This document shows positions 1 through 64,000 of a stretch of 64,000 nucleotides of DNA, piece by piece; positions within the stretch are counted from its first letter, which is position 1, and each line of letters opens with the position of its first letter. The stretch comes from Chelativorans sp. (GTDB lineage Bacteria; Pseudomonadota; Alphaproteobacteria; Rhizobiales; Rhizobiaceae). The stretch covers positions 1-64,000 of the forward strand of contig NZ_JAPSLH010000015.1 in assembly GCF_031180965.1 (NCBI RefSeq), read 5' to 3'. The position numbers and the translations under genes are program-made. The notes under the pieces were generated by a model that was given only the letters and a program-made list of their open reading frames with translations, did no database searches and was not told the origin of the DNA.

Positions 1-509
1 CCGGCACCGCCGGCCTGTCGCGGGCCCTCATCATGCCTCCAGGTACCGATCCCTGGAGGGGGAGGTTGCCGCCGCTCTCCCGAACACCCGGTGCGCATCC
101 GGTTCCCGCAAGAGCGATGGGAGGGATTGTAAGAGGGCTGCCGGGGGTGGGGATAAAATCTCAGGCGAAAAAATGCGGAAATCGTGCAGGAGCCTGTTTT
201 TGCTGCAGATTAATTTTGCGCAGCCGGGCGGCGGGGCCGATTTGATCACCCTGCTCGGCGGGCGGGCGGAGGGGGGAAGGATCGTCCCTAAGGGGTCCCT
301 TCACTTGCGACTACCTTCGGCCGGACGTTTTCCTGCCGGGGACCCCGCTGCCTCCAGCAGCTCCCCGGCATTCGAAGCCTTTCGCCGTGCCACTGGCACG
401 ACGAATTGGCTGCGCCAACCGGCTTTCTGCCCTCCGCTAGGGCTCCGGGCGTTCGAAACTCAAAAAGCCAAATCGTTGGCTTTTTGCCGGCCTTTCAGCC
501 GGACGTTTC
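1..509. other. Intergenic region downstream of ftsH with several palindromes
   Basis: No convincing gene is visible here on either strand; open frames lack any family resemblance and ribosome sites. The stretch holds an 8-bp inverted repeat at 36-43/52-59, a perfect 7-bp inverted repeat with a 1-nt centre at 386-400, two TTCGAA sites, two copies of a GCCGGACGTTT-type word near 319 and 498, and the ftsH terminator at 462-485. The mixture of palindromes resembles the intergenic repeat mosaics of rhizobial genomes, but no named family can be assigned. In relatives glmM follows ftsH; its start is not visible in these first 509 bases. Confidence 0.6.
462..485 (-). terminator. Intrinsic terminator after ftsH
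   Basis: A 10-bp perfect stem (462-471 with 476-485) with a 4-nt loop ends, read on the minus strand, in GGCTTTTT. It lies about 25 nt beyond the ftsH stop and should end the tol-tilS-ftsH transcript. The A-tract on the other side would allow it to work in both directions. Confidence 0.8.
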
Positions 510-2444
<1,935 letters not shown>

Positions 2445-2554
2445 CTGAGTTCCGTAGGTACGCCGAGGCCGGCATCATCGCCGCTAACATAGGGAGCAAG
2501 CGCAGGCTTGCCAAGCAGCCCGCCCTGGGGGAAGCCTGTTTCTGCGACACATGG

Positions 2555-3874
2555 TTATCCCATCGCTCGTTTGTGGCCTTCCCATGGCGACGGCGGAATC
2601 TCCCGCGCGCCGAGAAGGGCGGCGACGGCGCCGGCCGGAGCAAGGTCGAAGGACGGAAGAAGCCGCGCCCACGGCCCGGGCACCGGTTCGATGGAAACCT
2701 GCGGCAGCGAAGCGGCCAGCCCGACGAGGGGGCCGCCGGCATGAAGAGCGGGCTCGGCGGCCAGGGCGGCGCGGACCAGGCCGCGCGGGGCGTCCGTCGC
2801 GGGAAGCTCCGCCGTGCGCGCGTTCTCGGCGCCGAAAGCGGCAAGGGTGCCCTCCGGCAAGCTTTCTCTGACCGCGATGCGGTAGCGGCCGTCCCACAGC
2901 GTGCCGTCCGCCGCCGGAGAGGCGGGCAGGTTGCGCCGCTCGCGGTGGAAATAGACATCGCCGCGCCGGGCCGTGACCGCCGCACCGGACAGGGTGGCGC
3001 GGAAGCCCTGCTCTCCCGCTCGGCCGAGGAGCGCGGCGGCACGGTTAAGGTCAGGCAGATGCTCGGCGCCGCCCACGACGGCAAGCAGGATGCGGAAGGC
3101 GTAAAGGCCGGCCTCGCTGCCGGCGAGCGCTTCCAGCGGCACGCGGAGGAGGCCCGGAGCTGCTCTCTCAGCCGCAGCCTCGATGAGCCCGGCGGCCTCC
3201 AGCCCGAGCCGCTCCCGCGCCTCAGCAGCCGTGCGGGCGGCGGCGAGCAGTTCCCCGATCGCCGTCTCGTCGAGCGCGGCGCGGATGCGCGCTCGCTCGA
3301 AGCGCGGGTCGTGGTTGCTCGGGTCCTCCATCCAGGAGATGCCGCGCTCCCGCAGAAAGGCGCGGAGCGTCGCGCGCCGGGTGCCGAGGAGGGGCCGCAG
3401 AAACCACACGCCGCCATCGACAAGCGTGGCGGGGGCGATGCCGGCCGCCCCCCGGCCGCCGCCGCGCGCAAGGCGCATGGCCAGCGTCTCGGCCTGGTCG
3501 TCCGCCGTGTGGCCGGTGAAGACCAGCCCGGCGCCCGCCTCCCGCGCGGCCCGCGCCAGGAGCGCAAGCCGCGCCTCGCGCGCCGCCGCGGAAAGGCCGC
3601 TCGCCGGCTTGCCGCCCTCCCAGTTGAGCACGCGGTGGGCAATGCCGTGCGCCGCCGCTAGTCGGCCGACTTCACGCGCCTCGCCGGCCGAGCCGGCACG
3701 CAGGCCATGGTCGACCGTGACCGCGAGCAGCGAGGGGCCGCTGGCGATGGTCCTCAGATGTTCGTGAAGGAGGAAGAGGAGGGCGAGCGAGTCGCCGCCG
3801 CCGGAGACCGCCGCGAGAACCGTCCTGTGGCGGGCGAAGTCAATGCCGGAAAAGAGCGCGCCAGGAGCGCGCAC
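2555..3874 (-). CDS. tilS: tRNA(Ile)-lysidine synthase TilS
   Basis: Converts cytidine-34 of the tRNA-Ile CAU anticodon to lysidine, so that the tRNA reads AUA and is charged with isoleucine. The N-type ATP pyrophosphatase PP-loop is visible as SGGGDS at 24-29, followed by the conserved FTGHTADDQAET region that helps define TilS. At 439 residues it is in the usual alphaproteobacterial size range. It starts 2 nt after the cpoB stop on the same strand, so translation is probably coupled with cpoB, and ftsH follows downstream. This cpoB-tilS-ftsH order is typical of Rhizobiales. Confidence 0.94.
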   Translation of the reverse strand: MRAPGALFSGIDFARHRTVLAAVSGGGDSLALLFLLHEHLRTIASGPSLLAVTVDHGLRAGSAGEAREVGRLAAAHGIAHRVLNWEGGKPASGLSAAAREARLALLARAAREAGAGLVFTGHTADDQAETLAMRLARGGGRGAAGIAPATLVDGGVWFLRPLLGTRRATLRAFLRERGISWMEDPSNHDPRFERARIRAALDETAIGELLAAARTAAEARERLGLEAAGLIEAAAERAAPGLLRVPLEALAGSEAGLYAFRILLAVVGGAEHLPDLNRAAALLGRAGEQGFRATLSGAAVTARRGDVYFHRERRNLPASPAADGTLWDGRYRIAVRESLPEGTLAAFGAENARTAELPATDAPRGLVRAALAAEPALHAGGPLVGLAASLPQVSIEPVPGPWARLLPSFDLAPAGAVAALLGAREIPPSPWEGHKRAMG

Positions 3875-3876
3875 GC

Positions 3877-4875
3877 TCAGCAGCCCGCGAGCGCCTGCTC
3901 CTGCCTTATGCGCTCCTTGAGCGCTGAGGAGACGTCAGGGTAGCGATGGCCGATCTCCTGATAGGTGGCGCAGGCGACATCGCGCTGGTTCATCGCCGTG
4001 AGCGACACGCCGAGCTTCAGGAGCATCTCCGGCGCTTTCTTCGCATCGGGGAAATTGCGGTTCGCCTGGAGAAAGACCTCGGCGGCCTCGCGGTGGCGGT
4101 CCTGGCCGAGCATCGCCTCACCGAGCCAGAAATGGGCGTCGGCGGCATGTTCGCCCTCGGGGAACCTGTCGAGATACTGGCGGAAGCCCGCCTCGGCGGT
4201 GCGGTAGTCGCCGGACAGGATGAACTGATATGCGTTCTGGTAGATCTCGTTCGGATCGCCGGAGGGCGGCAGCGCCGCGACGACGGAACCGTCCGTGCCG
4301 GCAGCGGGCGTGCCCTGGAGCAGGTCGATCGGCTGGCTCGCGCCGCTCGCGACCACATTGCCGTTCTGGTCGAAGGTGATCGTGCCGAGCGCGCGCGGGG
4401 GGTCGCCCGGCGCGGGCGCGGCTCCCGCCGGCGGGACGGCGGGTTGCGCATTTGCCGCGGGCGGAACGGTGGCAACGGCGACACCCGGGAGGGGATCGGC
4501 GACCGCCGGGGCCGCCTGCTGTTGGCCGGGGGCGGGCGGCGCCAGCCGCTCGCTGCGCTGCTGCGGGGTCGTGCTGCCGCCGGCGGTGCCGCCTTCGAGC
4601 TCCTGGAAGCGGAACTCGGTATCCTCCTGCATGCGGCGAAGCTGATCCTGCATCTGCAGGATCTGGAAATTGAGCTCCTCGACGGTGCCCTTGAGACTGC
4701 GCACCTCTTCCTCCAGCGCCATCACGCGGGGATCGGTCACCTGGGCGGGGATGAGCTCGGCGCCCGGTTGCGCCGGCGGTGCACCGGGCAACTGGAAGGC
4801 GGCGGCAGGTCCGGCCGTCGTCAGGGCAAGGACGGCCAGCGCGGCAAGACCGCTTACAAAGATTCGGGACAGCAT
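3877..4875 (-). CDS. cpoB: Cell division coordinator CpoB (YbgF), Tol-Pal system
   Basis: Periplasmic protein that links Tol-Pal outer-membrane constriction with septal peptidoglycan synthesis. From the start chosen at 4875 the protein (332 residues) opens with a signal peptide ending in an Ala-rich region, then a coiled coil (MALEEEVRSLKGTVEELN onward), a Pro/Ala-rich linker, and C-terminal TPR repeats beginning near the motif NEIYQNAYQFI. An in-frame ATG at 4959 is less likely because it would put 28 charged residues before the signal peptide. It lies between pal and tilS in the minus-strand tol cluster, the expected place. Confidence 0.93.
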   Translation of the reverse strand: MLSRIFVSGLAALAVLALTTAGPAAAFQLPGAPPAQPGAELIPAQVTDPRVMALEEEVRSLKGTVEELNFQILQMQDQLRRMQEDTEFRFQELEGGTAGGSTTPQQRSERLAPPAPGQQQAAPAVADPLPGVAVATVPPAANAQPAVPPAGAAPAPGDPPRALGTITFDQNGNVVASGASQPIDLLQGTPAAGTDGSVVAALPPSGDPNEIYQNAYQFILSGDYRTAEAGFRQYLDRFPEGEHAADAHFWLGEAMLGQDRHREAAEVFLQANRNFPDAKKAPEMLLKLGVSLTAMNQRDVACATYQEIGHRYPDVSSALKERIRQEQALAGC

Positions 4876-5044
4876 TCTATCTCGCTCTCGACAAGGAAAG
4901 GATCGGGCGGGAGGCCCCCACCCGCCGTTACCTTTACCAAGCGCCGAGACTTCGGCCAAATTTTGATTTGGGCGATAGCAGAGGCGAACAGGGGCCCGAA
5001 GGGGATGCTTCCCCTATTCGCACCTCTTCGCTCTTTGCCGCCGC

Positions 5045-5587
5045 TCAGCTGCCGGCGCCGCTCAGCACCGTCACGGCGCGGCGGTTCTGCGACCAGCAGG
5101 AGATGTCGTCGCATACGGCGACGGGGCGCTCCTTGCCATAGGATATGGTGCGGATGCGGGAAGCATTGACACCCTGGGAGGCCAGGAAATCGCGCGCGGC
5201 GGCGGCGCGGCGGGCGCCGAGCGCCAGGTTGTATTCGCGTGTGCCGCGTTCGTCGGCATGGCCCTCGATGGTGATGGAATAGGACGGATACTGATTGAGC
5301 CATTGCGCCTGGCGCGCCAGCGTCGCCTGGGCATCGGCGCGGATGACGGAGGAATCCGTGTCGAAGAAGATGCGGTCGCCGATGGCCACCGTGAATTCCT
5401 GGCGCGAGCCCGGCGCCCCGGCCGCGCCGCCCAGACCGCCGGCGCCGCCCACGCCCGCCCCCGCGCCGAGGCCGAGGTCGGCGGCTGAATTGGGGACCTG
5501 CTGTTTCGAGCGGCACCCGGCCACGGCCAGGGCGGCAACCAGTGCGATGGCGACGGGATTTCTCGTCAGGGCTGCAATGCGGCGCAT
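5045..5587 (-). CDS. pal: Peptidoglycan-associated lipoprotein Pal
   Basis: Outer-membrane lipoprotein that binds peptidoglycan and, with TolB and TolA, keeps the outer membrane attached during division. The 180-residue protein has a lipobox ending AVAGC (lipidated Cys near residue 24), a Gly/Ala-rich spacer, and an OmpA-type C-terminal domain with GHADERGTREYN. The start is set at 5587 because AAGGAG lies about 9 nt upstream; the in-frame ATG at 5605 overlaps that ribosome site. It sits between tolB and cpoB. Confidence 0.95.
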   Translation of the reverse strand: MRRIAALTRNPVAIALVAALAVAGCRSKQQVPNSAADLGLGAGAGVGGAGGLGGAAGAPGSRQEFTVAIGDRIFFDTDSSVIRADAQATLARQAQWLNQYPSYSITIEGHADERGTREYNLALGARRAAAARDFLASQGVNASRIRTISYGKERPVAVCDDISCWSQNRRAVTVLSGAGS

Positions 5588-5733
5588 GCCGTCACTCCTT
5601 GGCATTCGAAGGTTTTTCTTCAGCGAGCAGTAACCATGCGACGGTTAATCTTCCGTTTCCGTCTGGCGCCCGGTCCGGGAATTGCTGCGATTCGGACGGT
5701 AGCGGAAATTGCGGCTGAAAGCGGGCCGCCGCC

Positions 5734-7050
5734 TTATTTCAGAAGCGGCGACCAGGCAGGATCCGAGGCGAAATTGGGCGTCGGTATCTGCTGCTCGTTG
5801 CGGCCGGTCAGATCGATCGAATAGAGCTTCGGCCCGGCGGAGCCCGCCTCCTGGCGGAAGAACATGATCACGCGGCCATTGGGCGACCAGGTCGGGCCTT
5901 CCTGCAGGAAACCGCTCGACAGGATGCGCTCGCCCGAGCCGTCGGTGCGCATGACGCCGATCTGGAACTCGTTGCCGCTCTGCTTGGTAAAGGCGATGAG
6001 GTCGCCGCGCGGCGACCAGACGGGGGTGGAATAGGTGCCGTCGCCGAAGGAGATGCGGCGCGGATTGGACCCGTCGGCGCCCATCGCATAGATCTGCGCG
6101 CGCCCGCCGCGGTCGGAGGTGAAGACGACCTGGCTGCCGTCCGGCGAATAGGAGGGCGAGGTGTCGATGGCGTTGGTGTCGGTCAGCCGCTGCGTGGTGC
6201 GCGTCCGCAGATCCATGGCGAAGATGTTGGAATTTCCGTCCTCGCGCAGAAGGCTCATGATGATCTTGTCGCCGGTCGGGTTGAAGCGCGGCGCGAAGGT
6301 CATGCCGGGGAAGTTGCCAACCAGCTCGCGCTGCCCGGTCTCGATCTGCAGGAGATAGACCTGCGGCTGGCCGCTCTCGTAGGACATATAGGTGATTTCC
6401 TGGCGCTCGGGCGAGAAGCGGGGCGTGAGCACGATGGCGCGCCCGTCGGTCAGGTATTTCGGATTGGCGCCGTCCTGGTCCATGAGGGCGAGCCGCTTCA
6501 CGCGGTTGTCGCGCGGGCCGGACTCATCCACATAGACGATGCGGCTGTCGAAATAGCCCTTCTCGCCGGTGAACTGCTCATAGATCCGGTCGGCGATGAT
6601 ATGGGCGATGCGACGCCAGTTCCTCTCCTCGGCGAAGAACTGCTCGCCGACGAGCTGTGTGCCGGCATAGGTGTCCCAGAGGCGGAATTCGGTCTTGAGG
6701 CGGCCGCCGGGTTCCTGCGTCACACGGCCCGTCACGATCGCCTGGGCGTTGATGACCTTCCAGTCCTCGAACCGCGGCGCGGCATCGGGATTGGAGATCT
6801 TCTCGATGAAGGCCGCCTGGTCGATGGGCGCGAACAGGCCGGAACGCCGCAGGTCGGCGGCGATGACGGAGGAGATCTGCGCGCCGTGGGCGCCGCCGGA
6901 CAAAAAGTCGGTGATGGCGATCGGCACCGGCTCGACGACGCCGCGGTTGACGTCGATCTCCACCAGCGCGCGTGCCGGCGCCAGGGTCAGCGCGACCAGC
7001 CCCACGGCGAGGCTCGCAATGGCCAAGGTCGCTCGGAGGAAGTTCTGCAT
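5734..7050 (-). CDS. tolB: Tol-Pal translocation protein TolB
   Basis: Periplasmic beta-propeller protein that binds Pal and is pulled on by TolA. The 438-residue protein has an N-terminal signal peptide ([20 protein letters not shown]), an N-terminal alpha/beta domain and a C-terminal six-bladed WD40-like propeller with repeated [18 protein letters not shown] and SPNGRVIMF strands. The start at 7050 places the signal peptide at the N terminus; an in-frame ATG at 7191 would lie inside tolA. It lies between tolA and pal. Confidence 0.96.
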
Positions 7051-7103
7051 CAGCTCATGCCTCTTGATGTTCCTTCGTGTTCGATGACCCGCCTCCAGGC
7101 GGG

Positions 7104-8159
7104 TCAGAACATCTCGGTTGGATCGAAATTGACGACGACCTCGTCCCAGCCGCCGCTGTATTTTTCCGCCGGCAGATTGTAGGGGGCGCATTGCAGGACG
7201 GCGCGGCGGGCGGATTCGGCCGCAGCACGCGCCACGCTCGAGCCGCCGGCCTGGATGATCTCCGGCCGTCCTTCGACGGCGCCGCTCGGATCGAGGCGGA
7301 ACTTGACCGACACTTTCAGGTTGTCGGCGTCGAGCGCGCCGGCCGGCACGTTCCAGCAGCGCTCGATCTGCGCCCTCAGCGCATCCATCTCGCTCTGCGT
7401 CAGTTTCTGCCCGCCGGTGGTCTCCCTGGCGCCCAGCGCCGCCTCCTGGGTCGAACGCTGCGCGCCGCCGCCGGAAGCTTTCTCCTTGTTGAGAAGGGCA
7501 GCCACCTGGTCGAGCAGTTCCTCGTCCTTCTTCTCGCTCCTGGCTTGCTGCTGCGCCGCCGGCTTGTCGGCCTCCTTGCGCTCGGGCGCCTTGGCGATCT
7601 GCGGCTTGGGCGGCTGCGGGCGAGCCTGCGGCACGGGCGCGGTAGTCGGCAGCTTCACGCTTTCCGCTTCCGCATTCTCGGCCACCATCGGCTCGGGCGC
7701 GGGATCCGGCTTTGCTTCCTGGCGCGGCTGCGGTTCGGGCTCGCGCTCGGCGGCGGGCACAGGAACATCCTGCGCCTCGGCCTCCAGCGTCTCCTTGACC
7801 GGATCTTCGGCGGGCTTGGGCTGCGGCTTCGGCGCGGGCGGCGGCTCGGAAGCCTGTTCGACGGGCTTCGGCTTTGCTTCGGGGGTGGGCGGCGGCTTCA
7901 GGTCAGTATCCGCCTCGCCCACCTTCTGCGCGTTCTCGACCGGGTCCGGCCGGCGGGTCGGCTTGGGCGCCGGCTTCGGAGCGGGCGGCGCTTCCTTTTC
8001 GCCCTGCTGGACCTGCGAGATGTCACCCACCGGGATGATGTCCACCGGCAGCGCCTCGACATCCGCCACTTCGAAGGCGCTCGGCGCAGAGAGCGAGAAA
8101 AGCCCAAAGCCGAGGAGCACCACGTGCAAGGTGACCGATGTGGCGAGACCGGTCTTCAT
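7104..8159 (-). CDS. tolA: Cell envelope protein TolA (TonB-like C terminus)
   Basis: Inner-membrane protein that spans the periplasm and transmits proton-motive energy from TolQR to TolB-Pal. The 351-residue protein has one N-terminal membrane segment (about 7-25), a long Pro/Glu/Lys/Ala-rich periplasmic arm (about 45-245), and a folded C-terminal domain with the pattern RCWNVPAGA and later [13 protein letters not shown], as in TolA/TonB C termini. It begins 4 nt after the tolR stop, so the two are likely coupled. Confidence 0.92.
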
Positions 8160-8163
8160 GGCA

Positions 8164-8613
8164 TCAGCCGTCCTGTTCCTGCAGGGTCACTAGGCCGAGA
8201 TTGCGGAAGCCGGCGGCCGAGATGCGCGCCATCACGCGCATGACCGTACCGTAATCAGCCGCGCGATCGCCGCGCACATAGATGCGCTCCTCATAGCCCG
8301 CCTGGGCAATGGCCTGCAGCTTGGGCACGACTTCCTCGAGCGGAACCTCCGTCTCCTGAAGGTAGATCTGGCCCTCGCTGTTGACCGATACCGTGATCGG
8401 CTGCGTCTCCGAGTTCAGCGCCCTTGCCTGCGTCTCCGGCAGATCGATGGGCACGCCGACGGTGAGCAGCGGCGCCGCGACCATGAAGATGATCAGCAGA
8501 ACGAGCATCACGTCCACGAAAGGCGTGACATTGATTTCCGACATCAGGGCATGGCGCCGTCCGCGCCGCCGCCCGTTTCCGCCATTCCTCGGGGAGGCCA
8601 CGGACATGCCCAT
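8164..8613 (-). CDS. tolR: Tol-Pal subunit TolR (ExbD/TolR family)
   Basis: With TolQ it forms the proton channel that energises TolA. The 149-residue protein has the family pattern SEINVTPFVDVMLVLLIIFM, with the single membrane helix carrying the conserved Asp thought to conduct protons (family knowledge), followed by a periplasmic domain. The start codon overlaps the tolQ stop (TGATG at 8613), indicating translational coupling. Confidence 0.95.
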   Translation of the reverse strand: MGMSVASPRNGGNGRRRGRRHALMSEINVTPFVDVMLVLLIIFMVAAPLLTVGVPIDLPETQARALNSETQPITVSVNSEGQIYLQETEVPLEEVVPKLQAIAQAGYEERIYVRGDRAADYGTVMRVMARISAAGFRNLGLVTLQEQDG

Positions 8614-9341
8614 CAGGCATACTCCTCGACGCGTGCCTTGGGAGCGACCTTCTCGTCGATCTGGCGCGACAGGATGGCGGAGAACTCGTCGGCAAAACCT
8701 TCCATGCGGGCGGCAAGCTTGCCGGCATCCGAGGACAGCTTGTTATAGGCAATGACGGCGGGAATGGCGGCCAGGAGGCCCATGGCGGTGGCGAGCAGGG
8801 CCTCGGCGATGCCGGGGGCCACCACTGCCAGATTGGTGGATTTCGAGCCGGCGATCGCCTGGAAGGAGGTCATGATGCCGACAACCGTGCCGAAAAGGCC
8901 GATAAAGGGAGCCGAAGAGCCGATGGAGGCGAGGAAGCCGAGCTTGCCTTCAAGCCGCTCCATTTCCCGGGCGAGGGCGAGGTCCATGGCCTTGTCGATG
9001 CGCGTCTGCAGCCCGAGCGGAGAGCGCGCGCCCTTCTCGAAGCTCTTCTTCCACTCGCGCATGGCCGCCACGAAGATGGCTCCCATGCCGGTTGTCTTGC
9101 GCTCCGAGAGCGAGCGGTAGAGCTCTTCCAGCGATTGGCCGGACCAGAACACCTGCTCGAAGCGGTTGAAGGCCATGCGCATGCGCGCATAGGCCAAAAG
9201 CTTGTCCACGATGATCGCCCAGGTCCAGATCGAGGCGCCGAGGAGCCCAAGCATGACCAGCTTGACGACCCATCCGGCTTGCCAGAACAACGCCCAGATG
9301 GAGAGATCTCCACCCGGCGCGGCGAGCTCTACAGTTTCCAT
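8613..9341 (-). CDS. tolQ: Tol-Pal subunit TolQ (MotA/TolQ/ExbB proton channel)
   Basis: Polytopic inner-membrane component of the TolQR motor. The 242-residue protein has one membrane segment near residues 20-45 and two more in the second half (about 145-165 and 175-200), with the family motif GLFGTVVGIM. It is the first tol structural gene after ybgC; a 195-nt gap upstream (9342-9536) separates it from ybgC and could hold a promoter, though none can be pointed to with confidence. Confidence 0.95.
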   Translation of the reverse strand: METVELAAPGGDLSIWALFWQAGWVVKLVMLGLLGASIWTWAIIVDKLLAYARMRMAFNRFEQVFWSGQSLEELYRSLSERKTTGMGAIFVAAMREWKKSFEKGARSPLGLQTRIDKAMDLALAREMERLEGKLGFLASIGSSAPFIGLFGTVVGIMTSFQAIAGSKSTNLAVVAPGIAEALLATAMGLLAAIPAVIAYNKLSSDAGKLAARMEGFADEFSAILSRQIDEKVAPKARVEEYA

Positions 9342-9536
9342 GCCTTACAGTCCTCGTAAATCCGGGCGGCATTCATGCCGCTCCGTCCCCGTGCAGCGCC
9401 TTGCCTCACCCAACGAAGCCGCGGCGCCCCCCGAAATGCTTCAGCCGCGCCTTCTTCCGGTAAATTTTGGTCAAAGGAAGGCGCTAAAGCTCCGGGAAGG
9501 CCCTCCGAGATATGGCGGAGTATGGTTAACGCCGTA

Positions 9537-10055
9537 TTACGACGGACCAGTATTTGCGGAGGAGACTTCGCCCGACGTGCTCCCGGCTTGTTCCGGCCGC
9601 CTCAGGAAGACCGGGATCCACTCCTTCGGGAAGCGACGCGGCCTTCCGGATGCGCCGATAATGGCGGCCTCGACGCGCGCCGCGACCAGGATGTCCGCGC
9701 CGCGCAGGAGCCGCTGCCGCATGAAGATGCGCGCGCCGGAGATATCCTCGACTTCCGTCTCGACGGTGATGATGTCGTCGATGCGGGCAGGCTTGCGGAA
9801 GTCGATCTCCATGCGGCGGACGACCCAGGAGATGCGCTCGCCATGCCTTCCTTCGGCCAGCTCGGTGTGATGCACGCCGGATAGGCGCAGGAAGTCCGAA
9901 CGCCCGCGCTCGAGGAACTCCAGATAGCGCGCGTGATATACGACGCCGGTGAAATCCGTATCGGCGAAATAGACGCGCGCCATCAGCCGGTGGCCGGCGT
10001 CGGTGAGCTCGCCGCTGATGCCGGCGGCCAGCGGATCGGTGACGGCGTCAGCCAT
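9537..10055 (-). CDS. ybgC: Acyl-CoA thioesterase YbgC, Tol-Pal associated
   Basis: Hot-dog-fold thioesterase of the 4-hydroxybenzoyl-CoA thioesterase type, cytoplasmic, regularly encoded beside tol genes; its physiological acyl-CoA is not settled. The 172-residue protein carries the active-site signature YFADTDFTGVVYHARYLEF (catalytic Asp in ADTD). Compared with E. coli it has about 20 extra N-terminal residues and a variable C-terminal tail, common in Rhizobiales. It starts 28 nt after ruvB ends, so it may be cotranscribed with the ruv genes. Confidence 0.92.
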   Translation of the reverse strand: MADAVTDPLAAGISGELTDAGHRLMARVYFADTDFTGVVYHARYLEFLERGRSDFLRLSGVHHTELAEGRHGERISWVVRRMEIDFRKPARIDDIITVETEVEDISGARIFMRQRLLRGADILVAARVEAAIIGASGRPRRFPKEWIPVFLRRPEQAGSTSGEVSSANTGPS

Positions 10056-10083
10056 GCTTCATTGCCGTTGAGACCACCTGCGC

Positions 10084-11124
10084 TTATTCCTCCTCCTGGA
10101 AAAGGCTGATCTGCGCCTGAGAGAGCTCCTTCGGCGGGTTGAGACCGAGATGCTTCCACGCCTTGGCGGCAAGCACCCGGCCGCGCGGCGTGCGCTGGAT
10201 GAAGCCCTGCTGGATAAGATAGGGCTCGATGATGTCCTCGATGGCGTCGCGCGGCTCGGAAAGGGCCGCGGCGATGGTCTCGATTCCGACAGGCCCGCCG
10301 CCGAAATTTTCCACGATCATGCTGAGGTAGCGCCGGTCGAGCTGGTCGAGGCCGAGCGCATCCACTTCCAGTCGCAGGAGCGCGGCATCAGCGATTTCGC
10401 GTGTCACCTTCTCGGCGCCGGCCACCGACGCAAAATCGCGCACGCGGCGCAAGAGACGGCCGGCGATGCGCGGCGTCCCGCGCGCTCTCCGCGCGATCTC
10501 TTCCGCCCCGTCCTCGGTCAGCGGCAGGCCGAGAATGCGCGCGCCGCGCGTGACGATCGCCTTCAGCTCCTCGACCGTATAGAACTCGAGCCGGATCGGG
10601 ATTCCGAAGCGGTCGCGCAGCGGCGTGGTCAAGAGCCCAAGGCGGGTGGTAGCGGCGACCAGCGTGAATTTAGCGAGATCGATCTTCACCGAGCGGGCCG
10701 CCGGCCCCTCGCCGATGATGAGATCGAGCTGATAGTCCTCCATGGCGGGGTAGAGGATCTCCTCAACGGCCGGATTGAGCCGGTGGATCTCGTCGATGAA
10801 GAGCACGTCGCGCTCTTCCAGATTGGTGAGGAGGGCGGCGAGGTCGCCCGCTTTCGCGATGACCGGACCGGAGGTGGAGCGGAAATTGACGCCGAGCTCG
10901 CGCGCCATGATCTGCGCCAGCGTCGTCTTGCCGAGCCCGGGCGGGCCGACGAAGAGCACGTGGTCCAGCGCCTCGCCGCGCGCACGGGCGGCCTCGACGA
11001 AAACCTTCAGATTGGCGCGCGCGGTCTTCTGGCCGACGAACTCGTCCAGCGACTGCGGCCGCATCGTGGCATCGACATCCTCGCCGCGCTGGGCGGGGGA
11101 GATGATGCGGTCCGGATCGCTCAT
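10084..11124 (-). CDS. ruvB: Holliday junction branch migration helicase RuvB
   Basis: AAA+ motor that drives branch migration of Holliday junctions with RuvA. The 346-residue protein has Walker A GPPGLGKT at 60-67, a Walker B region ([10 protein letters not shown]), the sensor region and a C-terminal winged helix with the RTPRGR motif. Its ATG overlaps the stop of the upstream PIN toxin gene by four bases (ATGA at 11121-11124). It is separated from ruvA by a toxin-antitoxin pair, which is not the usual arrangement, and its translation may depend on that of the toxin gene. Confidence 0.97.
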
Positions 11125-11519
11125 GCGAGGAGCTCCATGCCGGGGACGCGAGAGGCCGCACGGCGATCAAAAGTGACAGTACGGGTGCAGCCCGCCGCAT
11201 TGGACGAACAGGAGATCAGGTGGTCGGCAATGTCCGAGGACGATGGGTCGCCTGTCGCCAGGATTTGTTCCAGCCGCTCGCCGTGCTCGAATTGGAACTC
11301 CGCGCTTGCCACCAGCTGTCGTAAGGCGTCGAGAATCGTGGACCGTGAATATCCGAAACGCCGCCGTAGAACCCAGAGCGTCTCAAGCAGCGCAACCGTG
11401 CTCACATAGGCTGGATCGTCGGAGTTTCGTTGAGCAAAGAAGCGGCGAACGGCATCAGTCTGGCCAGCATTGTCAGCAACGAGTAACCTGACCAGCACAT
11501 TGGTGTCGATGCCGATCAC
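11121..11519 (-). CDS. PIN-domain ribonuclease toxin (VapC-like)
   Basis: Predicted Mg-dependent RNase toxin of a type II toxin-antitoxin pair; VapC toxins cut specific RNAs, often initiator tRNA or rRNA loops (family knowledge; target here unknown). With the GTG start at 11519, which overlaps the antitoxin stop as GTGA, the protein is 132 residues. The acidic PIN residues are visible: D5 in GIDTNVLV, E46 in LLETLW, D96/D99 in SSSDIADH, and D118 in TFDRR. All appear intact, so the toxin looks functional. An ATG at 11537 is possible but would overlap the antitoxin by 22 bases. The gene ends inside the ruvB start codon. Confidence 0.88.
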
Positions 11520-11812
11520 TCGATCCCCTCGCGCCACTCGCGTATGATCCGTTCGTCCTCTTCCGCGGCTTGCTCCTCCGCAGCGTCTTGTATCGCGCGC
11601 TCCAATTCCTCGTCGCTCAAGCTGATGCCATTCGGCGGGGGACCGAGAATGCCGAACAGGTCGACCGCCCTGCGATTGCGTGGCCGCACCCAGGTCTTTC
11701 CGTTTTCCTCGACGAACTCGATGCGATCGCCAGGTTTCAATCCGTGCCGGTCACGGACCTCCTTGGGCACGGTGATCTGCCCCTTGGCAGTGATTTTCGC
11801 GAGCGCGCCCAT
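11516..11812 (-). CDS. AbrB/MazE/SpoVT-family antitoxin (VapB-like)
   Basis: Antitoxin partner of the adjacent PIN toxin. The 98-residue protein begins with a swapped-hairpin DNA-binding domain: AKITAKGQITVPKEVRDRHGLKPGDRIEF spans roughly residues 5-33, a close match to the AbrB-like fold. The C-terminal half is acidic (EEQAAEEDERI) and probably wraps the toxin. The 66-nt gap upstream to ruvA is full of TTAC/GTAA inverted repeats, consistent with autorepression. The stop overlaps the toxin GTG. Confidence 0.88.
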   Translation of the reverse strand: MGALAKITAKGQITVPKEVRDRHGLKPGDRIEFVEENGKTWVRPRNRRAVDLFGILGPPPNGISLSDEELERAIQDAAEEQAAEEDERIIREWREGIE

Positions 11813-11816
11813 TTCC

Positions 11817-11867
11817 TTACCCTTTGGTCATTCCTTACCTACAGGTAAAGTAAGGACTTGCTTACTT
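11817..11867 (-). promoter_or_regulatory. Probable operator of the ruvA-ruvB toxin-antitoxin module
   Basis: Nested perfect inverted repeats lie just upstream of the antitoxin ATG: TTACCT/AGGTAA (11835-11840 and 11843-11848), CCTTAC/GTAAGG (11833-11838 and 11850-11855), and AAGTAAG/CTTACTT (11848-11854 and 11861-11867), with one more TTAC at 11817-11820. Repeated TTAC words in both orientations are what an AbrB-type dimer array would bind; binding is inferred. The site sits within the ruv operon, so it may also affect ruvB. Confidence 0.6.
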
Positions 11868-11878
11868 CAAGCCGCGAA

Positions 11879-12499
11879 CTACCGCGCCAGTTCCCTAAGC
11901 CCTAGGCGGATCAGCGTGCCGGCGTCGGCTCCTTCGCCCGCGGATTTCAGCGCCGCCGCCACGGCATTCGCCGCCACGTCGCGCGAATAGCCGAGATTGG
12001 CGAGAGCGGAGACGGCGTCGGCGACGGGCGCCGGCGCGACCCCCTCGCCAAGCTCCTGCTTGAGCCCGATCGTGCCGGTCGCTTCGCCGGCGAAGGCCGG
12101 CGCTTTGCTCTTCAATTCGGTGACGATGCGCTCGGCCACCTTCCTGCCGACGCCCGGCGCGCGCGCCACCATTGCGATGTCGCGAAGCGCGATGGCGTTC
12201 GCCAGTTCCGCCGGCGTGAGCGTGGAGAGCACGGCGAGCGCCACCTTGGCGCCCACGCCCTGCACATTGTTCTGCAGGAGCCGGAACCACTCGCGTTCGA
12301 GCGCGCTCTGAAAGCCATAGAGGCGGATCATGTCCTCGCGCACATAGGTCTCGATGAAGAGCGTGACCGGGCTCCCCACACTGCCGAGGGAGGAGAGCGT
12401 GCGCGAGGAGCAGTGGGCGACATATCCGACGCCGCCGATATCGATGATGCAGTGATCCTCGCCCACCTCGTCGAGGATGCCTTTCAGCTTGCCGATCAT
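11879..12499 (-). CDS. ruvA: Holliday junction branch migration protein RuvA
   Basis: Tetrameric junction-binding subunit that loads RuvB. The 206-residue protein opens with [12 protein letters not shown], an OB-fold domain, helix-hairpin-helix motifs including [15 protein letters not shown] near the middle, and a C-terminal RuvB-contact domain ending GLRELAR. The ATG overlaps the ruvC stop (ATGA at 12496-12499). Domain III is complete despite the toxin-antitoxin insertion 66 nt downstream. Confidence 0.96.
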
Positions 12500-13011
12500 G
12501 CGCGCGCTTCCAGGGCAAGGCGGGCGGTTACCGACTGCCGGTGGTGGGCGTGGCAGATGGCCACGGCGATCGCGTCGGCGGCATCGTCGCTGTCGAAGCG
12601 TGCCTTCGGCATCAGCACCTTCACCATCATGTGGATCTGCCGCTTCTCGCCATGGCCGACGCCGATGACCGCCTTCTTCACCGCGTTCGGAGCGTATTCG
12701 GCGACAGGAAGCCCCGCGCGCGCCGGCACGAGCATCGCGATGCCGCGCGCCTGGCCGAGCTTGAGGGTGGCGACGGCGTCCTTGTTGACGAAGGTGGCCT
12801 CGACGGCCGCCTCGTGAGGCATGTGCTGGTGCAGGATATCGGAAAGGCCGTCGTGGAGCTGGCACAGGCGCGAGGCGAGATCGGCCTTCTCGTCGGACCG
12901 GACCGTGCCGGCGCCGACGAAACGCAGGGAATTGCCGAGCGAATCGAGGACGGCCCAACCGGTGCGCCTCAGCCCCGGGTCGATGCCGATGATGCGAATC
13001 GCGCCTGTCAT
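12496..13011 (-). CDS. ruvC: Crossover junction endodeoxyribonuclease RuvC
   Basis: Resolves Holliday junctions by symmetric nicking. From the ATG at 13011 the protein is 171 residues with the RNase H-like start [16 protein letters not shown] (first catalytic Asp), a central acidic residue in [12 protein letters not shown], and the C-terminal [16 protein letters not shown] with catalytic Asp/His region. An upstream in-frame start at 13155 would add 48 residues with no family counterpart. First gene of ruvC-ruvA-[TA]-ruvB. Confidence 0.96.
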
Positions 13012-13120
13012 GGCCCCACCATAGCCCGCGCGAGGTCTATTGCCATCCGGCAAGTCAGAGCGGAGGAAGACAGTGCCGGACAGCGGACGCGTGCGCCGCA
13101 AGCGAAAGGACACTGCTGCG

Positions 13121-13330
13121 CGCCTTTTGGAGGGACCGCGGGTGATGCTCGGCATCGCCGCAGCGCCTGCGTATTTCGTGGGGTTGCTTGCCGGATCGGC
13201 GCTCTACGGCATCTCAAGCGATACGGTCTACCGCCGCATTACCTTCATGCTCGTCATCGCCTCGGCGATCATCGCCCTGCCGGTGACCGGCGATGCCATA
13301 GTCACATTCCTTGCGGCTGCCGAACGCTGA
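13121..13330 (+). pseudogene. C-terminal remnant of a TSUP (TauE/SafE) permease
   Basis: The plus-strand frame ending at 13330 encodes about 70 residues that look like the last two membrane segments of a TSUP-family permease: a segment beginning [20 protein letters not shown], the loop SSDTVYRR, then TFMLVIASAIIALPV. The N-terminal three quarters are missing and the sequence upstream is ruvC and its leader. No ribosome site or normal start is seen. I read it as a decayed gene fragment. A full-length TSUP gene occurs at 15870-16643, but the two do not look like direct duplicates. Confidence 0.55.
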
Positions 13331-13332
13331 GC

Positions 13333-13860
13333 TCAGCCGCGCCCGAACGCCGTCTGCAGAAGCGTGATCTGATCGGAAACCGGATTGGTGAGGAACGGCT
13401 CGGCCGGCTGGGCCTTGGGCGAGCCGTAAATCTCCTCGTCCATACGGCGCACCAGGGCTTCGAGCCGCAAAGAGCGGCGGACCAGGCTGCGGAAGGCCTC
13501 CGGCAGCTCGCTCCAGCCGGGCGCCTCCTCCTGGAGCGAGGCGGTGTCGAGCCGCACCTTGGCCTTTTCGGAGGCGACCTGCTCGCGCGTCATCTCGCCG
13601 GAATTTGCAGCCCGCTGCAGCAGCAGCCAGGAGGCAAGCTGCATCAGCCGGGTGGTGAGCCGCATGGATTCGGCCGCGTAGAGGCCGGCAGCGGTGCGCG
13701 ACAGGGTCTTGGCGGTGGCGCGGCCCTCGCCGTCCAGATATTCGGCCGCCTCCTCGACAAGGCCCATGCCTTCGTCATAGAGGGGCTTGAAAGATTGGGA
13801 GAAAACCCGTCTTTCCGCCAGCTTGATCATGTTCGCGCCGCCCATACTGCCGGTGATCAT
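13333..13860 (-). CDS. rcdA: RcdA-like regulator of CtrA degradation (DUF1465)
   Basis: DUF1465 protein; the Caulobacter member RcdA is an adaptor that helps ClpXP degrade the cell-cycle regulator CtrA (established for that organism). The 175-residue product has the family segment FSQSFKPLYDEGMGLVEEAA, then a helical AAESMRLTTRLMQLASWLLL and a C-terminal Arg/Glu-rich helix (RRMDEEIYG). In-frame ATGs lie at 13860, 13845 and 13830; 13860 is chosen because AGGA precedes it, but this is uncertain. Two CtrA-type boxes lie upstream, which would close a feedback loop. Confidence 0.82.
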   Translation of the reverse strand: MITGSMGGANMIKLAERRVFSQSFKPLYDEGMGLVEEAAEYLDGEGRATAKTLSRTAAGLYAAESMRLTTRLMQLASWLLLQRAANSGEMTREQVASEKAKVRLDTASLQEEAPGWSELPEAFRSLVRRSLRLEALVRRMDEEIYGSPKAQPAEPFLTNPVSDQITLLQTAFGRG

Positions 13861-13967
13861 TCCTGTCCGCCCCAATATACTTACACGGCGCCAGCCAGCG
13901 GCGCCCGCTTCCCAATGACTTTTGCCGTGGAAAATGCTTCGGGCCGGGGCCAAACGCAAGCCCCTGC

Positions 13968-13983
13968 TTAATGAAGAGTTAAC
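13968..13983 (-). promoter_or_regulatory. CtrA-type binding box 1, upstream of rcdA
   Basis: The sequence TTAA-TGAAGAG-TTAAC is an exact match to the full CtrA consensus TTAA-N7-TTAAC. It lies about 108 nt upstream of the rcdA start used here. In Caulobacter rcdA belongs to the CtrA regulon (known); that this site is used here is inferred. Confidence 0.65.
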
Positions 13984-13998
13984 AGGAAAATTCAGGCC

Positions 13999-14025
13999 AA
14001 AAAAAGAGCCGCGGGTCGGCGGCTC
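13999..14025 (-). terminator. Intrinsic terminator on the minus strand upstream of rcdA
   Basis: A 7-bp GC-rich stem (14006-14012 with 14019-14025) is followed, on the minus strand, by seven T residues (14005-13999). It lies about 155-180 nt beyond the stop of the acyl-CoA ligase gene and upstream of rcdA. It could end the ligase transcript or a separate small RNA. Confidence 0.75.
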
Positions 14026-14112
14026 TCAGGAGTTAACAGGGAGGCGTCAAACAGAATGGCCCAGCCACTCAGTCAGAATCCAGATCACTGGATGCCGAAA
14101 GTAAACGCCCGT
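13999..14112 (-). ncRNA. Possible small RNA ending at the terminator upstream of rcdA
   Basis: On the minus strand, downstream of CtrA-type box 2, a compact element is visible: a perfect 6-bp hairpin with a 4-nt loop (14078-14093), an unpaired stretch, a CCTCCC word complementary to ribosome-binding sites near 14040, then the strong terminator. This layout resembles rhizobial trans-acting sRNAs, but the 5' end is a guess and no clear -10/-35 pair is seen. It may instead be the ligase gene's 3' UTR. Confidence 0.3.
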
Positions 14113-14117
14113 AAGGC

Positions 14118-14133
14118 TTAATGACTGGTTAAC
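14118..14133 (-). promoter_or_regulatory. CtrA-type binding box 2
   Basis: TTAA-TGACTGG-TTAAC, a second exact match to TTAA-N7-TTAAC, 150 nt from box 1 and sharing the longer word GCTTAATGA with it. It is upstream of the possible small RNA and its terminator, and 45 nt beyond the ligase stop. Confidence 0.6.
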
Positions 14134-14178
14134 GGTTTGCACAATCTTCGCAAAAAATTTCCCTAAAATGCATTTTCC

Positions 14179-15822
14179 CTAGAGCGTGCGCGCGATCTCC
14201 CGCAGCCGGAACTTCTGGATCTTGCCGGTGGACGTCTTGGGGATTTCGACGAAGACGACGTGCCGCGGACACTTGAAGGCGGCAAGGAGCCGGCGGCAGT
14301 GAGCGATCATCTCCTCCGCCGTCGCCTGCGTCCCCGGCTTCAGCTCCACGAAGGCGACCGGCGTCTCGCCCCACTTCTCATCGGGGCGGGCGACGACGCC
14401 GCAGAAGGCCACCGCCGGGTGCTTGTAGAGCGCCTCCTCCACCTCAATGGAGGAAATGTTCTCGCCGCCGGAGATGATGATGTCCTTGGAGCGGTCCTTG
14501 AGTTGGATGTAACCATCGGGATGGAGCACGCCGAGGTCGCCCGAGTGGAACCAGCCCCCGGCGAAGGCTTCCTCCGTCGCGTGCTTGTTCTTCAGATAGC
14601 CCTTCATGACGATGTTGCCGCGGAACATGACTTCGCCCAGCGTCTCGCCGTCGGCGGGAACGGGCCGCATCGTCTTTGGGTCCATCACGGTCAGCCCTTC
14701 GAGCGTGGCGTAGCGCACGCCCTGCCGCGCCTTCCGCGCCGCCCGGCCGGCGCCGTCGAAGCGGTCCCATTCCATCTTCCATTCGTTCACAACGGCCGGA
14801 CCGTAGGTTTCGGTGAGGCCGTAAAGGTGGGTGACGGCGAACCCCGCCTCAGCCATGGCGGAAAGCACCGATTCGGGCGGGGGCGCAGCGGCGGTGCTGA
14901 AATTCACCGTCTGCGGGAACGAGCGCTTCTGGTCCGCGGCGGCGGAGAGCAGGGTCGACATGACGATGGGCGCGCCGCACAGATGCGTCACGCCATGATC
15001 GGCGATCGCATCATACATGGCCTTTGCCCGCACCCAGCGCAGGCATACATGCGTGCCTGCTTGCAGCGCCAGCGTCCAGGGAAAGCACCAGCCGTTGCAG
15101 TGGAACATCGGCAAGGTCCACAGATAGACCGGGTGCCGGCCCATACCGGCGTGGACCGTGTTGGCGTAAGCCATCAGCGCCGCGCCGCGGTGATGGCAGA
15201 CCACGCCTTTCGGATTGCCCGTGGTGCCGGACGTATAGTTGAGCGAGATCGCATCCCATTCGTCGTCGGGCACCGCCCAGGCGAAGCTTGGATCGCCGGA
15301 GGCGACGAACTCCTCATAGTCGATCACGCCGATGCGCTCGCCCTTTGCATAGGGCGCGTCCTCGGGATATTCCGCATCGTCGAAATCGACGACCAGCGGC
15401 TTCACTTTCGCTCGGGCAAGCGCATCCTTCATCACGCCTGAAAATTCGCGGTCGACAATGACGAGCTTGCTGTCGGCGTGGTCGAGCTGAAAGGCGATCA
15501 CCGCCGCATCGAGCCGCGTGTTGAGCGAGTGGAGCACGGCCTTCACCATCGGCACGCCGTGATGGGCCTCCAGCATCGGGGGCGTGTTGGAGAGCATCAC
15601 GGAAACCGTGTCGCCCTTGCCGATGCCGTGCCTGGCCAGCGCCGAGGCGAGCCGGACTGAACGGTCCCAGAACTCGCGATAGCTGCGCCTCAGCCCGCCA
15701 TGGATGATGGCCGTGTGATCGGGAAAGACCTTCGCGGCGCGCTCGAGCAGCGTCAGCGGCGTCAGCGGCTGGTAATTGGCCGGGTTCTTATCGAGGTTCT
15801 GCTCGTAGGGATTGTCGCTCAC
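14179..15822 (-). CDS. AMP-forming acyl-CoA synthetase
   Basis: Activates a carboxylic acid to its CoA thioester through an acyl-adenylate. The 547-residue protein has the P-loop-like YTSGTTGNPKG, the A5/A7 motifs (YGLTETYGP; WFHSGDLGVLHPDGY), and the C-terminal catalytic lysine motif KTSTGKIQKF. The opening YEQNLDKNPANYQPLTPL and overall pattern match the medium-chain/AlkK-like group that also contains methylmercaptopropionate-CoA ligases (DmdB), so the substrate cannot be named. It is a single gene with a TSUP permease gene 48 nt upstream on the same strand. Confidence 0.9.
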   Translation of the reverse strand: MSDNPYEQNLDKNPANYQPLTPLTLLERAAKVFPDHTAIIHGGLRRSYREFWDRSVRLASALARHGIGKGDTVSVMLSNTPPMLEAHHGVPMVKAVLHSLNTRLDAAVIAFQLDHADSKLVIVDREFSGVMKDALARAKVKPLVVDFDDAEYPEDAPYAKGERIGVIDYEEFVASGDPSFAWAVPDDEWDAISLNYTSGTTGNPKGVVCHHRGAALMAYANTVHAGMGRHPVYLWTLPMFHCNGWCFPWTLALQAGTHVCLRWVRAKAMYDAIADHGVTHLCGAPIVMSTLLSAAADQKRSFPQTVNFSTAAAPPPESVLSAMAEAGFAVTHLYGLTETYGPAVVNEWKMEWDRFDGAGRAARKARQGVRYATLEGLTVMDPKTMRPVPADGETLGEVMFRGNIVMKGYLKNKHATEEAFAGGWFHSGDLGVLHPDGYIQLKDRSKDIIISGGENISSIEVEEALYKHPAVAFCGVVARPDEKWGETPVAFVELKPGTQATAEEMIAHCRRLLAAFKCPRHVVFVEIPKTSTGKIQKFRLREIARTL

Positions 15823-15869
15823 CGGTTCACCTCCAACCTTCCCGAAAGTCTAGCCAGAAGCGGTTTTTC

Positions 15870-16643
15870 TCACCAGCCCCACAGGCCCGCTGCGCCGTCG
15901 TGAATGAGCTTGATCGAGATTATCAGGATCATGCCATACATCAGCGGGTAGAAGATCTCCGCCTTCATGCGCCGCACGATCCAGGCGCCGGCAAGCGTCG
16001 CCAGGGGCGCGACGGGCACCAGGAGCAGGGAGGCGGTCAGGTTGGTCGCGTCGAACTGGCCGAGGGCGAAATAGGGGACGAGCTTCACGGCGTTGACGAC
16101 GGCGAAGAAGATCACGCTGGTGCCGGTATATAGCTTCGGGTCGTGCTTGAGGGGCAGGGCATAGACCTGGTAGGGCGGACCGCCCGCATGGGCCACGAAG
16201 CTGGTAAAGCCCGCGACGGTGCCCCAGAACACGCCCTTCGCTGGACTGTGGCCGGCGACCCGCTCGCTCTTTCTCAACTTGTCGGCCACCCAGCGCAGGA
16301 AGAAGAGCAAGGTGACGACGCCTACGATGAGCCGCACGTGATCGGCCGTCACCACCGCCGCCGTCAGCCAGCCGATGCCGATGCCGAGCATTGCGCCCGG
16401 CAGCATGATGGCCAAGAGCCGCCGATCGTAGAAACCGCGCCAGGCCCAGAGCGAGACGATGTCCATGACGATCAGGATCGGCAGGAGGATCGCGGCGGCC
16501 TGCACCGGCGGGACGACCAGCGCCATCAGCGGGACGCCAATCAGCGCCATGGCGCCGCCGAGCCCGCCCTTCGACAGGCCGACCAGGATGACCGCCGGTA
16601 TCGCGGCAAGATAGAAGACGGGGTCGGAGAGAATGGGTGCCAT
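15870..16643 (-). CDS. TSUP-family membrane permease (TauE/SafE)
   Basis: Predicted exporter of sulfite or organosulfonates or another small anion; family substrates vary. The 257-residue protein has about eight membrane segments in two related halves, with the family pattern VGLSKGGLGGAMALIGVPLM at the start and GVFWGTVAGFTSFVAHAGGPP in the second half. Start at 16643 (MAPILSD) puts the first segment near the N terminus; longer upstream readings are unlikely. The 226-nt upstream gap holds a 12-bp palindrome GGTTTCGAAACC at 16702-16713 but no clear promoter. Confidence 0.9.
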   Translation of the reverse strand: MAPILSDPVFYLAAIPAVILVGLSKGGLGGAMALIGVPLMALVVPPVQAAAILLPILIVMDIVSLWAWRGFYDRRLLAIMLPGAMLGIGIGWLTAAVVTADHVRLIVGVVTLLFFLRWVADKLRKSERVAGHSPAKGVFWGTVAGFTSFVAHAGGPPYQVYALPLKHDPKLYTGTSVIFFAVVNAVKLVPYFALGQFDATNLTASLLLVPVAPLATLAGAWIVRRMKAEIFYPLMYGMILIISIKLIHDGAAGLWGW

Positions 16644-16869
16644 GGCGGGGAAATCGATTGTCCCTGCGGCATAAACTGTTTGGCACGACTTTGCGAGAGG
16701 CGGTTTCGAAACCCCTTGTGAGAAGAGCTTGCCATCGTCTATGCCGAAGGGACGCATTGAGATCGAGGCAGCAGGCCGCAAGCGGCGCAACAGGTTTCGC
16801 CCGTCCCGGTCCAAATCTCGACGCATCCTGATGTGAGACGAATTCAGCACGCTTCCCCAGCAGAATGCC

Positions 16870-17520
16870 ATGAGCCAAGAGAAGAGCCGATGCCGCCTCG
16901 TCCTGATCGCGCCGCCTCCCGCGGCGGGCGAGGAGGCGCGCATTGAAGCGGCGCTTGCGGGCGGAGACGTCGCCTCGCTCCTCATCCCCGCCTATGGCGC
17001 GGACGAAGGCGCTTTCCAGGCTTGGGCCGAGAAGCTCGCCCACGTGGCGCAGGCGCGCGGGATAGCCGCGGTGGTGGCGGGCGAGCCGCGCATCGCCGCC
17101 CGAATCCAGGCGGACGGCGTTCACGTGGAAGGCTCCAAGGCGGAACTGGCGGAAATCATAACAAAGCACCAGAGCCGCATGATGGTCGGCTGCGGCGGCG
17201 CGAAAAGCCGCGACGATGCGCTGGAGCTCGGCGAGACCCAGCCCGATTATATCTTCTTCGGCCGCTTCGGCTACGACACTAAGCCGGAACCCCATCCGCG
17301 CAACCTTTCGCTCGGCGGATGGTGGGCGGAGATGATCGAGGTCCCCTGCATCGTCCTCGCGGGCTCCGACATCGCCTCAGTGGTGGAAGTGGCAAGGACG
17401 GGGGTGGAGTTCGTGGCGGTCGGCAGCGCCGTCTTCGCAGCGGAGAACCCGGCGGGCAAGGTCGCGGAGGCCAATGCGCTGCTCGACGAGCATGCGCCCC
17501 GATTTGAGGATGCGAAATGA
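16870..17520 (+). CDS. Thiamine phosphate synthase-like protein (ThiE/TenI fold)
   Basis: The 216-residue protein has the TIM-barrel pattern of ThiE: IAARIQADGVHVEGSKAEL resembles the ADGVHLG strand, MMVGCGGAKS the VGVSxH loop, and VEFVAVGSAVFAAENPAG the phosphate-binding end. The pyrophosphate/phosphate loop normally reading GPVFxTxTK is replaced by FFGRFGYDTKPEP, so it may not be an authentic thiamine phosphate synthase. No other thi genes or TPP riboswitch were seen nearby. Its stop overlaps the ATG of the Sel1-repeat gene (ATGA), implying coupled expression. Confidence 0.75.
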   Translation: MSQEKSRCRLVLIAPPPAAGEEARIEAALAGGDVASLLIPAYGADEGAFQAWAEKLAHVAQARGIAAVVAGEPRIAARIQADGVHVEGSKAELAEIITKHQSRMMVGCGGAKSRDDALELGETQPDYIFFGRFGYDTKPEPHPRNLSLGGWWAEMIEVPCIVLAGSDIASVVEVARTGVEFVAVGSAVFAAENPAGKVAEANALLDEHAPRFEDAK

Positions 17521-18542
17521 TGCTGCGCCTCCTCATTTTCCTCGCGGCCGCGATCACGCTCGGGCTGTCCGGCATGCCGGCGGCCTTGGGGCAGGAGCCC
17601 GCGGAGCGCGCGGTCGAGCAGCCGGCGCAAGCGCCGGCAGCGGGCGCCAAGGCCGGGCGACTGGAGCGGGCGGGAGAGGATGCTCCCGGGGCGAAGTCGC
17701 CTGCGGTCGATACACAACGTTTCGGCAAGGTGGTCGACGAGGCCTTCGGCGCCTATCAGCGCGGCCAGTACCTGACTGCGCTCGAACTTGCGCGCCCGCG
17801 CGCCGAGGTGGGGGACGCGGCCGCGCAGACGCTGATCGCCGAAATCTATGCCCGGGGGCTGGGTGTTCGCCGCGACGGCAAGGAGGCGGCGAAATGGTAC
17901 GCCAGGGCCGCCGAGAAGGGCGATCCTGAAGCGCAGATGCAGTATGCCCTGATGCTGATCGACGGACAGTTTGCCGAGAAGGATCTCGAGCGGGCCTTTG
18001 CGTTGATGCGCAGCGCGGCGGAGGCCGGCAAGACGCAGGCGCAATTCAACCTAGCACAGATGCTGACCGAACACGGATCAGCGCAGGAGGCGGTCGCCTG
18101 GTATGAGCGGGCGGCCCAGGCGGGACTCCCCGACGCGCAATACGCGCTGGCGCAGGTCTATGCCAGCGGCATCGGCGGCAAGACGAAGGACGAAGCCGAA
18201 GCGCGCCGCTGGCTGCTGCGCGCCGCCAACCAGAATTTCGATACGGCCCAGCTCGACCTCGGCACCTGGCTGGTGGAGGGCCGCGGCGGCGAGAGGGATG
18301 CACGGCAAGGCTTTGCCTGGCTGAAGCGCGCCGCCGAGAGCGGCAATGTGGCGGCCCAGAACCGGATCGCCAAGCTCTACAGCGCCGGGATCGGCACGGA
18401 GCCCGATCCGATCCTCGCCGCCTCCTGGTACATCCTGGCGCGCCGCGCGGGGCTCACGGATCTCGACATGGAGGACTTCCTGGCAGGCCTCACCGACGAG
18501 CAGATCGAGCAGGCAACGGAGCGGGCCAACCGGCTGCGGTGA
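17517..18542 (+). CDS. Secreted Sel1-repeat (tetratricopeptide-like) protein
   Basis: The 341-residue protein has an N-terminal signal peptide (LLIFLAAAITLGLSGMPAALG), a low-complexity Ala/Gly-rich stretch, then at least five Sel1-like repeats of about 36 residues, marked by words such as AAKWYARAAEKGDPEAQ, AVAWYERAAQAGLPDAQ and AFAWLKRAAESGNVAAQ. Such periplasmic solenoids act as adaptors; the partner is unknown. Coupled with the ThiE-like gene by a four-base overlap. Confidence 0.85.
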   Translation: MMLRLLIFLAAAITLGLSGMPAALGQEPAERAVEQPAQAPAAGAKAGRLERAGEDAPGAKSPAVDTQRFGKVVDEAFGAYQRGQYLTALELARPRAEVGDAAAQTLIAEIYARGLGVRRDGKEAAKWYARAAEKGDPEAQMQYALMLIDGQFAEKDLERAFALMRSAAEAGKTQAQFNLAQMLTEHGSAQEAVAWYERAAQAGLPDAQYALAQVYASGIGGKTKDEAEARRWLLRAANQNFDTAQLDLGTWLVEGRGGERDARQGFAWLKRAAESGNVAAQNRIAKLYSAGIGTEPDPILAASWYILARRAGLTDLDMEDFLAGLTDEQIEQATERANRLR

Positions 18543-18547
18543 CGTTA

Positions 18548-18579
18548 GGGGAGTAAGGCAGTAGGGGAGTAGGGGAATG
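18548..18579 (+). repeat. Short purine-rich tandem repeat (8-bp unit)
   Basis: Four adjacent 8-bp units: GGGGAGTA, AGGCAGTA, GGGGAGTA and GGGGAATG, just after the Sel1-repeat gene. The word AAGGCAGTAGGG recurs almost unchanged at 42209-42220. This purine-rich junction repeat is in the short space between convergent genes. Confidence 0.6.
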
Positions 18580-18659
18580 AGCTGCTCGCCTCCGTTCCAC
18601 AGCCCGCTTCACCGCTCTGCTGACCTGCCTCCCGGTTAGCTTCTAATGGTTAAGACTTG

Positions 18660-19310
18660 TCAGCGGCTCGATGCGGCGGTGAAAACCGCCAGCTGGGCGT
18701 CGAAGGCACGCTTGTAGGCGGGCCGTGCCTGGCCGCGGGCGACATAGGCGGAAAGGTTGGGATATTCTTCCACTATGCCTGATCCCTCCAACCTGCGCAG
18801 CACCGTCACCATCAGAAGGTCGCCGGCGCTGAACTCCCCATCGAGCCAATCTGCATCGCCAAGGCGGCTGGAAAGCTGGTCCAGCCGGCGGCGGACGCGT
18901 CCGTCGAGGAGAGGGCGGCGCGCCTCGTGCCACGGCTTGTCACCCTCCGCATACCGGGTCTGCTCGCGCTCGACGATCGGCGGCTCCACCGTGTTCAAGG
19001 CGGCGAAGATCCATGCGGTGGCGCGCGCCCGGGCATTCGCATCCTGTGGCAGCAGGCCCGTGTGGCGCTGAGCGATATGGAGGATGATCGCACCCGTCTC
19101 GAACAGGGCGAGGTCGCCTTCCTCATAGGTGGGGATCTGCCCGAAAGGGTGAAGCGCAAGGTGCGGCGGTTCCTTCATCTCGCGGAAAGAAACAAAACGG
19201 ACCTCGTAGGGCTGGCCGACTTCCTCGAGCGCCCAGCGAACGCGCATGTCCCGCGCCAGGCCCCGACCGCGGTCGGGCGAACTTTCAAATGCTGTGATGG
19301 TGGGGGTCAT
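18660..19310 (-). CDS. Glutathione S-transferase family protein
   Basis: The 216-residue protein has an N-terminal thioredoxin-like domain (ending in the cis-Pro region GQIPTYEEGDLALFETGAII, where Glu-Thr/Ser binds the gamma-glutamyl group) and an alpha-helical C-terminal domain. Start at 19310 (MTPTITAFESSPDRGRG) matches the beta-strand opening; upstream residues in frame are not GST-like. Substrate unknown. It is divergent from efp. Confidence 0.85.
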   Translation of the reverse strand: MTPTITAFESSPDRGRGLARDMRVRWALEEVGQPYEVRFVSFREMKEPPHLALHPFGQIPTYEEGDLALFETGAIILHIAQRHTGLLPQDANARARATAWIFAALNTVEPPIVEREQTRYAEGDKPWHEARRPLLDGRVRRRLDQLSSRLGDADWLDGEFSAGDLLMVTVLRRLEGSGIVEEYPNLSAYVARGQARPAYKRAFDAQLAVFTAASSR

Positions 19311-19354
19311 CGGGATTCCGCTCCAGTTTGCTGTTCGCCCAGAGGACGAATGGG

Positions 19355-19389
19355 GGTGGCCTTTATCGACAGGCCACCTCGTCTTTTTT
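19355..19389 (+). terminator. Intrinsic terminator ahead of efp
   Basis: A perfect 7-bp stem GGTGGCC/GGCCACC (19355-19361 and 19372-19378) with a 10-nt loop is followed by TCGTCTTTTTT on the plus strand. No plus-strand gene ends before it; efp begins 128 nt downstream. It could be an attenuator in the efp leader or the end of a short RNA made from the GST-efp divergent promoter. Confidence 0.65.
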
Positions 19390-19516
19390 CGGCCGGCGCG
19401 TTGAGGCGTCGTTTTGCTCCCCACGCCCTGCTCGCCTACCAGCGCGTCTTGCTTCCATGCCCGTTTTGTGGTCTTGAAGCGCCGGCCAGCCAGCGGCTCA
19501 TCTCAGGACAGTCATA

Positions 19517-20080
19517 ATGAAAATCAATGGCAACGAAATTCGTCCCGGCAACGTCATCGAGCACAATGGCGGCTTGTGGGTCGCCGTGAAGACGAATGCC
19601 GTGAAGCCGGGCAAGGGCGGCGCCTACAACCAGGTCGAGCTCAAGAACCTGATCGACGGCACCAAGCTGAACGAGCGCTTCCGTTCCGCCGAGACGGTGG
19701 AGAAGGTGCGGCTGGAGCAGAAGGATTTCACCTTCCTCTACGAGCAGGGCGATGCGCTGGTCTTCATGGATTCGGAAAGCTACGAACAGCTCGAATTGCA
19801 AAAGGAATTCGTCGGCGACCGCGCGGCCTTCCTGCAGGATGGCATGACCGTGACGGTGGAGCTTTACGAGGAAAAGCCGATCGGCATCTCGCTGCCGCCG
19901 CAGGTGACGCTCACCGTCGCCGAGGCCGACCCGGTGGTGAAGGGCCAGACGGCCGCCTCCTCCTACAAGCCCGCCGTTCTCGAAAACGGCATCCGCATCC
20001 TCGTTCCGCCTTTCGTCTCGGCCGGCGAGCGCATTGTCGTCGACACGGACGAGATCACTTATCTGCGCCGCGCCGACTGA
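19517..20080 (+). CDS. efp: Translation elongation factor P
   Basis: Relieves ribosome stalling at polyproline stretches. The 187-residue protein has the three beta-barrel domains; the modification loop reads VKPGKGGA with Lys33 at the tip, the residue beta-lysylated by EpmA/EpmB in this subtype (family knowledge; no epmA or epmB is in the window). It is followed 27 nt later by suhB. An intrinsic terminator lies in its leader. Confidence 0.96.
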
Positions 20081-20107
20081 CGGCGCTCCGCCTTTCCGGG
20101 AAGTTCC

Positions 20108-20902
20108 ATGCCGCGTTCGGCCATCATCAATGTCATGGTCCAGGCCGCCATGAAGGCCGGGCGGTCGCTCGCGCGCGATTTCGGCGAGGTGCAGAACCTG
20201 CAGGTCTCGCTCAAGGGGCCGGGCGATTATGTGAGCCAGGCCGACCGCCGCGCCGAGGAGATCGTGCATGCCGAGCTTTCGCGTGCCCGGCCCGGCTATT
20301 CCTTCCTGATGGAGGAAGGGGGCGTCGTGGAGGGAGACGATCCCCAGCACCGCTGGCTGGTGGACCCGCTCGACGGCACGACAAACTTCCTGCACGGCAT
20401 CCCGATCTTCGCCGTGTCGATCGCGCTTGAACGGCAGGGCACGCTGGTGGCCGGCGTGATCTACAATCCGGCCATGGACGAACTCTACACGGCCGAGCGC
20501 GGCGGCGGCGCCTTCCTCAACGACCGGCGCATGCGGGTGGCGGCGCGCCGCGAGCTTTCCGATGCGGTGATCGGCACGGGCATTCCGCATCTGGGGCGCG
20601 GCCATCACGGGCGCGCGCTGATCGACCTGCGCAATGCGATGGGCGAGGCGGCCGGCATCCGCCGGCTAGGCTCGGCGGCCCTCGATCTCGCCTATGTGGC
20701 GGCCGGGCGCATGGACGGCTTCTGGGAAGACGCGCTCAGCCCGTGGGACATGGCGGCGGGCATCCTGATGGTTCGCGAGGCTGGCGGATTCGTCACCGAC
20801 CGGAGCGGTGGACAGGACATGTTCGACACCGGCTCCGTGGTGGCGGGGAACGAGGCGATCCACCGCGCGCTTTTGAAGACGCTGCAGAAGCCCGCTCCCT
20901 GA
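20108..20902 (+). CDS. suhB: Inositol monophosphatase family protein (SuhB)
   Basis: Mg-dependent phosphatase of the IMPase superfamily; in some bacteria SuhB also acts in rRNA transcription. The 264-residue protein shows the metal-binding motifs EEGGVVEGDD, WLVDPLDGTTNFLHG and WDMAAGILMVREAGG. It probably shares a transcript with efp. The 172-nt gap after it holds a strong GGCGCCTTCGCGCC hairpin at the 5' side; no known RNA family could be confirmed there. Confidence 0.92.
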   Translation: MPRSAIINVMVQAAMKAGRSLARDFGEVQNLQVSLKGPGDYVSQADRRAEEIVHAELSRARPGYSFLMEEGGVVEGDDPQHRWLVDPLDGTTNFLHGIPIFAVSIALERQGTLVAGVIYNPAMDELYTAERGGGAFLNDRRMRVAARRELSDAVIGTGIPHLGRGHHGRALIDLRNAMGEAAGIRRLGSAALDLAYVAAGRMDGFWEDALSPWDMAAGILMVREAGGFVTDRSGGQDMFDTGSVVAGNEAIHRALLKTLQKPAP

Positions 20903-21074
20903 CTGCGGCGCCTTCGCGCCGGCGGCAGGATGGGAGAATGCCTCGCCTCGCCGACGGGTCGCCCGGCCCTATCTCTCCTGCGGGAGCGGTGGGGGAGTTG
21001 ATCCATATTTCAATTTCGTCACATTTCCGTTTAGAGTCTGCGCCAATTTGGGGCTGAACCGGATCGAGGAATAG

Positions 21075-22091
21075 ATGGCCTTGCTGAAGTCGCTGGGGGC
21101 GGACCGGCTTGTCGCGGACGAGAAATATGATCCGCGCCGCCTCTCGAGCCCGCAGGTTTTCCTCTACTCTATGATCATCTTCCTGGTGATCTCGGGTTTC
21201 GTCGCCGCCATCCTCTACCGCCAGATATCGAGCGCCTTCCAGAGCAATCCCGGCCTCAACGGGCTCATCCTCGGCGTGCTCGCGGTGGGCATCCTGCTCG
21301 TCCTGGGGCAGGTGGTGCGGCTCTTCCGCGAGGTGCGGTGGGTCAACTCATTCCTCGCCGGGACCGAATCCACCGAGCCGGTGCTGCTTGCGCCTATGAA
21401 GGCGCTGCTTAGCCGCTCCTCGACCATGGCGCTGTCCACCACCTCGATGCGCTCGATCCTCGATTCTATCGCAACGCGCCTTGACGAAAGCAGGGATATA
21501 TCGCGCTATCTGATCGGGCTCCTGGTGTTCCTCGGCCTGCTCGGCACGTTCTGGGGCCTCCTGCAGACGATAGGATCGATCGGCGACACGATCCAGTCGC
21601 TCGACCCGGCATCGGGGAACGCCAACGACCTCCTCGCCTCGCTGAAGGAGGGCCTGTCCGCGCCTTTGAACGGCATGGGCACTGCCTTCTCCTCATCGCT
21701 CTTTGGCCTTTCCGGCTCGCTGATCCTCGGTTTCCTCGACCTGCAGGCCGGCCGCGCGCAGACCCGCTTCTATACCGAGTTGGAGAACTGGCTCTCGACG
21801 GTGACGGATCTGGGGTCCGATCTTGGCGAGGGGGCGAGGAACGGCACGTCGGAGGAGGTCCGGGCGCTGGCCGAGAAGCTGCGCACGATCCAGGAGTCGG
21901 GCGGCAGCAACCCGCGCACCGCCGCCGCCATGGCCTCGCTCGCTGAAGGCATTTCCGGCCTGGTCAAGAATATGCGCCAGGAGCAGCAGATGATGCGCGA
22001 CTGGGTGGAGGCGCAGGCCGCCGACCAGAAGGCCCTGCGCGAGACGCTGGAAAAGATCGCGGTGGCCCTCAAGGCCCGGGAAAACAGCTGA
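21075..22091 (+). CDS. MotA/TolQ/ExbB-like stator protein
   Basis: Predicted inner-membrane subunit of a proton-driven motor of unknown role. The 338-residue protein has membrane segments near 28-49, 62-84, 144-166 and 190-212; the third carries the MotA/ExbB-like GLLVFLGLLGTFWGLLQTI, and the fourth follows GMGTAFSSSLFGL. A C-terminal cytoplasmic helical tail of about 100 residues is longer than in TolQ. It overlaps the next gene by one base, which encodes a MotB-like partner, so the two form a two-gene stator unit. It is not the TolQ of this strain, which is at 8613-9341. Confidence 0.82.
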   Translation: MALLKSLGADRLVADEKYDPRRLSSPQVFLYSMIIFLVISGFVAAILYRQISSAFQSNPGLNGLILGVLAVGILLVLGQVVRLFREVRWVNSFLAGTESTEPVLLAPMKALLSRSSTMALSTTSMRSILDSIATRLDESRDISRYLIGLLVFLGLLGTFWGLLQTIGSIGDTIQSLDPASGNANDLLASLKEGLSAPLNGMGTAFSSSLFGLSGSLILGFLDLQAGRAQTRFYTELENWLSTVTDLGSDLGEGARNGTSEEVRALAEKLRTIQESGGSNPRTAAAMASLAEGISGLVKNMRQEQQMMRDWVEAQAADQKALRETLEKIAVALKARENS

Positions 22092-23122
22092 TGCCGCTCG
22101 CACGCGCACGCCGGCGGGAGCGGACCGTCGACTACTGGCCGGGCTTCGTCGACGCCCTGTCGACGCTCCTGCTCGCCATCATGTTCCTCCTGTCGGTATT
22201 CGTGCTGGCGCAGTATTTCCTGAGCCAGGAGATCACCAGCCGCGATGAGGTGCTCGACCGCCTCAACGCCCAGGTAAACGAGCTGACCCAGCTTCTCGCC
22301 CTGGAACAGGCCAGTTCGCAGGATGCGGAGGACGAGCTTGCCAATCTGCGCGCCTCGCTGGAGGCCGCCGAGGCGGAGCAGTCGCGCCTCCAGCAGCTGC
22401 TTGCGAGCGGAGCGGGAACGAGCGAGGCGGCCAACGAGCGCATCGGCCAGCTCACGGGAGAGCTGGACCAGGAGCGGCAGATCAGCCAGCGCGCGCTCTC
22501 GCAGGTGGAACTTCTGAACCAGCAGATCTCGGCGCTGCGGCAGCAGATCGCCGCGCTTGAGGACGCGCTCGAGGTTTCCGAGCAACGCGACCGGGAATCC
22601 AATACCAAGATCGCCGATCTCGGCCGGCGCCTGAACGTGGCCCTTGCCCAGCGCGTGCAGGAATTGAACCGCTATCGTTCCGACTTCTTCGGCCGGCTGC
22701 GCGAGATCCTGTCGGACCGCCAGGATATCCGCATCGTCGGCGACCGCTTCGTCTTCCAGTCGGAGGTGCTGTTCCCGTCCGGCGCCACCGAGATCAACCC
22801 GTCGGGGCAGGACGAGATGCGCAAGCTTGCGGGCGCCATTCTCGAGCTGCAGCGGGAAATCCCGCCCGAGATCAACTGGGTGCTGCGCGTTGACGGGCAT
22901 ACGGACAACATCCCGCTTTCCGGCGCCGGACGCTTCCGTGACAACTGGGAGCTTTCCACCGCGCGCGCAGTGGCGGTGGTGAAGTTCCTGATCGAGCAGG
23001 GCGTTCCGGCGAACCGGCTGGTGGCGGCCGGCTTTGGCGAGTTCCAGCCCCTCGACCCGGCCGAGACGCCCGAGGCACGCTCGCGCAACCGCCGCATAGA
23101 GCTGAAGCTGACGGAAAGGTGA
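22091..23122 (+). CDS. MotB-like peptidoglycan-binding protein (OmpA domain)
   Basis: Partner of the preceding stator protein. The 343-residue protein has one N-terminal membrane helix beginning YWPGFVDALSTLLLAIMF, where Asp21 is at the position of the proton-carrying Asp of MotB/TolR; a long periplasmic coiled coil (about 45-200); and a C-terminal OmpA-like domain with RVDGHTDNIPLSG and RSRNRRIELKL. The length and coiled coil suggest that it reaches peptidoglycan. No flagellar genes are nearby; similar pairs occur in other Rhizobiales, from memory. Confidence 0.85.
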   Translation: MPLARARRRERTVDYWPGFVDALSTLLLAIMFLLSVFVLAQYFLSQEITSRDEVLDRLNAQVNELTQLLALEQASSQDAEDELANLRASLEAAEAEQSRLQQLLASGAGTSEAANERIGQLTGELDQERQISQRALSQVELLNQQISALRQQIAALEDALEVSEQRDRESNTKIADLGRRLNVALAQRVQELNRYRSDFFGRLREILSDRQDIRIVGDRFVFQSEVLFPSGATEINPSGQDEMRKLAGAILELQREIPPEINWVLRVDGHTDNIPLSGAGRFRDNWELSTARAVAVVKFLIEQGVPANRLVAAGFGEFQPLDPAETPEARSRNRRIELKLTER

Positions 23123-23156
23123 GGCTCTCGCGCCGGGGGCGGGGCAGGAGCGCGGC

Positions 23157-24962
23157 TCACTCCGCCGCGCCGCGGAACACATCCGCCCCCGTGTCGAACT
23201 GCAGGCTGGCGAGCCGCGCATAGACGCCGCCGCGCGCCACCAGCTCGGCGTGGCCGCCTTCCTCAATCACGCGGCCGTCCGCCATGACCAGGATGCGGTC
23301 GGCCTTCAGTATCGTGGCGAGGCGGTGGGCGATGACGATGGTGGTGCGGCCCCGCATCAGCCGCTCCAGTGCCGTTTGCACGAGCGTCTCGCTCTCGGCA
23401 TCCAGCGCCGAGGTCGCCTCGTCGAGGAGCAGGATCGGCGCATCGCGCAGTATGGCGCGCGCGATCGCCAGCCGCTGGCGCTGGCCGCCGGAAAGCGTCA
23501 CGCCGCGCTCGCCCACATTGGTCTCATAGCCCTTCTCCAGCGCCATGACGAAATCGTGCGCGAGCGCGGCGCGGGCCGCGGCCTCCACCTCCTCGCGCGT
23601 CGCGCCCGGCCGGCCGAAGGCGATGTTCTCGGCAACCGTGGCGGCAAAGACGGTCACATCCTGCGGCACGATCGCGATCCGCTCGCGGAGCGCCACCGGG
23701 TCCGCCTGGCGGATATCGACGCCGTCGACAATGACCGAGCCCTCCTCCGGGTCGTAGTAGCGCAGGAGCAGGGAGAAGATCGTGCTCTTGCCGGCCCCGG
23801 ACGGGCCGACGATCGCCACCGTCTCGCCCGGCGCCACGTCGAAGGAGAGGCCATGGAGGGCGGAAGCTTTCGGCCGTGCCGGATAGGAGAAGGTCACGTT
23901 GCGGAACGAGACGGCCCCGCACGGCGGGAGGGGAAAAGCGAGCGGCCTTTCGGGCGCGACGATAGCCGGCTGCTCCGCCAAGAGCTCGGCCATGCGTTCG
24001 GCCGCGCCCGCCGCCTGGGCAAGCTCGCCCCAGACTTCGGAAAGGGCGCCGAGGGCGCCTGCCGCAAGCACCGCATAGAGCAGGAACTGGCCGAGCGTCC
24101 CTGCCGTCATCGTGCCGCTCAGCACGTCGTGGGAGCCGACCCAGAGCACCGCGACGACTGAGGCGGAGACGGTGAAGATGGCGAAGAAGGTGAGAACGGA
24201 GCGGGCGAGAACGGAGCGGCGCGCCGCCTCGAACGCGCCTTCCACCGCAGCGGCGAACCGGCTCGCCACGCCCGCCTCGTTGGTGAAGGCCTGGAGCACG
24301 CGCACCGAGCTTATCTGCTCCGCAGCGAAGGCGGACGCCTCCGCCAGCGTATCCTGGGCGCGGCGCGCGCGGCGGCGGACGGAGCGGCCGAATGCCACCA
24401 GCGGCAGGACGATCACGGGGATGGCGATGACGACGAGCAGGGAGAGCCGCGGACTGGTCACCACCATCATCGCGACGGCGCCCGAGCCCATGATGATGTT
24501 GCGCAGCGCGACGGAAGCCGTGGAGCCGACGGCGGCTTTGACCTGCGTCGCGTCCGCGGTGAGCCGGGAGACGATCTCGCCCGACTGGGACCGGTCGAAA
24601 AAGGCAGGGGAAAGCCGCGTCACATGGGCAAAGACGTCGCGCCGCAGATCGGCCACCACGCGCTCGCCGAGGGTGACGACGAAATAATAGCGGCAGGCCG
24701 ATGCGACCGCGAGCACCGCCGCCACGATGGTGAGCATGGAGAAATAGCTGGCGATGAAGGTGCTGTCCGACTCCGAGAAGCCATGGTCGATCATCCGCCG
24801 GACGGCGAGCGGCAGAGCGAGCGTGGCGAGCGCCGCGAGCACCAGGAAGAAGACGGCAGCGAGCACGCGCCCGCGATAGCGGCCCATATAGGGGAGAAGC
24901 CCGCGCAAGGGCTTGAGCGAGCGCCGCGCCTTTTCGTCCTGCACGGCAGGAGACGATGCCAT
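23157..24962 (-). CDS. ABC exporter, fused permease and ATPase (MsbA-like)
   Basis: Half-transporter of 601 residues: six membrane segments in residues about 25-310, then a nucleotide-binding domain with Walker [10 protein letters not shown], signature LSGGQRQR, Walker [13 protein letters not shown] and the H-loop IAHRLATI. It should dimerise and export a lipid, drug or peptide; the substrate cannot be told. It converges with the MotB-like gene and is divergent from rpmE across a 184-nt gap. Confidence 0.92.
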
Positions 24963-25146
24963 CAGATATCCTTCCGCAGGTCCTCCGAGAATCCGGGCCG
25001 CCGGCCTTGTATCCTGGGGGCGCGTGATGTATAGGCACGCCGAACCTTTTCGAAGCCGTAGCCGCCAATGGCCGCGGCTTCAAGTTTTCAGCAGGGGCGA
25101 GTTGCCGCAGCATGCGCATCGCCCCGAACAGATTCAGGACAGATCG

Positions 25147-25368
25147 ATGAAAGACGGCATTCATCCCGACTACCACATGATCAAGGTCGTCATGACGGAC
25201 GGCACCGAGTACGAGACGCGCTCGACCTGGGGCAAGGAAGGCGACACGCTGAACCTCGACATTGACTCCACGTCGCATCCGGCCTGGACCGGCGGCCAGC
25301 AGACCCTGCTCGACCGCGGCGGCCGCCTTTCCAAGTTCAAGAAGCGCTACGAGGGGCTCGGCATCTAA
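25147..25368 (+). CDS. rpmE: 50S ribosomal protein L31 (zinc-free form)
   Basis: The 73-residue protein opens [19 protein letters not shown] and has the L31 core [10 protein letters not shown] and SHPAWTGG. It contains no cysteine at all, so it is the zinc-independent (C-minus) type, as in related alphaproteobacteria. ATG at 25147 is at the family start. A strong terminator follows 24 nt after the stop. Confidence 0.95.
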
Positions 25369-25391
25369 GCCGCCCGCACAACCGCATCGGC

Positions 25392-25420
25392 AAAAGCCCG
25401 CCATTTCGGCGGGCTTTTGT
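25392..25420 (+). terminator. Intrinsic terminator after rpmE
   Basis: An 11-bp perfect stem (25392-25402 with 25408-25418) around a 5-nt loop, ending in GGGCTTTTGT. The symmetric A- and T-tracts would let it stop transcription from both sides, including the minus-strand SelW-like gene. Confidence 0.88.
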
Positions 25421-25543
25421 CTATTCGTATAGACCACTAGACCAATCCGCTGGTAGATGCCGGGCATGATCCCCGGAGCAAACTAAGGGATGCGGACCCC
25501 GATGGTCAGCGCCGCGATTTTGCGCGCCGGCGACGGCAGATGC

Positions 25544-25828
25544 TTATTCCGCCGTCTTCCGCTCCACATGACCAAGGGCGCGTTCCGGCGCGATGATGTC
25601 GCGCACGCGGCGCTTAAGTTCGGCCGCTTCCGGAAAGCCGCCGTCGCGCTTGCGCTCCCAGATGAGCTCGCCATTGCACTCCACCTCGAAGATGCCGCCG
25701 GTGCTAGGCCGCAGCGTCACTTCGTCAAGCTCTTCGGAGAAGGTCGAAAGCAGTTCCTGCGCCATCCAGCCGGCGCGCAGGAGCCACTGGCACTGGCGGC
25801 AATAGGTGATCGTCACGCGGTCGGGCAT
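25544..25828 (-). CDS. SelT/SelW/SelH (Rdx) family thioredoxin-like protein
   Basis: Small 94-residue protein with the redox motif C10-R-Q-C13 at the end of the first strand (VTITYCRQCQW) and the family segment TGGIFEVECNGELIWERK. It is the cysteine version of selenoprotein W; function is thought to be thiol redox, partner unknown. It is encoded 8 nt after yebC, so the two are likely cotranscribed. Confidence 0.87.
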   Translation of the reverse strand: MPDRVTITYCRQCQWLLRAGWMAQELLSTFSEELDEVTLRPSTGGIFEVECNGELIWERKRDGGFPEAAELKRRVRDIIAPERALGHVERKTAE

Positions 25829-25836
25829 GACGCGCC

Positions 25837-26586
25837 TCAGGCCGCGCTGAGCTTTGCCATTGTGGCGTCGTCGACCTCGAAATTGGCATAGACGTTCTGG
25901 ACGTCGTCGTCGTCCTCGAGCACCGCGATCAGCTTCAGGATCGACTGCGCGCGCTCCTCATCCACCGGCGTGAGCGTCTGCGGCCGCCAGATCGTCTTGA
26001 CCGTCTCTGCCTCGCCAAGGGTTTTTTCGAGCGCCGCGGTCACCTCGCCGATGCTCTCGAAGGCGCAGATGATGACATGACCCTCCTCGTCCGACTGCAC
26101 GTCGTCGGCGCCGGCCTCGATCGCCGCCTCCATCACCTTGTCAGCATCGCCCGCGCTCGGCGGATAGACGATCTCGCCGACGCGATCGAACATGAAGGAC
26201 ACCGAACCCGTCTCCCCCAACGCTCCACCGGCCTTGGTGAAGGCCGCGCGCACGTTGGAAGCGGTGCGGTTGCGGTTGTCCGTCAGCGCCTCGACGATCA
26301 CCGCCACGCCGCCCGGGGCATAGCCCTCATAGCGGATCTCCTCATAGGTCTCCGCATCGTTGCCCTGTGCCTTCCTGATGGCGCGCTCGATATTGTCCTT
26401 GGGCATGGATTGCGCCCTGGCGTTCTGCACGGCGAGGCGCAGGCGCGGGTTCATCGCCGGATCGGGCAGGCCGGCCTTGGCGGCGACCGTGATCTCGCGC
26501 GCCAGCTTGGAGAACATCTTCGACTTGACCGCATCCTGGCGGCCCTTGCGGTGCATGATGTTCTTGAATTGGGAATGGCCGGCCAT
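25837..26586 (-). CDS. yebC: YebC/TACO1-family translation/transcription factor
   Basis: Conserved YebC/PmpR protein, 249 residues, beginning [21 protein letters not shown] and with [19 protein letters not shown] in the middle. Family members have been described as transcription regulators and, more recently, as factors that help ribosomes through difficult stretches. The start at 26586 is the family start; an upstream in-frame ATG adds unrelated residues. In many bacteria yebC neighbours ruvC, but here it is 13 kb away. Confidence 0.95.
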
Positions 26587-26767
26587 GGCGCTCCTTCTCG
26601 AAATACCTGAATTTCGTGGATTTGCGCGCTTATAGTGAAAATGGCCGGCAACGTCCAGAAGGCGCCGCCTTCCGCGAAGCCGCCTGCTCACGCAATGGTG
26701 AGCGCGCCTTGCGTAGCGCAGGCCCGCCCGCTTCGGTAGGATCGCCGTGCAAACCGGGGAGATGCCG

Positions 26768-27565
26768 ATGTCCGCCTTCCGCCTGATTGCCTCGCTTTTC
26801 GCCCTCATCCTCGCGCCAGCCGCCGCCCATGCCCAGGAGCAGCGTCCGAGCACCTGCGTCGCCGTGGCGAACGCGCTTCCCCGTGTCCAGTATGTCAACT
26901 TGCAGGACGTGGCCGCACAGGGGGAAGTGGCGATCACCTATGCCGGCCATTCGACCTATATCATCGAGACGCCCGCGGGCGTGACCATCGCGACGGATTT
27001 CTCCGGCGTCTATGGCGCCTCTCCCACGCCGCGCATCGCGACCATGAACCGGGCGCACAGCACGCACTACACGCTCAATCCCGATCCGGCGATCGAGCAT
27101 GTGCTCACCGGCTGGAACCCGGATGGCGGGCCGATAAAGCATTCGCTGCTGGTGGACGACGTCTATATCCGCAACGTGACGACGGATATCCGCGGAGGCA
27201 GTGCGGCGGCGAAGGACGGCAATTCCATCTTCATCTTCGAGGTGGCGGGGCTGTGCATCGGCCATCTCGGCCATCTGCATCACGAGCTGGACGATTCCCA
27301 CTATGCCGCGATCGGCAGGCTCGATGTGGTCATGGTGCCGGTCGATGGGGGACTTACGCTCTCGCTCGAAGGCATGAGCGAGATCGCGCGGCGGCTTTCC
27401 TCCTCCATCATCCTGCCGATGCACCGCTTCTCCACCCCCATCAGCGCTTTCGCATCGCGCATGGGCGAGGGTTTCGAGGTCGAGTTCCGTGAAGAACGCA
27501 CGCTGCTCGTCTCGCTCGGGACGTTGCCGCGGCAGCCGACCATTGTCGTCCTGGAAGGGGTATAA
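26768..27565 (+). CDS. Periplasmic MBL-fold (UlaG-like) hydrolase
   Basis: The 265-residue protein has a signal peptide ([18 protein letters not shown]) and a metallo-beta-lactamase-like fold of the UlaG type: [17 protein letters not shown] at the start, a metal-ligand region NRAHSTHY in the place of HxHx[14 protein letters not shown] and PMHRFSTP. The start at 26768 is chosen because GGGGAG lies 6-7 nt upstream; ATGs at 26747 and 26762 lie before or in that site. The degenerate metal motif makes the activity uncertain. It is not a beta-lactamase. Confidence 0.8.
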
Positions 27566-27571
27566 TAAAGA

Positions 27572-27597
27572 CCCTCCCGCGGTTCCCCGCGGGAGGG
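27572..27597 (-). terminator. Hairpin terminator between convergent MBL and GST genes
   Basis: A perfect 11-bp stem CCCTCCCGCGG/CCGCGGGAGGG with a TTCC loop. On the minus strand it is followed by TCTTTATT, so it should terminate the GST gene that ends at 27606; the plus side has no T-tract but the stem is very stable. Confidence 0.75.
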
Positions 27598-27605
27598 CAG
27601 GCGCG

Positions 27606-28310
27606 TCATGCCGCGAGGCGTGAGCCGATCGTGTCGAGATCCACGTGACCGAGGAAGCCGCCGCTCGACTGGGCCGGCTCGCCGTCCTCGATCGCATGGG
27701 CGAAGATCACCCCTTTGTCCGCCTCCAGCCTCTGCTTGTATTCGTAAAGGCGCGGATATTCGGAGTTGAGGTCGAACAGGCCGAGATCCTCGCCCCAGCG
27801 CGCGATGCCCACGAAATAGGCGTCGGCGACCGTCTTGGTGTCGCCCATCAACCATTCCTTTCCGGCGATCATCTCCTGCAGGTGGCTGTAGCAGCGCGCG
27901 GCCTTGTCACGCGCAAGCTCCCGCAGGACTTCTCGGCGCGGATCGTCCTCGGCCAGCTTGTAGGCGCTCCAGGCCGACGCGAAGGCGGAGTGGAAATCCG
28001 TGTGCAGGAACGAGAGCACCCGGTTCAGCCGGTCGAATTCGCGGGTGTCCTGAGCAAAGCCCAGCCTCTTCCCGAGATCGCGCTTGGCGATGTTCTGCAG
28101 AATCGCCAGACTCTCCGTCAGCGCCTCGCCGTCCTCCATGAGCAGCGCTGGCGTGGCGCCGAGCGGGCTGATCTTGCTGAAGGCTTCGCTTCGCGAGGGG
28201 GAGAGCATGTCAATGCGGCCGAGGCGGTAGGGCTGGCCGAGCCATTCAAGCGCCACGATCGAACCGAACGAGCAGCCATGCGGCACGCCATAGAAAAGCA
28301 CAGGTTCCAA
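27606..28310 (-). CDS. Glutathione S-transferase family protein with TTG start
   Basis: The 234-residue protein has a GST N-terminal domain (PVLFYGVPHGCSFGSIVALEWL, then the cis-Pro region GATPALLMEDGEALTESLAI) and a helical C-terminal domain. The start is TTG at 28310: AAGGAG lies 7 nt upstream (28323-28318) and the sequence from there matches the GST first strand. An ATG at 28400 would add 30 basic residues foreign to the family. It is divergent from an HxlR regulator gene, which probably controls it. Confidence 0.85.
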   Translation of the reverse strand: MEPVLFYGVPHGCSFGSIVALEWLGQPYRLGRIDMLSPSRSEAFSKISPLGATPALLMEDGEALTESLAILQNIAKRDLGKRLGFAQDTREFDRLNRVLSFLHTDFHSAFASAWSAYKLAEDDPRREVLRELARDKAARCYSHLQEMIAGKEWLMGDTKTVADAYFVGIARWGEDLGLFDLNSEYPRLYEYKQRLEADKGVIFAHAIEDGEPAQSSGGFLGHVDLDTIGSRLAA

Positions 28311-28396
28311 TCTTCGACTCCTTGGAATTGTGGAATTCGAACGGCGACAGCGCATTCGGACAAGCCGACCGCCGCCGTTTCGATTGGGAAAATTGG

Positions 28397-28461
28397 TCAA
28401 TACTTGATTTTGCGCAAGTACCTACAATAATGTATGGTACGCACCTGCAGGTAAGTATTGA
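28397..28461. promoter_or_regulatory. Operator region of the GST/HxlR divergon
   Basis: Dense inverted repeats lie between the divergent genes: TCAATACTT/AAGTATTGA (28397-28405 and 28453-28461), TACTTG/CAAGTA (28401-28406 and 28415-28420), GTACC/GGTAC (28418-28422 and 28436-28440) and the perfect palindrome ACCTGCAGGT (28443-28452). HxlR-family dimers bind such dyads; use here is inferred. The AT-rich centre (28421-28436) probably contains overlapping promoters. Confidence 0.6.
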
Positions 28462-28469
28462 GGATTCCC

Positions 28470-28820
28470 ATGGGAAAGAAAATTCAGCCGGACAGCTGCG
28501 GACTGGGTCCGGCGTTCCAGGTGATCGGCGGGAAGTGGAAAGCGCTGCTTCTATGGCTGGTGCACCAGGAACCCCGCCGCTTCGGCGAGTTGAAGCGGCT
28601 CGTGCCCGATGTCAGCGAGAAGATGCTGATCCAGCATCTTAGGGAGATGGAGGCCGATGGGTTGATCCACCGCGAGGTCTTCCACGAGGTGCCGCCGCGG
28701 GTTGAATATTCCGCGACGGAGCTCGGTATCTCGCTCGACGAGGCGCTGGAGCCCCTGGCCCACTGGGGCAAGAAGCACGCCGAGGAGATCGCCGCGCGCC
28801 GGCGTGAGGCCGCAGAATAG
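28470..28820 (+). CDS. HxlR-family winged-helix transcriptional regulator
   Basis: The 116-residue protein has the HxlR pattern FQVIGGKWKALLLWLV, RRFGELKRLVPDVSEKMLIQHLREMEADGLI and VEYSATELG. Cys10 near the N terminus is at the place used for thiol sensing by YodB/HypR-type relatives, so it may respond to electrophiles, which would suit the neighbouring GST. ATG at 28470 has TGAGGA upstream; an in-frame ATG at 28458 overlaps that site. Confidence 0.9.
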   Translation: MGKKIQPDSCGLGPAFQVIGGKWKALLLWLVHQEPRRFGELKRLVPDVSEKMLIQHLREMEADGLIHREVFHEVPPRVEYSATELGISLDEALEPLAHWGKKHAEEIAARRREAAE

Positions 28821-28845
28821 CGCCGCTATCCCGAGCCTGCGGTCC

Positions 28846-29613
28846 TCAATGTGTGTGCCCGTCCGATCGGCCCTGCCGGGCGCGCTTGCGCCGGGCCAGC
28901 ATGTTGAGCACCTCGACCAGCGCCGAGAAGGCCATGGCGACGTAGATATAGCCCTTCGGCACGTGGAAGCCGAAGCCGTCGGCGATCAGCGTGGTGCCGA
29001 TCATCAGCAGGAAGCCCAGCGCCAGCATCACCACGGTCGGGTTGGCGGCGATGAAGCGCGACAGCGGCTCGGCGGCAACCAGCATCACCGTCACCGCCGC
29101 GATCACCGCGATGAACATGATGGCGATGTGATCGGTCATGCCGACGGCGGTGATGATGGAGTCGATGGAGAAGACCAGATCGAGCAGCAGGATCTGGGTG
29201 ATGGCCGATCCCATGGTGATGGTCGCCGCCTTGCCCATCATATTCTCCTTGGGGTCCTCGGGGTCGACCGAGTGATGGATCTCCTTGGTTGCCTTCCATA
29301 CCAGAAAGAGGCCGCCCGCGATCAGGATGAGGTCGCGCCAGGAAAAGCCGTGCCCGAAGACCGTGAAGAGCGGCTGCGTGAGCTGCACGATGATGGAGAT
29401 GGTGCCGAGCAGCGCGAGGCGCAGGATGAGCGCGGCGGCGATGCCCAGCCGGCGGGCGCGGGCCTGCATCTCCTGCGGCAGCTTGTTGGTCAGGATGGAG
29501 ATGAAGATCAGGTTGTCGATGCCGAGGACGATTTCGAGGGTCACCAGCGTGACCAGCGCCACCCAGGCTTCCGGACTGGACACGAAATCGAAGTGCGACA
29601 GCAGCCATTCCAT
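28846..29613 (-). CDS. TerC-family integral membrane protein
   Basis: The 255-residue protein has about seven membrane segments and the paired TerC motifs [15 protein letters not shown] and [15 protein letters not shown], whose Asp residues are thought to bind metal; relatives export Mn or aid metalation of secreted proteins. The gene stands alone from the tellurite ter cluster. Start at 29613 ([11 protein letters not shown]) has AGGA upstream; longer readings run into ymdB. Confidence 0.88.
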
Positions 29614-29675
29614 CGGGAGGTCCTGTGTTGAGGAGGGTAAAATTTCCGCAGAGTTAGGGGCGAGCGCGGGCCGCG

Positions 29676-30500
29676 TCAACGCCAGAAGGCGGGAACGGTC
29701 TCTTCCAGCCGGGGCCCGAGCCGGAGCGGGGCGATCTTTTCCGCAAGCCCGGTGCGATCGGAAATGTCGATCCCGACGCCGCAGATGGTGGCGGGGCCTT
29801 CCGCGGCCTCGAAGCGGCCCTTCGGCACCTTGGTGGTGAAGCGGTTGAGCGGCTCCTCCTTGTCCATGCCGAGCGAGGAATCGTAGTCGCCGCACATGCC
29901 CGCATCCGACATATAGGCGGTGCCGCCGTTGAGGATCTGGTGATCGGCCGTCGGCTGGTGCGTATGCGTGCCGATGACGGCGCTCGCCCGGCCGTCCACG
30001 AAATGACCGAAGCAGACCTTTTCCGACGTCGCCTCGGCATGGAAGTCGATGAACACCGCATCGGCCTGCTCGCCAAGGGGGCAGGCGGCAAGCTCCGCCT
30101 CCACCGTGCGGAAGGGATCGTCAAGGTCAGGGTTCATGAAGACGCGGCCCATGATATTGGCCGCCAGCACGCGCGCGCCGTTCCTGGCGACGTAGAGGCC
30201 GGAGCCCTTGCCCGGCGTGCCCTTCGGGAAATTCGCCGGGCGCAGGAAGCGTTCCTCGCGCGGCGCGAAGCTCAGCGCCTCGCGCTGGTCCCAGACATGG
30301 TTGCCTGTGGTCACGACGTCGGCACCGGCCCGCAGGGTGTTGTGAAAGATCTCTTCCGTGATGCCGAAGCCGCCGGCGGCGTTTTCACCGTTCACGACGA
30401 CGAAATCGAGCCTGAGATCGGAGATCAGCCCCGGCAGCCGCTCCCAAACGGCGGTGCGGCCCGAGCGGCCGACCATGTCTCCCAAGAACAACAGACGCAT
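29676..30500 (-). CDS. ymdB: YmdB-family metallophosphoesterase
   Basis: The 274-residue protein matches the TIGR00282 family: [39 protein letters not shown] and the C-terminal [14 protein letters not shown] supply the di-iron ligands. The Bacillus YmdB has 2',3'-cAMP phosphodiesterase activity and affects biofilm fate; role here unknown. It lies 9 nt after the 5-formyl-THF cyclo-ligase gene. Confidence 0.9.
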
Positions 30501-30509
30501 CGGCTGCTC

Positions 30510-31097
30510 TTACAAGCGCTCGGGGAAGCGGCGCAAGCCGCTTTCGGTGAGGATCTCGGACAGGGCGACATCATGCGGCTGGTCGGGGACCTCCGGCACC
30601 TCCTGGCAATCGAAGGCGATGCCGATGAGACGCGGCGCGCGGCCTTTCTCGCGCAGGCGGTCGATGGCGCGGTCGTAATAGCCGGCGCCGTAGCCGATGC
30701 GGTGGCCCCGCGCGTCGAAAGCGGCGAGCGGCACGAGCATCAGGTCAGGATCAAGCTCGGCCGCGCTCTCGTCCGGGCCGTGCGTGCCGAAACCCATATC
30801 GACGAGCGGCGCGCCGCGCGTGAGCTCGCGGAAGACGATGGTGGTCTTGTCGAGGATGGCGGGCAGGCAGAGCCGCGCACCGCGCTCGCGCAGCGCCGAC
30901 ATCAGCGGGCGCACATCGACTTCGGAGCGCATGGGCCAGAAGGCGGAGACGACCGAACCGGGCGGCGGAGCGATGTCGTCCGCCACCGCGGCGAAGCGCA
31001 GGGAAGCCTCGATGCGCCACTGCGGGTCGAGCGCGTCGCGGCGGGCAAGCGCCTCCTGCCTCAGCCGTTTCTTCAGTTCGCGGGGAGTTAGGGTCAT
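30510..31097 (-). CDS. 5-formyltetrahydrofolate cyclo-ligase
   Basis: ATP-dependent conversion of 5-formyl-THF to 5,10-methenyl-THF. From the ATG at 31097 the protein is 195 residues with the basic N terminus TPRELKKRLRQEALARRDAL and the active-site motif GYGAGYYDRA. A 6S RNA gene lies about 75 nt upstream on the same strand, the conserved ssrS-ygfA linkage. ymdB follows. Confidence 0.92.
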   Translation of the reverse strand: MTLTPRELKKRLRQEALARRDALDPQWRIEASLRFAAVADDIAPPPGSVVSAFWPMRSEVDVRPLMSALRERGARLCLPAILDKTTIVFRELTRGAPLVDMGFGTHGPDESAAELDPDLMLVPLAAFDARGHRIGYGAGYYDRAIDRLREKGRAPRLIGIAFDCQEVPEVPDQPHDVALSEILTESGLRRFPERL

Positions 31098-31171
31098 GGC
31101 CGGCCTTCTCGAACGATGCGCCTTTTCGGCGTGAACCGGCATGGTGGCAAATGGAGGTGGCCAGGGAAAGA

Positions 31172-31330
31172 GCGGCGATCCACGACAACCGATGGAATTG
31201 CGATCCCGGGAACCTACAAAGTAGGTGGGCGCCGTGTGGCCAAGCCCACAGGCAAGGCCAGGGACAGCTCCCTTCAGGATCGTTAAGGCCCCGGGGAAAA
31301 TGATTCCTGTCGCGAGGCGCAGATCGCCTC
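31172..31330 (-). ncRNA. ssrS: 6S RNA (ssrS), RNA polymerase regulator
   Basis: About 160-nt RNA that mimics an open promoter and binds the housekeeping RNA polymerase. Visible marks: a terminal stem GGCGATC/GATCGCC pairing 31322-31328 with 31174-31180; the 5' side of the bubble with CCCCGGGGCCTTAACGATCC; and the 3'-side small hairpin CCTAC-TTT-GTAGG followed by TTCCCGGGATCG, a typical alphaproteobacterial 6S element. It is directly upstream of 5-formyl-THF cyclo-ligase, as in most bacteria. The ends are estimated from the stem and promoter spacing. Confidence 0.82.
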
Positions 31331-31334
31331 CACC

Positions 31335-31340
31335 AATATA
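31335..31340 (-). promoter_or_regulatory. -10 element of the 6S RNA promoter
   Basis: TATATT on the minus strand, about 6-7 nt before the predicted 5' end of the 6S RNA near 31329. A -35 element is not clear in the GC-rich stretch upstream. Confidence 0.5.
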
Positions 31341-31487
31341 GGCGCGCGCCGCCCTTTGCGCCAGAGCATTCGAGCTGCCCGCCATGGAAAAACCTGTGGC
31401 GGGCGAGGCGCAATACGAAGCCGCCGCTGGCCCTTTGCCGCGCTGCGTCGTCCCGCGAAGCTGAGACTGCAGCAGGAGAAGCCCCCT

Positions 31488-31934
31488 ATGTCCGCCATCA
31501 CGATCCGCCCGCTCCAGGCTTCCGACCACGCCGATTGGCGCAGGCTCTGGACAGCCTATCTCATCTTTTATGAAGTGAGCCTGCCGGAGGAGGTCTATCG
31601 CTCCACCTGGGAGCGCCTGTTCGCCCAAGGAGAATACGAGCCGAGGGGGCTCGTCGCGGTGGTGGACGAAAGGGCGGTCGGCCTCGTCCATTATATCTTC
31701 TACCGCACCTGCTGGGCGGTCGGTAACAACTGTTATCTGCAGGACCTCTATGCGGATCCCGAGCTGCGCGGGAAAGGCGTCGGCCGCGCGCTGATCGAGG
31801 CGGTCTATCGCGAGGCGGACAAAGCGGGCGCGGCGAATGTCTACTGGCTGACGCAGGAATTCAATCAGACGGCGCGCCAGCTCTACGATCGCGTAGGCAA
31901 GCTCACGCCCTTCATAAAATACCAGCGGCGCTGA
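31488..31934 (+). CDS. GNAT-family N-acetyltransferase
   Basis: The 148-residue protein has the GNAT acetyl-CoA loop DPELRGKGVGRALIEAV (R/Q-x-x-G-x-G/A) and an ITIRPLQASDHADW start. The close match around LYADPELRG and NVYWLTQEFNQTARQLYDRVG suggests the group acetylating small amines or amino acids, but the acceptor is unknown. AGGAG lies about 10 nt before the ATG. It is divergent from the 6S RNA. Confidence 0.88.
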   Translation: MSAITIRPLQASDHADWRRLWTAYLIFYEVSLPEEVYRSTWERLFAQGEYEPRGLVAVVDERAVGLVHYIFYRTCWAVGNNCYLQDLYADPELRGKGVGRALIEAVYREADKAGAANVYWLTQEFNQTARQLYDRVGKLTPFIKYQRR

Positions 31935-31953
31935 AGGGGAGGGTCGCGCCGGG

Positions 31954-32739
31954 TCAGGCCAGGCCGCGCCGGCCGACCTTGCGCTGCCCGGGCGGCATCT
32001 GCGGTTCGGCCTCGGCGCCCGCCGAAAGTTTGACGTCCCTGCCGCCGCCGAAGACGATGTCCAGGAAATCCACGAGCCATTGCTTGAGGTGGGTGTCCCA
32101 GATGAGGCGGCCGCCCAGATGATCGCGCCCCGGCTGGGCGCCCGGCAGCACGAAACGATGCGCTCCGCGCACCACCCAGCGCTGCATCATGGCGCGCGTC
32201 AGCTCGGCGTGGAACTGGATGCCCCAGGCGCTCTTGCCGTAGCGGAACGCCTGGTTGGGATAATGTTCGGCTGTCGCGAGAAGGGTTGCGCCCGAGGGAA
32301 GCGAAAAGCCCTCGCGGTGGAACTGGTAGACCATTTCCGGCCAGTGCAGAAGCTTGCGCCCCTCCTCGGTGGGCCGGATCGGATACCAGCCCACTTCCAC
32401 GAGCCCATGGTCATGGCTCTTAACCACGCCGCCCAGATGGTTCACCAGCATCTGGGCGCCGAGGCAGATGCCGAGGAAGGGCTTTTCCTCCCTGAGAGGA
32501 ACGGCTAGCCACTCGGTCTCGCGGCGGACGAACTCGTCGCGGTCGTTGGCGCTCATCGGGCCGCCGAAGACAACCGCGCCATGATGCTCGGAAAGCGTCT
32601 CCGGCAGCGGGTCGCCCAGCGGCGGGCGGCGGATGTCGAGGGTAAAGCCGGTCTTTTCCAGAAGCTGCCCGACCCGCCCAGGACTCGACATCTCCTGGTG
32701 CAGCACGACCAGAATCCTTTTCCCGCTCCCCTCAGCCAT
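31954..32739 (-). CDS. Class I glutamine amidotransferase-like protein
   Basis: The 261-residue protein has the triad of GuaA-type glutaminases: nucleophile C92 in FLGICLGAQML, and His/Glu in GIQFHAELT. There is no synthetase domain, so it is a stand-alone hydrolase of the gamma-glutamyl or GMP-synthase-like group; substrate unknown. It lies 8 nt after the TerB-like gene. Confidence 0.85.
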   Translation of the reverse strand: MAEGSGKRILVVLHQEMSSPGRVGQLLEKTGFTLDIRRPPLGDPLPETLSEHHGAVVFGGPMSANDRDEFVRRETEWLAVPLREEKPFLGICLGAQMLVNHLGGVVKSHDHGLVEVGWYPIRPTEEGRKLLHWPEMVYQFHREGFSLPSGATLLATAEHYPNQAFRYGKSAWGIQFHAELTRAMMQRWVVRGAHRFVLPGAQPGRDHLGGRLIWDTHLKQWLVDFLDIVFGGGRDVKLSAGAEAEPQMPPGQRKVGRRGLA

Positions 32740-32747
32740 CCGCGCGG

Positions 32748-33221
32748 CTATACGCCCCCGTCCGTGCCTTCCGTACGCTGCACACGCTGACGCATGGTGA
32801 CGCGCGTGCGCGCATCGACGCCGATGAGCTCGGCGACGCGCCAGATGAGATTGTCCTCCAATTCATGCACCTGGCCATCGGCGAAAACGATTTCCCACAT
32901 GGTTTTTATGAAATGTGCCCGCGCCTCCTCGCCCAGATGGCGCTTCAAGACGCTGGTGAAGACATAAAGATCGACGGCGCTGGCCTCCGCCTCCTCCGCT
33001 GCCTGCATCAGCGCCTTCAACTCCGAGCCGCCGATGCTGTAGGCGCGGGCCAGAGCCTCCTTGAGGCGGGCGCGCTCATCATCGCTGCAAACGCCGTCGG
33101 CGGCCATCACATGGATCAGGAGCGCGGCCGCGGCGACGCGGGGGTCGTCCTCGCCGAGCTGTCCTGCGACCCGCCCGCCGGCAGGCAGGTCTTTGAGGAA
33201 GGATAAAATGCGCTCGAACAT
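32748..33221 (-). CDS. TerB-family (DjlA-like) helical protein
   Basis: The 157-residue protein is a TerB-like all-helical domain: AALLIHVMAADGVCSDDERARLKEAL and IVFADGQVHELEDNLIWRVAELIGV hold the two acidic motifs thought to bind metal. No J-domain is present. Function is unknown; tellurite resistance should not be assumed. It is the first gene of a two-gene unit with the amidotransferase. Confidence 0.8.
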   Translation of the reverse strand: MFERILSFLKDLPAGGRVAGQLGEDDPRVAAAALLIHVMAADGVCSDDERARLKEALARAYSIGGSELKALMQAAEEAEASAVDLYVFTSVLKRHLGEEARAHFIKTMWEIVFADGQVHELEDNLIWRVAELIGVDARTRVTMRQRVQRTEGTDGGV

Positions 33222-33351
33222 CGGTTAAACCTGTGGATCACCCCGATCATGAAGGCCGGCCGCAGGCGGCACAATGGCTTTTTGCACCTGCGAAGGGGTG
33301 CTCAATGGAAAGTGAAAGCACCGCGTATCGTTCCGCGCATGATCGCGCCGG

Positions 33352-35007
33352 TCAGAAAAGGCGGAACCTGCGCGAGGCGCTATCGTCGGGCTCTTCGTCC
33401 GGCTCCACTCCCGGATCGTCGGGGATGGGCGGGCGGATATCGTCGGGCCGTTTCTCTTCCGCCTCGCGGTCTTCCGCCGAGCCGTTCGGAGAAGGCGGAC
33501 TTTCCGCTAGAGCGGGAGCCGCTTCCTCCTGCGGTGCCGGCGCTTCGGCCTCCAGCTCCGGCGTGGCCGCCGTTTCGAGCGATTCATCCGATGTGGCCGG
33601 CGTTTGGAGCGATGCATCCTGCACGCGCGCCTCGCCAGGGGGCACAGTCTCCGACTCCTCACGCGGTGCGGCGATGGCCGGAACGGCCAAGGCGTCGTCG
33701 GCCTCGATTACCTGGCCGAGCCGCTCCATGGGCGCCCGCCATTCGAAGGCGTCGAGCTGGCCCGTGAGCGGCGAGGCAGGCGCCCAATGCTCCGACACAT
33801 AGCCGTCTGCCACCCAGGCGGGGTCGCGCGGCGCACGCACCGCCCTCGCAAGCCAGTGCCTCACGCGGCCCTGATCGCCCGTTTCGGCCTCCTCGATATC
33901 GGCGAGCAGCAGGAACGCACCTTCGCGCGGCTCCAGGCGGACGGCGGCTTCGGCCGCAGCCCGCGCTTCCTTGTATTCGCCGGCGGCGAGGGCGGCGCGG
34001 GCGACGGCGAGCTCCGATTCCACATTATTGGGCTTCAGCCGGCGCAGCTTTCGCGCCCGGGCGAGGCGGTCATGGGTGGAATCGCCTGCCCGCGCATGGA
34101 CATAGACATCTGCCACCTCGGGATGCGGCGAGACGGCCCATGCGGCTTCGAGCACCTTGGCGCCGCGCCGCAGATCGTTCTGGCGGAAAAGGGCGCGCGC
34201 CGCGGTAACCGCCGCCGGCACGAAATCCGGCTGTAGTCGATGCGCCTCCAGCGCCGCGGTTTTCGCGGCGGCCGGGTCCCTGTCGAGCTGCTCCATGGCC
34301 TGGGCGGTCAGCAGCACGGCGCGCCGGCGCGCCAGCCGGTCGCGCTCCTCCTTCATGGCCGGCTTCTGCGCGTCGAGGAGCGCCAGTGCACCCTGCCAGT
34401 CATGCGCCTCTGTCCGGGCTTCCAGCGTGGCGTTGACCGCCCAGCCGAGCTGCGGCGCGACCTGCACGGCCTGGGCGGCATAGTGGCGCGCCGCTTCCCT
34501 CTCGCCCAGGCGCTCGGCTTCCACATAGAGCCCGCGCAGGCCGAGAAGGCGCGTTTCCGGATCCTCCGCCATGGCGCCGAATTTCTGCCGCGCCCCATCG
34601 TGATCGCCTTCTAGCATTGCCGCCTGCGCATCCAGGAGGTGGATCAGCGGCTCCCGGTCGGAGGATAGGAGCTTTGCGGCCTGCTTGCCCATGCGTCGGG
34701 CAAGACCGCCGTCGCCAGCGCCTGCCGCGATCAGGCCGGTGGAGAGCGCCTGATAGCCCCGGTCCCGCCGGCGGACGCGGAAATACCGTGCCACGGCATA
34801 AGGACTGTTCCAGATGCCGCGGATGAGCCACCACAGGATCATGAGAGCCGCGACCGCTCCCACCACGAGCACGGCGGCAACCATCAGCGTCACCTCGTAG
34901 CGGTATCCGCCGAAGGTGATGGCAAGCTCGCCCGGCCGCTCCGCAAGCCAGGCGAAACCCAGCCCGAGCAGAAGCACAAGAAGGAGGAAGAAAAGGATGC
35001 GGAACAT
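33352..35007 (-). CDS. hemY: HemY-like TPR membrane protein of the heme operon
   Basis: The 551-residue protein has two N-terminal membrane helices (about 3-20 and 40-64), a HemY N-terminal domain and TPR-like repeats (AGEYKEARAAAEAAVRLEPREG), then a Pro/Glu-rich acidic tail. It is the proteobacterial HemY of hem operons, whose exact part in tetrapyrrole synthesis is not known; it is not protoporphyrinogen oxidase. It follows the mitofilin gene by 11 nt. Confidence 0.88.
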   Translation of the reverse strand: MFRILFFLLLVLLLGLGFAWLAERPGELAITFGGYRYEVTLMVAAVLVVGAVAALMILWWLIRGIWNSPYAVARYFRVRRRDRGYQALSTGLIAAGAGDGGLARRMGKQAAKLLSSDREPLIHLLDAQAAMLEGDHDGARQKFGAMAEDPETRLLGLRGLYVEAERLGEREAARHYAAQAVQVAPQLGWAVNATLEARTEAHDWQGALALLDAQKPAMKEERDRLARRRAVLLTAQAMEQLDRDPAAAKTAALEAHRLQPDFVPAAVTAARALFRQNDLRRGAKVLEAAWAVSPHPEVADVYVHARAGDSTHDRLARARKLRRLKPNNVESELAVARAALAAGEYKEARAAAEAAVRLEPREGAFLLLADIEEAETGDQGRVRHWLARAVRAPRDPAWVADGYVSEHWAPASPLTGQLDAFEWRAPMERLGQVIEADDALAVPAIAAPREESETVPPGEARVQDASLQTPATSDESLETAATPELEAEAPAPQEEAAPALAESPPSPNGSAEDREAEEKRPDDIRPPIPDDPGVEPDEEPDDSASRRFRLF

Positions 35008-35018
35008 CGGCGCCGTCC

Positions 35019-36458
35019 TTACGCGGGCTTCAATGCGCCCGAAAGCGCCTTTTCCAGAACCTGGTCGGCCGCCTGCCGTGCGCGCAGCTTTTCGCCGAAA
35101 TCCTGCGCCGTCTGCTTGGCGTCAGCCGGCAGGGACTCGAACTCGGCGAGCGCTTGGGCGTAGTCGCTGCGCTGAACCGCCGCTTCCATCCGCGCGGCGA
35201 TCGCGCCGGGCGTGTCGCCCTCCGCCTCACCGACGGGACGCACCGTCACGGCCGAGCGCGCGCTCGCCATCAGCCGCTCGAAAAACCCGGCGTCGGGCGG
35301 CACGTCGGACTGGGTCGCGGCAATCTGAGAGGCGACCTGCGGTGCCTCGCTGACCAGCTCAGCCTCGGTCGGAATGCCGGTCTGGGCATAGGGGCGAAGC
35401 GGTTCCAGCTCCGCCGCGTTCGGGGCGAGCGCGGCATAGGTTTCAAGCTCGCTTGCAAAGGGCGCGCCGCGCTCGACAGCCGACCGCAGCGCCGAGGCGG
35501 CGACGACAAGGGCGAGCTGCGGCTGCTGGTCCTGCTGCGCCACCTGCTCGCCGAGCTGGGTGACCTGGCGCACGATCTCGTCCAGCCGCTGGGCAGTGGC
35601 GGCGGCGGTTTCCTGGGCGGCGGTCGCCGCCTGCACCGCGCTGTCGACGCGGCCCTGAAGCTCCTCGATGCGCTGCGCTGCCTCACCGCCGCCAGCCGCT
35701 TCCGCGGCTTGCGGCGTCGCCGCGACACGCTGCTCGAGTTCGGCCAGCTGCTGGCTCAGCGTTTGCAGTTCGGGGCCGGCCTGCCCCGGAGGGGCGGATT
35801 GAAGCGCGGCGACCGTGTCGCGCAATTCCGCGATCTGCTGCCTGGGTTCGGCGAGTGCCTGCTCCAACGCCTCGGCCGATGTGCCGGCGGAACCCGTCTC
35901 TCTTACCTGCGCGAGTTCGCTTTGCAGGGCGGCGACCTGCTGCTGGAGCTCGCCGACGGCCGGATCAGGGGCTGCTTCCCTGCCGACTGGAACCATTTCG
36001 GCCCAGATCAGGGCTGCACCAATCGCAAGCGCGATGAGGGCGCCCGCAACACCAGCCAACAGCGCACTTCCGACGCCGCTGCGCGACCTGGCATCGCCCT
36101 GCCATGACGAAGCCGGCTGGGCGGGCTCCTCCGGAATGCTTCCCGGCCCATCCGCGCCCGGTTCGCCGGCGGAAGGAGATGTTGGCTCCGCTGCCTCATA
36201 AGGCGCGCCCGAGGTGGCGCGCTGGGAGAGCTCGGCCTCGCTCAAGGCGGAGTCTCCGCCGGCTGCCCTGTCGGGGTCGTCGGCCTGCGCATCCGCATAG
36301 GCAGGCGCGGGCTCGGGCACTGGGTCCCGCGCGGCATCCCCGGCAGGGCTCGCCGGCCCTTCGGCCGAATCCTCGCGCCTGACAGGCTCGGCATCGAGAT
36401 CGATCGTCACCGGCTCCCGGCTCATGTTCGAGTGGCGCGTCCTCGGTGTCTTGACCAT
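35019..36458 (-). CDS. Alphaproteobacterial mitofilin/Mic60-like protein
   Basis: The 479-residue protein has an acidic, Ala/Pro-rich cytoplasmic N terminus, a membrane helix near 112-132 (ALLAGVAGALIALAIGAALIW), a long periplasmic coiled coil rich in Gln/Leu, and a C-terminal domain with ALVVAASALRSAVERGAPFASELE that matches COG4223/mitofilin. Alphaproteobacterial Mic60 homologues are encoded in hem loci and shape inner-membrane folds in photosynthetic relatives (established); role here is inferred. Start at 36458 (MVKTPR) has GGAG 7 nt upstream; 36425 is an alternative. Confidence 0.85.
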   Translation of the reverse strand: MVKTPRTRHSNMSREPVTIDLDAEPVRREDSAEGPASPAGDAARDPVPEPAPAYADAQADDPDRAAGGDSALSEAELSQRATSGAPYEAAEPTSPSAGEPGADGPGSIPEEPAQPASSWQGDARSRSGVGSALLAGVAGALIALAIGAALIWAEMVPVGREAAPDPAVGELQQQVAALQSELAQVRETGSAGTSAEALEQALAEPRQQIAELRDTVAALQSAPPGQAGPELQTLSQQLAELEQRVAATPQAAEAAGGGEAAQRIEELQGRVDSAVQAATAAQETAAATAQRLDEIVRQVTQLGEQVAQQDQQPQLALVVAASALRSAVERGAPFASELETYAALAPNAAELEPLRPYAQTGIPTEAELVSEAPQVASQIAATQSDVPPDAGFFERLMASARSAVTVRPVGEAEGDTPGAIAARMEAAVQRSDYAQALAEFESLPADAKQTAQDFGEKLRARQAADQVLEKALSGALKPA

Positions 36459-36538
36459 CCGGCAGCTCCGCTTCCAAACCGCGCGCCTTTGCGGCGCAGC
36501 ATTCCCTATCACAGGCACCTTGTCCTAAAAAGGCGACG

Positions 36539-37258
36539 CTATCCGCGTCCCTCGAGCATCGAAAGCACCGCCTCTTCGGTTGGTTCCCGCGCTATGTGCG
36601 CACGGCCGGCGATCGCCTTGGGAAGAACGCGCGCGACACGCTCGGAGATGACGAAATAATTCGCGCTCTCCAGCAGGGGCGCTACCGGGCCGCGCGTCGC
36701 TAGGTTGGCGAAAAGCTCGGCGGCGACGGCGGAATAAAGAAGCACGGCGTCAATCGGAGCCCCGGACACGGCATCGTGCAACTCGCCTTCCGCCAGCGGG
36801 ACTTTCACCGTGTCGTAAGTCTCCAGCGGCACGACGCCGAAGCCGGCCCCGGCGAGGTCCTGTTCCAGCCTGTCGCGGCGAAGACGGCCGCAAAGCAGGA
36901 GAATGCGCGTGCCCGGCGCCGCAGCCTCGGCGATACGTTGTGCCAGATGCTCCGCATCGCCCGCTTGGGAAACCGCGACTCTCAGCCCTGCTTTGCGGGC
37001 CACCTCGCCGGTCGTCTCGCCTACGGCATAGACGGGAAGATGCGCGAGCTCCTTCAGAAGGCCGGCAGGCGCGTGGCGGATGGCATTGGCGCTGGTGACT
37101 GCCGCCGCGCCGAAAGTTCTGGGCGGCGGCCATTCCGTGAGCGGGAGGGCGACAATGCGCGTCAGCGGCAGGACCACTGGCTCGAAGCCGAGCTGCAAAA
37201 GCTTCGCGGCGGTGATGGAGGCGCCGGGTTCCGGTCGCGTGACGAGGACGCGCCGCAA
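36539..37258 (-). CDS. hemD: Uroporphyrinogen-III synthase HemD
   Basis: Cyclises hydroxymethylbilane with inversion of ring D. The 239-residue protein opens RRVLVTRPEPGASITAAKL, the typical HemD strand, and contains TYDTVKVPLAEGELHDA and VLLYSAVAAELF. Sequence conservation in this family is low, but its place right after hemC (3 nt) supports the call. Confidence 0.92.
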   Translation of the reverse strand: MRRVLVTRPEPGASITAAKLLQLGFEPVVLPLTRIVALPLTEWPPPRTFGAAAVTSANAIRHAPAGLLKELAHLPVYAVGETTGEVARKAGLRVAVSQAGDAEHLAQRIAEAAAPGTRILLLCGRLRRDRLEQDLAGAGFGVVPLETYDTVKVPLAEGELHDAVSGAPIDAVLLYSAVAAELFANLATRGPVAPLLESANYFVISERVARVLPKAIAGRAHIAREPTEEAVLSMLEGRG

Positions 37259-37261
37259 AGA

Positions 37262-38191
37262 TCAGCCCCAGCTCCGGAAGAACCTGCTGCCCGCCTTTTC
37301 GCGGATGCGCGCGCCTGCATCCGCTCCAATCCTTGCCGCATCCGCCGCACTCCCCTCGCCGCTGATATCATGTGCCTCGCTCCCGTCCGGCATGAGGATC
37401 ATCCCGGAGAAGCTGATCCGGTCTCCATCCACTTTCGCGTGGCCGGCCATGGGCGTGCGGCAGGAACCGTCGAGCGCGGCGAGAAAGGCGCGTTCGCAGG
37501 CGAGCGCGATCCCCGTCGGACGGTGGTGGATGGCCTCGACCAGAGCGGAAATCCGCGTGTCGCCCTGGCGGCTTTCGATGCAGATCGCCCCTTGCCCGAG
37601 CGCCGGCGGAAAGGCTTCCAGATCCATGATCTCGGTGGCGGCATGCTCCAGCTTCAGCCGCTTCAGCCCGGCAAGGGCGAGCAGAGTGCCGTCGGCCTCG
37701 CCCGAATCCAGCTTGCGCAGCCGTGTCTGCACATTGCCGCGGAACATGCCGACCTGGAGGTCCGGGCGGAGCCGCAGCGCAAGCGCCTGGCGCCTCAGGG
37801 ATGAGGTGCCGAGGTGGGCGCCGGGCGGGAGCTCGGTCAGGCGCATGGCCGCGCGGCCGATGAAGACGTCGCGCACATCCTCGCGCTCCAGGAATGCCGA
37901 AAGCTCAAGCCCCTCGGGGAGGAAGGTCGGCATGTCCTTGGAAGAATGGACGGCAAGGTCGATGCGGCCCGCAAGCAGCGCTTCCTCGATCTCCTTGGTG
38001 AAAAGCCCCTTTCCGCCGGCCTCGGAGAGCGGCCGATCTTGGATGCGATCGCCGGTCGTGCGGATGACCACGATCTCGAAAACTTCCTCGGAAAGCCCGT
38101 GCGCCGCCATCAGGCGCGCCCGGGTCTCCGCCGCCTGGGCCAGCGCCAGGGCGCTGCCGCGCGTTCCGATTCTCACCACATCAGTTTGCAT
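37262..38191 (-). CDS. hemC: Hydroxymethylbilane synthase (porphobilinogen deaminase) HemC
   Basis: Polymerises four porphobilinogens. The 309-residue protein has the catalytic Asp86 in [10 protein letters not shown] and the dipyrromethane cofactor cysteine C244 in [12 protein letters not shown]. First gene of hemC-hemD-mitofilin-hemY and divergent from tsaD over a 71-nt gap, a standard Rhizobiales arrangement. Confidence 0.96.
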
Positions 38192-38262
38192 GCCGTCATG
38201 TCCGTGCTAACCGGCATACCTATCGGGGATCAGCCCCTTCGGCAACCAAACCGGACCACCGG

Positions 38263-39351
38263 ATGACGCGCGTGCTGGGCATAGAGACGAGCTGCGACGA
38301 GACCGCCGCCGCCGTCGTCGCGCGCGGGGAGAACGGCGCGCCAGTGATCCTTTCCAATATCGTCTTCAGCCAGATCGAGGAGCATGCCGCTTTCGGCGGC
38401 GTGGTGCCCGAAATCGCTGCGCGCGCGCATGTGGAGGCGCTGGACGGTGTGATCGAGGCGGCGCTGGCCGAAGCGGGCACAAGTCTGGAGGAGATCGATG
38501 GCATCGCCGCGACGGCCGGGCCGGGCCTCATCGGCGGGCTGATCGTCGGCCTTACCACGGCGAAGGCCATCGCCGCTGCGCTGGGAAAGCCGATCCTGCC
38601 GATCAACCATCTGGAGGGCCACGCCCTCACCGCCCGGCTGACCGACCGGCTGGAATTCCCCTATCTGCTCCTGCTCGTCTCGGGCGGGCACACGCAGATC
38701 GTGCATGTGGCCGGCATCGGCCGCTACGAGCGCTGGGCGAGCACGATCGACGACGCGCTGGGCGAGGCTTTCGACAAGACGGCCAAGCTGCTCAGCCTGC
38801 CCTATCCCGGCGGTCCAAGCGTGGAGAAGGCCGCCGAGAAGGGCGATCCTGCCCGATTTGCCTTTCCGCGTCCCCTCAAGGGCGAGGCGCGGCCGGACTT
38901 TTCCTTCTCCGGCCTGAAGACGGCCGTGCGCCGCGCCGCCACGGAGCTTGCGCCCCTGGCGGAAAAGGACGTCGCCGATATCTGCGCCTCCTTCCAGGCC
39001 GCCGTAACGGAAACGCTTGCCGACCGCGTGGCGCTGAGCCTGAAGCGGTTCCGCGCGGTTTATCCGAAGCTTGCCGAACCCACACTCGTCGTCGCGGGCG
39101 GGGTGGCGGCAAACGCCGCCATCCGCGCGACGCTCGAGGATCTGTCCCGGCGCGAAGGCTTTTTTCTCGTCGCGCCGCCGCTTAATCTTTGCGGCGACAA
39201 CGCCGCCATGATCGCATGGGCCGGGCTGGAGCGGCTGGAGAAGGGGCTTGTCGACGGCGGCGCAATGGCTTTTGCTCCCCGCCCGCGCTGGCCGCTGGAC
39301 GAGACATCCGCGCCCCTCATAGGGGCGGGCAAGCGGGGCGTAAAGGCATGA
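38263..39351 (+). CDS. tsaD: tRNA N6-adenosine threonylcarbamoyltransferase TsaD
   Basis: Transfers the threonylcarbamoyl group to A37 of ANN-reading tRNAs. The 362-residue ASKHA-fold protein has the metal-binding H116/H120 in [22 protein letters not shown] at the start and the C-terminal [12 protein letters not shown]. Its product modification is the substrate of MtaB, encoded at 44488-45768. The stop overlaps the gpsA ATG (ATGA). Confidence 0.96.
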
Positions 39352-40337
39352 GCAAGCCTTGGTTGTTAGCCGTCCTGGGCGCCGGTGCGTGGGGCTCGGC
39401 GCTGGCGCTCACCATGCGCCGGGGCGGACATTCGGTTAGGCTCTGGGCCCGCGATGACGATCTTGTTCGGGAGATCAACACGCATAGCGAGAACAGCCGG
39501 TACCTGCCGGGGGTGATGCTTGACGCAGGCGTTGACGCGACCTCCGATATCGCCGAGGCGCTGGGAGGAGCCGATTGCGTGCTCGCCGCCGTTCCGGCGC
39601 AAAGTCTGCGCGCTGTCCTGACCGCCGCCCGCGGAGCAGTGGAGCGGCACGTACCGGTCGTGCTTTGCGCCAAGGGGATCGAGCGCGAGACCGGACGGCT
39701 CATGTCCGAAGCCGCACGGGAGATCTTGCCGGAAAACCCGCTCGCCGCGCTGTCGGGGCCCAGCTTTGCGGCCGATCTGGCGCGGGGCCTGCCGACGGCG
39801 GTCACTGTCGCGGCGCAGGACCGTGCGCTTGCGGCGGAGCTCGCCAGGCGGGTCTCCGCCCCCAATCTGCGCTGTTATTCGAGCGAGGACATTGTCGGCG
39901 TGGAAATCGGCGGCGCGCTCAAGAACGTACTCGCCATCGCCGCCGGCGCGACAAGCGGCGCGGGCCTTGGCGCCAGCGCAGTCGCCGCGATCACCACGCG
40001 CGGCTTCGTGGAGCTACGGCGCATCGGCGCGGCCTTTGGCGCCCGGCCGGAGACGCTGATGGGGCTTTCGGGCCTCGGCGACCTGATCCTCACCTGCAGT
40101 TCCGCCCAGTCGCGCAACTTTGCCTATGGGCTGGCGCTTGGGCGCGGCGACAGGCTCGACAATCTGCCTCTTGCGGAGGGGGTTTTCACCGCCGGCATCG
40201 CCGCCCGCATCACGCGGGAGCGCGGGCTGGAGGCTCCCATCATCGAGGCCGTGACAGGCATGCTCGAAGGCAGCCTTACGGTGGAAGCAGCGATGCAGGC
40301 GCTGCTTGCCCGGCCGCTGAAGAGCGAGGCCGAATAG
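39348..40337 (+). CDS. gpsA: NAD(P)-dependent glycerol-3-phosphate dehydrogenase GpsA
   Basis: Makes sn-glycerol 3-phosphate from dihydroxyacetone phosphate for phospholipid synthesis. The 329-residue protein has the Rossmann motif [12 protein letters not shown], the conserved [18 protein letters not shown] and the catalytic lysine region [13 protein letters not shown]. Start at 39348 overlaps tsaD. Confidence 0.95.
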
Positions 40338-40355
40338 TCTTCAAGGAGGGACCGC

Positions 40356-40652
40356 ATGATTTTTGTCATTCTTTGCCGCGACAAGCCTGATCATCTCGAC
40401 CTGCGCATGGAGGTGCGGCCGAAGCATGTCGCCTATCTCGATACGCTGAATGCCGAGGGCACGCTGCGCTTTGCCGGGCCTTTCCTCGACGAGGCAGGCA
40501 AGCCATGCGGCAGCATGGTGGCGGTCGAGGCGGCAAGCCGGTCCGATGCCGAGGCGCTCGCCAAAGCAGATCCCTATGCGGATGCCGGTCTCTTCGAATC
40601 CGTCGACATTCGCCCGTGGAACTGGGTCTTCAACAAACCGGAGAACGCGTGA
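40356..40652 (+). CDS. YciI-family protein
   Basis: The 98-residue protein has the ferredoxin-like YciI pattern: RPKHVAYLDTLNAEGTLRFAGPF with the conserved His, and ALAKADPYADAGLFESVDIRPWNWV. The family may be hydrolase-like or a dimeric binding protein; role unknown. AAGGAGGG lies about 7 nt before the ATG. Stop and next start overlap (TGATG). Confidence 0.88.
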   Translation: MIFVILCRDKPDHLDLRMEVRPKHVAYLDTLNAEGTLRFAGPFLDEAGKPCGSMVAVEAASRSDAEALAKADPYADAGLFESVDIRPWNWVFNKPENA

Positions 40653-41077
40653 TGGCCTATTGGCTGTTCAAATCCGAACCCGACAGCTGGTCGTGGGAGA
40701 TGCAGAAGAAGAAGGGCGACAACGGCCAGGAATGGGATGGCGTGCGCAACTTCCAGGCGCGCAACAATATGCGGCAGATGGAGGTCGGCGACCTCGGCTT
40801 CTTCTATCATTCCGGCAAGGAGACGGCCGTTGTCGGCATCGTGGAGGTGATTGCCCCCGCGCATCCGGATTCCACAGCTGACGACCCAGCCTGGGAATGC
40901 GTGGATGTCCGCGCCGTCCGGGACATGCCCAATCCCGTAACGCTCGCAGCGGTCAAGGCGAACCCGCAGCTGAAGGACATGGTGCTGGTGAACAATTCGC
41001 GCCTTTCCGTCCAGCCGGTGAGCGAGGCGGAATGGAAGGAGATCTGCCGCATGGGCGGGCTCGACGAGGCGCCGTGA
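40652..41077 (+). CDS. EVE-domain protein
   Basis: The 141-residue protein is a stand-alone EVE domain (PUA/YTH-like fold): YWLFKSEPDSWSWEM at the start, WDGVRNFQARNNMRQMEVGDLGFFYHS, and VGIVEVIAPAHPD. EVE folds read modified bases in nucleic acids; in housekeeping settings like this one the ligand is not known. It overlaps YciI upstream and the methyltransferase downstream, so all are translated as a unit. Confidence 0.9.
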   Translation: MAYWLFKSEPDSWSWEMQKKKGDNGQEWDGVRNFQARNNMRQMEVGDLGFFYHSGKETAVVGIVEVIAPAHPDSTADDPAWECVDVRAVRDMPNPVTLAAVKANPQLKDMVLVNNSRLSVQPVSEAEWKEICRMGGLDEAP

Positions 41078-41733
41078 GCGGGCGCCTTTCGCCCGAAGAC
41101 GCAGAGGAGTTCATCCGCACCAACACGCGCCTCGCTTCCCCGCCGCATGTGCCGGAGATTCAGCTGCACCTTGCCGACGAGGCGCACGAGCTCTGGCAGC
41201 GCACCGAGGAGGAACTGCAGCAGATCGGGCTTCCGCCGCCCTTCTGGGCCTTTGCCTGGGCGGGAGGACAGGGGTTGGCGCGCTATGTGCTCGACCACCC
41301 GGAGAGCGTGCGCGGCAAGCGCGTTCTCGACTTTGCCACCGGTTCCGGCCTGGTGGCGATTGCAGCCTGCAGGGCCGGCGCTGGGCAGGTGAGGGCAGCG
41401 GATACCGACCCGTTCTCCGCAACAGCCTGCCGCCTCAATATGAAGGCCAATGGCGTGAGCTTCGAATGCACGTGCGCCGATCTCGTTGGGACTTACGTGG
41501 ATTGCGAGGTGCTGCTGGCCGGAGACGTCTTTTACGACCGCGCGCTTGCCGCCCGCGTTGAGCCGTGGTTCGCGAAGCTGGCGGCGCAGGGCGTGACCGT
41601 CCTCGTCGGCGATCCCGGCCGCGCCTATCTGCCGAAGGCGCGGATGGATGAACTTGCCGTCTATTCCGTGCCCGTCACCCGCGCGCTGGAGGATGCGGAG
41701 ATCAGGCGCACGACCGTCTGGCGCTTCTCTTGA
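41074..41733 (+). CDS. Class I SAM-dependent methyltransferase (ETFB-lysine/PrmA-like)
   Basis: The 219-residue protein starts with GTG at 41074, overlapping the EVE stop (GTGA). It shows motif I VLDFATGSGLVAIAA, motif II AADTDPFSATAC and a motif-IV-like LLAGDVFYDRAL. The N-terminal PPPFWAFAWAGGQGLARYVLDHP matches the lysine methyltransferases of the ETF-beta/calmodulin and nicotinamide N-methyltransferase-like group. A protein lysine is the likely target, by inference. Confidence 0.82.
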   Translation: MSGRLSPEDAEEFIRTNTRLASPPHVPEIQLHLADEAHELWQRTEEELQQIGLPPPFWAFAWAGGQGLARYVLDHPESVRGKRVLDFATGSGLVAIAACRAGAGQVRAADTDPFSATACRLNMKANGVSFECTCADLVGTYVDCEVLLAGDVFYDRALAARVEPWFAKLAAQGVTVLVGDPGRAYLPKARMDELAVYSVPVTRALEDAEIRRTTVWRFS

Positions 41734-41788
41734 CGCGGCGGGGGAGGCGGAATTCAATCCGCCCACTCTACATCAAGGAGGCGGGGCG

Positions 41789-42196
41789 ATGGATTTCGGA
41801 GGAATGAATTACCTGGCCATACTGGCCGCGGCGGTTGCCGCTTTCCTCTTCGGCGCCGCCTATTACACGGCGCTGAGCAAGCCCTCGATCCGGGCTTCCC
41901 GCCTGAAGCCGGAAGAGATGAAGCCGGGCGCGGCGCCCTTCATCACCTCCTTCGTCGCCGAACTGGTGATGGCCTGGGTGCTGGCGGGCGTGATCGGCCA
42001 CCTCGGCCCGGGACAGGTGACGCTGTGGAACGGCATCGTTTCCGGCGCCTTCGTCTGGCTGGGCTTCATGGCCACAGTAATGGCCGTCAATCACCGCTAC
42101 CAGGGCTTCGGCTGGGATCTCACGCTGATCGATGCCGGGCACTGGCTCGGCGTCGCGCTCATCATGGGCGCGGTTATCGGCTGGTTCGGGGTGTAA
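41789..42196 (+). CDS. DUF1761 membrane protein
   Basis: The 135-residue protein has four membrane segments (about 7-26, 54-76, 83-102 and 112-133) and the DUF1761 signature near the N terminus (MNYLAILAAAVAAFLFGAAYY). AAGGAG lies about 9 nt before the ATG. Function unknown. Confidence 0.85.
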   Translation: MDFGGMNYLAILAAAVAAFLFGAAYYTALSKPSIRASRLKPEEMKPGAAPFITSFVAELVMAWVLAGVIGHLGPGQVTLWNGIVSGAFVWLGFMATVMAVNHRYQGFGWDLTLIDAGHWLGVALIMGAVIGWFGV

Positions 42197-42220
42197 GGGA
42201 AAGGCAAGAAGGCAATAGGG
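42195..42220 (+). repeat. Purine-rich junction repeat, second copy
   Basis: TAAGGGAAAGGCAAGAAGGC and the following AATAGGG repeat a loose AAGGNAA unit. The word AAGGCAATAGGG (42209-42220) differs in one base from AAGGCAGTAGGG in the repeat at 18548-18579. Like that one, it lies just beyond a stop codon between convergent genes. Confidence 0.5.
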
Positions 42221-42247
42221 TGGAAGAAGCGAAGCCCTCCTGCTCCC

Positions 42248-42895
42248 CTATCTCGTTGTCCTCTCATCCTGCGAATGCCGCATGATCAGCGGCATCTGGC
42301 TCATGGTGAAAAGGATGGTGATGGGCATGATGCCCCACACCTTGAACGCCACCCAGGCGTCGGTGGAGAAGGAGCGCCAGACCACCTCGTTCACCAGGGC
42401 GAGGAAGAGGAAGAACAGTCCCCAGCGCAGGGTCAGCTTGCGCCAGCCTTCCGCATCGAGCTTGAAGGCGGAGTCGAAGACATAGCCCAGAAGCGATTTG
42501 CCGAAGAAGAGCCCGCCCAGGAGCACGGCGCCAAACAGTGTGTTGACGATGGTGGGCTTCATCTTGATGAAGGTGTCGTTGTGCAGATAGAGCGTCAGCG
42601 CGCCGAAGACCAACACCACCACCCCCGACACGAGAGGCATGATGGGCAGGGTGCGCGTCAGCGCCCAGGAGACGGCGAGAGCGATCGCTGTTGCCGCCAT
42701 GAAGAGTGCCGTGGCTATGAAGAGCGGGCCGCCGAGGGCGCCAAGCGCCGGGATACGTTCGGCCAGCATCTCCCCGCGCGCATTGGCGAAGAAGAAGATG
42801 AGCAGCGGCCCCAGCTCCAGCGCCAGTTTCAGGATCGGATTGAGTTCCTTGCGCTGCGGGTCGGAAGGATCGCGCTCGAAAATCTTGTCGGTCAC
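42248..42895 (-). CDS. Septation protein A (IspZ/YciB family)
   Basis: The 215-residue inner-membrane protein has about five to six membrane segments and the family patterns [18 protein letters not shown] and [26 protein letters not shown]. IspZ homologues affect septation and envelope integrity. It begins directly after the ftsY stop, so the two are coupled. Confidence 0.92.
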
Positions 42896-44473
42896 TCACG
42901 CAACTCCTGCGATTGCCCTGGCAAAGTCGCTTGCCGAGAAGGGCTCCAGATCGTCGATGCCCTCGCCGACCCCGATGAAATAAACGGGCAGCTTGTACTT
43001 GGCGGCAATGGCCACCAGGATTCCGCCCCGCGCCGTGCCGTCGAGCTTGGTCATGACCAGCCCCGACACGCCCGCCACATTACGGAAGATTTCGACCTGA
43101 TTAAGGGCATTCTGCCCAGTGGTCGCATCCAGCGTCTGCAAAACCGTGTGCGGCGCCTCCGGATCGTGCTTGCCGAGCACGCGCACGATCTTTTCCAGCT
43201 CCGCCATCAGCTCGGCCTTGTTCTGCAGCCTGCCGGCAGTGTCGATGATCAGCACGTCGCTGCCGGCGGCCTTGGCCTTTTCATAGGCCTCATAGGCGAG
43301 GCCTGCCGCATCGGCCCCAAGCTTCGACGAGACCACCGGAGCACCGGTGCGTTCGCCCCAGATCTTCAACTGCTCGATGGCCGCGGCACGGAAAGTGTCG
43401 CCCGCGGCCAGCATCACCTTGAGGCCGCCGCGCGTGAGCTTCGCCGCCAATTTGCCGATGGTGGTCGTCTTGCCGGTTCCGTTGACGCCCACGACAAGGA
43501 TCACATGCGGTTTGACGGAAAGATCGAGTTCCAGTGGAAGTGCGACGGGGCGCAGCACCTTTTCGATCTCCTCGGCCATCACGGCCTGCACTTCCGCGCC
43601 GGAAATGTCCTTGCCGTAGCGGCCGACGGAAAGCGCATCGGTAATGCGCATGGCCGTCTCCATGCCGAGGTCCGCGCGCAGAAGGACGTCTTCCAGATCC
43701 TGGAGCGTGTTCTCGTCGAGTTTGCGCTTGAGGAAGATGCCGGCAATGTTGTCGCGCAATTCGCGCGAAGAGCGCGACAGGCCCTCGCTCAGACGCTGGA
43801 ACCAGGATTTTTTCGGCTCCTCCGCGGGGCCAGGGGCGGGCTCCTCCACCTTGCGCTCGACGGCCTTGGAGACGGTGACGCGCCCCGCACCCTCCCCTTT
43901 GAGGGCCGGGGCAGGAGTGAGAGAAAGGGTGCTCTCCCCCGTAGCATCACCCTGACCGGCTTGGCCGATCGACGCTTCGCTGGAGGTGGAGAGTGGGCCG
44001 GTTGAGCCGTCTCGCTCTTCCTCTTCTGCCCGAGGCTGCTCTGGGGCGGGCGCGGACACTTGGGGCGGCACCGAAGGCTGCGACGGCGGGACGGGCTGCG
44101 TGATCTCCGGCCCGGGCGGCGGCGGTTGCTCCGGAACGGGCTGTGGAATTTCCTGCGGCAGCTCGGGCACCTCGACCGGAGCCGGCTCGGGGATTTCCGG
44201 CTGTGGAACGACCGGTCCGTCCGGCGCGGGAGATGGGGCCGGCTCCGGCGGTTGCGGGATTTCCGGTGCAGGGGAAGGCTCGGCCGGTTCCGGCTCTTGC
44301 GGCGCAGGCGGCACCTCGGCGGGCTTTTCGGGCTGGGGCTCAGGAGCGGGCTGCGGCGGGCTCTCCGGCTGCGGCTCGGCGGCCAAAGCTGCGGACGCCT
44401 CACCCGCCACCGGCCGCTCCTCTGCCTCCTTCTTTCCGAAGGTGAAGACTTTCTTGATGAAGTCGAAGGCCAT
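42896..44473 (-). CDS. ftsY: Signal recognition particle receptor FtsY
   Basis: GTPase that docks SRP-ribosome complexes at the membrane. The 525-residue protein has a long Pro/Glu-rich acidic N terminus (about 15-200) and then the NG domain with G1 GVNGTGKTTTIGKLA, DTAGRLQNK and TKLDGTARGG. Start at 44473 (MAFDFIKKVFTFGKK) gives the amphipathic membrane-binding N terminus; an ATG at 44491 is less likely. Part of dapF-mtaB-ftsY-ispZ. Confidence 0.95.
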   Translation of the reverse strand: MAFDFIKKVFTFGKKEAEERPVAGEASAALAAEPQPESPPQPAPEPQPEKPAEVPPAPQEPEPAEPSPAPEIPQPPEPAPSPAPDGPVVPQPEIPEPAPVEVPELPQEIPQPVPEQPPPPGPEITQPVPPSQPSVPPQVSAPAPEQPRAEEEERDGSTGPLSTSSEASIGQAGQGDATGESTLSLTPAPALKGEGAGRVTVSKAVERKVEEPAPGPAEEPKKSWFQRLSEGLSRSSRELRDNIAGIFLKRKLDENTLQDLEDVLLRADLGMETAMRITDALSVGRYGKDISGAEVQAVMAEEIEKVLRPVALPLELDLSVKPHVILVVGVNGTGKTTTIGKLAAKLTRGGLKVMLAAGDTFRAAAIEQLKIWGERTGAPVVSSKLGADAAGLAYEAYEKAKAAGSDVLIIDTAGRLQNKAELMAELEKIVRVLGKHDPEAPHTVLQTLDATTGQNALNQVEIFRNVAGVSGLVMTKLDGTARGGILVAIAAKYKLPVYFIGVGEGIDDLEPFSASDFARAIAGVA

Positions 44474-44487
44474 CGGCTGCCCGCTCC

Positions 44488-45768
44488 TCACGCCGCCTGC
44501 TGGAGGACAGTGGCCGTCAGCCGATCGCCATCATTCCCAGTGACGAAGGCCTCGACGATCTCGCCGGGCGCTCCTGCGTCGGTCGCGGCGAGGGTGAAAC
44601 CCGCCGTGCGGCCGAGACCCTCGCGCTCGATCAGGATTCGCTGGCGCGTTCCCCTGAGGGAGGCGAGGTGTCTTTGATAGGCAGCATCGCCCGCCCTGCG
44701 CAGCCGTGCCGCACGCTCCTTCACCACGTCGCGGGGCAATTGCGGCATGCGCGCCGCCGGGGTTCCCTTGCGTGGGCTGAAAGGGAAGACGTGGAGATGC
44801 GTCAGCCCGCATTCCTCGACGATGGCGAGGGAATTCTTGAACATCTCCTCCGTCTCGGTCGGGAAGCCGGCGATGATGTCGGCGCCAAAAACCACGTCCG
44901 GGCGGAGCTTTCGCACCTCCTCGCAGAAGCGGATGGAGTCGGCGCGTAGATGACGCCGCTTCATGCGCTTCAGGATCATGTCGTCGCCCGCCTGGAGGGA
45001 AAGATGCAGATGCGGCATCAACCGCTCCTCCTCGGCCAGGGCGGCCAGCAGGTCGGTATCGGCCTCGATCGAGTCGATAGAGGAGAGCCGCAGCCGCTTC
45101 AGTTCCGGCACCTGGCGGAGGATGGTGCGGACCAGCCGGCCGAGGCGCGGGCTGCCCGGCAGGTCGGCGCCGAAGCTCGTCAGGTCGACGCCGGTGAGCA
45201 CCACCTCGGCATAGCCGTTTCCCACCAGCCGCCGCACCTGGTCGACCACCGCGCCCATGGGCACCGAGCGGGAATTGCCGCGGCCATAAGGAATGATGCA
45301 GAAGGTGCAGCGGTGGTCGCAGCCGTTCTGCACCTGCACGAAGGCGCGGGCGCGGCCTTCGAGGGCGTCAACCATGTGCGAAGCGGTCTCGCGCACCTCC
45401 ATGATGTCGTTGACGCGCACCTTTTCGAACTGGTTGACGCCGAAGTCCGGCAGCGCGCGGTAGCTGTGGGCCTTGAGCTTCTCCTCATTGCCGAGGATCA
45501 GGTCCACCTCGTCCATAGCGCCGAAGGTGGCGGGCTCGGTCTGCGCGGCGCAGCCGGTGACGATGATGCGTGCCTGCGGGTTCTCGCGACGAGCCTTGCG
45601 GATCGCCTGGCGCGCCTGGCGCACAGCTTCAGCCGTCACCGCACATGTGTTGACGATCACCGCGCCGCCTTCCAGACCGCTCAGGCCGGCGGCATCGGCC
45701 TGGCGCTTGATAACCTCCGACTCGTACGCGTTGAGTCGGCAGCCGAAGGTGAGCACGTCCACCGCCAT
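44488..45768 (-). CDS. mtaB: tRNA t6A37 methylthiotransferase MtaB
   Basis: Radical-SAM enzyme that adds a methylthio group at C2 of t6A37. The 426-residue protein has the N-terminal UPF0004 domain (DVLTFGCRLNAYESEV with conserved Cys), the radical-SAM cluster motif CDHRCTFC, and a TRAM-like C terminus. Start at 45768 overlaps the dapF stop (TGATG). It uses the product of TsaD, encoded 5 kb away. Confidence 0.93.
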   Translation of the reverse strand: MAVDVLTFGCRLNAYESEVIKRQADAAGLSGLEGGAVIVNTCAVTAEAVRQARQAIRKARRENPQARIIVTGCAAQTEPATFGAMDEVDLILGNEEKLKAHSYRALPDFGVNQFEKVRVNDIMEVRETASHMVDALEGRARAFVQVQNGCDHRCTFCIIPYGRGNSRSVPMGAVVDQVRRLVGNGYAEVVLTGVDLTSFGADLPGSPRLGRLVRTILRQVPELKRLRLSSIDSIEADTDLLAALAEEERLMPHLHLSLQAGDDMILKRMKRRHLRADSIRFCEEVRKLRPDVVFGADIIAGFPTETEEMFKNSLAIVEECGLTHLHVFPFSPRKGTPAARMPQLPRDVVKERAARLRRAGDAAYQRHLASLRGTRQRILIEREGLGRTAGFTLAATDAGAPGEIVEAFVTGNDGDRLTATVLQQAA

Positions 45769-46649
45769 CAGGCCACTCCTTCGGCCTCGCGCTCCCACGC
45801 GCCTGTAACCGGATCGAAGCGGCCGGAGAACTCCCATTCCGCCGGGCCGGTCATGATGACGTGGTCGTCGTCGCGCCAGAGGATTTCGAGCGGACCGCCG
45901 GGCACAAGCACGGTCACGCGTCTTCCCGTGCGGCCGGTTCGCGCGGCCGCCACGGCTGCGGCGCAGGCTGCCGAGCCGCAGGCGAGCGTCAGCCCTGCCC
46001 CGCGCTCCCAGGTGCGCATGGTGATCGATTCCTGCGAATCGACGCGTGCGACGGTGATGTTGGCGCGCTCCGGGAAAATCGGGTGGTTCTCGAGCATGGG
46101 CCCGAAGCGCTCCAGATCGTAGCCGTATGGATCCTCATCGACCCAAAAGATCGCGTGCGGATTCCCCATCGAGACGACCGAGGGTGAGTGAAGCACCGGG
46201 TTGTCGATCGGGCCGACCTGCAATTCGATCTTGCGCGTATCGGCAAACTCTTCCGCCAGCGGAATATCGCGCCAGCCGAAGCGCGGGATTCCCATGTCGA
46301 CGGAGATCAGTCCGTTCTCGTGCTCCTCGGCTGTGAGCACCCCGGCGATCGTCTCGAAGGTGAAGGCCCGCCGGCCGGTCTCGGCCGCCAGCGCCTGCAC
46401 TACGCAACGCATGCCGTTGCCGCAGGCCTGCGCCTGGCTGCCGTCGGAATTTATGATCTCGACAAAATTCTCCGTGCCGGCAAGCCGGGCGTCGTGGATC
46501 GCCATGATCTGGTCGAAGCGCGTGACCGGATCGGTGTTCAGCGCACGCGCGGCAGCGGGGCTCACGCGGTCGGCGCGGCCGCGCATATCGGCAACGACGA
46601 TGGCGTTGCCGAGCCCGTTCATCTTCGCGAATGGCGCCAGTCCGGCCAT
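45768..46649 (-). CDS. dapF: Diaminopimelate epimerase DapF
   Basis: Interconverts LL- and meso-diaminopimelate for lysine and peptidoglycan. The 293-residue protein carries both catalytic cysteines: [12 protein letters not shown] in the first half and [13 protein letters not shown] in the second. First gene of the unit with mtaB, ftsY and ispZ. Confidence 0.95.
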
Positions 46650-46725
46650 ATAGGCTCCAATACAGTCGGGGTTTGGGGCCTATATGGCCGATGGCGGCCG
46701 AAAATACCAGTCGCGTGGGTGGCGC

Positions 46726-46887
46726 TCAGGCGATGGCGAAGATGCCGAGCACGGCAAGCAGGAAGAGAATCAGCACGATGGCGATCAGAATCTTCGCGCC
46801 CGTCATGGCCGCTCCGGCCAAGCTATGCATCCCGAGAAGGCCGGCTACGGCCGCGACAATGAGAAGGATGAGAATCCATTTAAGCAT
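46726..46887 (-). CDS. Small DUF1328 membrane protein
   Basis: A 53-residue protein almost entirely made of two membrane helices (MLKWILILLIVAAVAGLLG and the second ending LLAVLGIFAIA). It matches DUF1328 (YtjA-like), small membrane proteins often induced by general stress in rhizobia. The ATG at 46887 is preceded by GGAGG. An EcfG-type promoter lies 30-55 nt upstream. Confidence 0.85.
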   Translation of the reverse strand: MLKWILILLIVAAVAGLLGMHSLAGAAMTGAKILIAIVLILFLLAVLGIFAIA

Positions 46888-46918
46888 GAAAGCGCCTCCG
46901 GCTGTTAAACCGGACGAT

Positions 46919-46943
46919 AACGCCCTGTTATCCGGCGGGTTCC
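46919..46943 (-). promoter_or_regulatory. EcfG-type general-stress sigma promoter of the DUF1328 gene
   Basis: On the minus strand GGAAC (46943-46939) and CGTT (46922-46919) are separated by 16 bases, the consensus of alphaproteobacterial EcfG/RpoE2 promoters (GGAAC-N16-17-CGTT). It overlaps a perfect inverted repeat GATAAC/GTTATC (46916-46921 and 46927-46932). The -10 is about 31 nt before the DUF1328 ATG. Confidence 0.75.
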
Positions 46944-47080
46944 TGCCGCGGAGGACTTGCGGAGGCAGTTTTCCCTCTTGAAACCGGTTCTTAACCATGA
47001 AGGTATGTGATAGTTTCCAGACGTCGCCACAAATCGGCCTCACGGCGGTGGCGCGGGTACGGCGCGGAACGGAGAAGGTG

Positions 47081-47602
47081 ATGTCACAGTTGAGGACCGG
47101 AGTTTTCGCGATTTCGATTCTGGCGCTGGCCGGGTGCCAGTCGGACCGGATCAATCCGCCGCCGACGCGCACGCCGCAGCCCTTGCCGGCGGCGCCGTCA
47201 GGCACAGTCACCGGAACCCAGCTTCCCCCTCCCACACAGCCGACCGGTCCGGCGGCCGCTCCGGTGCAGCCGGCGGCGACGACGCCGGCCGTCGATCCCG
47301 CCGCGCAGGCCGCCTCCGCGCCTGCCGTCGAGAAGAACAGCCTGTTGGGTTCCTGGAATGTCAGCTCCGGCGGCTCGTCCTGCCAGATGTTCCTCACGCT
47401 CACCAAATACGGTAATTCCTCGCGCGGCGGCACGCGCGGCTGCTCCAACGAGCTTGCCAATATGCGCGCCTGGGAGGTGGCCGGAAACCAGGTGGTCGTT
47501 TACGACGACAGCGGCAACACGATCGCACGGCTCTATTCAAGCGGGGCCGGGCGGTTCGACGGCCAGACCACCGGCGAGCCGCCGGTTTCCCTCTCCCGCT
47601 GA
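47081..47602 (+). CDS. Omp19-like AprI/Inh-family outer-membrane lipoprotein
   Basis: The 173-residue protein has a lipoprotein signal (FAISILALAGCQS, lipidated C19), a Pro/Ala/Thr-rich linker, and a C-terminal protease-inhibitor-like domain with LLGSWNVSSGGSSC, CSNELANMRAW and RFDGQTTG. This pattern, including the last 16 residues, closely follows Brucella Omp19 as I remember it; Omp19 inhibits host and bacterial proteases. Two domain cysteines could form the AprI-type disulfide. ATG at 47081 follows GGAGAAGGTG. Confidence 0.87.
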   Translation: MSQLRTGVFAISILALAGCQSDRINPPPTRTPQPLPAAPSGTVTGTQLPPPTQPTGPAAAPVQPAATTPAVDPAAQAASAPAVEKNSLLGSWNVSSGGSSCQMFLTLTKYGNSSRGGTRGCSNELANMRAWEVAGNQVVVYDDSGNTIARLYSSGAGRFDGQTTGEPPVSLSR

Positions 47603-47659
47603 GATAGCGGGCGCCGACGCGCCCGCCTTCGGCAAGCAACAGGCAATCTCCGGCCCTTC

Positions 47660-48844
47660 ATGTCCCTGCGTGACGTAGCAACGCATCCTTCCGTGGCGCG
47701 GCGCTACGCGCATATGGCGGAGAGTGGAGCCGTCACCCGCGACGCGGAGCAGGAGAAGGTCGTGGCGGCGCTGGACGGCCTCATCGCCCGCATTGCCGAA
47801 CACCGCCTGGCGCGCAAGTCGAGCGCGCTCGGCTGGCTCTTCGCAAAGGGACGGAAGGCAAAGGAGCCCGTCCGAGGGCTCTATATCCATGGAGGGGTCG
47901 GGCGCGGCAAGACGATGCTCATGGACCTCTTCTTCGAGCTGGTTCCGGTGCGGGGGAAGAGGCGGGCCCACTTCAACGGTTTTATGGCCGACGTGCACGA
48001 CCGGATCGCCCGCCACCGCGAGGCGTTGAAGAATGGCGAGACGCGCGAGACGGATCCGATCCCGCCTGTGGCGGCCGCCCTGGCCAAGGAGGCCTGGGTG
48101 CTCTGCTTCGACGAGTTCTCGGTGACCGATATTGCCGACGCGATGATCCTGTCTCGCCTTTTCTCGGCGCTCTTTTCCGAGGGCGTGGTGCTCGTAGCCA
48201 CCTCCAATGTGGCGCCTGACGATCTCTACCGGGACGGGCTGAACCGGGGCCTCTTCCTGCCCTTCATCGATATCCTCAAGCGGCACGCCGCCATCATGCG
48301 CCTCGATTCCGGGACCGATTACCGGCTGGAGAAGCTCGCGCGCCTGCCCGTCTATGTAACGCCGCTCGGCGCGGCGGCGGATCGCATGATGGACGAGGCA
48401 TGGGAGACGGCGATCGGCGGCAGGAAAAGCGGCGAGGAAAAGCTGACCATCAAGGGCCGCAGCCTCGTGGTTCCGCGGGCAGCGGGGCGGGCCGCGCGCA
48501 TCACCTTCGCTGACATTTGCGAGAAGCCCCTCGGCGCGCGCGACTATCTCGCCATCGCCCAGCGCTTCGACACGATCTTCATCGACCATGTGCCGGCGAT
48601 GGATATTTCCAGGCGAAACGAGGCGAAGCGCTTCATCCTCCTCGTGGACACACTCTACGACAGAAGCAAGCGGCTCTTCCTCTCGGCGGAAACGGAACCC
48701 GCAGCGCTCTACACCGCCGCGTCGGGAACGGAGAAATTCGAGTTCGCCCGGACGGCTTCGCGTCTCGTCGAGATGCAGAGCCGCGAGTGGGCGGAGAAGG
48801 CAGCCGCAGCTCGGCAAGCCGGCGCGGAGCAGGAACTTTTTTGA
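47660..48844 (+). CDS. zapE: ZapE/AFG1-family ATPase
   Basis: The 394-residue AAA-like protein has Walker A GGVGRGKT at 78-85 and Walker B VLCFDEFSVTD, with the AFG1 pattern RLFSALFSEGVVLVATSN. Bacterial ZapE associates with the divisome under stress. It is 57 nt after the Omp19-like gene, with mdh following after 179 nt. Confidence 0.92.
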   Translation: MSLRDVATHPSVARRYAHMAESGAVTRDAEQEKVVAALDGLIARIAEHRLARKSSALGWLFAKGRKAKEPVRGLYIHGGVGRGKTMLMDLFFELVPVRGKRRAHFNGFMADVHDRIARHREALKNGETRETDPIPPVAAALAKEAWVLCFDEFSVTDIADAMILSRLFSALFSEGVVLVATSNVAPDDLYRDGLNRGLFLPFIDILKRHAAIMRLDSGTDYRLEKLARLPVYVTPLGAAADRMMDEAWETAIGGRKSGEEKLTIKGRSLVVPRAAGRAARITFADICEKPLGARDYLAIAQRFDTIFIDHVPAMDISRRNEAKRFILLVDTLYDRSKRLFLSAETEPAALYTAASGTEKFEFARTASRLVEMQSREWAEKAAAARQAGAEQELF

Positions 48845-49017
48845 CCTTTACGTAAATGAAATTCGATTTAACCGTTTGAATTTCCTTGTTGGAAAAGAAT
48901 CGGTTGAACTTTCGGGGCTGCGGCATTATGCCATGCGGGATTTTTGAGCCGCCCTTCGGCTCCTTATCTCGCAATTCCGGCCGTCCTGTCGGGACAGGCG
49001 TCTGAACAGGGGATTAG

Positions 49018-49989
<972 letters not shown>

Positions 49990-50002
49990 GAGTTTTCCGG
50001 CC

Positions 50003-51196
50003 ATGAACATCCACGAGTACCAGGCCAAGCAACTCCTCAGTGCTTTTGGCGCGCCCATTGCCGAAGGCGTGCCGGTGTTCAGCCCCGACGAGGCGGAAGC
50101 GGCGGCGAAGAAGCTGCCCGGACCTCTCTACGTGGTGAAGAGCCAAATCCATGCCGGCGGCCGCGGCAAGGGCCGTTTCAAGGAACTTGGTCCGGACGCC
50201 AAGGGGGGCGTGCGGCTCGCGCGCTCGGTCGACGAGGTGGTCGCCAATGCCACGGAAATGCTTGGCAACACGCTCGTGACCAAGCAGACCGGGCCTGGCG
50301 GAAAGCAGGTGAACCGCCTCTATATCGAGGATGGAGCGGATATCGAGCGCGAGCTCTACCTTTCCATCCTCATCGACCGCACCGTCGGCAGGCCTGCCTT
50401 CGTCGTCTCCACCGAGGGCGGCATGGATATCGAGGCGGTGGCGGAGGAGACGCCGGAAAAGATCCTTACCCTCGCCATCGATCCGGAAACGGGGGTGACG
50501 GCCGATGACCTGGCGAAGCTCAACGCGGCGCTGAAGCTGGAAGGCGAGGCGGCAAAGGATGCCGAGACGCTCTTCCCGACCCTCTACAAGGCCTTCACTG
50601 AGAAGGACATGAGCCTTCTCGAGGTCAACCCATTGATCGTCATGAAGAACGGCCGGCTGCGCGTTCTCGATGCGAAAATCTCCTTCGACAACAATGCGCT
50701 TTTCCGCCACGACGACATCGTGGCCCTGCGCGACATTTCGGAGGAGAACGAGAAGGAGATCGAGGCCTCCAAATACGATCTGGCCTATGTGGCGCTGGAC
50801 GGCAATATCGGCTGTATGGTGAACGGCGCCGGCCTTGCCATGGCGACCATGGATATCATCAAGCTCTACGGCGCCGAGCCGGCCAACTTCCTGGATGTGG
50901 GCGGCGGCGCGAGCAAGGAGAAGGTGACGGCCGCCTTCAAGATCATCACCGCCGACCCGAATGTGAAGGGCATCCTGGTCAACATCTTCGGCGGCATCAT
51001 GCGCTGCGACGTGATCGCCGAGGGCGTGCTCGCGGCGGTGCGCGAAGTGGGCCTCGAAGTGCCGCTGGTCGTGCGGCTGGAAGGCACCAATGTCGAACTC
51101 GGCAAGAAGATCATCGCCGAGAGCGGCCTCAACGTCATCTCGGCCGATGATCTGGACGACGCAGCCAAGAAGATCGTGGCGGCGGTGAAGGGCTGA
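50003..51196 (+). CDS. sucC: Succinyl-CoA synthetase beta subunit SucC
   Basis: ADP-forming ligase subunit with an ATP-grasp domain. The 397-residue protein opens [16 protein letters not shown] and has [13 protein letters not shown] and [15 protein letters not shown]. In almost all relatives sucD follows at once; here 1,091 bases with a toxin-antitoxin pair and a cupin gene intervene. Confidence 0.96.
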
Positions 51197-51209
51197 GGCT
51201 TGAGGAAGT

Positions 51210-51247
51210 CCACATAATCACACATATTGCGTATGTGGAAATGTGTG
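51210..51247 (+). promoter_or_regulatory. Probable operator of the sucC-sucD toxin-antitoxin module
   Basis: Perfect inverted repeats stand before the antitoxin gene: CCACATA/TATGTGG (51210-51216 and 51232-51238), CACATA/TATGTG (51221-51226 and 51232-51237) and CACACAT/ATGTGTG (51219-51225 and 51241-51247). Such overlapping dyads suggest autoregulation by the antitoxin; inferred. Confidence 0.6.
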
Positions 51248-51256
51248 GAGCAGACG

Positions 51257-51553
51257 ATGAAGAACGTGACACTTGCCATCGACGAGACGCTGCTGGAGCA
51301 GGCACGCGCGCTGGCGGAGCGCCGCAAGACGACGCTCAACGCGATGGTGCGCTCGCTGCTTGCGCAGGAGGTCGAGCAGGAGGATCGGATCGCGTGGGCT
51401 AAGGAAGGCATGCGCCGGCTGATGGAGGAGCAGCCTCTCGACTTGGGGCCTGCCTACAAATGGAACCGGGACGAGATTTATGCCGAACGAGAGGATCGAA
51501 TGCTTTCTCGACTCGAACGTCCTCCTATACGCGGCATCGGAGAGGAAACTTGA
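51257..51553 (+). CDS. Ribbon-helix-helix-type antitoxin
   Basis: The 98-residue protein begins [34 protein letters not shown], the beta-strand and two helices of a short ribbon-helix-helix DNA-binding domain; the rest is acidic and probably binds the toxin. Its last 74 bases overlap the PIN toxin gene in another frame. Annotated start 51257; a start at 51227 is inside the operator repeats. Confidence 0.8.
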
Positions 51554-51902
51554 CCCGCGCCGGCACGATATCTGCCATGATCTCGTTCTCGGGAAGCTGT
51601 TCGGCGTTTCAGGTCAGACGCTCGCCGAGTTCGCAAATGTCGCGCGGCGCAAGTCGGTTGCGAATGACTCGATCGTGGACCACTGGCTATCGTTTCTCGG
51701 GCAGCTCCCGTTCGTGCCCGTCGACCAAGCCTATGTTGCTGCCGGCCTCCGCATCGCGCGGAGGTATCAGCTCAACTATTACGACGCTGCGCTGCTTGGC
51801 GCAGCGGAGCGTCTGGGCGCGCCGATTTTCTACACCGAAGATCTCAACCACAATCAGGTCTATGGCACCGTCCGCGCCGTAAACCCGTTTCTCGAACAGT
51901 GA
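51480..51902 (+). CDS. PIN-domain ribonuclease toxin (VapC-like)
   Basis: The 140-residue protein has the PIN acidic residues: D11 in [11 protein letters not shown]50 in TLAEFANVARR, D102 in LNYYDAALLGAA and E120/D121 in YTEDLNHNQ, all intact. The YYDA and TEDLNHN motifs place it in a different PIN subgroup from the ruv-locus toxin. It overlaps the antitoxin by 74 bases and the cupin gene by four (GTGA). Confidence 0.87.
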   Translation: MPNERIECFLDSNVLLYAASERKLDPRRHDICHDLVLGKLFGVSGQTLAEFANVARRKSVANDSIVDHWLSFLGQLPFVPVDQAYVAAGLRIARRYQLNYYDAALLGAAERLGAPIFYTEDLNHNQVYGTVRAVNPFLEQ

Positions 51903-52279
51903 CCGCCATGCCGCCGCGCAAGATCAACCTCCTGGAAGCCGCCGACCGGAAGATCGACAAGGTCTTCGACCCCCATATTGCAGGCGACGTCAACGACAGC
52001 CAGGTGAAGGTCGCCAAATTCGGCGAGGTCTTCGACTGGCACGCCCACGAGCACGAGGACGAGGCCTTTCTCGTCCTGCGCGGCAGGATCGCTATCGATT
52101 TCCGCGACGGCTCCGTGGAACTGGGGGAGGGCGAGTTCATCGTGGTACTAAGGGCCCTTGAGCACCGGCCGCGTTCCTTGAGCAAGGAGCCCGTGGTGCT
52201 GATGTTCGAGCCCGCCACAACCCTCAATACAGGCAATGCCGAGAGTGACCTGACCGTCACCGAGCTGAAGCGGCTGTAG
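51899..52279 (+). CDS. Small cupin-domain protein
   Basis: The protein (126 residues from GTG at 51899, or 123 from ATG at 51908) is a single cupin: [18 protein letters not shown] matches the first metal motif G(X)5HXH(X)3-4E, and the second motif is weak ([10 protein letters not shown]). Such proteins bind small ligands or act as isomerases; none can be named. It lies between the toxin gene and sucD (8 nt), so it probably arrived with, or next to, the module. Confidence 0.8.
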
Positions 52280-52287
52280 GAGAAAGA

Positions 52288-53196
52288 ATGTCCATTCTCG
52301 TCGACAAGAACACAAAGGTGCTCGTGCAGGGCCTGACCGGCAAGACCGGCACGTTCCATACCGAGCAGGCGCTTGCCTATTACGGCACCAAGATGGTGGG
52401 CGGCATCCATCCGAAGAAGGGCGGGGAGACCTGGCGCAGCGGGCTCGACAGCGCGGCCGAACTGCCGATCTTCGCCTCCGTCGCCGAGGGCAAGGAGAAG
52501 ACGGGGGCCAATGCCTCCGTCATCTATGTGCCGCCGGCAGGGGCGGCGGCCGCCATCATCGAGGCGATCGAGGCGGAGATTCCGCTCATCGTCTGCATCA
52601 CCGAGGGCATCCCGGTCATGGACATGGTGCATGTGAAGGCGAAGCTGGACAAATCCAACTCGCGCCTCATCGGACCCAACTGTCCGGGCGTGCTGACGCC
52701 GGAGGAATGCAAGATCGGCATCATGCCGGGGAACATCTTCAAGAAGGGATCGGTGGGTGTTGTTTCGCGCTCCGGCACACTTACCTATGAAGCGGTGTTC
52801 CAGACCACCAATGAAGGCCTCGGCCAGACGACCGCCGTGGGCATCGGCGGCGATCCAGTGAAGGGCACCGAGTTCATAGACGTGCTCGAGATGTTCCTGG
52901 CGGACGACGAAACGAAATCCATCATCATGATCGGCGAAATCGGCGGCTCGGCCGAGGAAGACGCCGCCCAGTTCATCCTGGACGAGGCCAGGCGCGGCCG
53001 CAAGAAGCCGATGGCGGGCTTCATCGCCGGGCGCACGGCGCCCAAGGGCCGCACCATGGGCCATGCCGGCGCGGTGATCTCGGGCGGCAAGGGCGGTGCG
53101 GAAAGCAAGATCGAGGCCATGGAACGGGCGGGCATCAAAGTATCGCCGTCGCCGGCGCGGCTGGGAAAGACCCTGGTCGAGGCGATCAGGGGCTGA
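52288..53196 (+). CDS. sucD: Succinyl-CoA synthetase alpha subunit SucD
   Basis: The 302-residue protein has the CoA-binding Rossmann domain ([15 protein letters not shown]), the conserved [20 protein letters not shown], and the phosphorylated His in [14 protein letters not shown]. It pairs with SucC although separated from it here. AGGAGAAAGA precedes the ATG. Confidence 0.96.
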
Positions 53197-53331
53197 ACAT
53201 TTTGGAGCGCCGGCCGGCAAGATCGGTCGGCATCCGTGGGTGAAGCGTAACCATGGGACGGGAAACCGTCCGCAACGGCCAGGGTTGAGGCCGAATAAAG
53301 GAGCCGGAGCAGGAACTCCGGAACAGGCGAA

Positions 53332-56325
53332 ATGGCACGGCAAAACCAGGCCAACGACGACTTTTCCATCACCTCCTTCCTCTATGGCGGCAACGCCGCC
53401 TATATCGAGGAGCTCTATGCCGCCTATGAGAGCGATCCGGGTTCGGTGAGCGCCGATTGGCGCGTCTTCTTCAGCCAGCTCAAGGACAATGCGGCGGATG
53501 TGAAGAAGAGCGCCGAAGGCGCCTCGTGGAAGAAGAAGGGCTGGCCGCTCACGGCCAATGGCGAGTTGGTCTCGGCGCTCGACGGCAACTGGGCCGCGGT
53601 CGAGGGCGAGATCGACCTCAAGCTGCGCAGGAAGGCCGCCGACGGCGGAGTGTCTCTGACCGAAGCGGAGGTGCAGCGCGCTACGCGCGATTCCGTGCGC
53701 GCCATCATGATGATCCGCGCTTATCGGATGCGCGGGCACCTGCACGCCAATCTCGACCCCCTCGGGCTCGCCAAGCCGCTCGAGGACTATAACGAGCTCT
53801 CGCCCGCCGCTTACGGCTTCACCGAGGCCGATTACGACCGGCCGATCTTCATCGACAACGTGCTGGGGCTCGAGACCGCCACCATCCGCGAGATGCTGGC
53901 GATCCTGAAGCGCACCTATTGCTCCACGCTGGGCGTCGAGTTCATGCACATCTCCAACCCCGAGGAGAAGGCGTGGATCCAGGAGCGCATCGAAGGCCCG
54001 GACAAGGGTGTCGCCTTCACCGCCAACGGCAAGAAGGCGATCCTCCAGAAGCTGATCGAAGCGGAAGGGTTCGAGCAGTTCATCGACGTCAAGTACAAGG
54101 GCACCAAGCGTTTTGGCCTCGATGGCGGCGAGGCGCTCATCCCCGCGCTGGAGCAGATCATCAAGCGCGGCGGGCAGCTGGGCCTGAAGGAGATCGTGCT
54201 CGGCATGGCCCATCGCGGCCGCCTCAATGTGCTCTCCCAGGTGATGGGCAAGCCGCATCGCGCCATCTTCCACGAGTTCAAGGGCGGCTCCTTCGCGCCC
54301 GACGAGGTGGAGGGCTCCGGCGACGTCAAATACCACCTCGGCGCGTCCTCCGACCGCGAGTTCGACGGCAACAAGGTGCATCTGTCGCTTACCGCGAACC
54401 CGTCGCATCTGGAGATCGTCGATCCCGTGGTGATGGGCAAGGCGCGCGCCAAGCAGGACCAGCTCTACGGCCGCAAGCGCGAGGAGATGATCCCGCTCGC
54501 AGAGCGGGCCAAGGTCATGCCGCTGCTTCTGCACGGCGATGCGGCCTTCGCCGGCCAGGGCGTCGTGGCGGAGATCCTGGGGCTGTCGGGCCTGCGCGGC
54601 CACCGCGTCGCGGGAACCGTCCATTTCATCATCAACAACCAGATCGGCTTTACCACCAACCCGCGCTTCTCGCGCTCCTCGCCCTATCCCTCGGACGTGG
54701 CGAAGATGATCGAGGCGCCGATCTTCCACGTGAATGGCGACGACCCGGAGGCGGTGGTCTATGCGGCGAAAGTCGCGACCGAGTTCCGCATGCAGTTCCA
54801 CAAGCCGGTCGTGGTGGACATGTTCTGCTATCGCCGCTACGGCCACAATGAGGGCGACGAGCCGGCATTCACGCAGCCGATCATGTACCGCACCATCCGC
54901 TCGCATCCGACGACGGTGGAGATCTATTCGAGGAAGCTCATCGAGGAAGGGCTCGTCACGAAGGACGACATCGACCAGATGAAGGCCGACTGGCGGGCAA
55001 AGCTCGAAGCCGAGTTCGAGGCCGGCCAATCCTACAAGCCCAACAAGGCCGACTGGCTGGACGGCGTCTGGTCGGGGCTGCGCAAGGCCGACAATGAGGA
55101 CGAGCAGCGCCGCGGCAAAACGGCGGTGCCGGTCAAGACGCTGAAGGAGATCGGCAAGAAGCTGACCGAAGTGCCGGCGGATTTCGAAGTCCACCGCACC
55201 ATCCGCCGCTTCCTCGACAACCGCAAGCAGATGATCGAGACGGGCGAGGGGATCGACTGGGCCATGGCGGAGGCGCTCGCCTTCGGCTCCATCCTGCTTG
55301 AGGGCAATCCCGTGCGTCTGTCCGGCCAGGATTCGGAGCGCGGCACCTTCTCGCAGCGCCATTCGGTGCTTTTCGACCAAGCAACCGAGAACCGCTACAT
55401 CCCCCTCAACCATCTGGGGCCCCAGCAGGCCAACTACGAAGTCATCAACTCGATGCTGTCGGAAGAGGCCGTGCTCGGCTTCGAATACGGCTATTCACTC
55501 GCCGAGCCGCGGGCGCTGACTCTTTGGGAAGCCCAGTTCGGCGATTTCGCCAATGGCGCGCAGGTGGTGTTCGACCAGTTCATCTCCAGCGGCGAGCGCA
55601 AATGGCTGCGCATGTCGGGCCTCGTCTGCCTGCTGCCGCATGGCTATGAGGGCCAGGGGCCGGAGCATTCCTCAGCGCGCCTCGAGCGCTTCCTGCAGAT
55701 GTGCGCCGAGGACAACATGCAGGTGGCGAACTGCACCACGCCGGCCAACTATTTCCATATCCTGCGCCGGCAGTTGAAGCGCGACTTCCGCAAGCCGCTT
55801 ATCCTGATGACGCCGAAATCGCTCCTGCGCCACAAGCGGGCGGTCTCGACCTTGTCCGAGATGTCGGGCGAAAGCTCCTTCCACCGGCTCCTATGGGACG
55901 ACGCCCAGTATCTGCCCAACGAGCCGATCAAGCTCGTCAAGGATTCGAAGATCCGCCGCGTCGTGATGTGCTCGGGCAAGGTCTATTACGACCTTTACGA
56001 GGAGCGCGAGAAGCGCGGCATCAACGACGTCTATCTCTTGCGCGTCGAGCAGCTCTATCCCTTCCCGGCGAAGGCGCTGATCACCGAGCTGTCACGCTTC
56101 CGCAATGCGGAAATGGTGTGGTGCCAGGAGGAGCCCAAGAACATGGGCGCCTGGTCCTTCATCGACCCGTATCTGGAGTGGGTGCTGCAGCATATCGAAG
56201 CCAAGAACAAGCGCGTGCGTTATGCGGGACGGCCGGCCTCGGCCTCGCCGGCCACCGGCCTCATGTCCAAGCATCTGGAGCAGCTTGCGCAGCTGCTCGA
56301 AGACGCCCTGGGCGGCCAGGCCTGA
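53332..56325 (+). CDS. sucA: 2-oxoglutarate dehydrogenase E1 component SucA
   Basis: Thiamine-diphosphate-dependent decarboxylase of the oxoglutarate complex. The 997-residue protein has the N-terminal segment FLYGGNAAYIEELYAAYES, the ThDP-binding HGDAAFAGQGVVAE and a C-terminal transketolase-like domain with LLPHGYEGQGPEHSSARLER. Length is normal. A 135-nt gap after sucD holds small GC-rich hairpins but no recognised riboswitch. Confidence 0.97.
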   Translation: MARQNQANDDFSITSFLYGGNAAYIEELYAAYESDPGSVSADWRVFFSQLKDNAADVKKSAEGASWKKKGWPLTANGELVSALDGNWAAVEGEIDLKLRRKAADGGVSLTEAEVQRATRDSVRAIMMIRAYRMRGHLHANLDPLGLAKPLEDYNELSPAAYGFTEADYDRPIFIDNVLGLETATIREMLAILKRTYCSTLGVEFMHISNPEEKAWIQERIEGPDKGVAFTANGKKAILQKLIEAEGFEQFIDVKYKGTKRFGLDGGEALIPALEQIIKRGGQLGLKEIVLGMAHRGRLNVLSQVMGKPHRAIFHEFKGGSFAPDEVEGSGDVKYHLGASSDREFDGNKVHLSLTANPSHLEIVDPVVMGKARAKQDQLYGRKREEMIPLAERAKVMPLLLHGDAAFAGQGVVAEILGLSGLRGHRVAGTVHFIINNQIGFTTNPRFSRSSPYPSDVAKMIEAPIFHVNGDDPEAVVYAAKVATEFRMQFHKPVVVDMFCYRRYGHNEGDEPAFTQPIMYRTIRSHPTTVEIYSRKLIEEGLVTKDDIDQMKADWRAKLEAEFEAGQSYKPNKADWLDGVWSGLRKADNEDEQRRGKTAVPVKTLKEIGKKLTEVPADFEVHRTIRRFLDNRKQMIETGEGIDWAMAEALAFGSILLEGNPVRLSGQDSERGTFSQRHSVLFDQATENRYIPLNHLGPQQANYEVINSMLSEEAVLGFEYGYSLAEPRALTLWEAQFGDFANGAQVVFDQFISSGERKWLRMSGLVCLLPHGYEGQGPEHSSARLERFLQMCAEDNMQVANCTTPANYFHILRRQLKRDFRKPLILMTPKSLLRHKRAVSTLSEMSGESSFHRLLWDDAQYLPNEPIKLVKDSKIRRVVMCSGKVYYDLYEEREKRGINDVYLLRVEQLYPFPAKALITELSRFRNAEMVWCQEEPKNMGAWSFIDPYLEWVLQHIEAKNKRVRYAGRPASASPATGLMSKHLEQLAQLLEDALGGQA

Positions 56326-56361
56326 TCGCAACGGATCCGACAGAACCAACGGAAGAGAACA

Positions 56362-57645
56362 ATGGCTACCGAAATCCGCGTTCCCACACTGGGCGAATCC
56401 GTTACCGAGGCCACCATCGGCCGCTGGTTCAAGAAGGTCGGCGACCCGATCAGCGCCGACGAGCCGATCGTCGAGCTTGAAACCGACAAGGTGACGGTCG
56501 AAGTGCCCGCGCCGGCTTCCGGCACGCTGCAGGAAATTGCCGCCCAGGAAGGCGAGACGGTGGGCCTCAACGCGCTGCTCGGCTCGATCGGCGATGGCGC
56601 CGGTGCGGCCGCTCCTGCGAAGCCGGCAGGCGGTGAAAAGAAGGAGGCCGTGGCTCAGGCAGCGGGCAGTTCGGGCGGCTCCACCACCGCGGAGGCGATC
56701 GAGAAGACCGCGAATGTGGGCGGGGAGCCTCCCATCGAAGAGCGGAAGAGGCCGCCGGCCCCCTCGGCCGCCAAGCTCCTGGCTGAAAACAAGCTCTCCG
56801 TCGATGAGGTTGCTGGTTCCGGTAAGGACGCGCAGGTGCTGAAGGGCGACGTGCTGGCCGCCATCGAGCGCGGCAATCGTGCCGCGTCCAGCCAGCCAGC
56901 CGAGACGCCGAAGGTCGCCCGGGCGCCATCGGGGGCGGAAGATGAGGCGCGCGAGGAACGCGTGAAGATGACGCGTCTGCGCCAGACCATCGCCCGCCGG
57001 CTGAAGGACGCGCAGAACACGGCCGCCATGCTGACCACCTTCAACGAGGTGGACATGACGGCGGTGATGGACCTGCGCAAGAAGTACAAGGACCTGTTCG
57101 AGAAGAAGCACGATGTGAAGCTCGGCTTCATGGGCTTCTTCACCAAGGCGGTCTGCCATGCGCTGAAGGAGATCCCGACCGTCAATGCGGAGATCGACGG
57201 CACGGACATCATCTACAAGAACTACTGCCATATCGGCGTTGCCGTCGGCACGGATCGCGGCCTGGTCGTGCCCGTGGTGCGGGACGCGGACCGGATGACC
57301 ATCGCTGAGGTCGAGAAGGAGATCGGCCGGCTGGGCATGGCCGCCCGCGACGGCAAGCTGTCGATGGCGGAGATGCAGGGCGGCACCTTCACCATCTCCA
57401 ATGGCGGCGTTTATGGCTCGCTGATGTCGACGCCCATCCTCAACGCGCCGCAATCGGGCATCCTTGGCATGCACAAGATCCAGGAGCGACCGATGGTTGT
57501 CGGCGGGCAGATCGTCGTCCGGCCGATGATGTATCTGGCGCTCTCCTACGACCACAGGATCGTCGACGGCAAGGAAGCCGTGACGTTCCTTGTCCGTGTC
57601 AAGGAGGTGCTGGAGGATCCCGAGCGCCTGGTGCTCGATCTCTAG
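56362..57645 (+). CDS. sucB: Dihydrolipoamide succinyltransferase (oxoglutarate dehydrogenase E2)
   Basis: The 427-residue protein has one lipoyl domain with the lipoylated Lys43 in [11 protein letters not shown], an Ala/Pro linker, an E3-binding domain ([21 protein letters not shown]) and a catalytic domain with [13 protein letters not shown] (His/Asp). 36 nt after sucA. Confidence 0.96.
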
Positions 57646-57686
57646 ACTTCGCCCTTTTCCCCTTTAGAGCAAAGTGAGGGACTTCC

Positions 57687-59099
57687 ATGTCCGACACCTA
57701 TGACGTCGTCGTGATCGGAACCGGCCCCGGCGGTTATGTCTGCGCCATCAAGGCGGCCCAGCTCGGCCTCAAGACGGCAGTGGTGGAGAAGCGGCCGAAC
57801 CATGGCGGGACCTGCGTCAATGTCGGCTGCATTCCGTCCAAGGCGCTGCTGCACGCGACCGAGATGTTCGCCGAGGCGGGCCACTCCTTCGCCGATCTTG
57901 GCATCGATGTCGGCCGGCCGACATTCGATCTGGCAAAGATGCTCGCCCACAAGGACCGCACGGTCGAGCAGAACGTCAAGGGCCTTGATTTCCTCTTCAA
58001 GAAGAACAAGATCGACGTCTTCCGCGGCACGGGCAGGATCGCCGGCGCGGGTAAGGTGGCCGTCACCGGCGACGACGGCAAGGAAGAGACGGTCGAGACG
58101 AAGAACATCGTCATCGCCACCGGCTCGGATGTGGCAGGCATCCCCGGCGTCAAAGTCGAGTTCGACGAGAAGGTGATTGTCTCGTCCACCGGCGCGCTGG
58201 ACCTTGAGAAGGTGCCGGAGCGGCTGGTCGTCGTGGGCGGCGGCGTGATCGGGCTGGAGCTCGGCTCGGTCTGGTCGCGGCTGGGCGCGAAGGTGACGGT
58301 GATTGAATATCTCGACACGATACTCGGCGGCATGGACGGCGAGATCGCCAAGCAGTTCCAGCGCATGCTTTCGAAGCAGGGATTCGAGTTCAAGCTCGGA
58401 GCCAAGGTCACCGGTGTCTCGAAGGCCACAGCCGGCGCTACCGTCACCTTCGAGCCCGCCAAGGGCGGCGCGGCGGAGACGGTGGAGGCGGATGTCGTCC
58501 TGGTCGCCACCGGCCGAAAGCCCTACACGGAGGGCTTGGGTCTTAAGGAAGCGGGCGTGGAGGTGGACGAGCGTGGCCGCGTCAAGACCGACCATCACCT
58601 TCGCACGAATGTTCCGGGCATCTACGCGATTGGTGACGTCGTTGCCGGACCGATGCTCGCGCACAAGGCCGAGGATGAAGGCGTGGCGGTGGCGGAAATC
58701 ATTGCCGGCCAGGCCGGTCACGTGAACTACGATGTGATCCCCGCAGTCGTCTATACCAGCCCGGAAGTCGCCTCGGTCGGCAAGACCGAGGAAGAGCTTA
58801 AGAAGGCCGGTATCGAATACAATGCCGGTAAATTCCCCTTCAGCGCCAATGGGCGTGCTCGTTCCATGCTGCACACCGACGGTTTCGTGAAGATCCTGGC
58901 CGACAAGAAGACGGACCGCGTCCTGGGCGTACACATCCTCGGCTTCGGCGCGGGAGAAATGATCCACGAGGCGGCGGTGCTGATGGAGTTCGGCGGCTCG
59001 TCAGAGGATCTGGCGCGCACCTGCCACGCCCATCCGACCATGTCGGAGGCGGTTCGGGAAGCCGCCCTCGCCACCTTCGCCAAGCCGATCCATAGCTGA
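57687..59099 (+). CDS. lpd: Dihydrolipoyl dehydrogenase
   Basis: FAD-dependent E3 of the oxoglutarate complex. The 470-residue protein has the FAD-binding [17 protein letters not shown], the redox disulfide C43/C48 in [15 protein letters not shown], the NAD-binding [12 protein letters not shown] and the C-terminal [11 protein letters not shown] with the catalytic His-Glu. Last gene of the TCA operon. Confidence 0.96.
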
Positions 59100-59119
59100 T
59101 AGAGGCGGCTGCGGCCGCA

Positions 59120-59143
59120 CGTCTGCCCGCCGGTCGGCAGACG
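59120..59143. terminator. Hairpin between convergent lpd and small secreted gene
   Basis: Perfect 8-bp stem CGTCTGCC/GGCAGACG (59120-59127 and 59136-59143) with an 8-nt loop, 20 nt after the lpd stop. It lacks a T-tract on both sides, so it may need Rho or protect the 3' end. Confidence 0.45.
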
Positions 59144-59146
59144 CAA

Positions 59147-59320
59147 TCAGCTGGTGATCTGTTCCTTCTTGCGATGCTCGCAGCCGCCGGGTCCAGCATC
59201 GTCGGAAGGCGGGCTGCTCTGGCTCTGGCCGCTCTGGGCAAGGGCGATACCCGCGGGGACAGTGGCGGCGGCTAGGACGGAGGCGAGGCCGAGAGCGGCG
59301 ATAAGAAGTGTTCTGCGCAT
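59147..59320 (-). CDS. Small secreted hypothetical protein (57 residues)
   Basis: Minus-strand frame from ATG at 59320 to TGA at 59147. It begins MRRTLLIAALGLASVLAAAT, a clear signal peptide with likely cleavage after AGIALAQ, leaving a mature peptide of about 28 residues rich in Ser/Gln/Pro with one Cys and a Lys-rich end. GGAG lies 8 nt before the ATG. No family is recognised; the signal peptide and ribosome site are the support. Confidence 0.65.
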   Translation of the reverse strand: MRRTLLIAALGLASVLAAATVPAGIALAQSGQSQSSPPSDDAGPGGCEHRKKEQITS

Positions 59321-59426
59321 GGTGACACTCCGCTGTTGCAGGCATCAAACTAGCGCGCCCCCCGCCCCGCGGCGAGAGTATTTTTTCGCCTGAAGAATGG
59401 CGGGCACATCGGCGCCGCCAGCCGGA

Positions 59427-59714
59427 TCAGAAGTCGAAGATCTCGCCCAGGAGCGATTTCTTCTTGCGGCCGCGATACTGGTCCTCGTAGCGGCCCTGTC
59501 CGCGGTACTCGCGATCCTTGTCGTAGCCGCGGTCATAGCCGCTCGGCGGGGGTGGGGCTTCCGGAGCTGTTCGGTCGATGATCTTGTCCAGTTCGCCGCG
59601 GTCGAGCCAAACCCCACGGCACTTCGGGCAGTAGTCGATCTCCACCCCGCTGCGGTCGGCCATCACCAGGTCGGTGCGGCAGACGGGGCAAAGCAGTCCA
59701 ACATGTTCGGCCAT
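59427..59714 (-). CDS. TFIIB-type zinc-ribbon protein
   Basis: The 95-residue protein has the zf-TFIIB pattern: CPVC at 9-12 and YCPKCRGVWLDRGELDKII with C29 and C32 as the other ligand pair. The rest is a Tyr/Arg/Gly-rich low-complexity tail. Family members are widespread and of unknown role. Upstream is an 85-nt gap to the ABC permease gene. Confidence 0.87.
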   Translation of the reverse strand: MAEHVGLLCPVCRTDLVMADRSGVEIDYCPKCRGVWLDRGELDKIIDRTAPEAPPPPSGYDRGYDKDREYRGQGRYEDQYRGRKKKSLLGEIFDF

Positions 59715-59799
59715 TTCTCATCCCTCTGGTGGTTTTCGCAGCCCGTATTTAGGAACCGGAGCTGGACGCTTCCACCCCGCAAGAGGGAAATCAGGGCGG

Positions 59800-60756
59800 C
59801 TACGCCCTGATCTCCTGTCTCTGGAAGGAGACATAGGCGGCGGTGAACAGCACCAGGAGCGCCGCGATCATGCAGGCAAGCTGCGGCCAGATCAGCATCA
59901 GGCTCTGCGACGCCGGCAAAGGTGCGCCGATCACCGCCTGGCTGAGCTGATTGGCGAAGACGAGGCCGAGCGACCGCGTCTCCGGATTGAGGATCGCCAG
60001 CGTCATCTCGCCGAATAGCGTGTTGGGCGAAATGCGCGCGATCGCCCGCTCCACCTCCACCCGGTCGACCGCCGTCATGGGATCGAACGGGTCGACCGGC
60101 GCGATCGCCCCTGCGATGAGCGGCGACAGCATCGGCCAGAAAATGGTGAAGAGCAGCCAGACTGTGAGCGTGGCCAGCGCCGACGTCGCCGGCGACCGGA
60201 AGATGGTGGAGAACACCATCGCCACCGCGAGCCACACGCCGGCATAGACGAAGGAGGCGAGCAGGAAGGCGAGCCCGCGCAGGATCTCCTCCGCGCTCGG
60301 CGGCAGGCCGACCAGCAGGATGCCGAGCCCGATCACCAGCAGCCAGAGCACGAGCAGGCAGATGGCGATGACGATGAGGCATCCCAGGAATTTGCCGGTC
60401 AGCAGAGCATCGCGATAGATCGGCTGCGACAGGATGCGCGACATCGTGCGGCGATTGTATTCGCCGTTGATCGCGTCGAAGCCGAGCGCGATCGCCACCA
60501 GCGGCAGAAGGAAGCCGAGAAAAGCGACGAAGGAGGGCAGCGGCTCCTGCGCCGTGGTGAAGAGGCGCAGGAAGAGGAACTGGTCCTCGCTCACCGTCGC
60601 CGTGATCTGCCCGATCGCGGCATAGACCGCGCCCACCGCGGTGAGCAGCACAAGGAGCATCACCAGGTGGATGCGCGCGCTCGTCATATGGTCGGCCGCC
60701 TCCTTCAAGGCGACCGTCGCAAGCCCGGTAAAGGGCGAACCTTCACGCTGCGGCAT
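59800..60756 (-). CDS. ABC-2-type transporter permease (NosY-like)
   Basis: The 318-residue protein has six membrane segments and resembles ABC2_membrane/NosY permeases ([35 protein letters not shown] is the conserved cytoplasmic loop after the first helices). Start at 60756 overlaps the ATPase gene by 14 bases. It forms a transporter with the ATPase and probably acts with the NEW3 protein. Confidence 0.87.
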
Positions 60757-61684
60757 GGACCTTCTCCTCCTCGAAGAACCGGACATAGACTTCGTCCAGG
60801 GTCGTCTGGCGGATCGACATGGTGCGGAGCGAACCGCCGGCCGCGACCACGCGGCGGGCGATCTCAGGCCGCGCATCGGCATCTGCATCGACGCGCCACA
60901 GGCCCGACCGCTGTTCGACCACGCCCGTGACATGCGGCGCGCCGGCAAGCGCCGTCCGCAAATCGACACCGTCCGCCTCAACCTCGACCACATGGGTGCC
61001 GCCGAGGACGTCGCTCGTCAGATCCGCCACCTTGCCCATGAGGCCGATGCGGCCGCGGTTAAAGAGGGCCACGCGGCCGCAGATCTCCTGCACCATGGTG
61101 AGCAGGTGCGAGGAGAGCACGATGGTGATGCCCTCGCGCGAAAGCTCGCCGATGAGGTCCAGCAGCTCCTGCGTCGATTGCGGATCGAGGCCGGAAGTGG
61201 GCTCGTCGAGAATGGCGATCTCGGCGCGCTTGATCAGCACCTCGGCCAGGCCCAGGCGCTGGCGCATGCCGCGCGAGAAGGTGCCGACGCGGCGCTCCGC
61301 CGCATGGCTGAGCCGGACGCGCTCGAGCGCGTAGCCGATACGCGCCGAGGCCTCCGCGCCCGGCAGTCCCGACAGGCGCGCGGTGTAAAGAAGGTTCTCG
61401 CGCGCCGTCAGATTGTCGTAGAAGCCGATCTGATCCGGCAGGTAGCCCACCCGGCGCTTCACCTCGAGCGGGTTGCGCAGGGGGTCGAGGCCGAGCACGC
61501 GGACCGTGCCGGAGGTCGGCTCCGTCAGGCCGAGGAGGAGCAGGATCGTCGTCGTCTTGCCGGAGCCGTTCGGCCCCAGAAGCCCGAAGACCTCCCCCTT
61601 CTCGACCGTCAGGTCAAGCCCGTCCACGGCCGCGTGGCGGCCGTAACGCTTGACGAGGTTCCTCGTCTCTATGACCGTGTTCAT
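60743..61684 (-). CDS. ABC transporter ATP-binding protein
   Basis: The 313-residue protein has Walker [11 protein letters not shown], signature [13 protein letters not shown], Walker [14 protein letters not shown] and a C-terminal regulatory extension typical of ABC-2 exporters (CcmA/NosF group). Start overlaps the stop of the NEW3 gene (ATGA). Confidence 0.92.
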
Positions 61685-62916
61685 CGCCTGCCATACCGTG
61701 TTACCGCAAAACCAAGGACCATGACTGCAGCGGCGATGACGCCAAGCCCGGTGACGCCCCAGATGGTCGATGTGCGCACGGTGACGCGGAAGCTTTCGTT
61801 ATCGGAGGCGCCGTCGCCATTGGCGCGCACCGTGACCACATAGTCGCCGGCGATCGCCTGGTCCGAGGGCGTCATGTTGACCGCCACTTCGGCCGACTCC
61901 CCGGCGGGGATTTCGGCGATCTCCTCGGGATTGAACTCGACATTCCAGCCGGAGGGCGGGCTTGCGGAGAATTTCACCGCGCGGGCCGGCGCCGTGCCGC
62001 GGTTCTCCACGGTGAAGTTGAAGGTGCGCTGCTCGCCGGCGGTCGCATCGCCGGAAAGCCGACCGCCGGGACCGGCAAGGGCGAGTTCCGCCTGGCCGGT
62101 AATGTCGAGCACAAGCTGCGTTTCGGCCGCGGCATTGCCGCCCGCCGCCCGCACCATTACCGGATACTGGCCGGCCTGCGCATTCTCGGGCGCTTTCACC
62201 GTGACGGACAGGTTCTTCTTCTCGCCGGCGGCGAGCGGAATGCTTGTAAGCTCCTGGGAGCCGTAGCGCTCCTTGAAGGTCACCTGGAAGCCTGGCGCGG
62301 CCTCCGCGAGCAGGTTTACCACCGTGTCCTCCTGCCCGTCATTGGCGATCTCCACCTGATAGTCGAAGGTGGAGCGCACCGTGCCGCGCAGCGCCGGCAG
62401 CTCCGGCTTCAGCGTCAGCTCGGCCGGTTGTGTCTCGGCGAGAGTGAGCGCAATGGGCAGTTCCAGCGTCTGATTGCCCGACTTGCCGGTGATGGTGAAC
62501 TGATAGGTGTCGCCAACGGCGCCCTCGGCAGGCGTGAGCTTCAGCGACAGATCGATCGTCTGGTCGGAAGCGGCGATCGCCGCGCCGACGCGTTTGCCAT
62601 CGCCCTCGATCTCCCACTGCCAGCCCTCCGGCAGGCCGGAGATGGCGAATTCCACCCGCTGCGGCGGCAGCCCCTTGTTGGCGAGCGAAAGGCCGATATC
62701 CACTTCCTCGCCCGGCTGGGCGAAGAAGGCCGGATAGGGCGTCGTCAGCCACAGCCCCTGAAGCTCCTGCTCGACGGCAGCGCCGGGCGGCTGTGGCGCC
62801 GGGGCGGTCTGGGCAAGGGCCGAGGAGGTGCCCAGCAGCAAGCCGCCCACGACAAAGGTTGCACTCAAGGATTTGATGAGAGTTTTGCGCGCAAAAAAGG
62901 CGTGCGCAGGAATCAT
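61681..62916 (-). CDS. Exported NEW3-domain protein of an ABC-2 transporter
   Basis: The 411-residue protein has a signal peptide ([16 protein letters not shown]), several Ig-like NEW3 (alpha-galactosidase-associated) repeats, e.g. [30 protein letters not shown] and [29 protein letters not shown], and a C-terminal membrane helix ([16 protein letters not shown]) with RYGRR outside. It thus has a periplasmic body with a C-terminal anchor. First gene of the three-gene unit; substrate unknown. Confidence 0.85.
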
Positions 62917-63170
62917 GTTTCCCTCCCTGCTTCGCGATCAATGCGGAGTTGACCCGGCCTGAAAGGCCGTGGATTCGATATAGGAAAACAGAAGAATTGC
63001 TGCAAGTATGGCAGGAGTGGGGCTAGTGATGTGCGGCCAGCGCCGGGGATGCGGCATGGCCGACTTGGTGGTAAGCTGGTAGCGCAAACGGAGGAAGATG
63101 GAGTGGCGCGGGAGTGCTGGAAGACGCCATCCGCAGTTCGGCAGGCCCGCCCGAACGGCGGCGGGGAGAC

Positions 63171-64000
63171 ATGAACGCACCATTCGGCAGCGGGCTCGCC
63201 GAGGCCGACCCCACCCGGCTTCTCGCCGCCCTAGACGTCACGCGCGAGGCCTTCACCTGGTATGATTGCGACGACCGCCTGATCCTCTGCAACAAGGCCA
63301 CGCTGGACATGTATGCGGCGCTGGCCGACGTGATCCGCCCGGGCGTGTCCTTCCGCACGCTGCTCGAAACCGGGTTGGCGCGCGGGCTGTGGGCCCTTGA
63401 CGGAGCAGACGGGTCCGAATGGTGTGACAGGCTGGTCGCCCAGCGGCATGAAAATGATGAGCTCGAGAGCATCTTTCCGCTGGCGGACGGCCGCTTCCTT
63501 CTGCATCGCGAAAAACGCACCGCCGATGGCAGCGTCGTCTGCCTCTGCTCCGACATAACGGCCATCAAGCGGCGCGAGATCGAACTCGCCGCCGCGCTGG
63601 AAAAATCCAGGCTTGCTCAGGCCGTGCTTGACCGCCTGCCCAACCCTGTTTTCGTCAAGGACGCCAATCTCGACTTCGTGCTGGTGAACAGGGCCTTCGC
63701 TTCCCTGTTCGGCACGGACCAGGATGCGATGATCGGCAAGAAGGGGGGCGACTATACGCCCGAGGGCGACACCCGGTTGTTCGAGGAGAGCGAGCGGCAG
63801 GTGCTCGAGACCGGCGAGGAATATCAGGTCGAGGAGGATTCGGAATTCGCCGGCATCGGCAACAGCCGCATCGTGCGGAAGAACCGGGTCGAAACTGACA
63901 GCGGCAAGAAATACGTCGCCTGCACCATCTTCGACATATCCGACCTGAAGCGCCGGGAAATGGACGCTGAAGAAGCGCGCCGCCGCCTTGCGGTCGTCCT
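63171..64000 (+). CDS. PAS-domain sensor protein, N-terminal part (runs off the window)
   Basis: From ATG at 63171, preceded by GGGGAG, the frame stays open to the window end (276 residues seen). It has a first PAS-like domain (LDVTREAFTWYDCDDRLILCNKAT to SDITAIKRREIEL), a coiled linker, and a second PAS (RLPNPVFVKDANLDFVLVNRAF to TIFDISDLKRREM), followed by the start of another linker. This layout is typical of hybrid sensor histidine kinases or diguanylate cyclases; the output domain lies beyond 64000. Confidence 0.75.
   Translation, partial: MNAPFGSGLAEADPTRLLAALDVTREAFTWYDCDDRLILCNKATLDMYAALADVIRPGVSFRTLLETGLARGLWALDGADGSEWCDRLVAQRHENDELESIFPLADGRFLLHREKRTADGSVVCLCSDITAIKRREIELAAALEKSRLAQAVLDRLPNPVFVKDANLDFVLVNRAFASLFGTDQDAMIGKKGGDYTPEGDTRLFEESERQVLETGEEYQVEEDSEFAGIGNSRIVRKNRVETDSGKKYVACTIFDISDLKRREMDAEEARRRLAVV

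Follow-up and report, generated by a model that had tools for sequence, protein, structure and literature searches.

Gene organization of the rcdA locus

The window (the whole stretch of Chelativorans sp. DNA that was analysed, 64,000 nt) carries an rcdA gene on the minus strand. The gene had been named rcdA in the original prediction, and this was confirmed by a match of 209.7 bits to the NCBIfam RcdA equivalog NF051867 (cut-off 170) together with Pfam DUF1465. Upstream of it, TTAA-N7-TTAAC occurs at 13968-13983 (box 1) and 14118-14133 (box 2), 150 nt apart. The plus strand carries the consensus in the form that ends in C; rcdA and the sRNA gene described below are on the minus strand. Both boxes are exact, as had been predicted, and they are the sole pair in the window: TTAA-N7-TTAAC and TTAA-N7-TTAA were absent from the rest of the 64 kb, and 100 shuffles of the window gave means of 0.01 and 0.00, respectively. 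The region had also been described as one where no protein gene lies. This is correct for protein, but an RNA gene, BjrC1505, is present. The features of the locus are as follows:

13333..13860, minus strand: rcdA, adaptor for CtrA proteolysis (DUF1465; PF07323, E=3.1e-54; NCBIfam NF051867 RcdA equivalog)
13932..13937, minus strand: putative -10 of rcdA (GCATTT), proposed from the family profile
13954..13959, minus strand: putative -35 of rcdA (TTGCGT), proposed from the family profile
13968..13983, minus strand: box 1 (minus-strand GTTAACTCTTCATTAA), exact; CtrA-type box of the rcdA promoter, predicted to lie upstream of the -35
13999..14094, minus strand: sRNA gene of the BjrC1505 family, about 96 nt (RF02356 73.6 bits; R1 84.7 bits; fold z-score -3.75; 5′ end predicted)
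14004..14027, minus strand: intrinsic terminator of the sRNA (9-pair stem; conserved 3′ helix)
14039..14044, minus strand: CCUCCC loop within TTTGACGCCTCCCTG, resembling an anti-Shine-Dalgarno sequence (present in all 30 sRNAs chosen for alignment)
14078..14093, minus strand: hairpin 1 of the sRNA (ATCCAG...CTGGAT), from alignment and fold
14100..14105, minus strand: putative -10 of the sRNA (TTTACT), an A/T-rich element
14118..14133, minus strand: box 2 (minus-strand GTTAACCAGTCATTAA), exact; CtrA-type box of the sRNA promoter, predicted at about -38 to -24
14179..15822, minus strand: acyl-CoA synthetase gene, upstream neighbour, same strand as rcdA

Elsewhere in the window, a 96-aa open frame on the plus strand (13040-13330), between ruvC and rcdA, had no Pfam match. 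A VapBC-like pair, made up of a PIN-domain gene and a MazE/AbrB-type antitoxin gene (11121-11812, minus strand), separates ruvA (11879-12493) from ruvB (10084-11124), breaking the usual ruvAB pair. A 6S RNA (Rfam RF00013, 82.4 bits) was found at 31173-31328 on the minus strand.

A BjrC1505-family sRNA gene lies between the boxes

The Rfam BjrC1505 model (RF02356) matched 14139-13999 on the minus strand over model positions 1-140, and the score of 73.6 bits exceeded the gathering threshold of 50, placing the RNA in this family. The own genome has one copy. Positions 1 to 40-45 of RF02356, which are drawn as paired, coincide with the CtrA box and the promoter spacer; the 5′ end of the model probably describes promoter DNA rather than RNA. 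R1, a model of the sRNA body only, was trained on 30 sRNAs, including that of the window and one same-family sequence (L093), and gave 84.7 bits for the window sRNA, which is itself one of the 30 training rows.

The consensus fold consists of four helices: two 5′ hairpins, a mini-hairpin with the CCUCCC loop, and the terminator. Two-sided changes were present at 15 of the 25 consensus pairs (30 sequences, found with the Rfam model), as expected for a conserved RNA structure; the covariation term of the fold was small (-0.99 kcal/mol). None of 200 shuffles of the window's 96-nt RNA folded as well as the RNA itself (z -3.75). In its minimum-energy fold, CCUCCC is single-stranded and the consensus mini-hairpin is not formed; the six CCUCCC bases are unpaired in both predictions. 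GACGCCTCCCTG was intact in 136 of the 150 listed sRNA loci, and GCCTCCC in 140. In two loci from the window's own family (L170 and L171), the core TTTTTCTCCCTG replaces TTTGACGCCTCCCTG and both CtrA boxes are exact; the pairing region of the sRNA seems to have changed in this lineage.

A terminator had been predicted between the boxes. The stem is there (14027-14004, minus strand), but it forms the sRNA's own 3′ end. Terminator-like sites in the 2 kb scanned numbered 3 vs 1.6 expected.

Box 2 is conserved with the sRNA

Among 199 genomes of the order, BjrC1505 was matched in 166 at E<=0.001, with 139 above the cut-off, and rcdA was found in 179. The locus analysis covered the 150 matches listed, the window included, and left out weaker matches. 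Of 147 loci, again with the window included, 139 had a box matching at least 7/8 at the 5′ end of the sRNA and 59 had an exact one, where 17.8 and 1.5 were expected; the other 3 of the 150 loci were set aside for contig ends or Ns. Boxes were at background level in control stretches taken from DNA farther upstream, from the sRNA itself, and from rcdA.

Because the Rfam model includes the box columns, box counts based on its hits are biased, and box-blind tests were therefore run. The first used a 20-mer inside the sRNA core, which found 120 stretches in named genomes; the 80 listed were used, and 77 of the 80 had enough DNA. A box of at least 7/8 was found in 76 of these 77 loci (7.9 expected), exact in 30 (0.5 expected), and in 69 of the 76 its first base fell at -71 to -77 relative to the 20-mer. 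In three stretches used as controls, which are richer in G+C and hence weaker for that purpose, a box was found in 1/74, 1/72, and 0/74 loci. rcdA followed the sRNA in 73 of the 80 loci; of the remaining seven, five had at most 312 nt downstream, one 1138 nt, and one 2422 nt. Some of the 20-mer genomes are probably shared with the order sample. Among the 80 named loci, Mesorhizobium sp. L-8-3, a Bosea MAG, a Rhizobiales isolate, and Phyllobacterium were included in the best BLASTN matches, which makes Rhizobiaceae in the broad sense the probable family of the window.

For the second test, 21 loci were fetched by rcdA (L151-L171). At E<0.01, R1 detected the sRNA in 18 of these, with weak hits in four, and a box of at least 7/8 accompanied it in 16 loci. 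When the own-family genomes were examined with rcdA and R1, box 2 matched at least 7/8 in 51 of 53 loci (4.2 expected) and was exact in 36 (0.2 expected). Judged by these counts, box 2, not box 1, is the box conserved across the order and beyond.

Box 1 is conserved upstream of rcdA in the window's own family

The own-family sample comprised 61 genomes, one per genus, in which rcdA alone was sought; it was found in 59. R1 located the sRNA upstream of rcdA in 54 of the 59 loci, or 53 without the window. Across these 53, box 1 was exact in 39 (0.2 expected) and matched at least 7/8 in 43 (3.8 expected). Both boxes were exact in 29 loci and matched at least 7/8 in 41, a result that bears out the conservation in relatives that had been suggested as a check and fits the proposal of two control points parted by a terminator. 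The five rcdA loci without an R1 hit had an exact rcdA-proximal box in three cases and none in two. Box-to-box spacing in own-family loci with exact box 1 was 148-294 nt, with 150 nt in the window.

In the order sample of 136 loci, the window included, 8 had an exact box in the stretch from sRNA to rcdA, against 0.6 expected, and 32 had one matching at least 7/8, against 7.8 expected. The window's own family, with the window among them, accounts for four of the exact cases. From these figures, box 1 is a conserved element upstream of rcdA in the window's own family and seldom exact elsewhere. The original prediction suggested CtrA control of rcdA through both boxes. As a prediction, CtrA control of rcdA is supported: box 1 is conserved in the own family, and such control is predicted for Rhizobiales in the available text of PMC2877005. 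The assignment of both boxes to rcdA is not supported; box 2 and the terminator belong to the BjrC1505 sRNA gene, which the original prediction had not recognized.

A CcrM-type GAATC site had also been pointed out between the boxes. The site exists at 14076 (1 site in 134 nt vs 0.18 expected), but its significance is weak. GANTC was present in 6 of the 30 aligned sRNAs and in 18 of the 29 own-family loci with two exact boxes; its density in these 29 loci was 4.5 per kb vs 2.9 per kb for all 600-nt upstream stretches. As the excess is mild, the site was dropped as a meaningful element.

The two predicted promoters differ in geometry

A profile of the sRNA promoter from 129 order loci anchored on the box read GTTAACC-N5-(G/A)TTAA(G/C)CTTT, followed by an A/T-rich element at about +26 to +32 from the first base of the box and then by hairpin 1. 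The A/T-rich element was weak in the 129 order loci and clearer in 50 family loci. On this profile, box 2 would lie at about -38 to -24 and overlap the -35 region of the sRNA promoter. The start would fall at about 14094, and the RNA would therefore be about 96 nt long. The box-to-start spacing presumably fits that of activated CtrA promoters.

The rcdA promoter appears to be arranged otherwise. In the 39 family loci with exact box 1, CTTGC at +22 to +26 of the box was 89-100% conserved, and C and A at +46/+47 were each 94% conserved; these positions suggest that box 1 lies upstream of the rcdA -35. Since the box-to-promoter geometry differs, the sRNA and rcdA promoters would differ in architecture. 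The -10 elements are weak candidates, and no sigma-70-type promoter was called in 13000-15000.

The sRNA and its box occur with and without rcdA

In 139 of the 150 listed sRNA loci, rcdA lay downstream in the same orientation, and the distance from the sRNA end to the RcdA domain start had a median of 204 nt (range 134-1202). The other 11 loci comprised two second copies, six in genomes without an rcdA match, and three with an rcdA match outside the examined stretch. Overall, 7 of the 199 genomes had the sRNA and no rcdA match, and a box of at least 7/8 was present in all six that were examined. The second copies away from rcdA were L132, with a 7/8 box, and L124, without a box.

Across the class, the Rfam BjrC1505 model matched in 30 of 289 genomes, three of them in the window's order, and found nothing in 14 control genomes, Caulobacter vibrioides among them. 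R1 had hits in 39 of the 289 class genomes searched; three of these are in the order, which leaves 36 outside it, and 27 loci from those 36 were examined. The core was placed by script in 22 of these, 15 of which had a box of at least 7/8, 73-93 nt upstream of the core; in the five loci where the script did not place the core, a box was seen by eye in four. Ten boxed sRNA loci outside the order had no same-strand rcdA in the examined stretch, one being cut by a contig end. Because boxed sRNAs persist without rcdA, the link between CtrA box and sRNA is wider than that between sRNA and rcdA; the sRNA is not merely an rcdA leader, since sRNA and box persist where rcdA is absent.

Six weak R1 hits outside the order (L402, L406, L407, L408, L410, and L411) were rejected as BjrC1505; they are without the full core and look like other RNAs. 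Their cores, in L402, L406, and L411 and in L407, L408, and L410, are TTTCCTCCCTAAACT or GAAGCCTCCCTG, with no CtrA box. The two sets are perhaps other CCUCCC-type sRNA families.

TTAA-N7-TTAAC as a CtrA motif in the own genome

The own genome (4.37 Mb) contained 17 TTAA-N7-TTAAC matches, which were merged to 12 distinct places by joining overlapping palindromic pairs; the reversed-pattern control gave 7. Over the whole genome, the excess of exact boxes above the control is modest. The rcdA locus holds 2 of the 12 places. Neighbouring ORFs of the other 10 were read, and eight proteins were scanned. No Pfam family was found for two of them; the set included MinC, FtsE (equivalog), a protein with a pilus N-terminal region, a polysaccharide export protein, and two outer-membrane barrels. 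Genes such as minC, ftsE, and those for pili and polysaccharide export are of the type under CtrA control. Because the neighbours of the other boxes resemble the CtrA regulon, TTAA-N7-TTAAC is credible as a CtrA motif in this genome.

A CtrA orthologue was present in all 30 genomes chosen, and that of the own genome had 83% identity over residues 1-226 of the query. The sRNA locus thus combines a conserved promoter TTAA-N7-TTAA(C) site with a CtrA encoded in the genome, as a member of the CtrA regulon should. Autoregulation of ctrA is expected; of 30 genomes, one had an exact TTAA-N7-TTAA within 500 nt of ctrA, and 27 had a 7/8 site. Since the exact site is found at ctrA in one genome only, the TTAA-N7-TTAA consensus misses some CtrA sites.

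Possible targets of the sRNA

The natural reading of these features is that the sRNA would be a trans-acting, anti-Shine-Dalgarno RNA in the CtrA regulon. The sRNA seed was checked against the 5′ regions of 30 ctrA loci and of 27 among 30 gcrA loci, and no evident extended match was found. This comparison had no control set, and in the gcrA set three starts were unplaced and several others were chosen by a loose pattern. In most ctrA leaders, the ribosome site is conserved and of the AGGGGA type. ctrA and gcrA are not supported as predicted targets of the sRNA. Of 18 genomes searched for ACAGGGAGGC-N1-12-ATG, 14 contained the pattern, with 32 matches in all against 4 for the reversed control. 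No recurring target gene was found among the 30 pattern loci examined, one of which was the antisense strand of the window's own sRNA.

Discussion

We propose, with a probability of roughly 0.78, that two CtrA-dependent units follow one another on the minus strand at this locus, the first being a trans-acting sRNA with a CCUCCC loop and the second rcdA. CtrA would bind box 2 over the -35 region and drive the ~96-nt BjrC1505 sRNA, whose transcript would stop at its own terminator. CtrA would also bind box 1, immediately before the rcdA -35, and drive rcdA; RcdA would then hand CtrA to ClpXP. Such delivery of CtrA to ClpXP by RcdA is established for Caulobacter. CtrA would thereby start its own proteolytic brake and a riboregulator at once, and the CCUCCC loop of the sRNA would probably pair with the Shine-Dalgarno region of target mRNAs, lowering translation while CtrA is active. 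We infer CtrA binding, activation rather than repression, the start sites, and the anti-Shine-Dalgarno mode from sequence.

A different arrangement would have both boxes control rcdA, with the BjrC1505 stretch as a cis-acting leader that carries a conditional terminator (attenuator) and gives no independent sRNA. The adjacency and common orientation of sRNA and rcdA in 139 of 150 loci agree with such a leader, as does the lack of a box at L124, a second copy away from rcdA. Outside the own family, moreover, most rcdA genes have no exact proximal box (8 exact and 32 at least 7/8 among 136 in the order sample), and read-through from box 2 could feed rcdA there. However, the sRNA occurs in 7 of 199 genomes that have no rcdA match, with a box of at least 7/8 in all six fetched. 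The ten boxed loci outside the order, one cut by a contig end, likewise have no same-strand rcdA, the second copy L132 retains its 7/8 box, and own-family rcdA has its own conserved box past the terminator. These observations make an attenuator quite unlikely.

CtrA might instead act as a repressor, or some other regulator might use the TTAA-rich site, so that sRNA and rcdA would be expressed when CtrA is absent. The position of box 2 over the predicted -35 is compatible with repression, the sign of control is not readable from sequence, and Hyphomonas CtrA does not regulate rcdA according to the available text of PMC7200025. Activation is nevertheless favoured by the presence of two conserved boxes whose geometry differs between the two promoters, and CcnA offers a precedent for an sRNA under positive CtrA control (PMC8959179, available text); we regard repression or a foreign regulator as unlikely. 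Boxes that arose by chance or as ordinary A/T-rich promoter sequence, with no role for CtrA, might be suspected because exact sites in the whole genome exceed the reversed control by a modest margin and because A/T-rich intergenic DNA yields 7/8 matches fairly often (17.8 expected in 147 loci). Such an origin is highly improbable and is disfavoured by the box counts: exact boxes were found in 59 of 147 loci (1.5 expected) and 30 of 77 (0.5 expected), and exact box 1 in 39 of 53 (0.2 expected). The spacing of box 2 is also nearly fixed, and the order-sample control stretches were at background.

Cuckoo RNAs are anti-Shine-Dalgarno hairpin RNAs of alphaproteobacteria with a family-specific motif and hairpin layout; the CCUCCC loop of the window sRNA is a resemblance only. 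BjrC1505 reportedly comes from a set of Bradyrhizobium and Rhodopseudomonas sRNAs described by Madhugiri et al. 2012. That work is cited as a reference in the available text of PMC7143759, PMC4842269, and PMC5082802, and BjrC1505 itself appeared in the literature searched as a list mention only. The window sRNA has the same hairpins, CCUCCC core, and terminator, but the Rfam model counts box and spacer as RNA, whereas our profile puts the start after them. In the accessible literature, which included no bioRxiv and few subscription papers, we found nothing tying BjrC1505 to CtrA or to rcdA, nor any sRNA at rcdA to CtrA.

CcnA of Caulobacter crescentus is 182 nt long and lies at the origin of replication (PMC8959179, available text), whereas the window sRNA is about 96 nt and lies beside rcdA. 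Judged by its nearest genes (ruvB, ruvA, ruvC, rcdA, and the acyl-CoA synthetase gene), the window sRNA does not appear to lie at the origin, and by the same neighbours it is not at rpmG, pleD, or divK. The latter genes mark the position of EcpR1 of Sinorhizobium meliloti, which is ppGpp-controlled; GspR is confined to Sinorhizobium. Both are, as we propose for the window sRNA, cell-cycle-linked trans-sRNAs, and they come from the same order, but CtrA-driven expression is reported for neither in the available text of PMC4414408 and PMC5928217, the sources for both RNAs. PmaR was dropped as a counterpart: in the available text of PMC6234868, it has a C-rich loop and is confined to Agrobacterium and a related strain.

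A CtrA site upstream of rcdA was predicted in Rhizobiales by Brilli et al. 2010 (PMC2877005) and Schluter et al. 2013 (PMC3616915), and box 1 agrees with it. As far as their available text goes, these surveys scanned upstream of protein genes; where box 1 is missing, the published rcdA CtrA site may be the sRNA's box. Agrobacterial TSS maps give several start sites for rcdA orthologues, with candidate CtrA sites upstream (PMC10469942, available text), as two promoters would give.

More tentatively, and as a possibility that we would not yet favour, BjrC1505 could be the CtrA-driven cell-cycle sRNA general to Hyphomicrobiales and some neighbouring orders, matching CcnA in function, and it could have been in the CtrA regulon before its coupling to rcdA. 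Where the two are coupled, CtrA would fire proteolytic (RcdA) and translational (anti-Shine-Dalgarno sRNA) feedback from one locus.

Under the two-unit arrangement proposed here, an sRNA so far known chiefly from its Rfam entry acquires a likely regulator and a probable start site, and it is placed in the context of the cell cycle across an order with major plant symbionts. The riboregulatory branch that it would add to the CtrA circuit can be tested directly. CtrA-site surveys limited to protein genes may have credited the box of the sRNA to rcdA.
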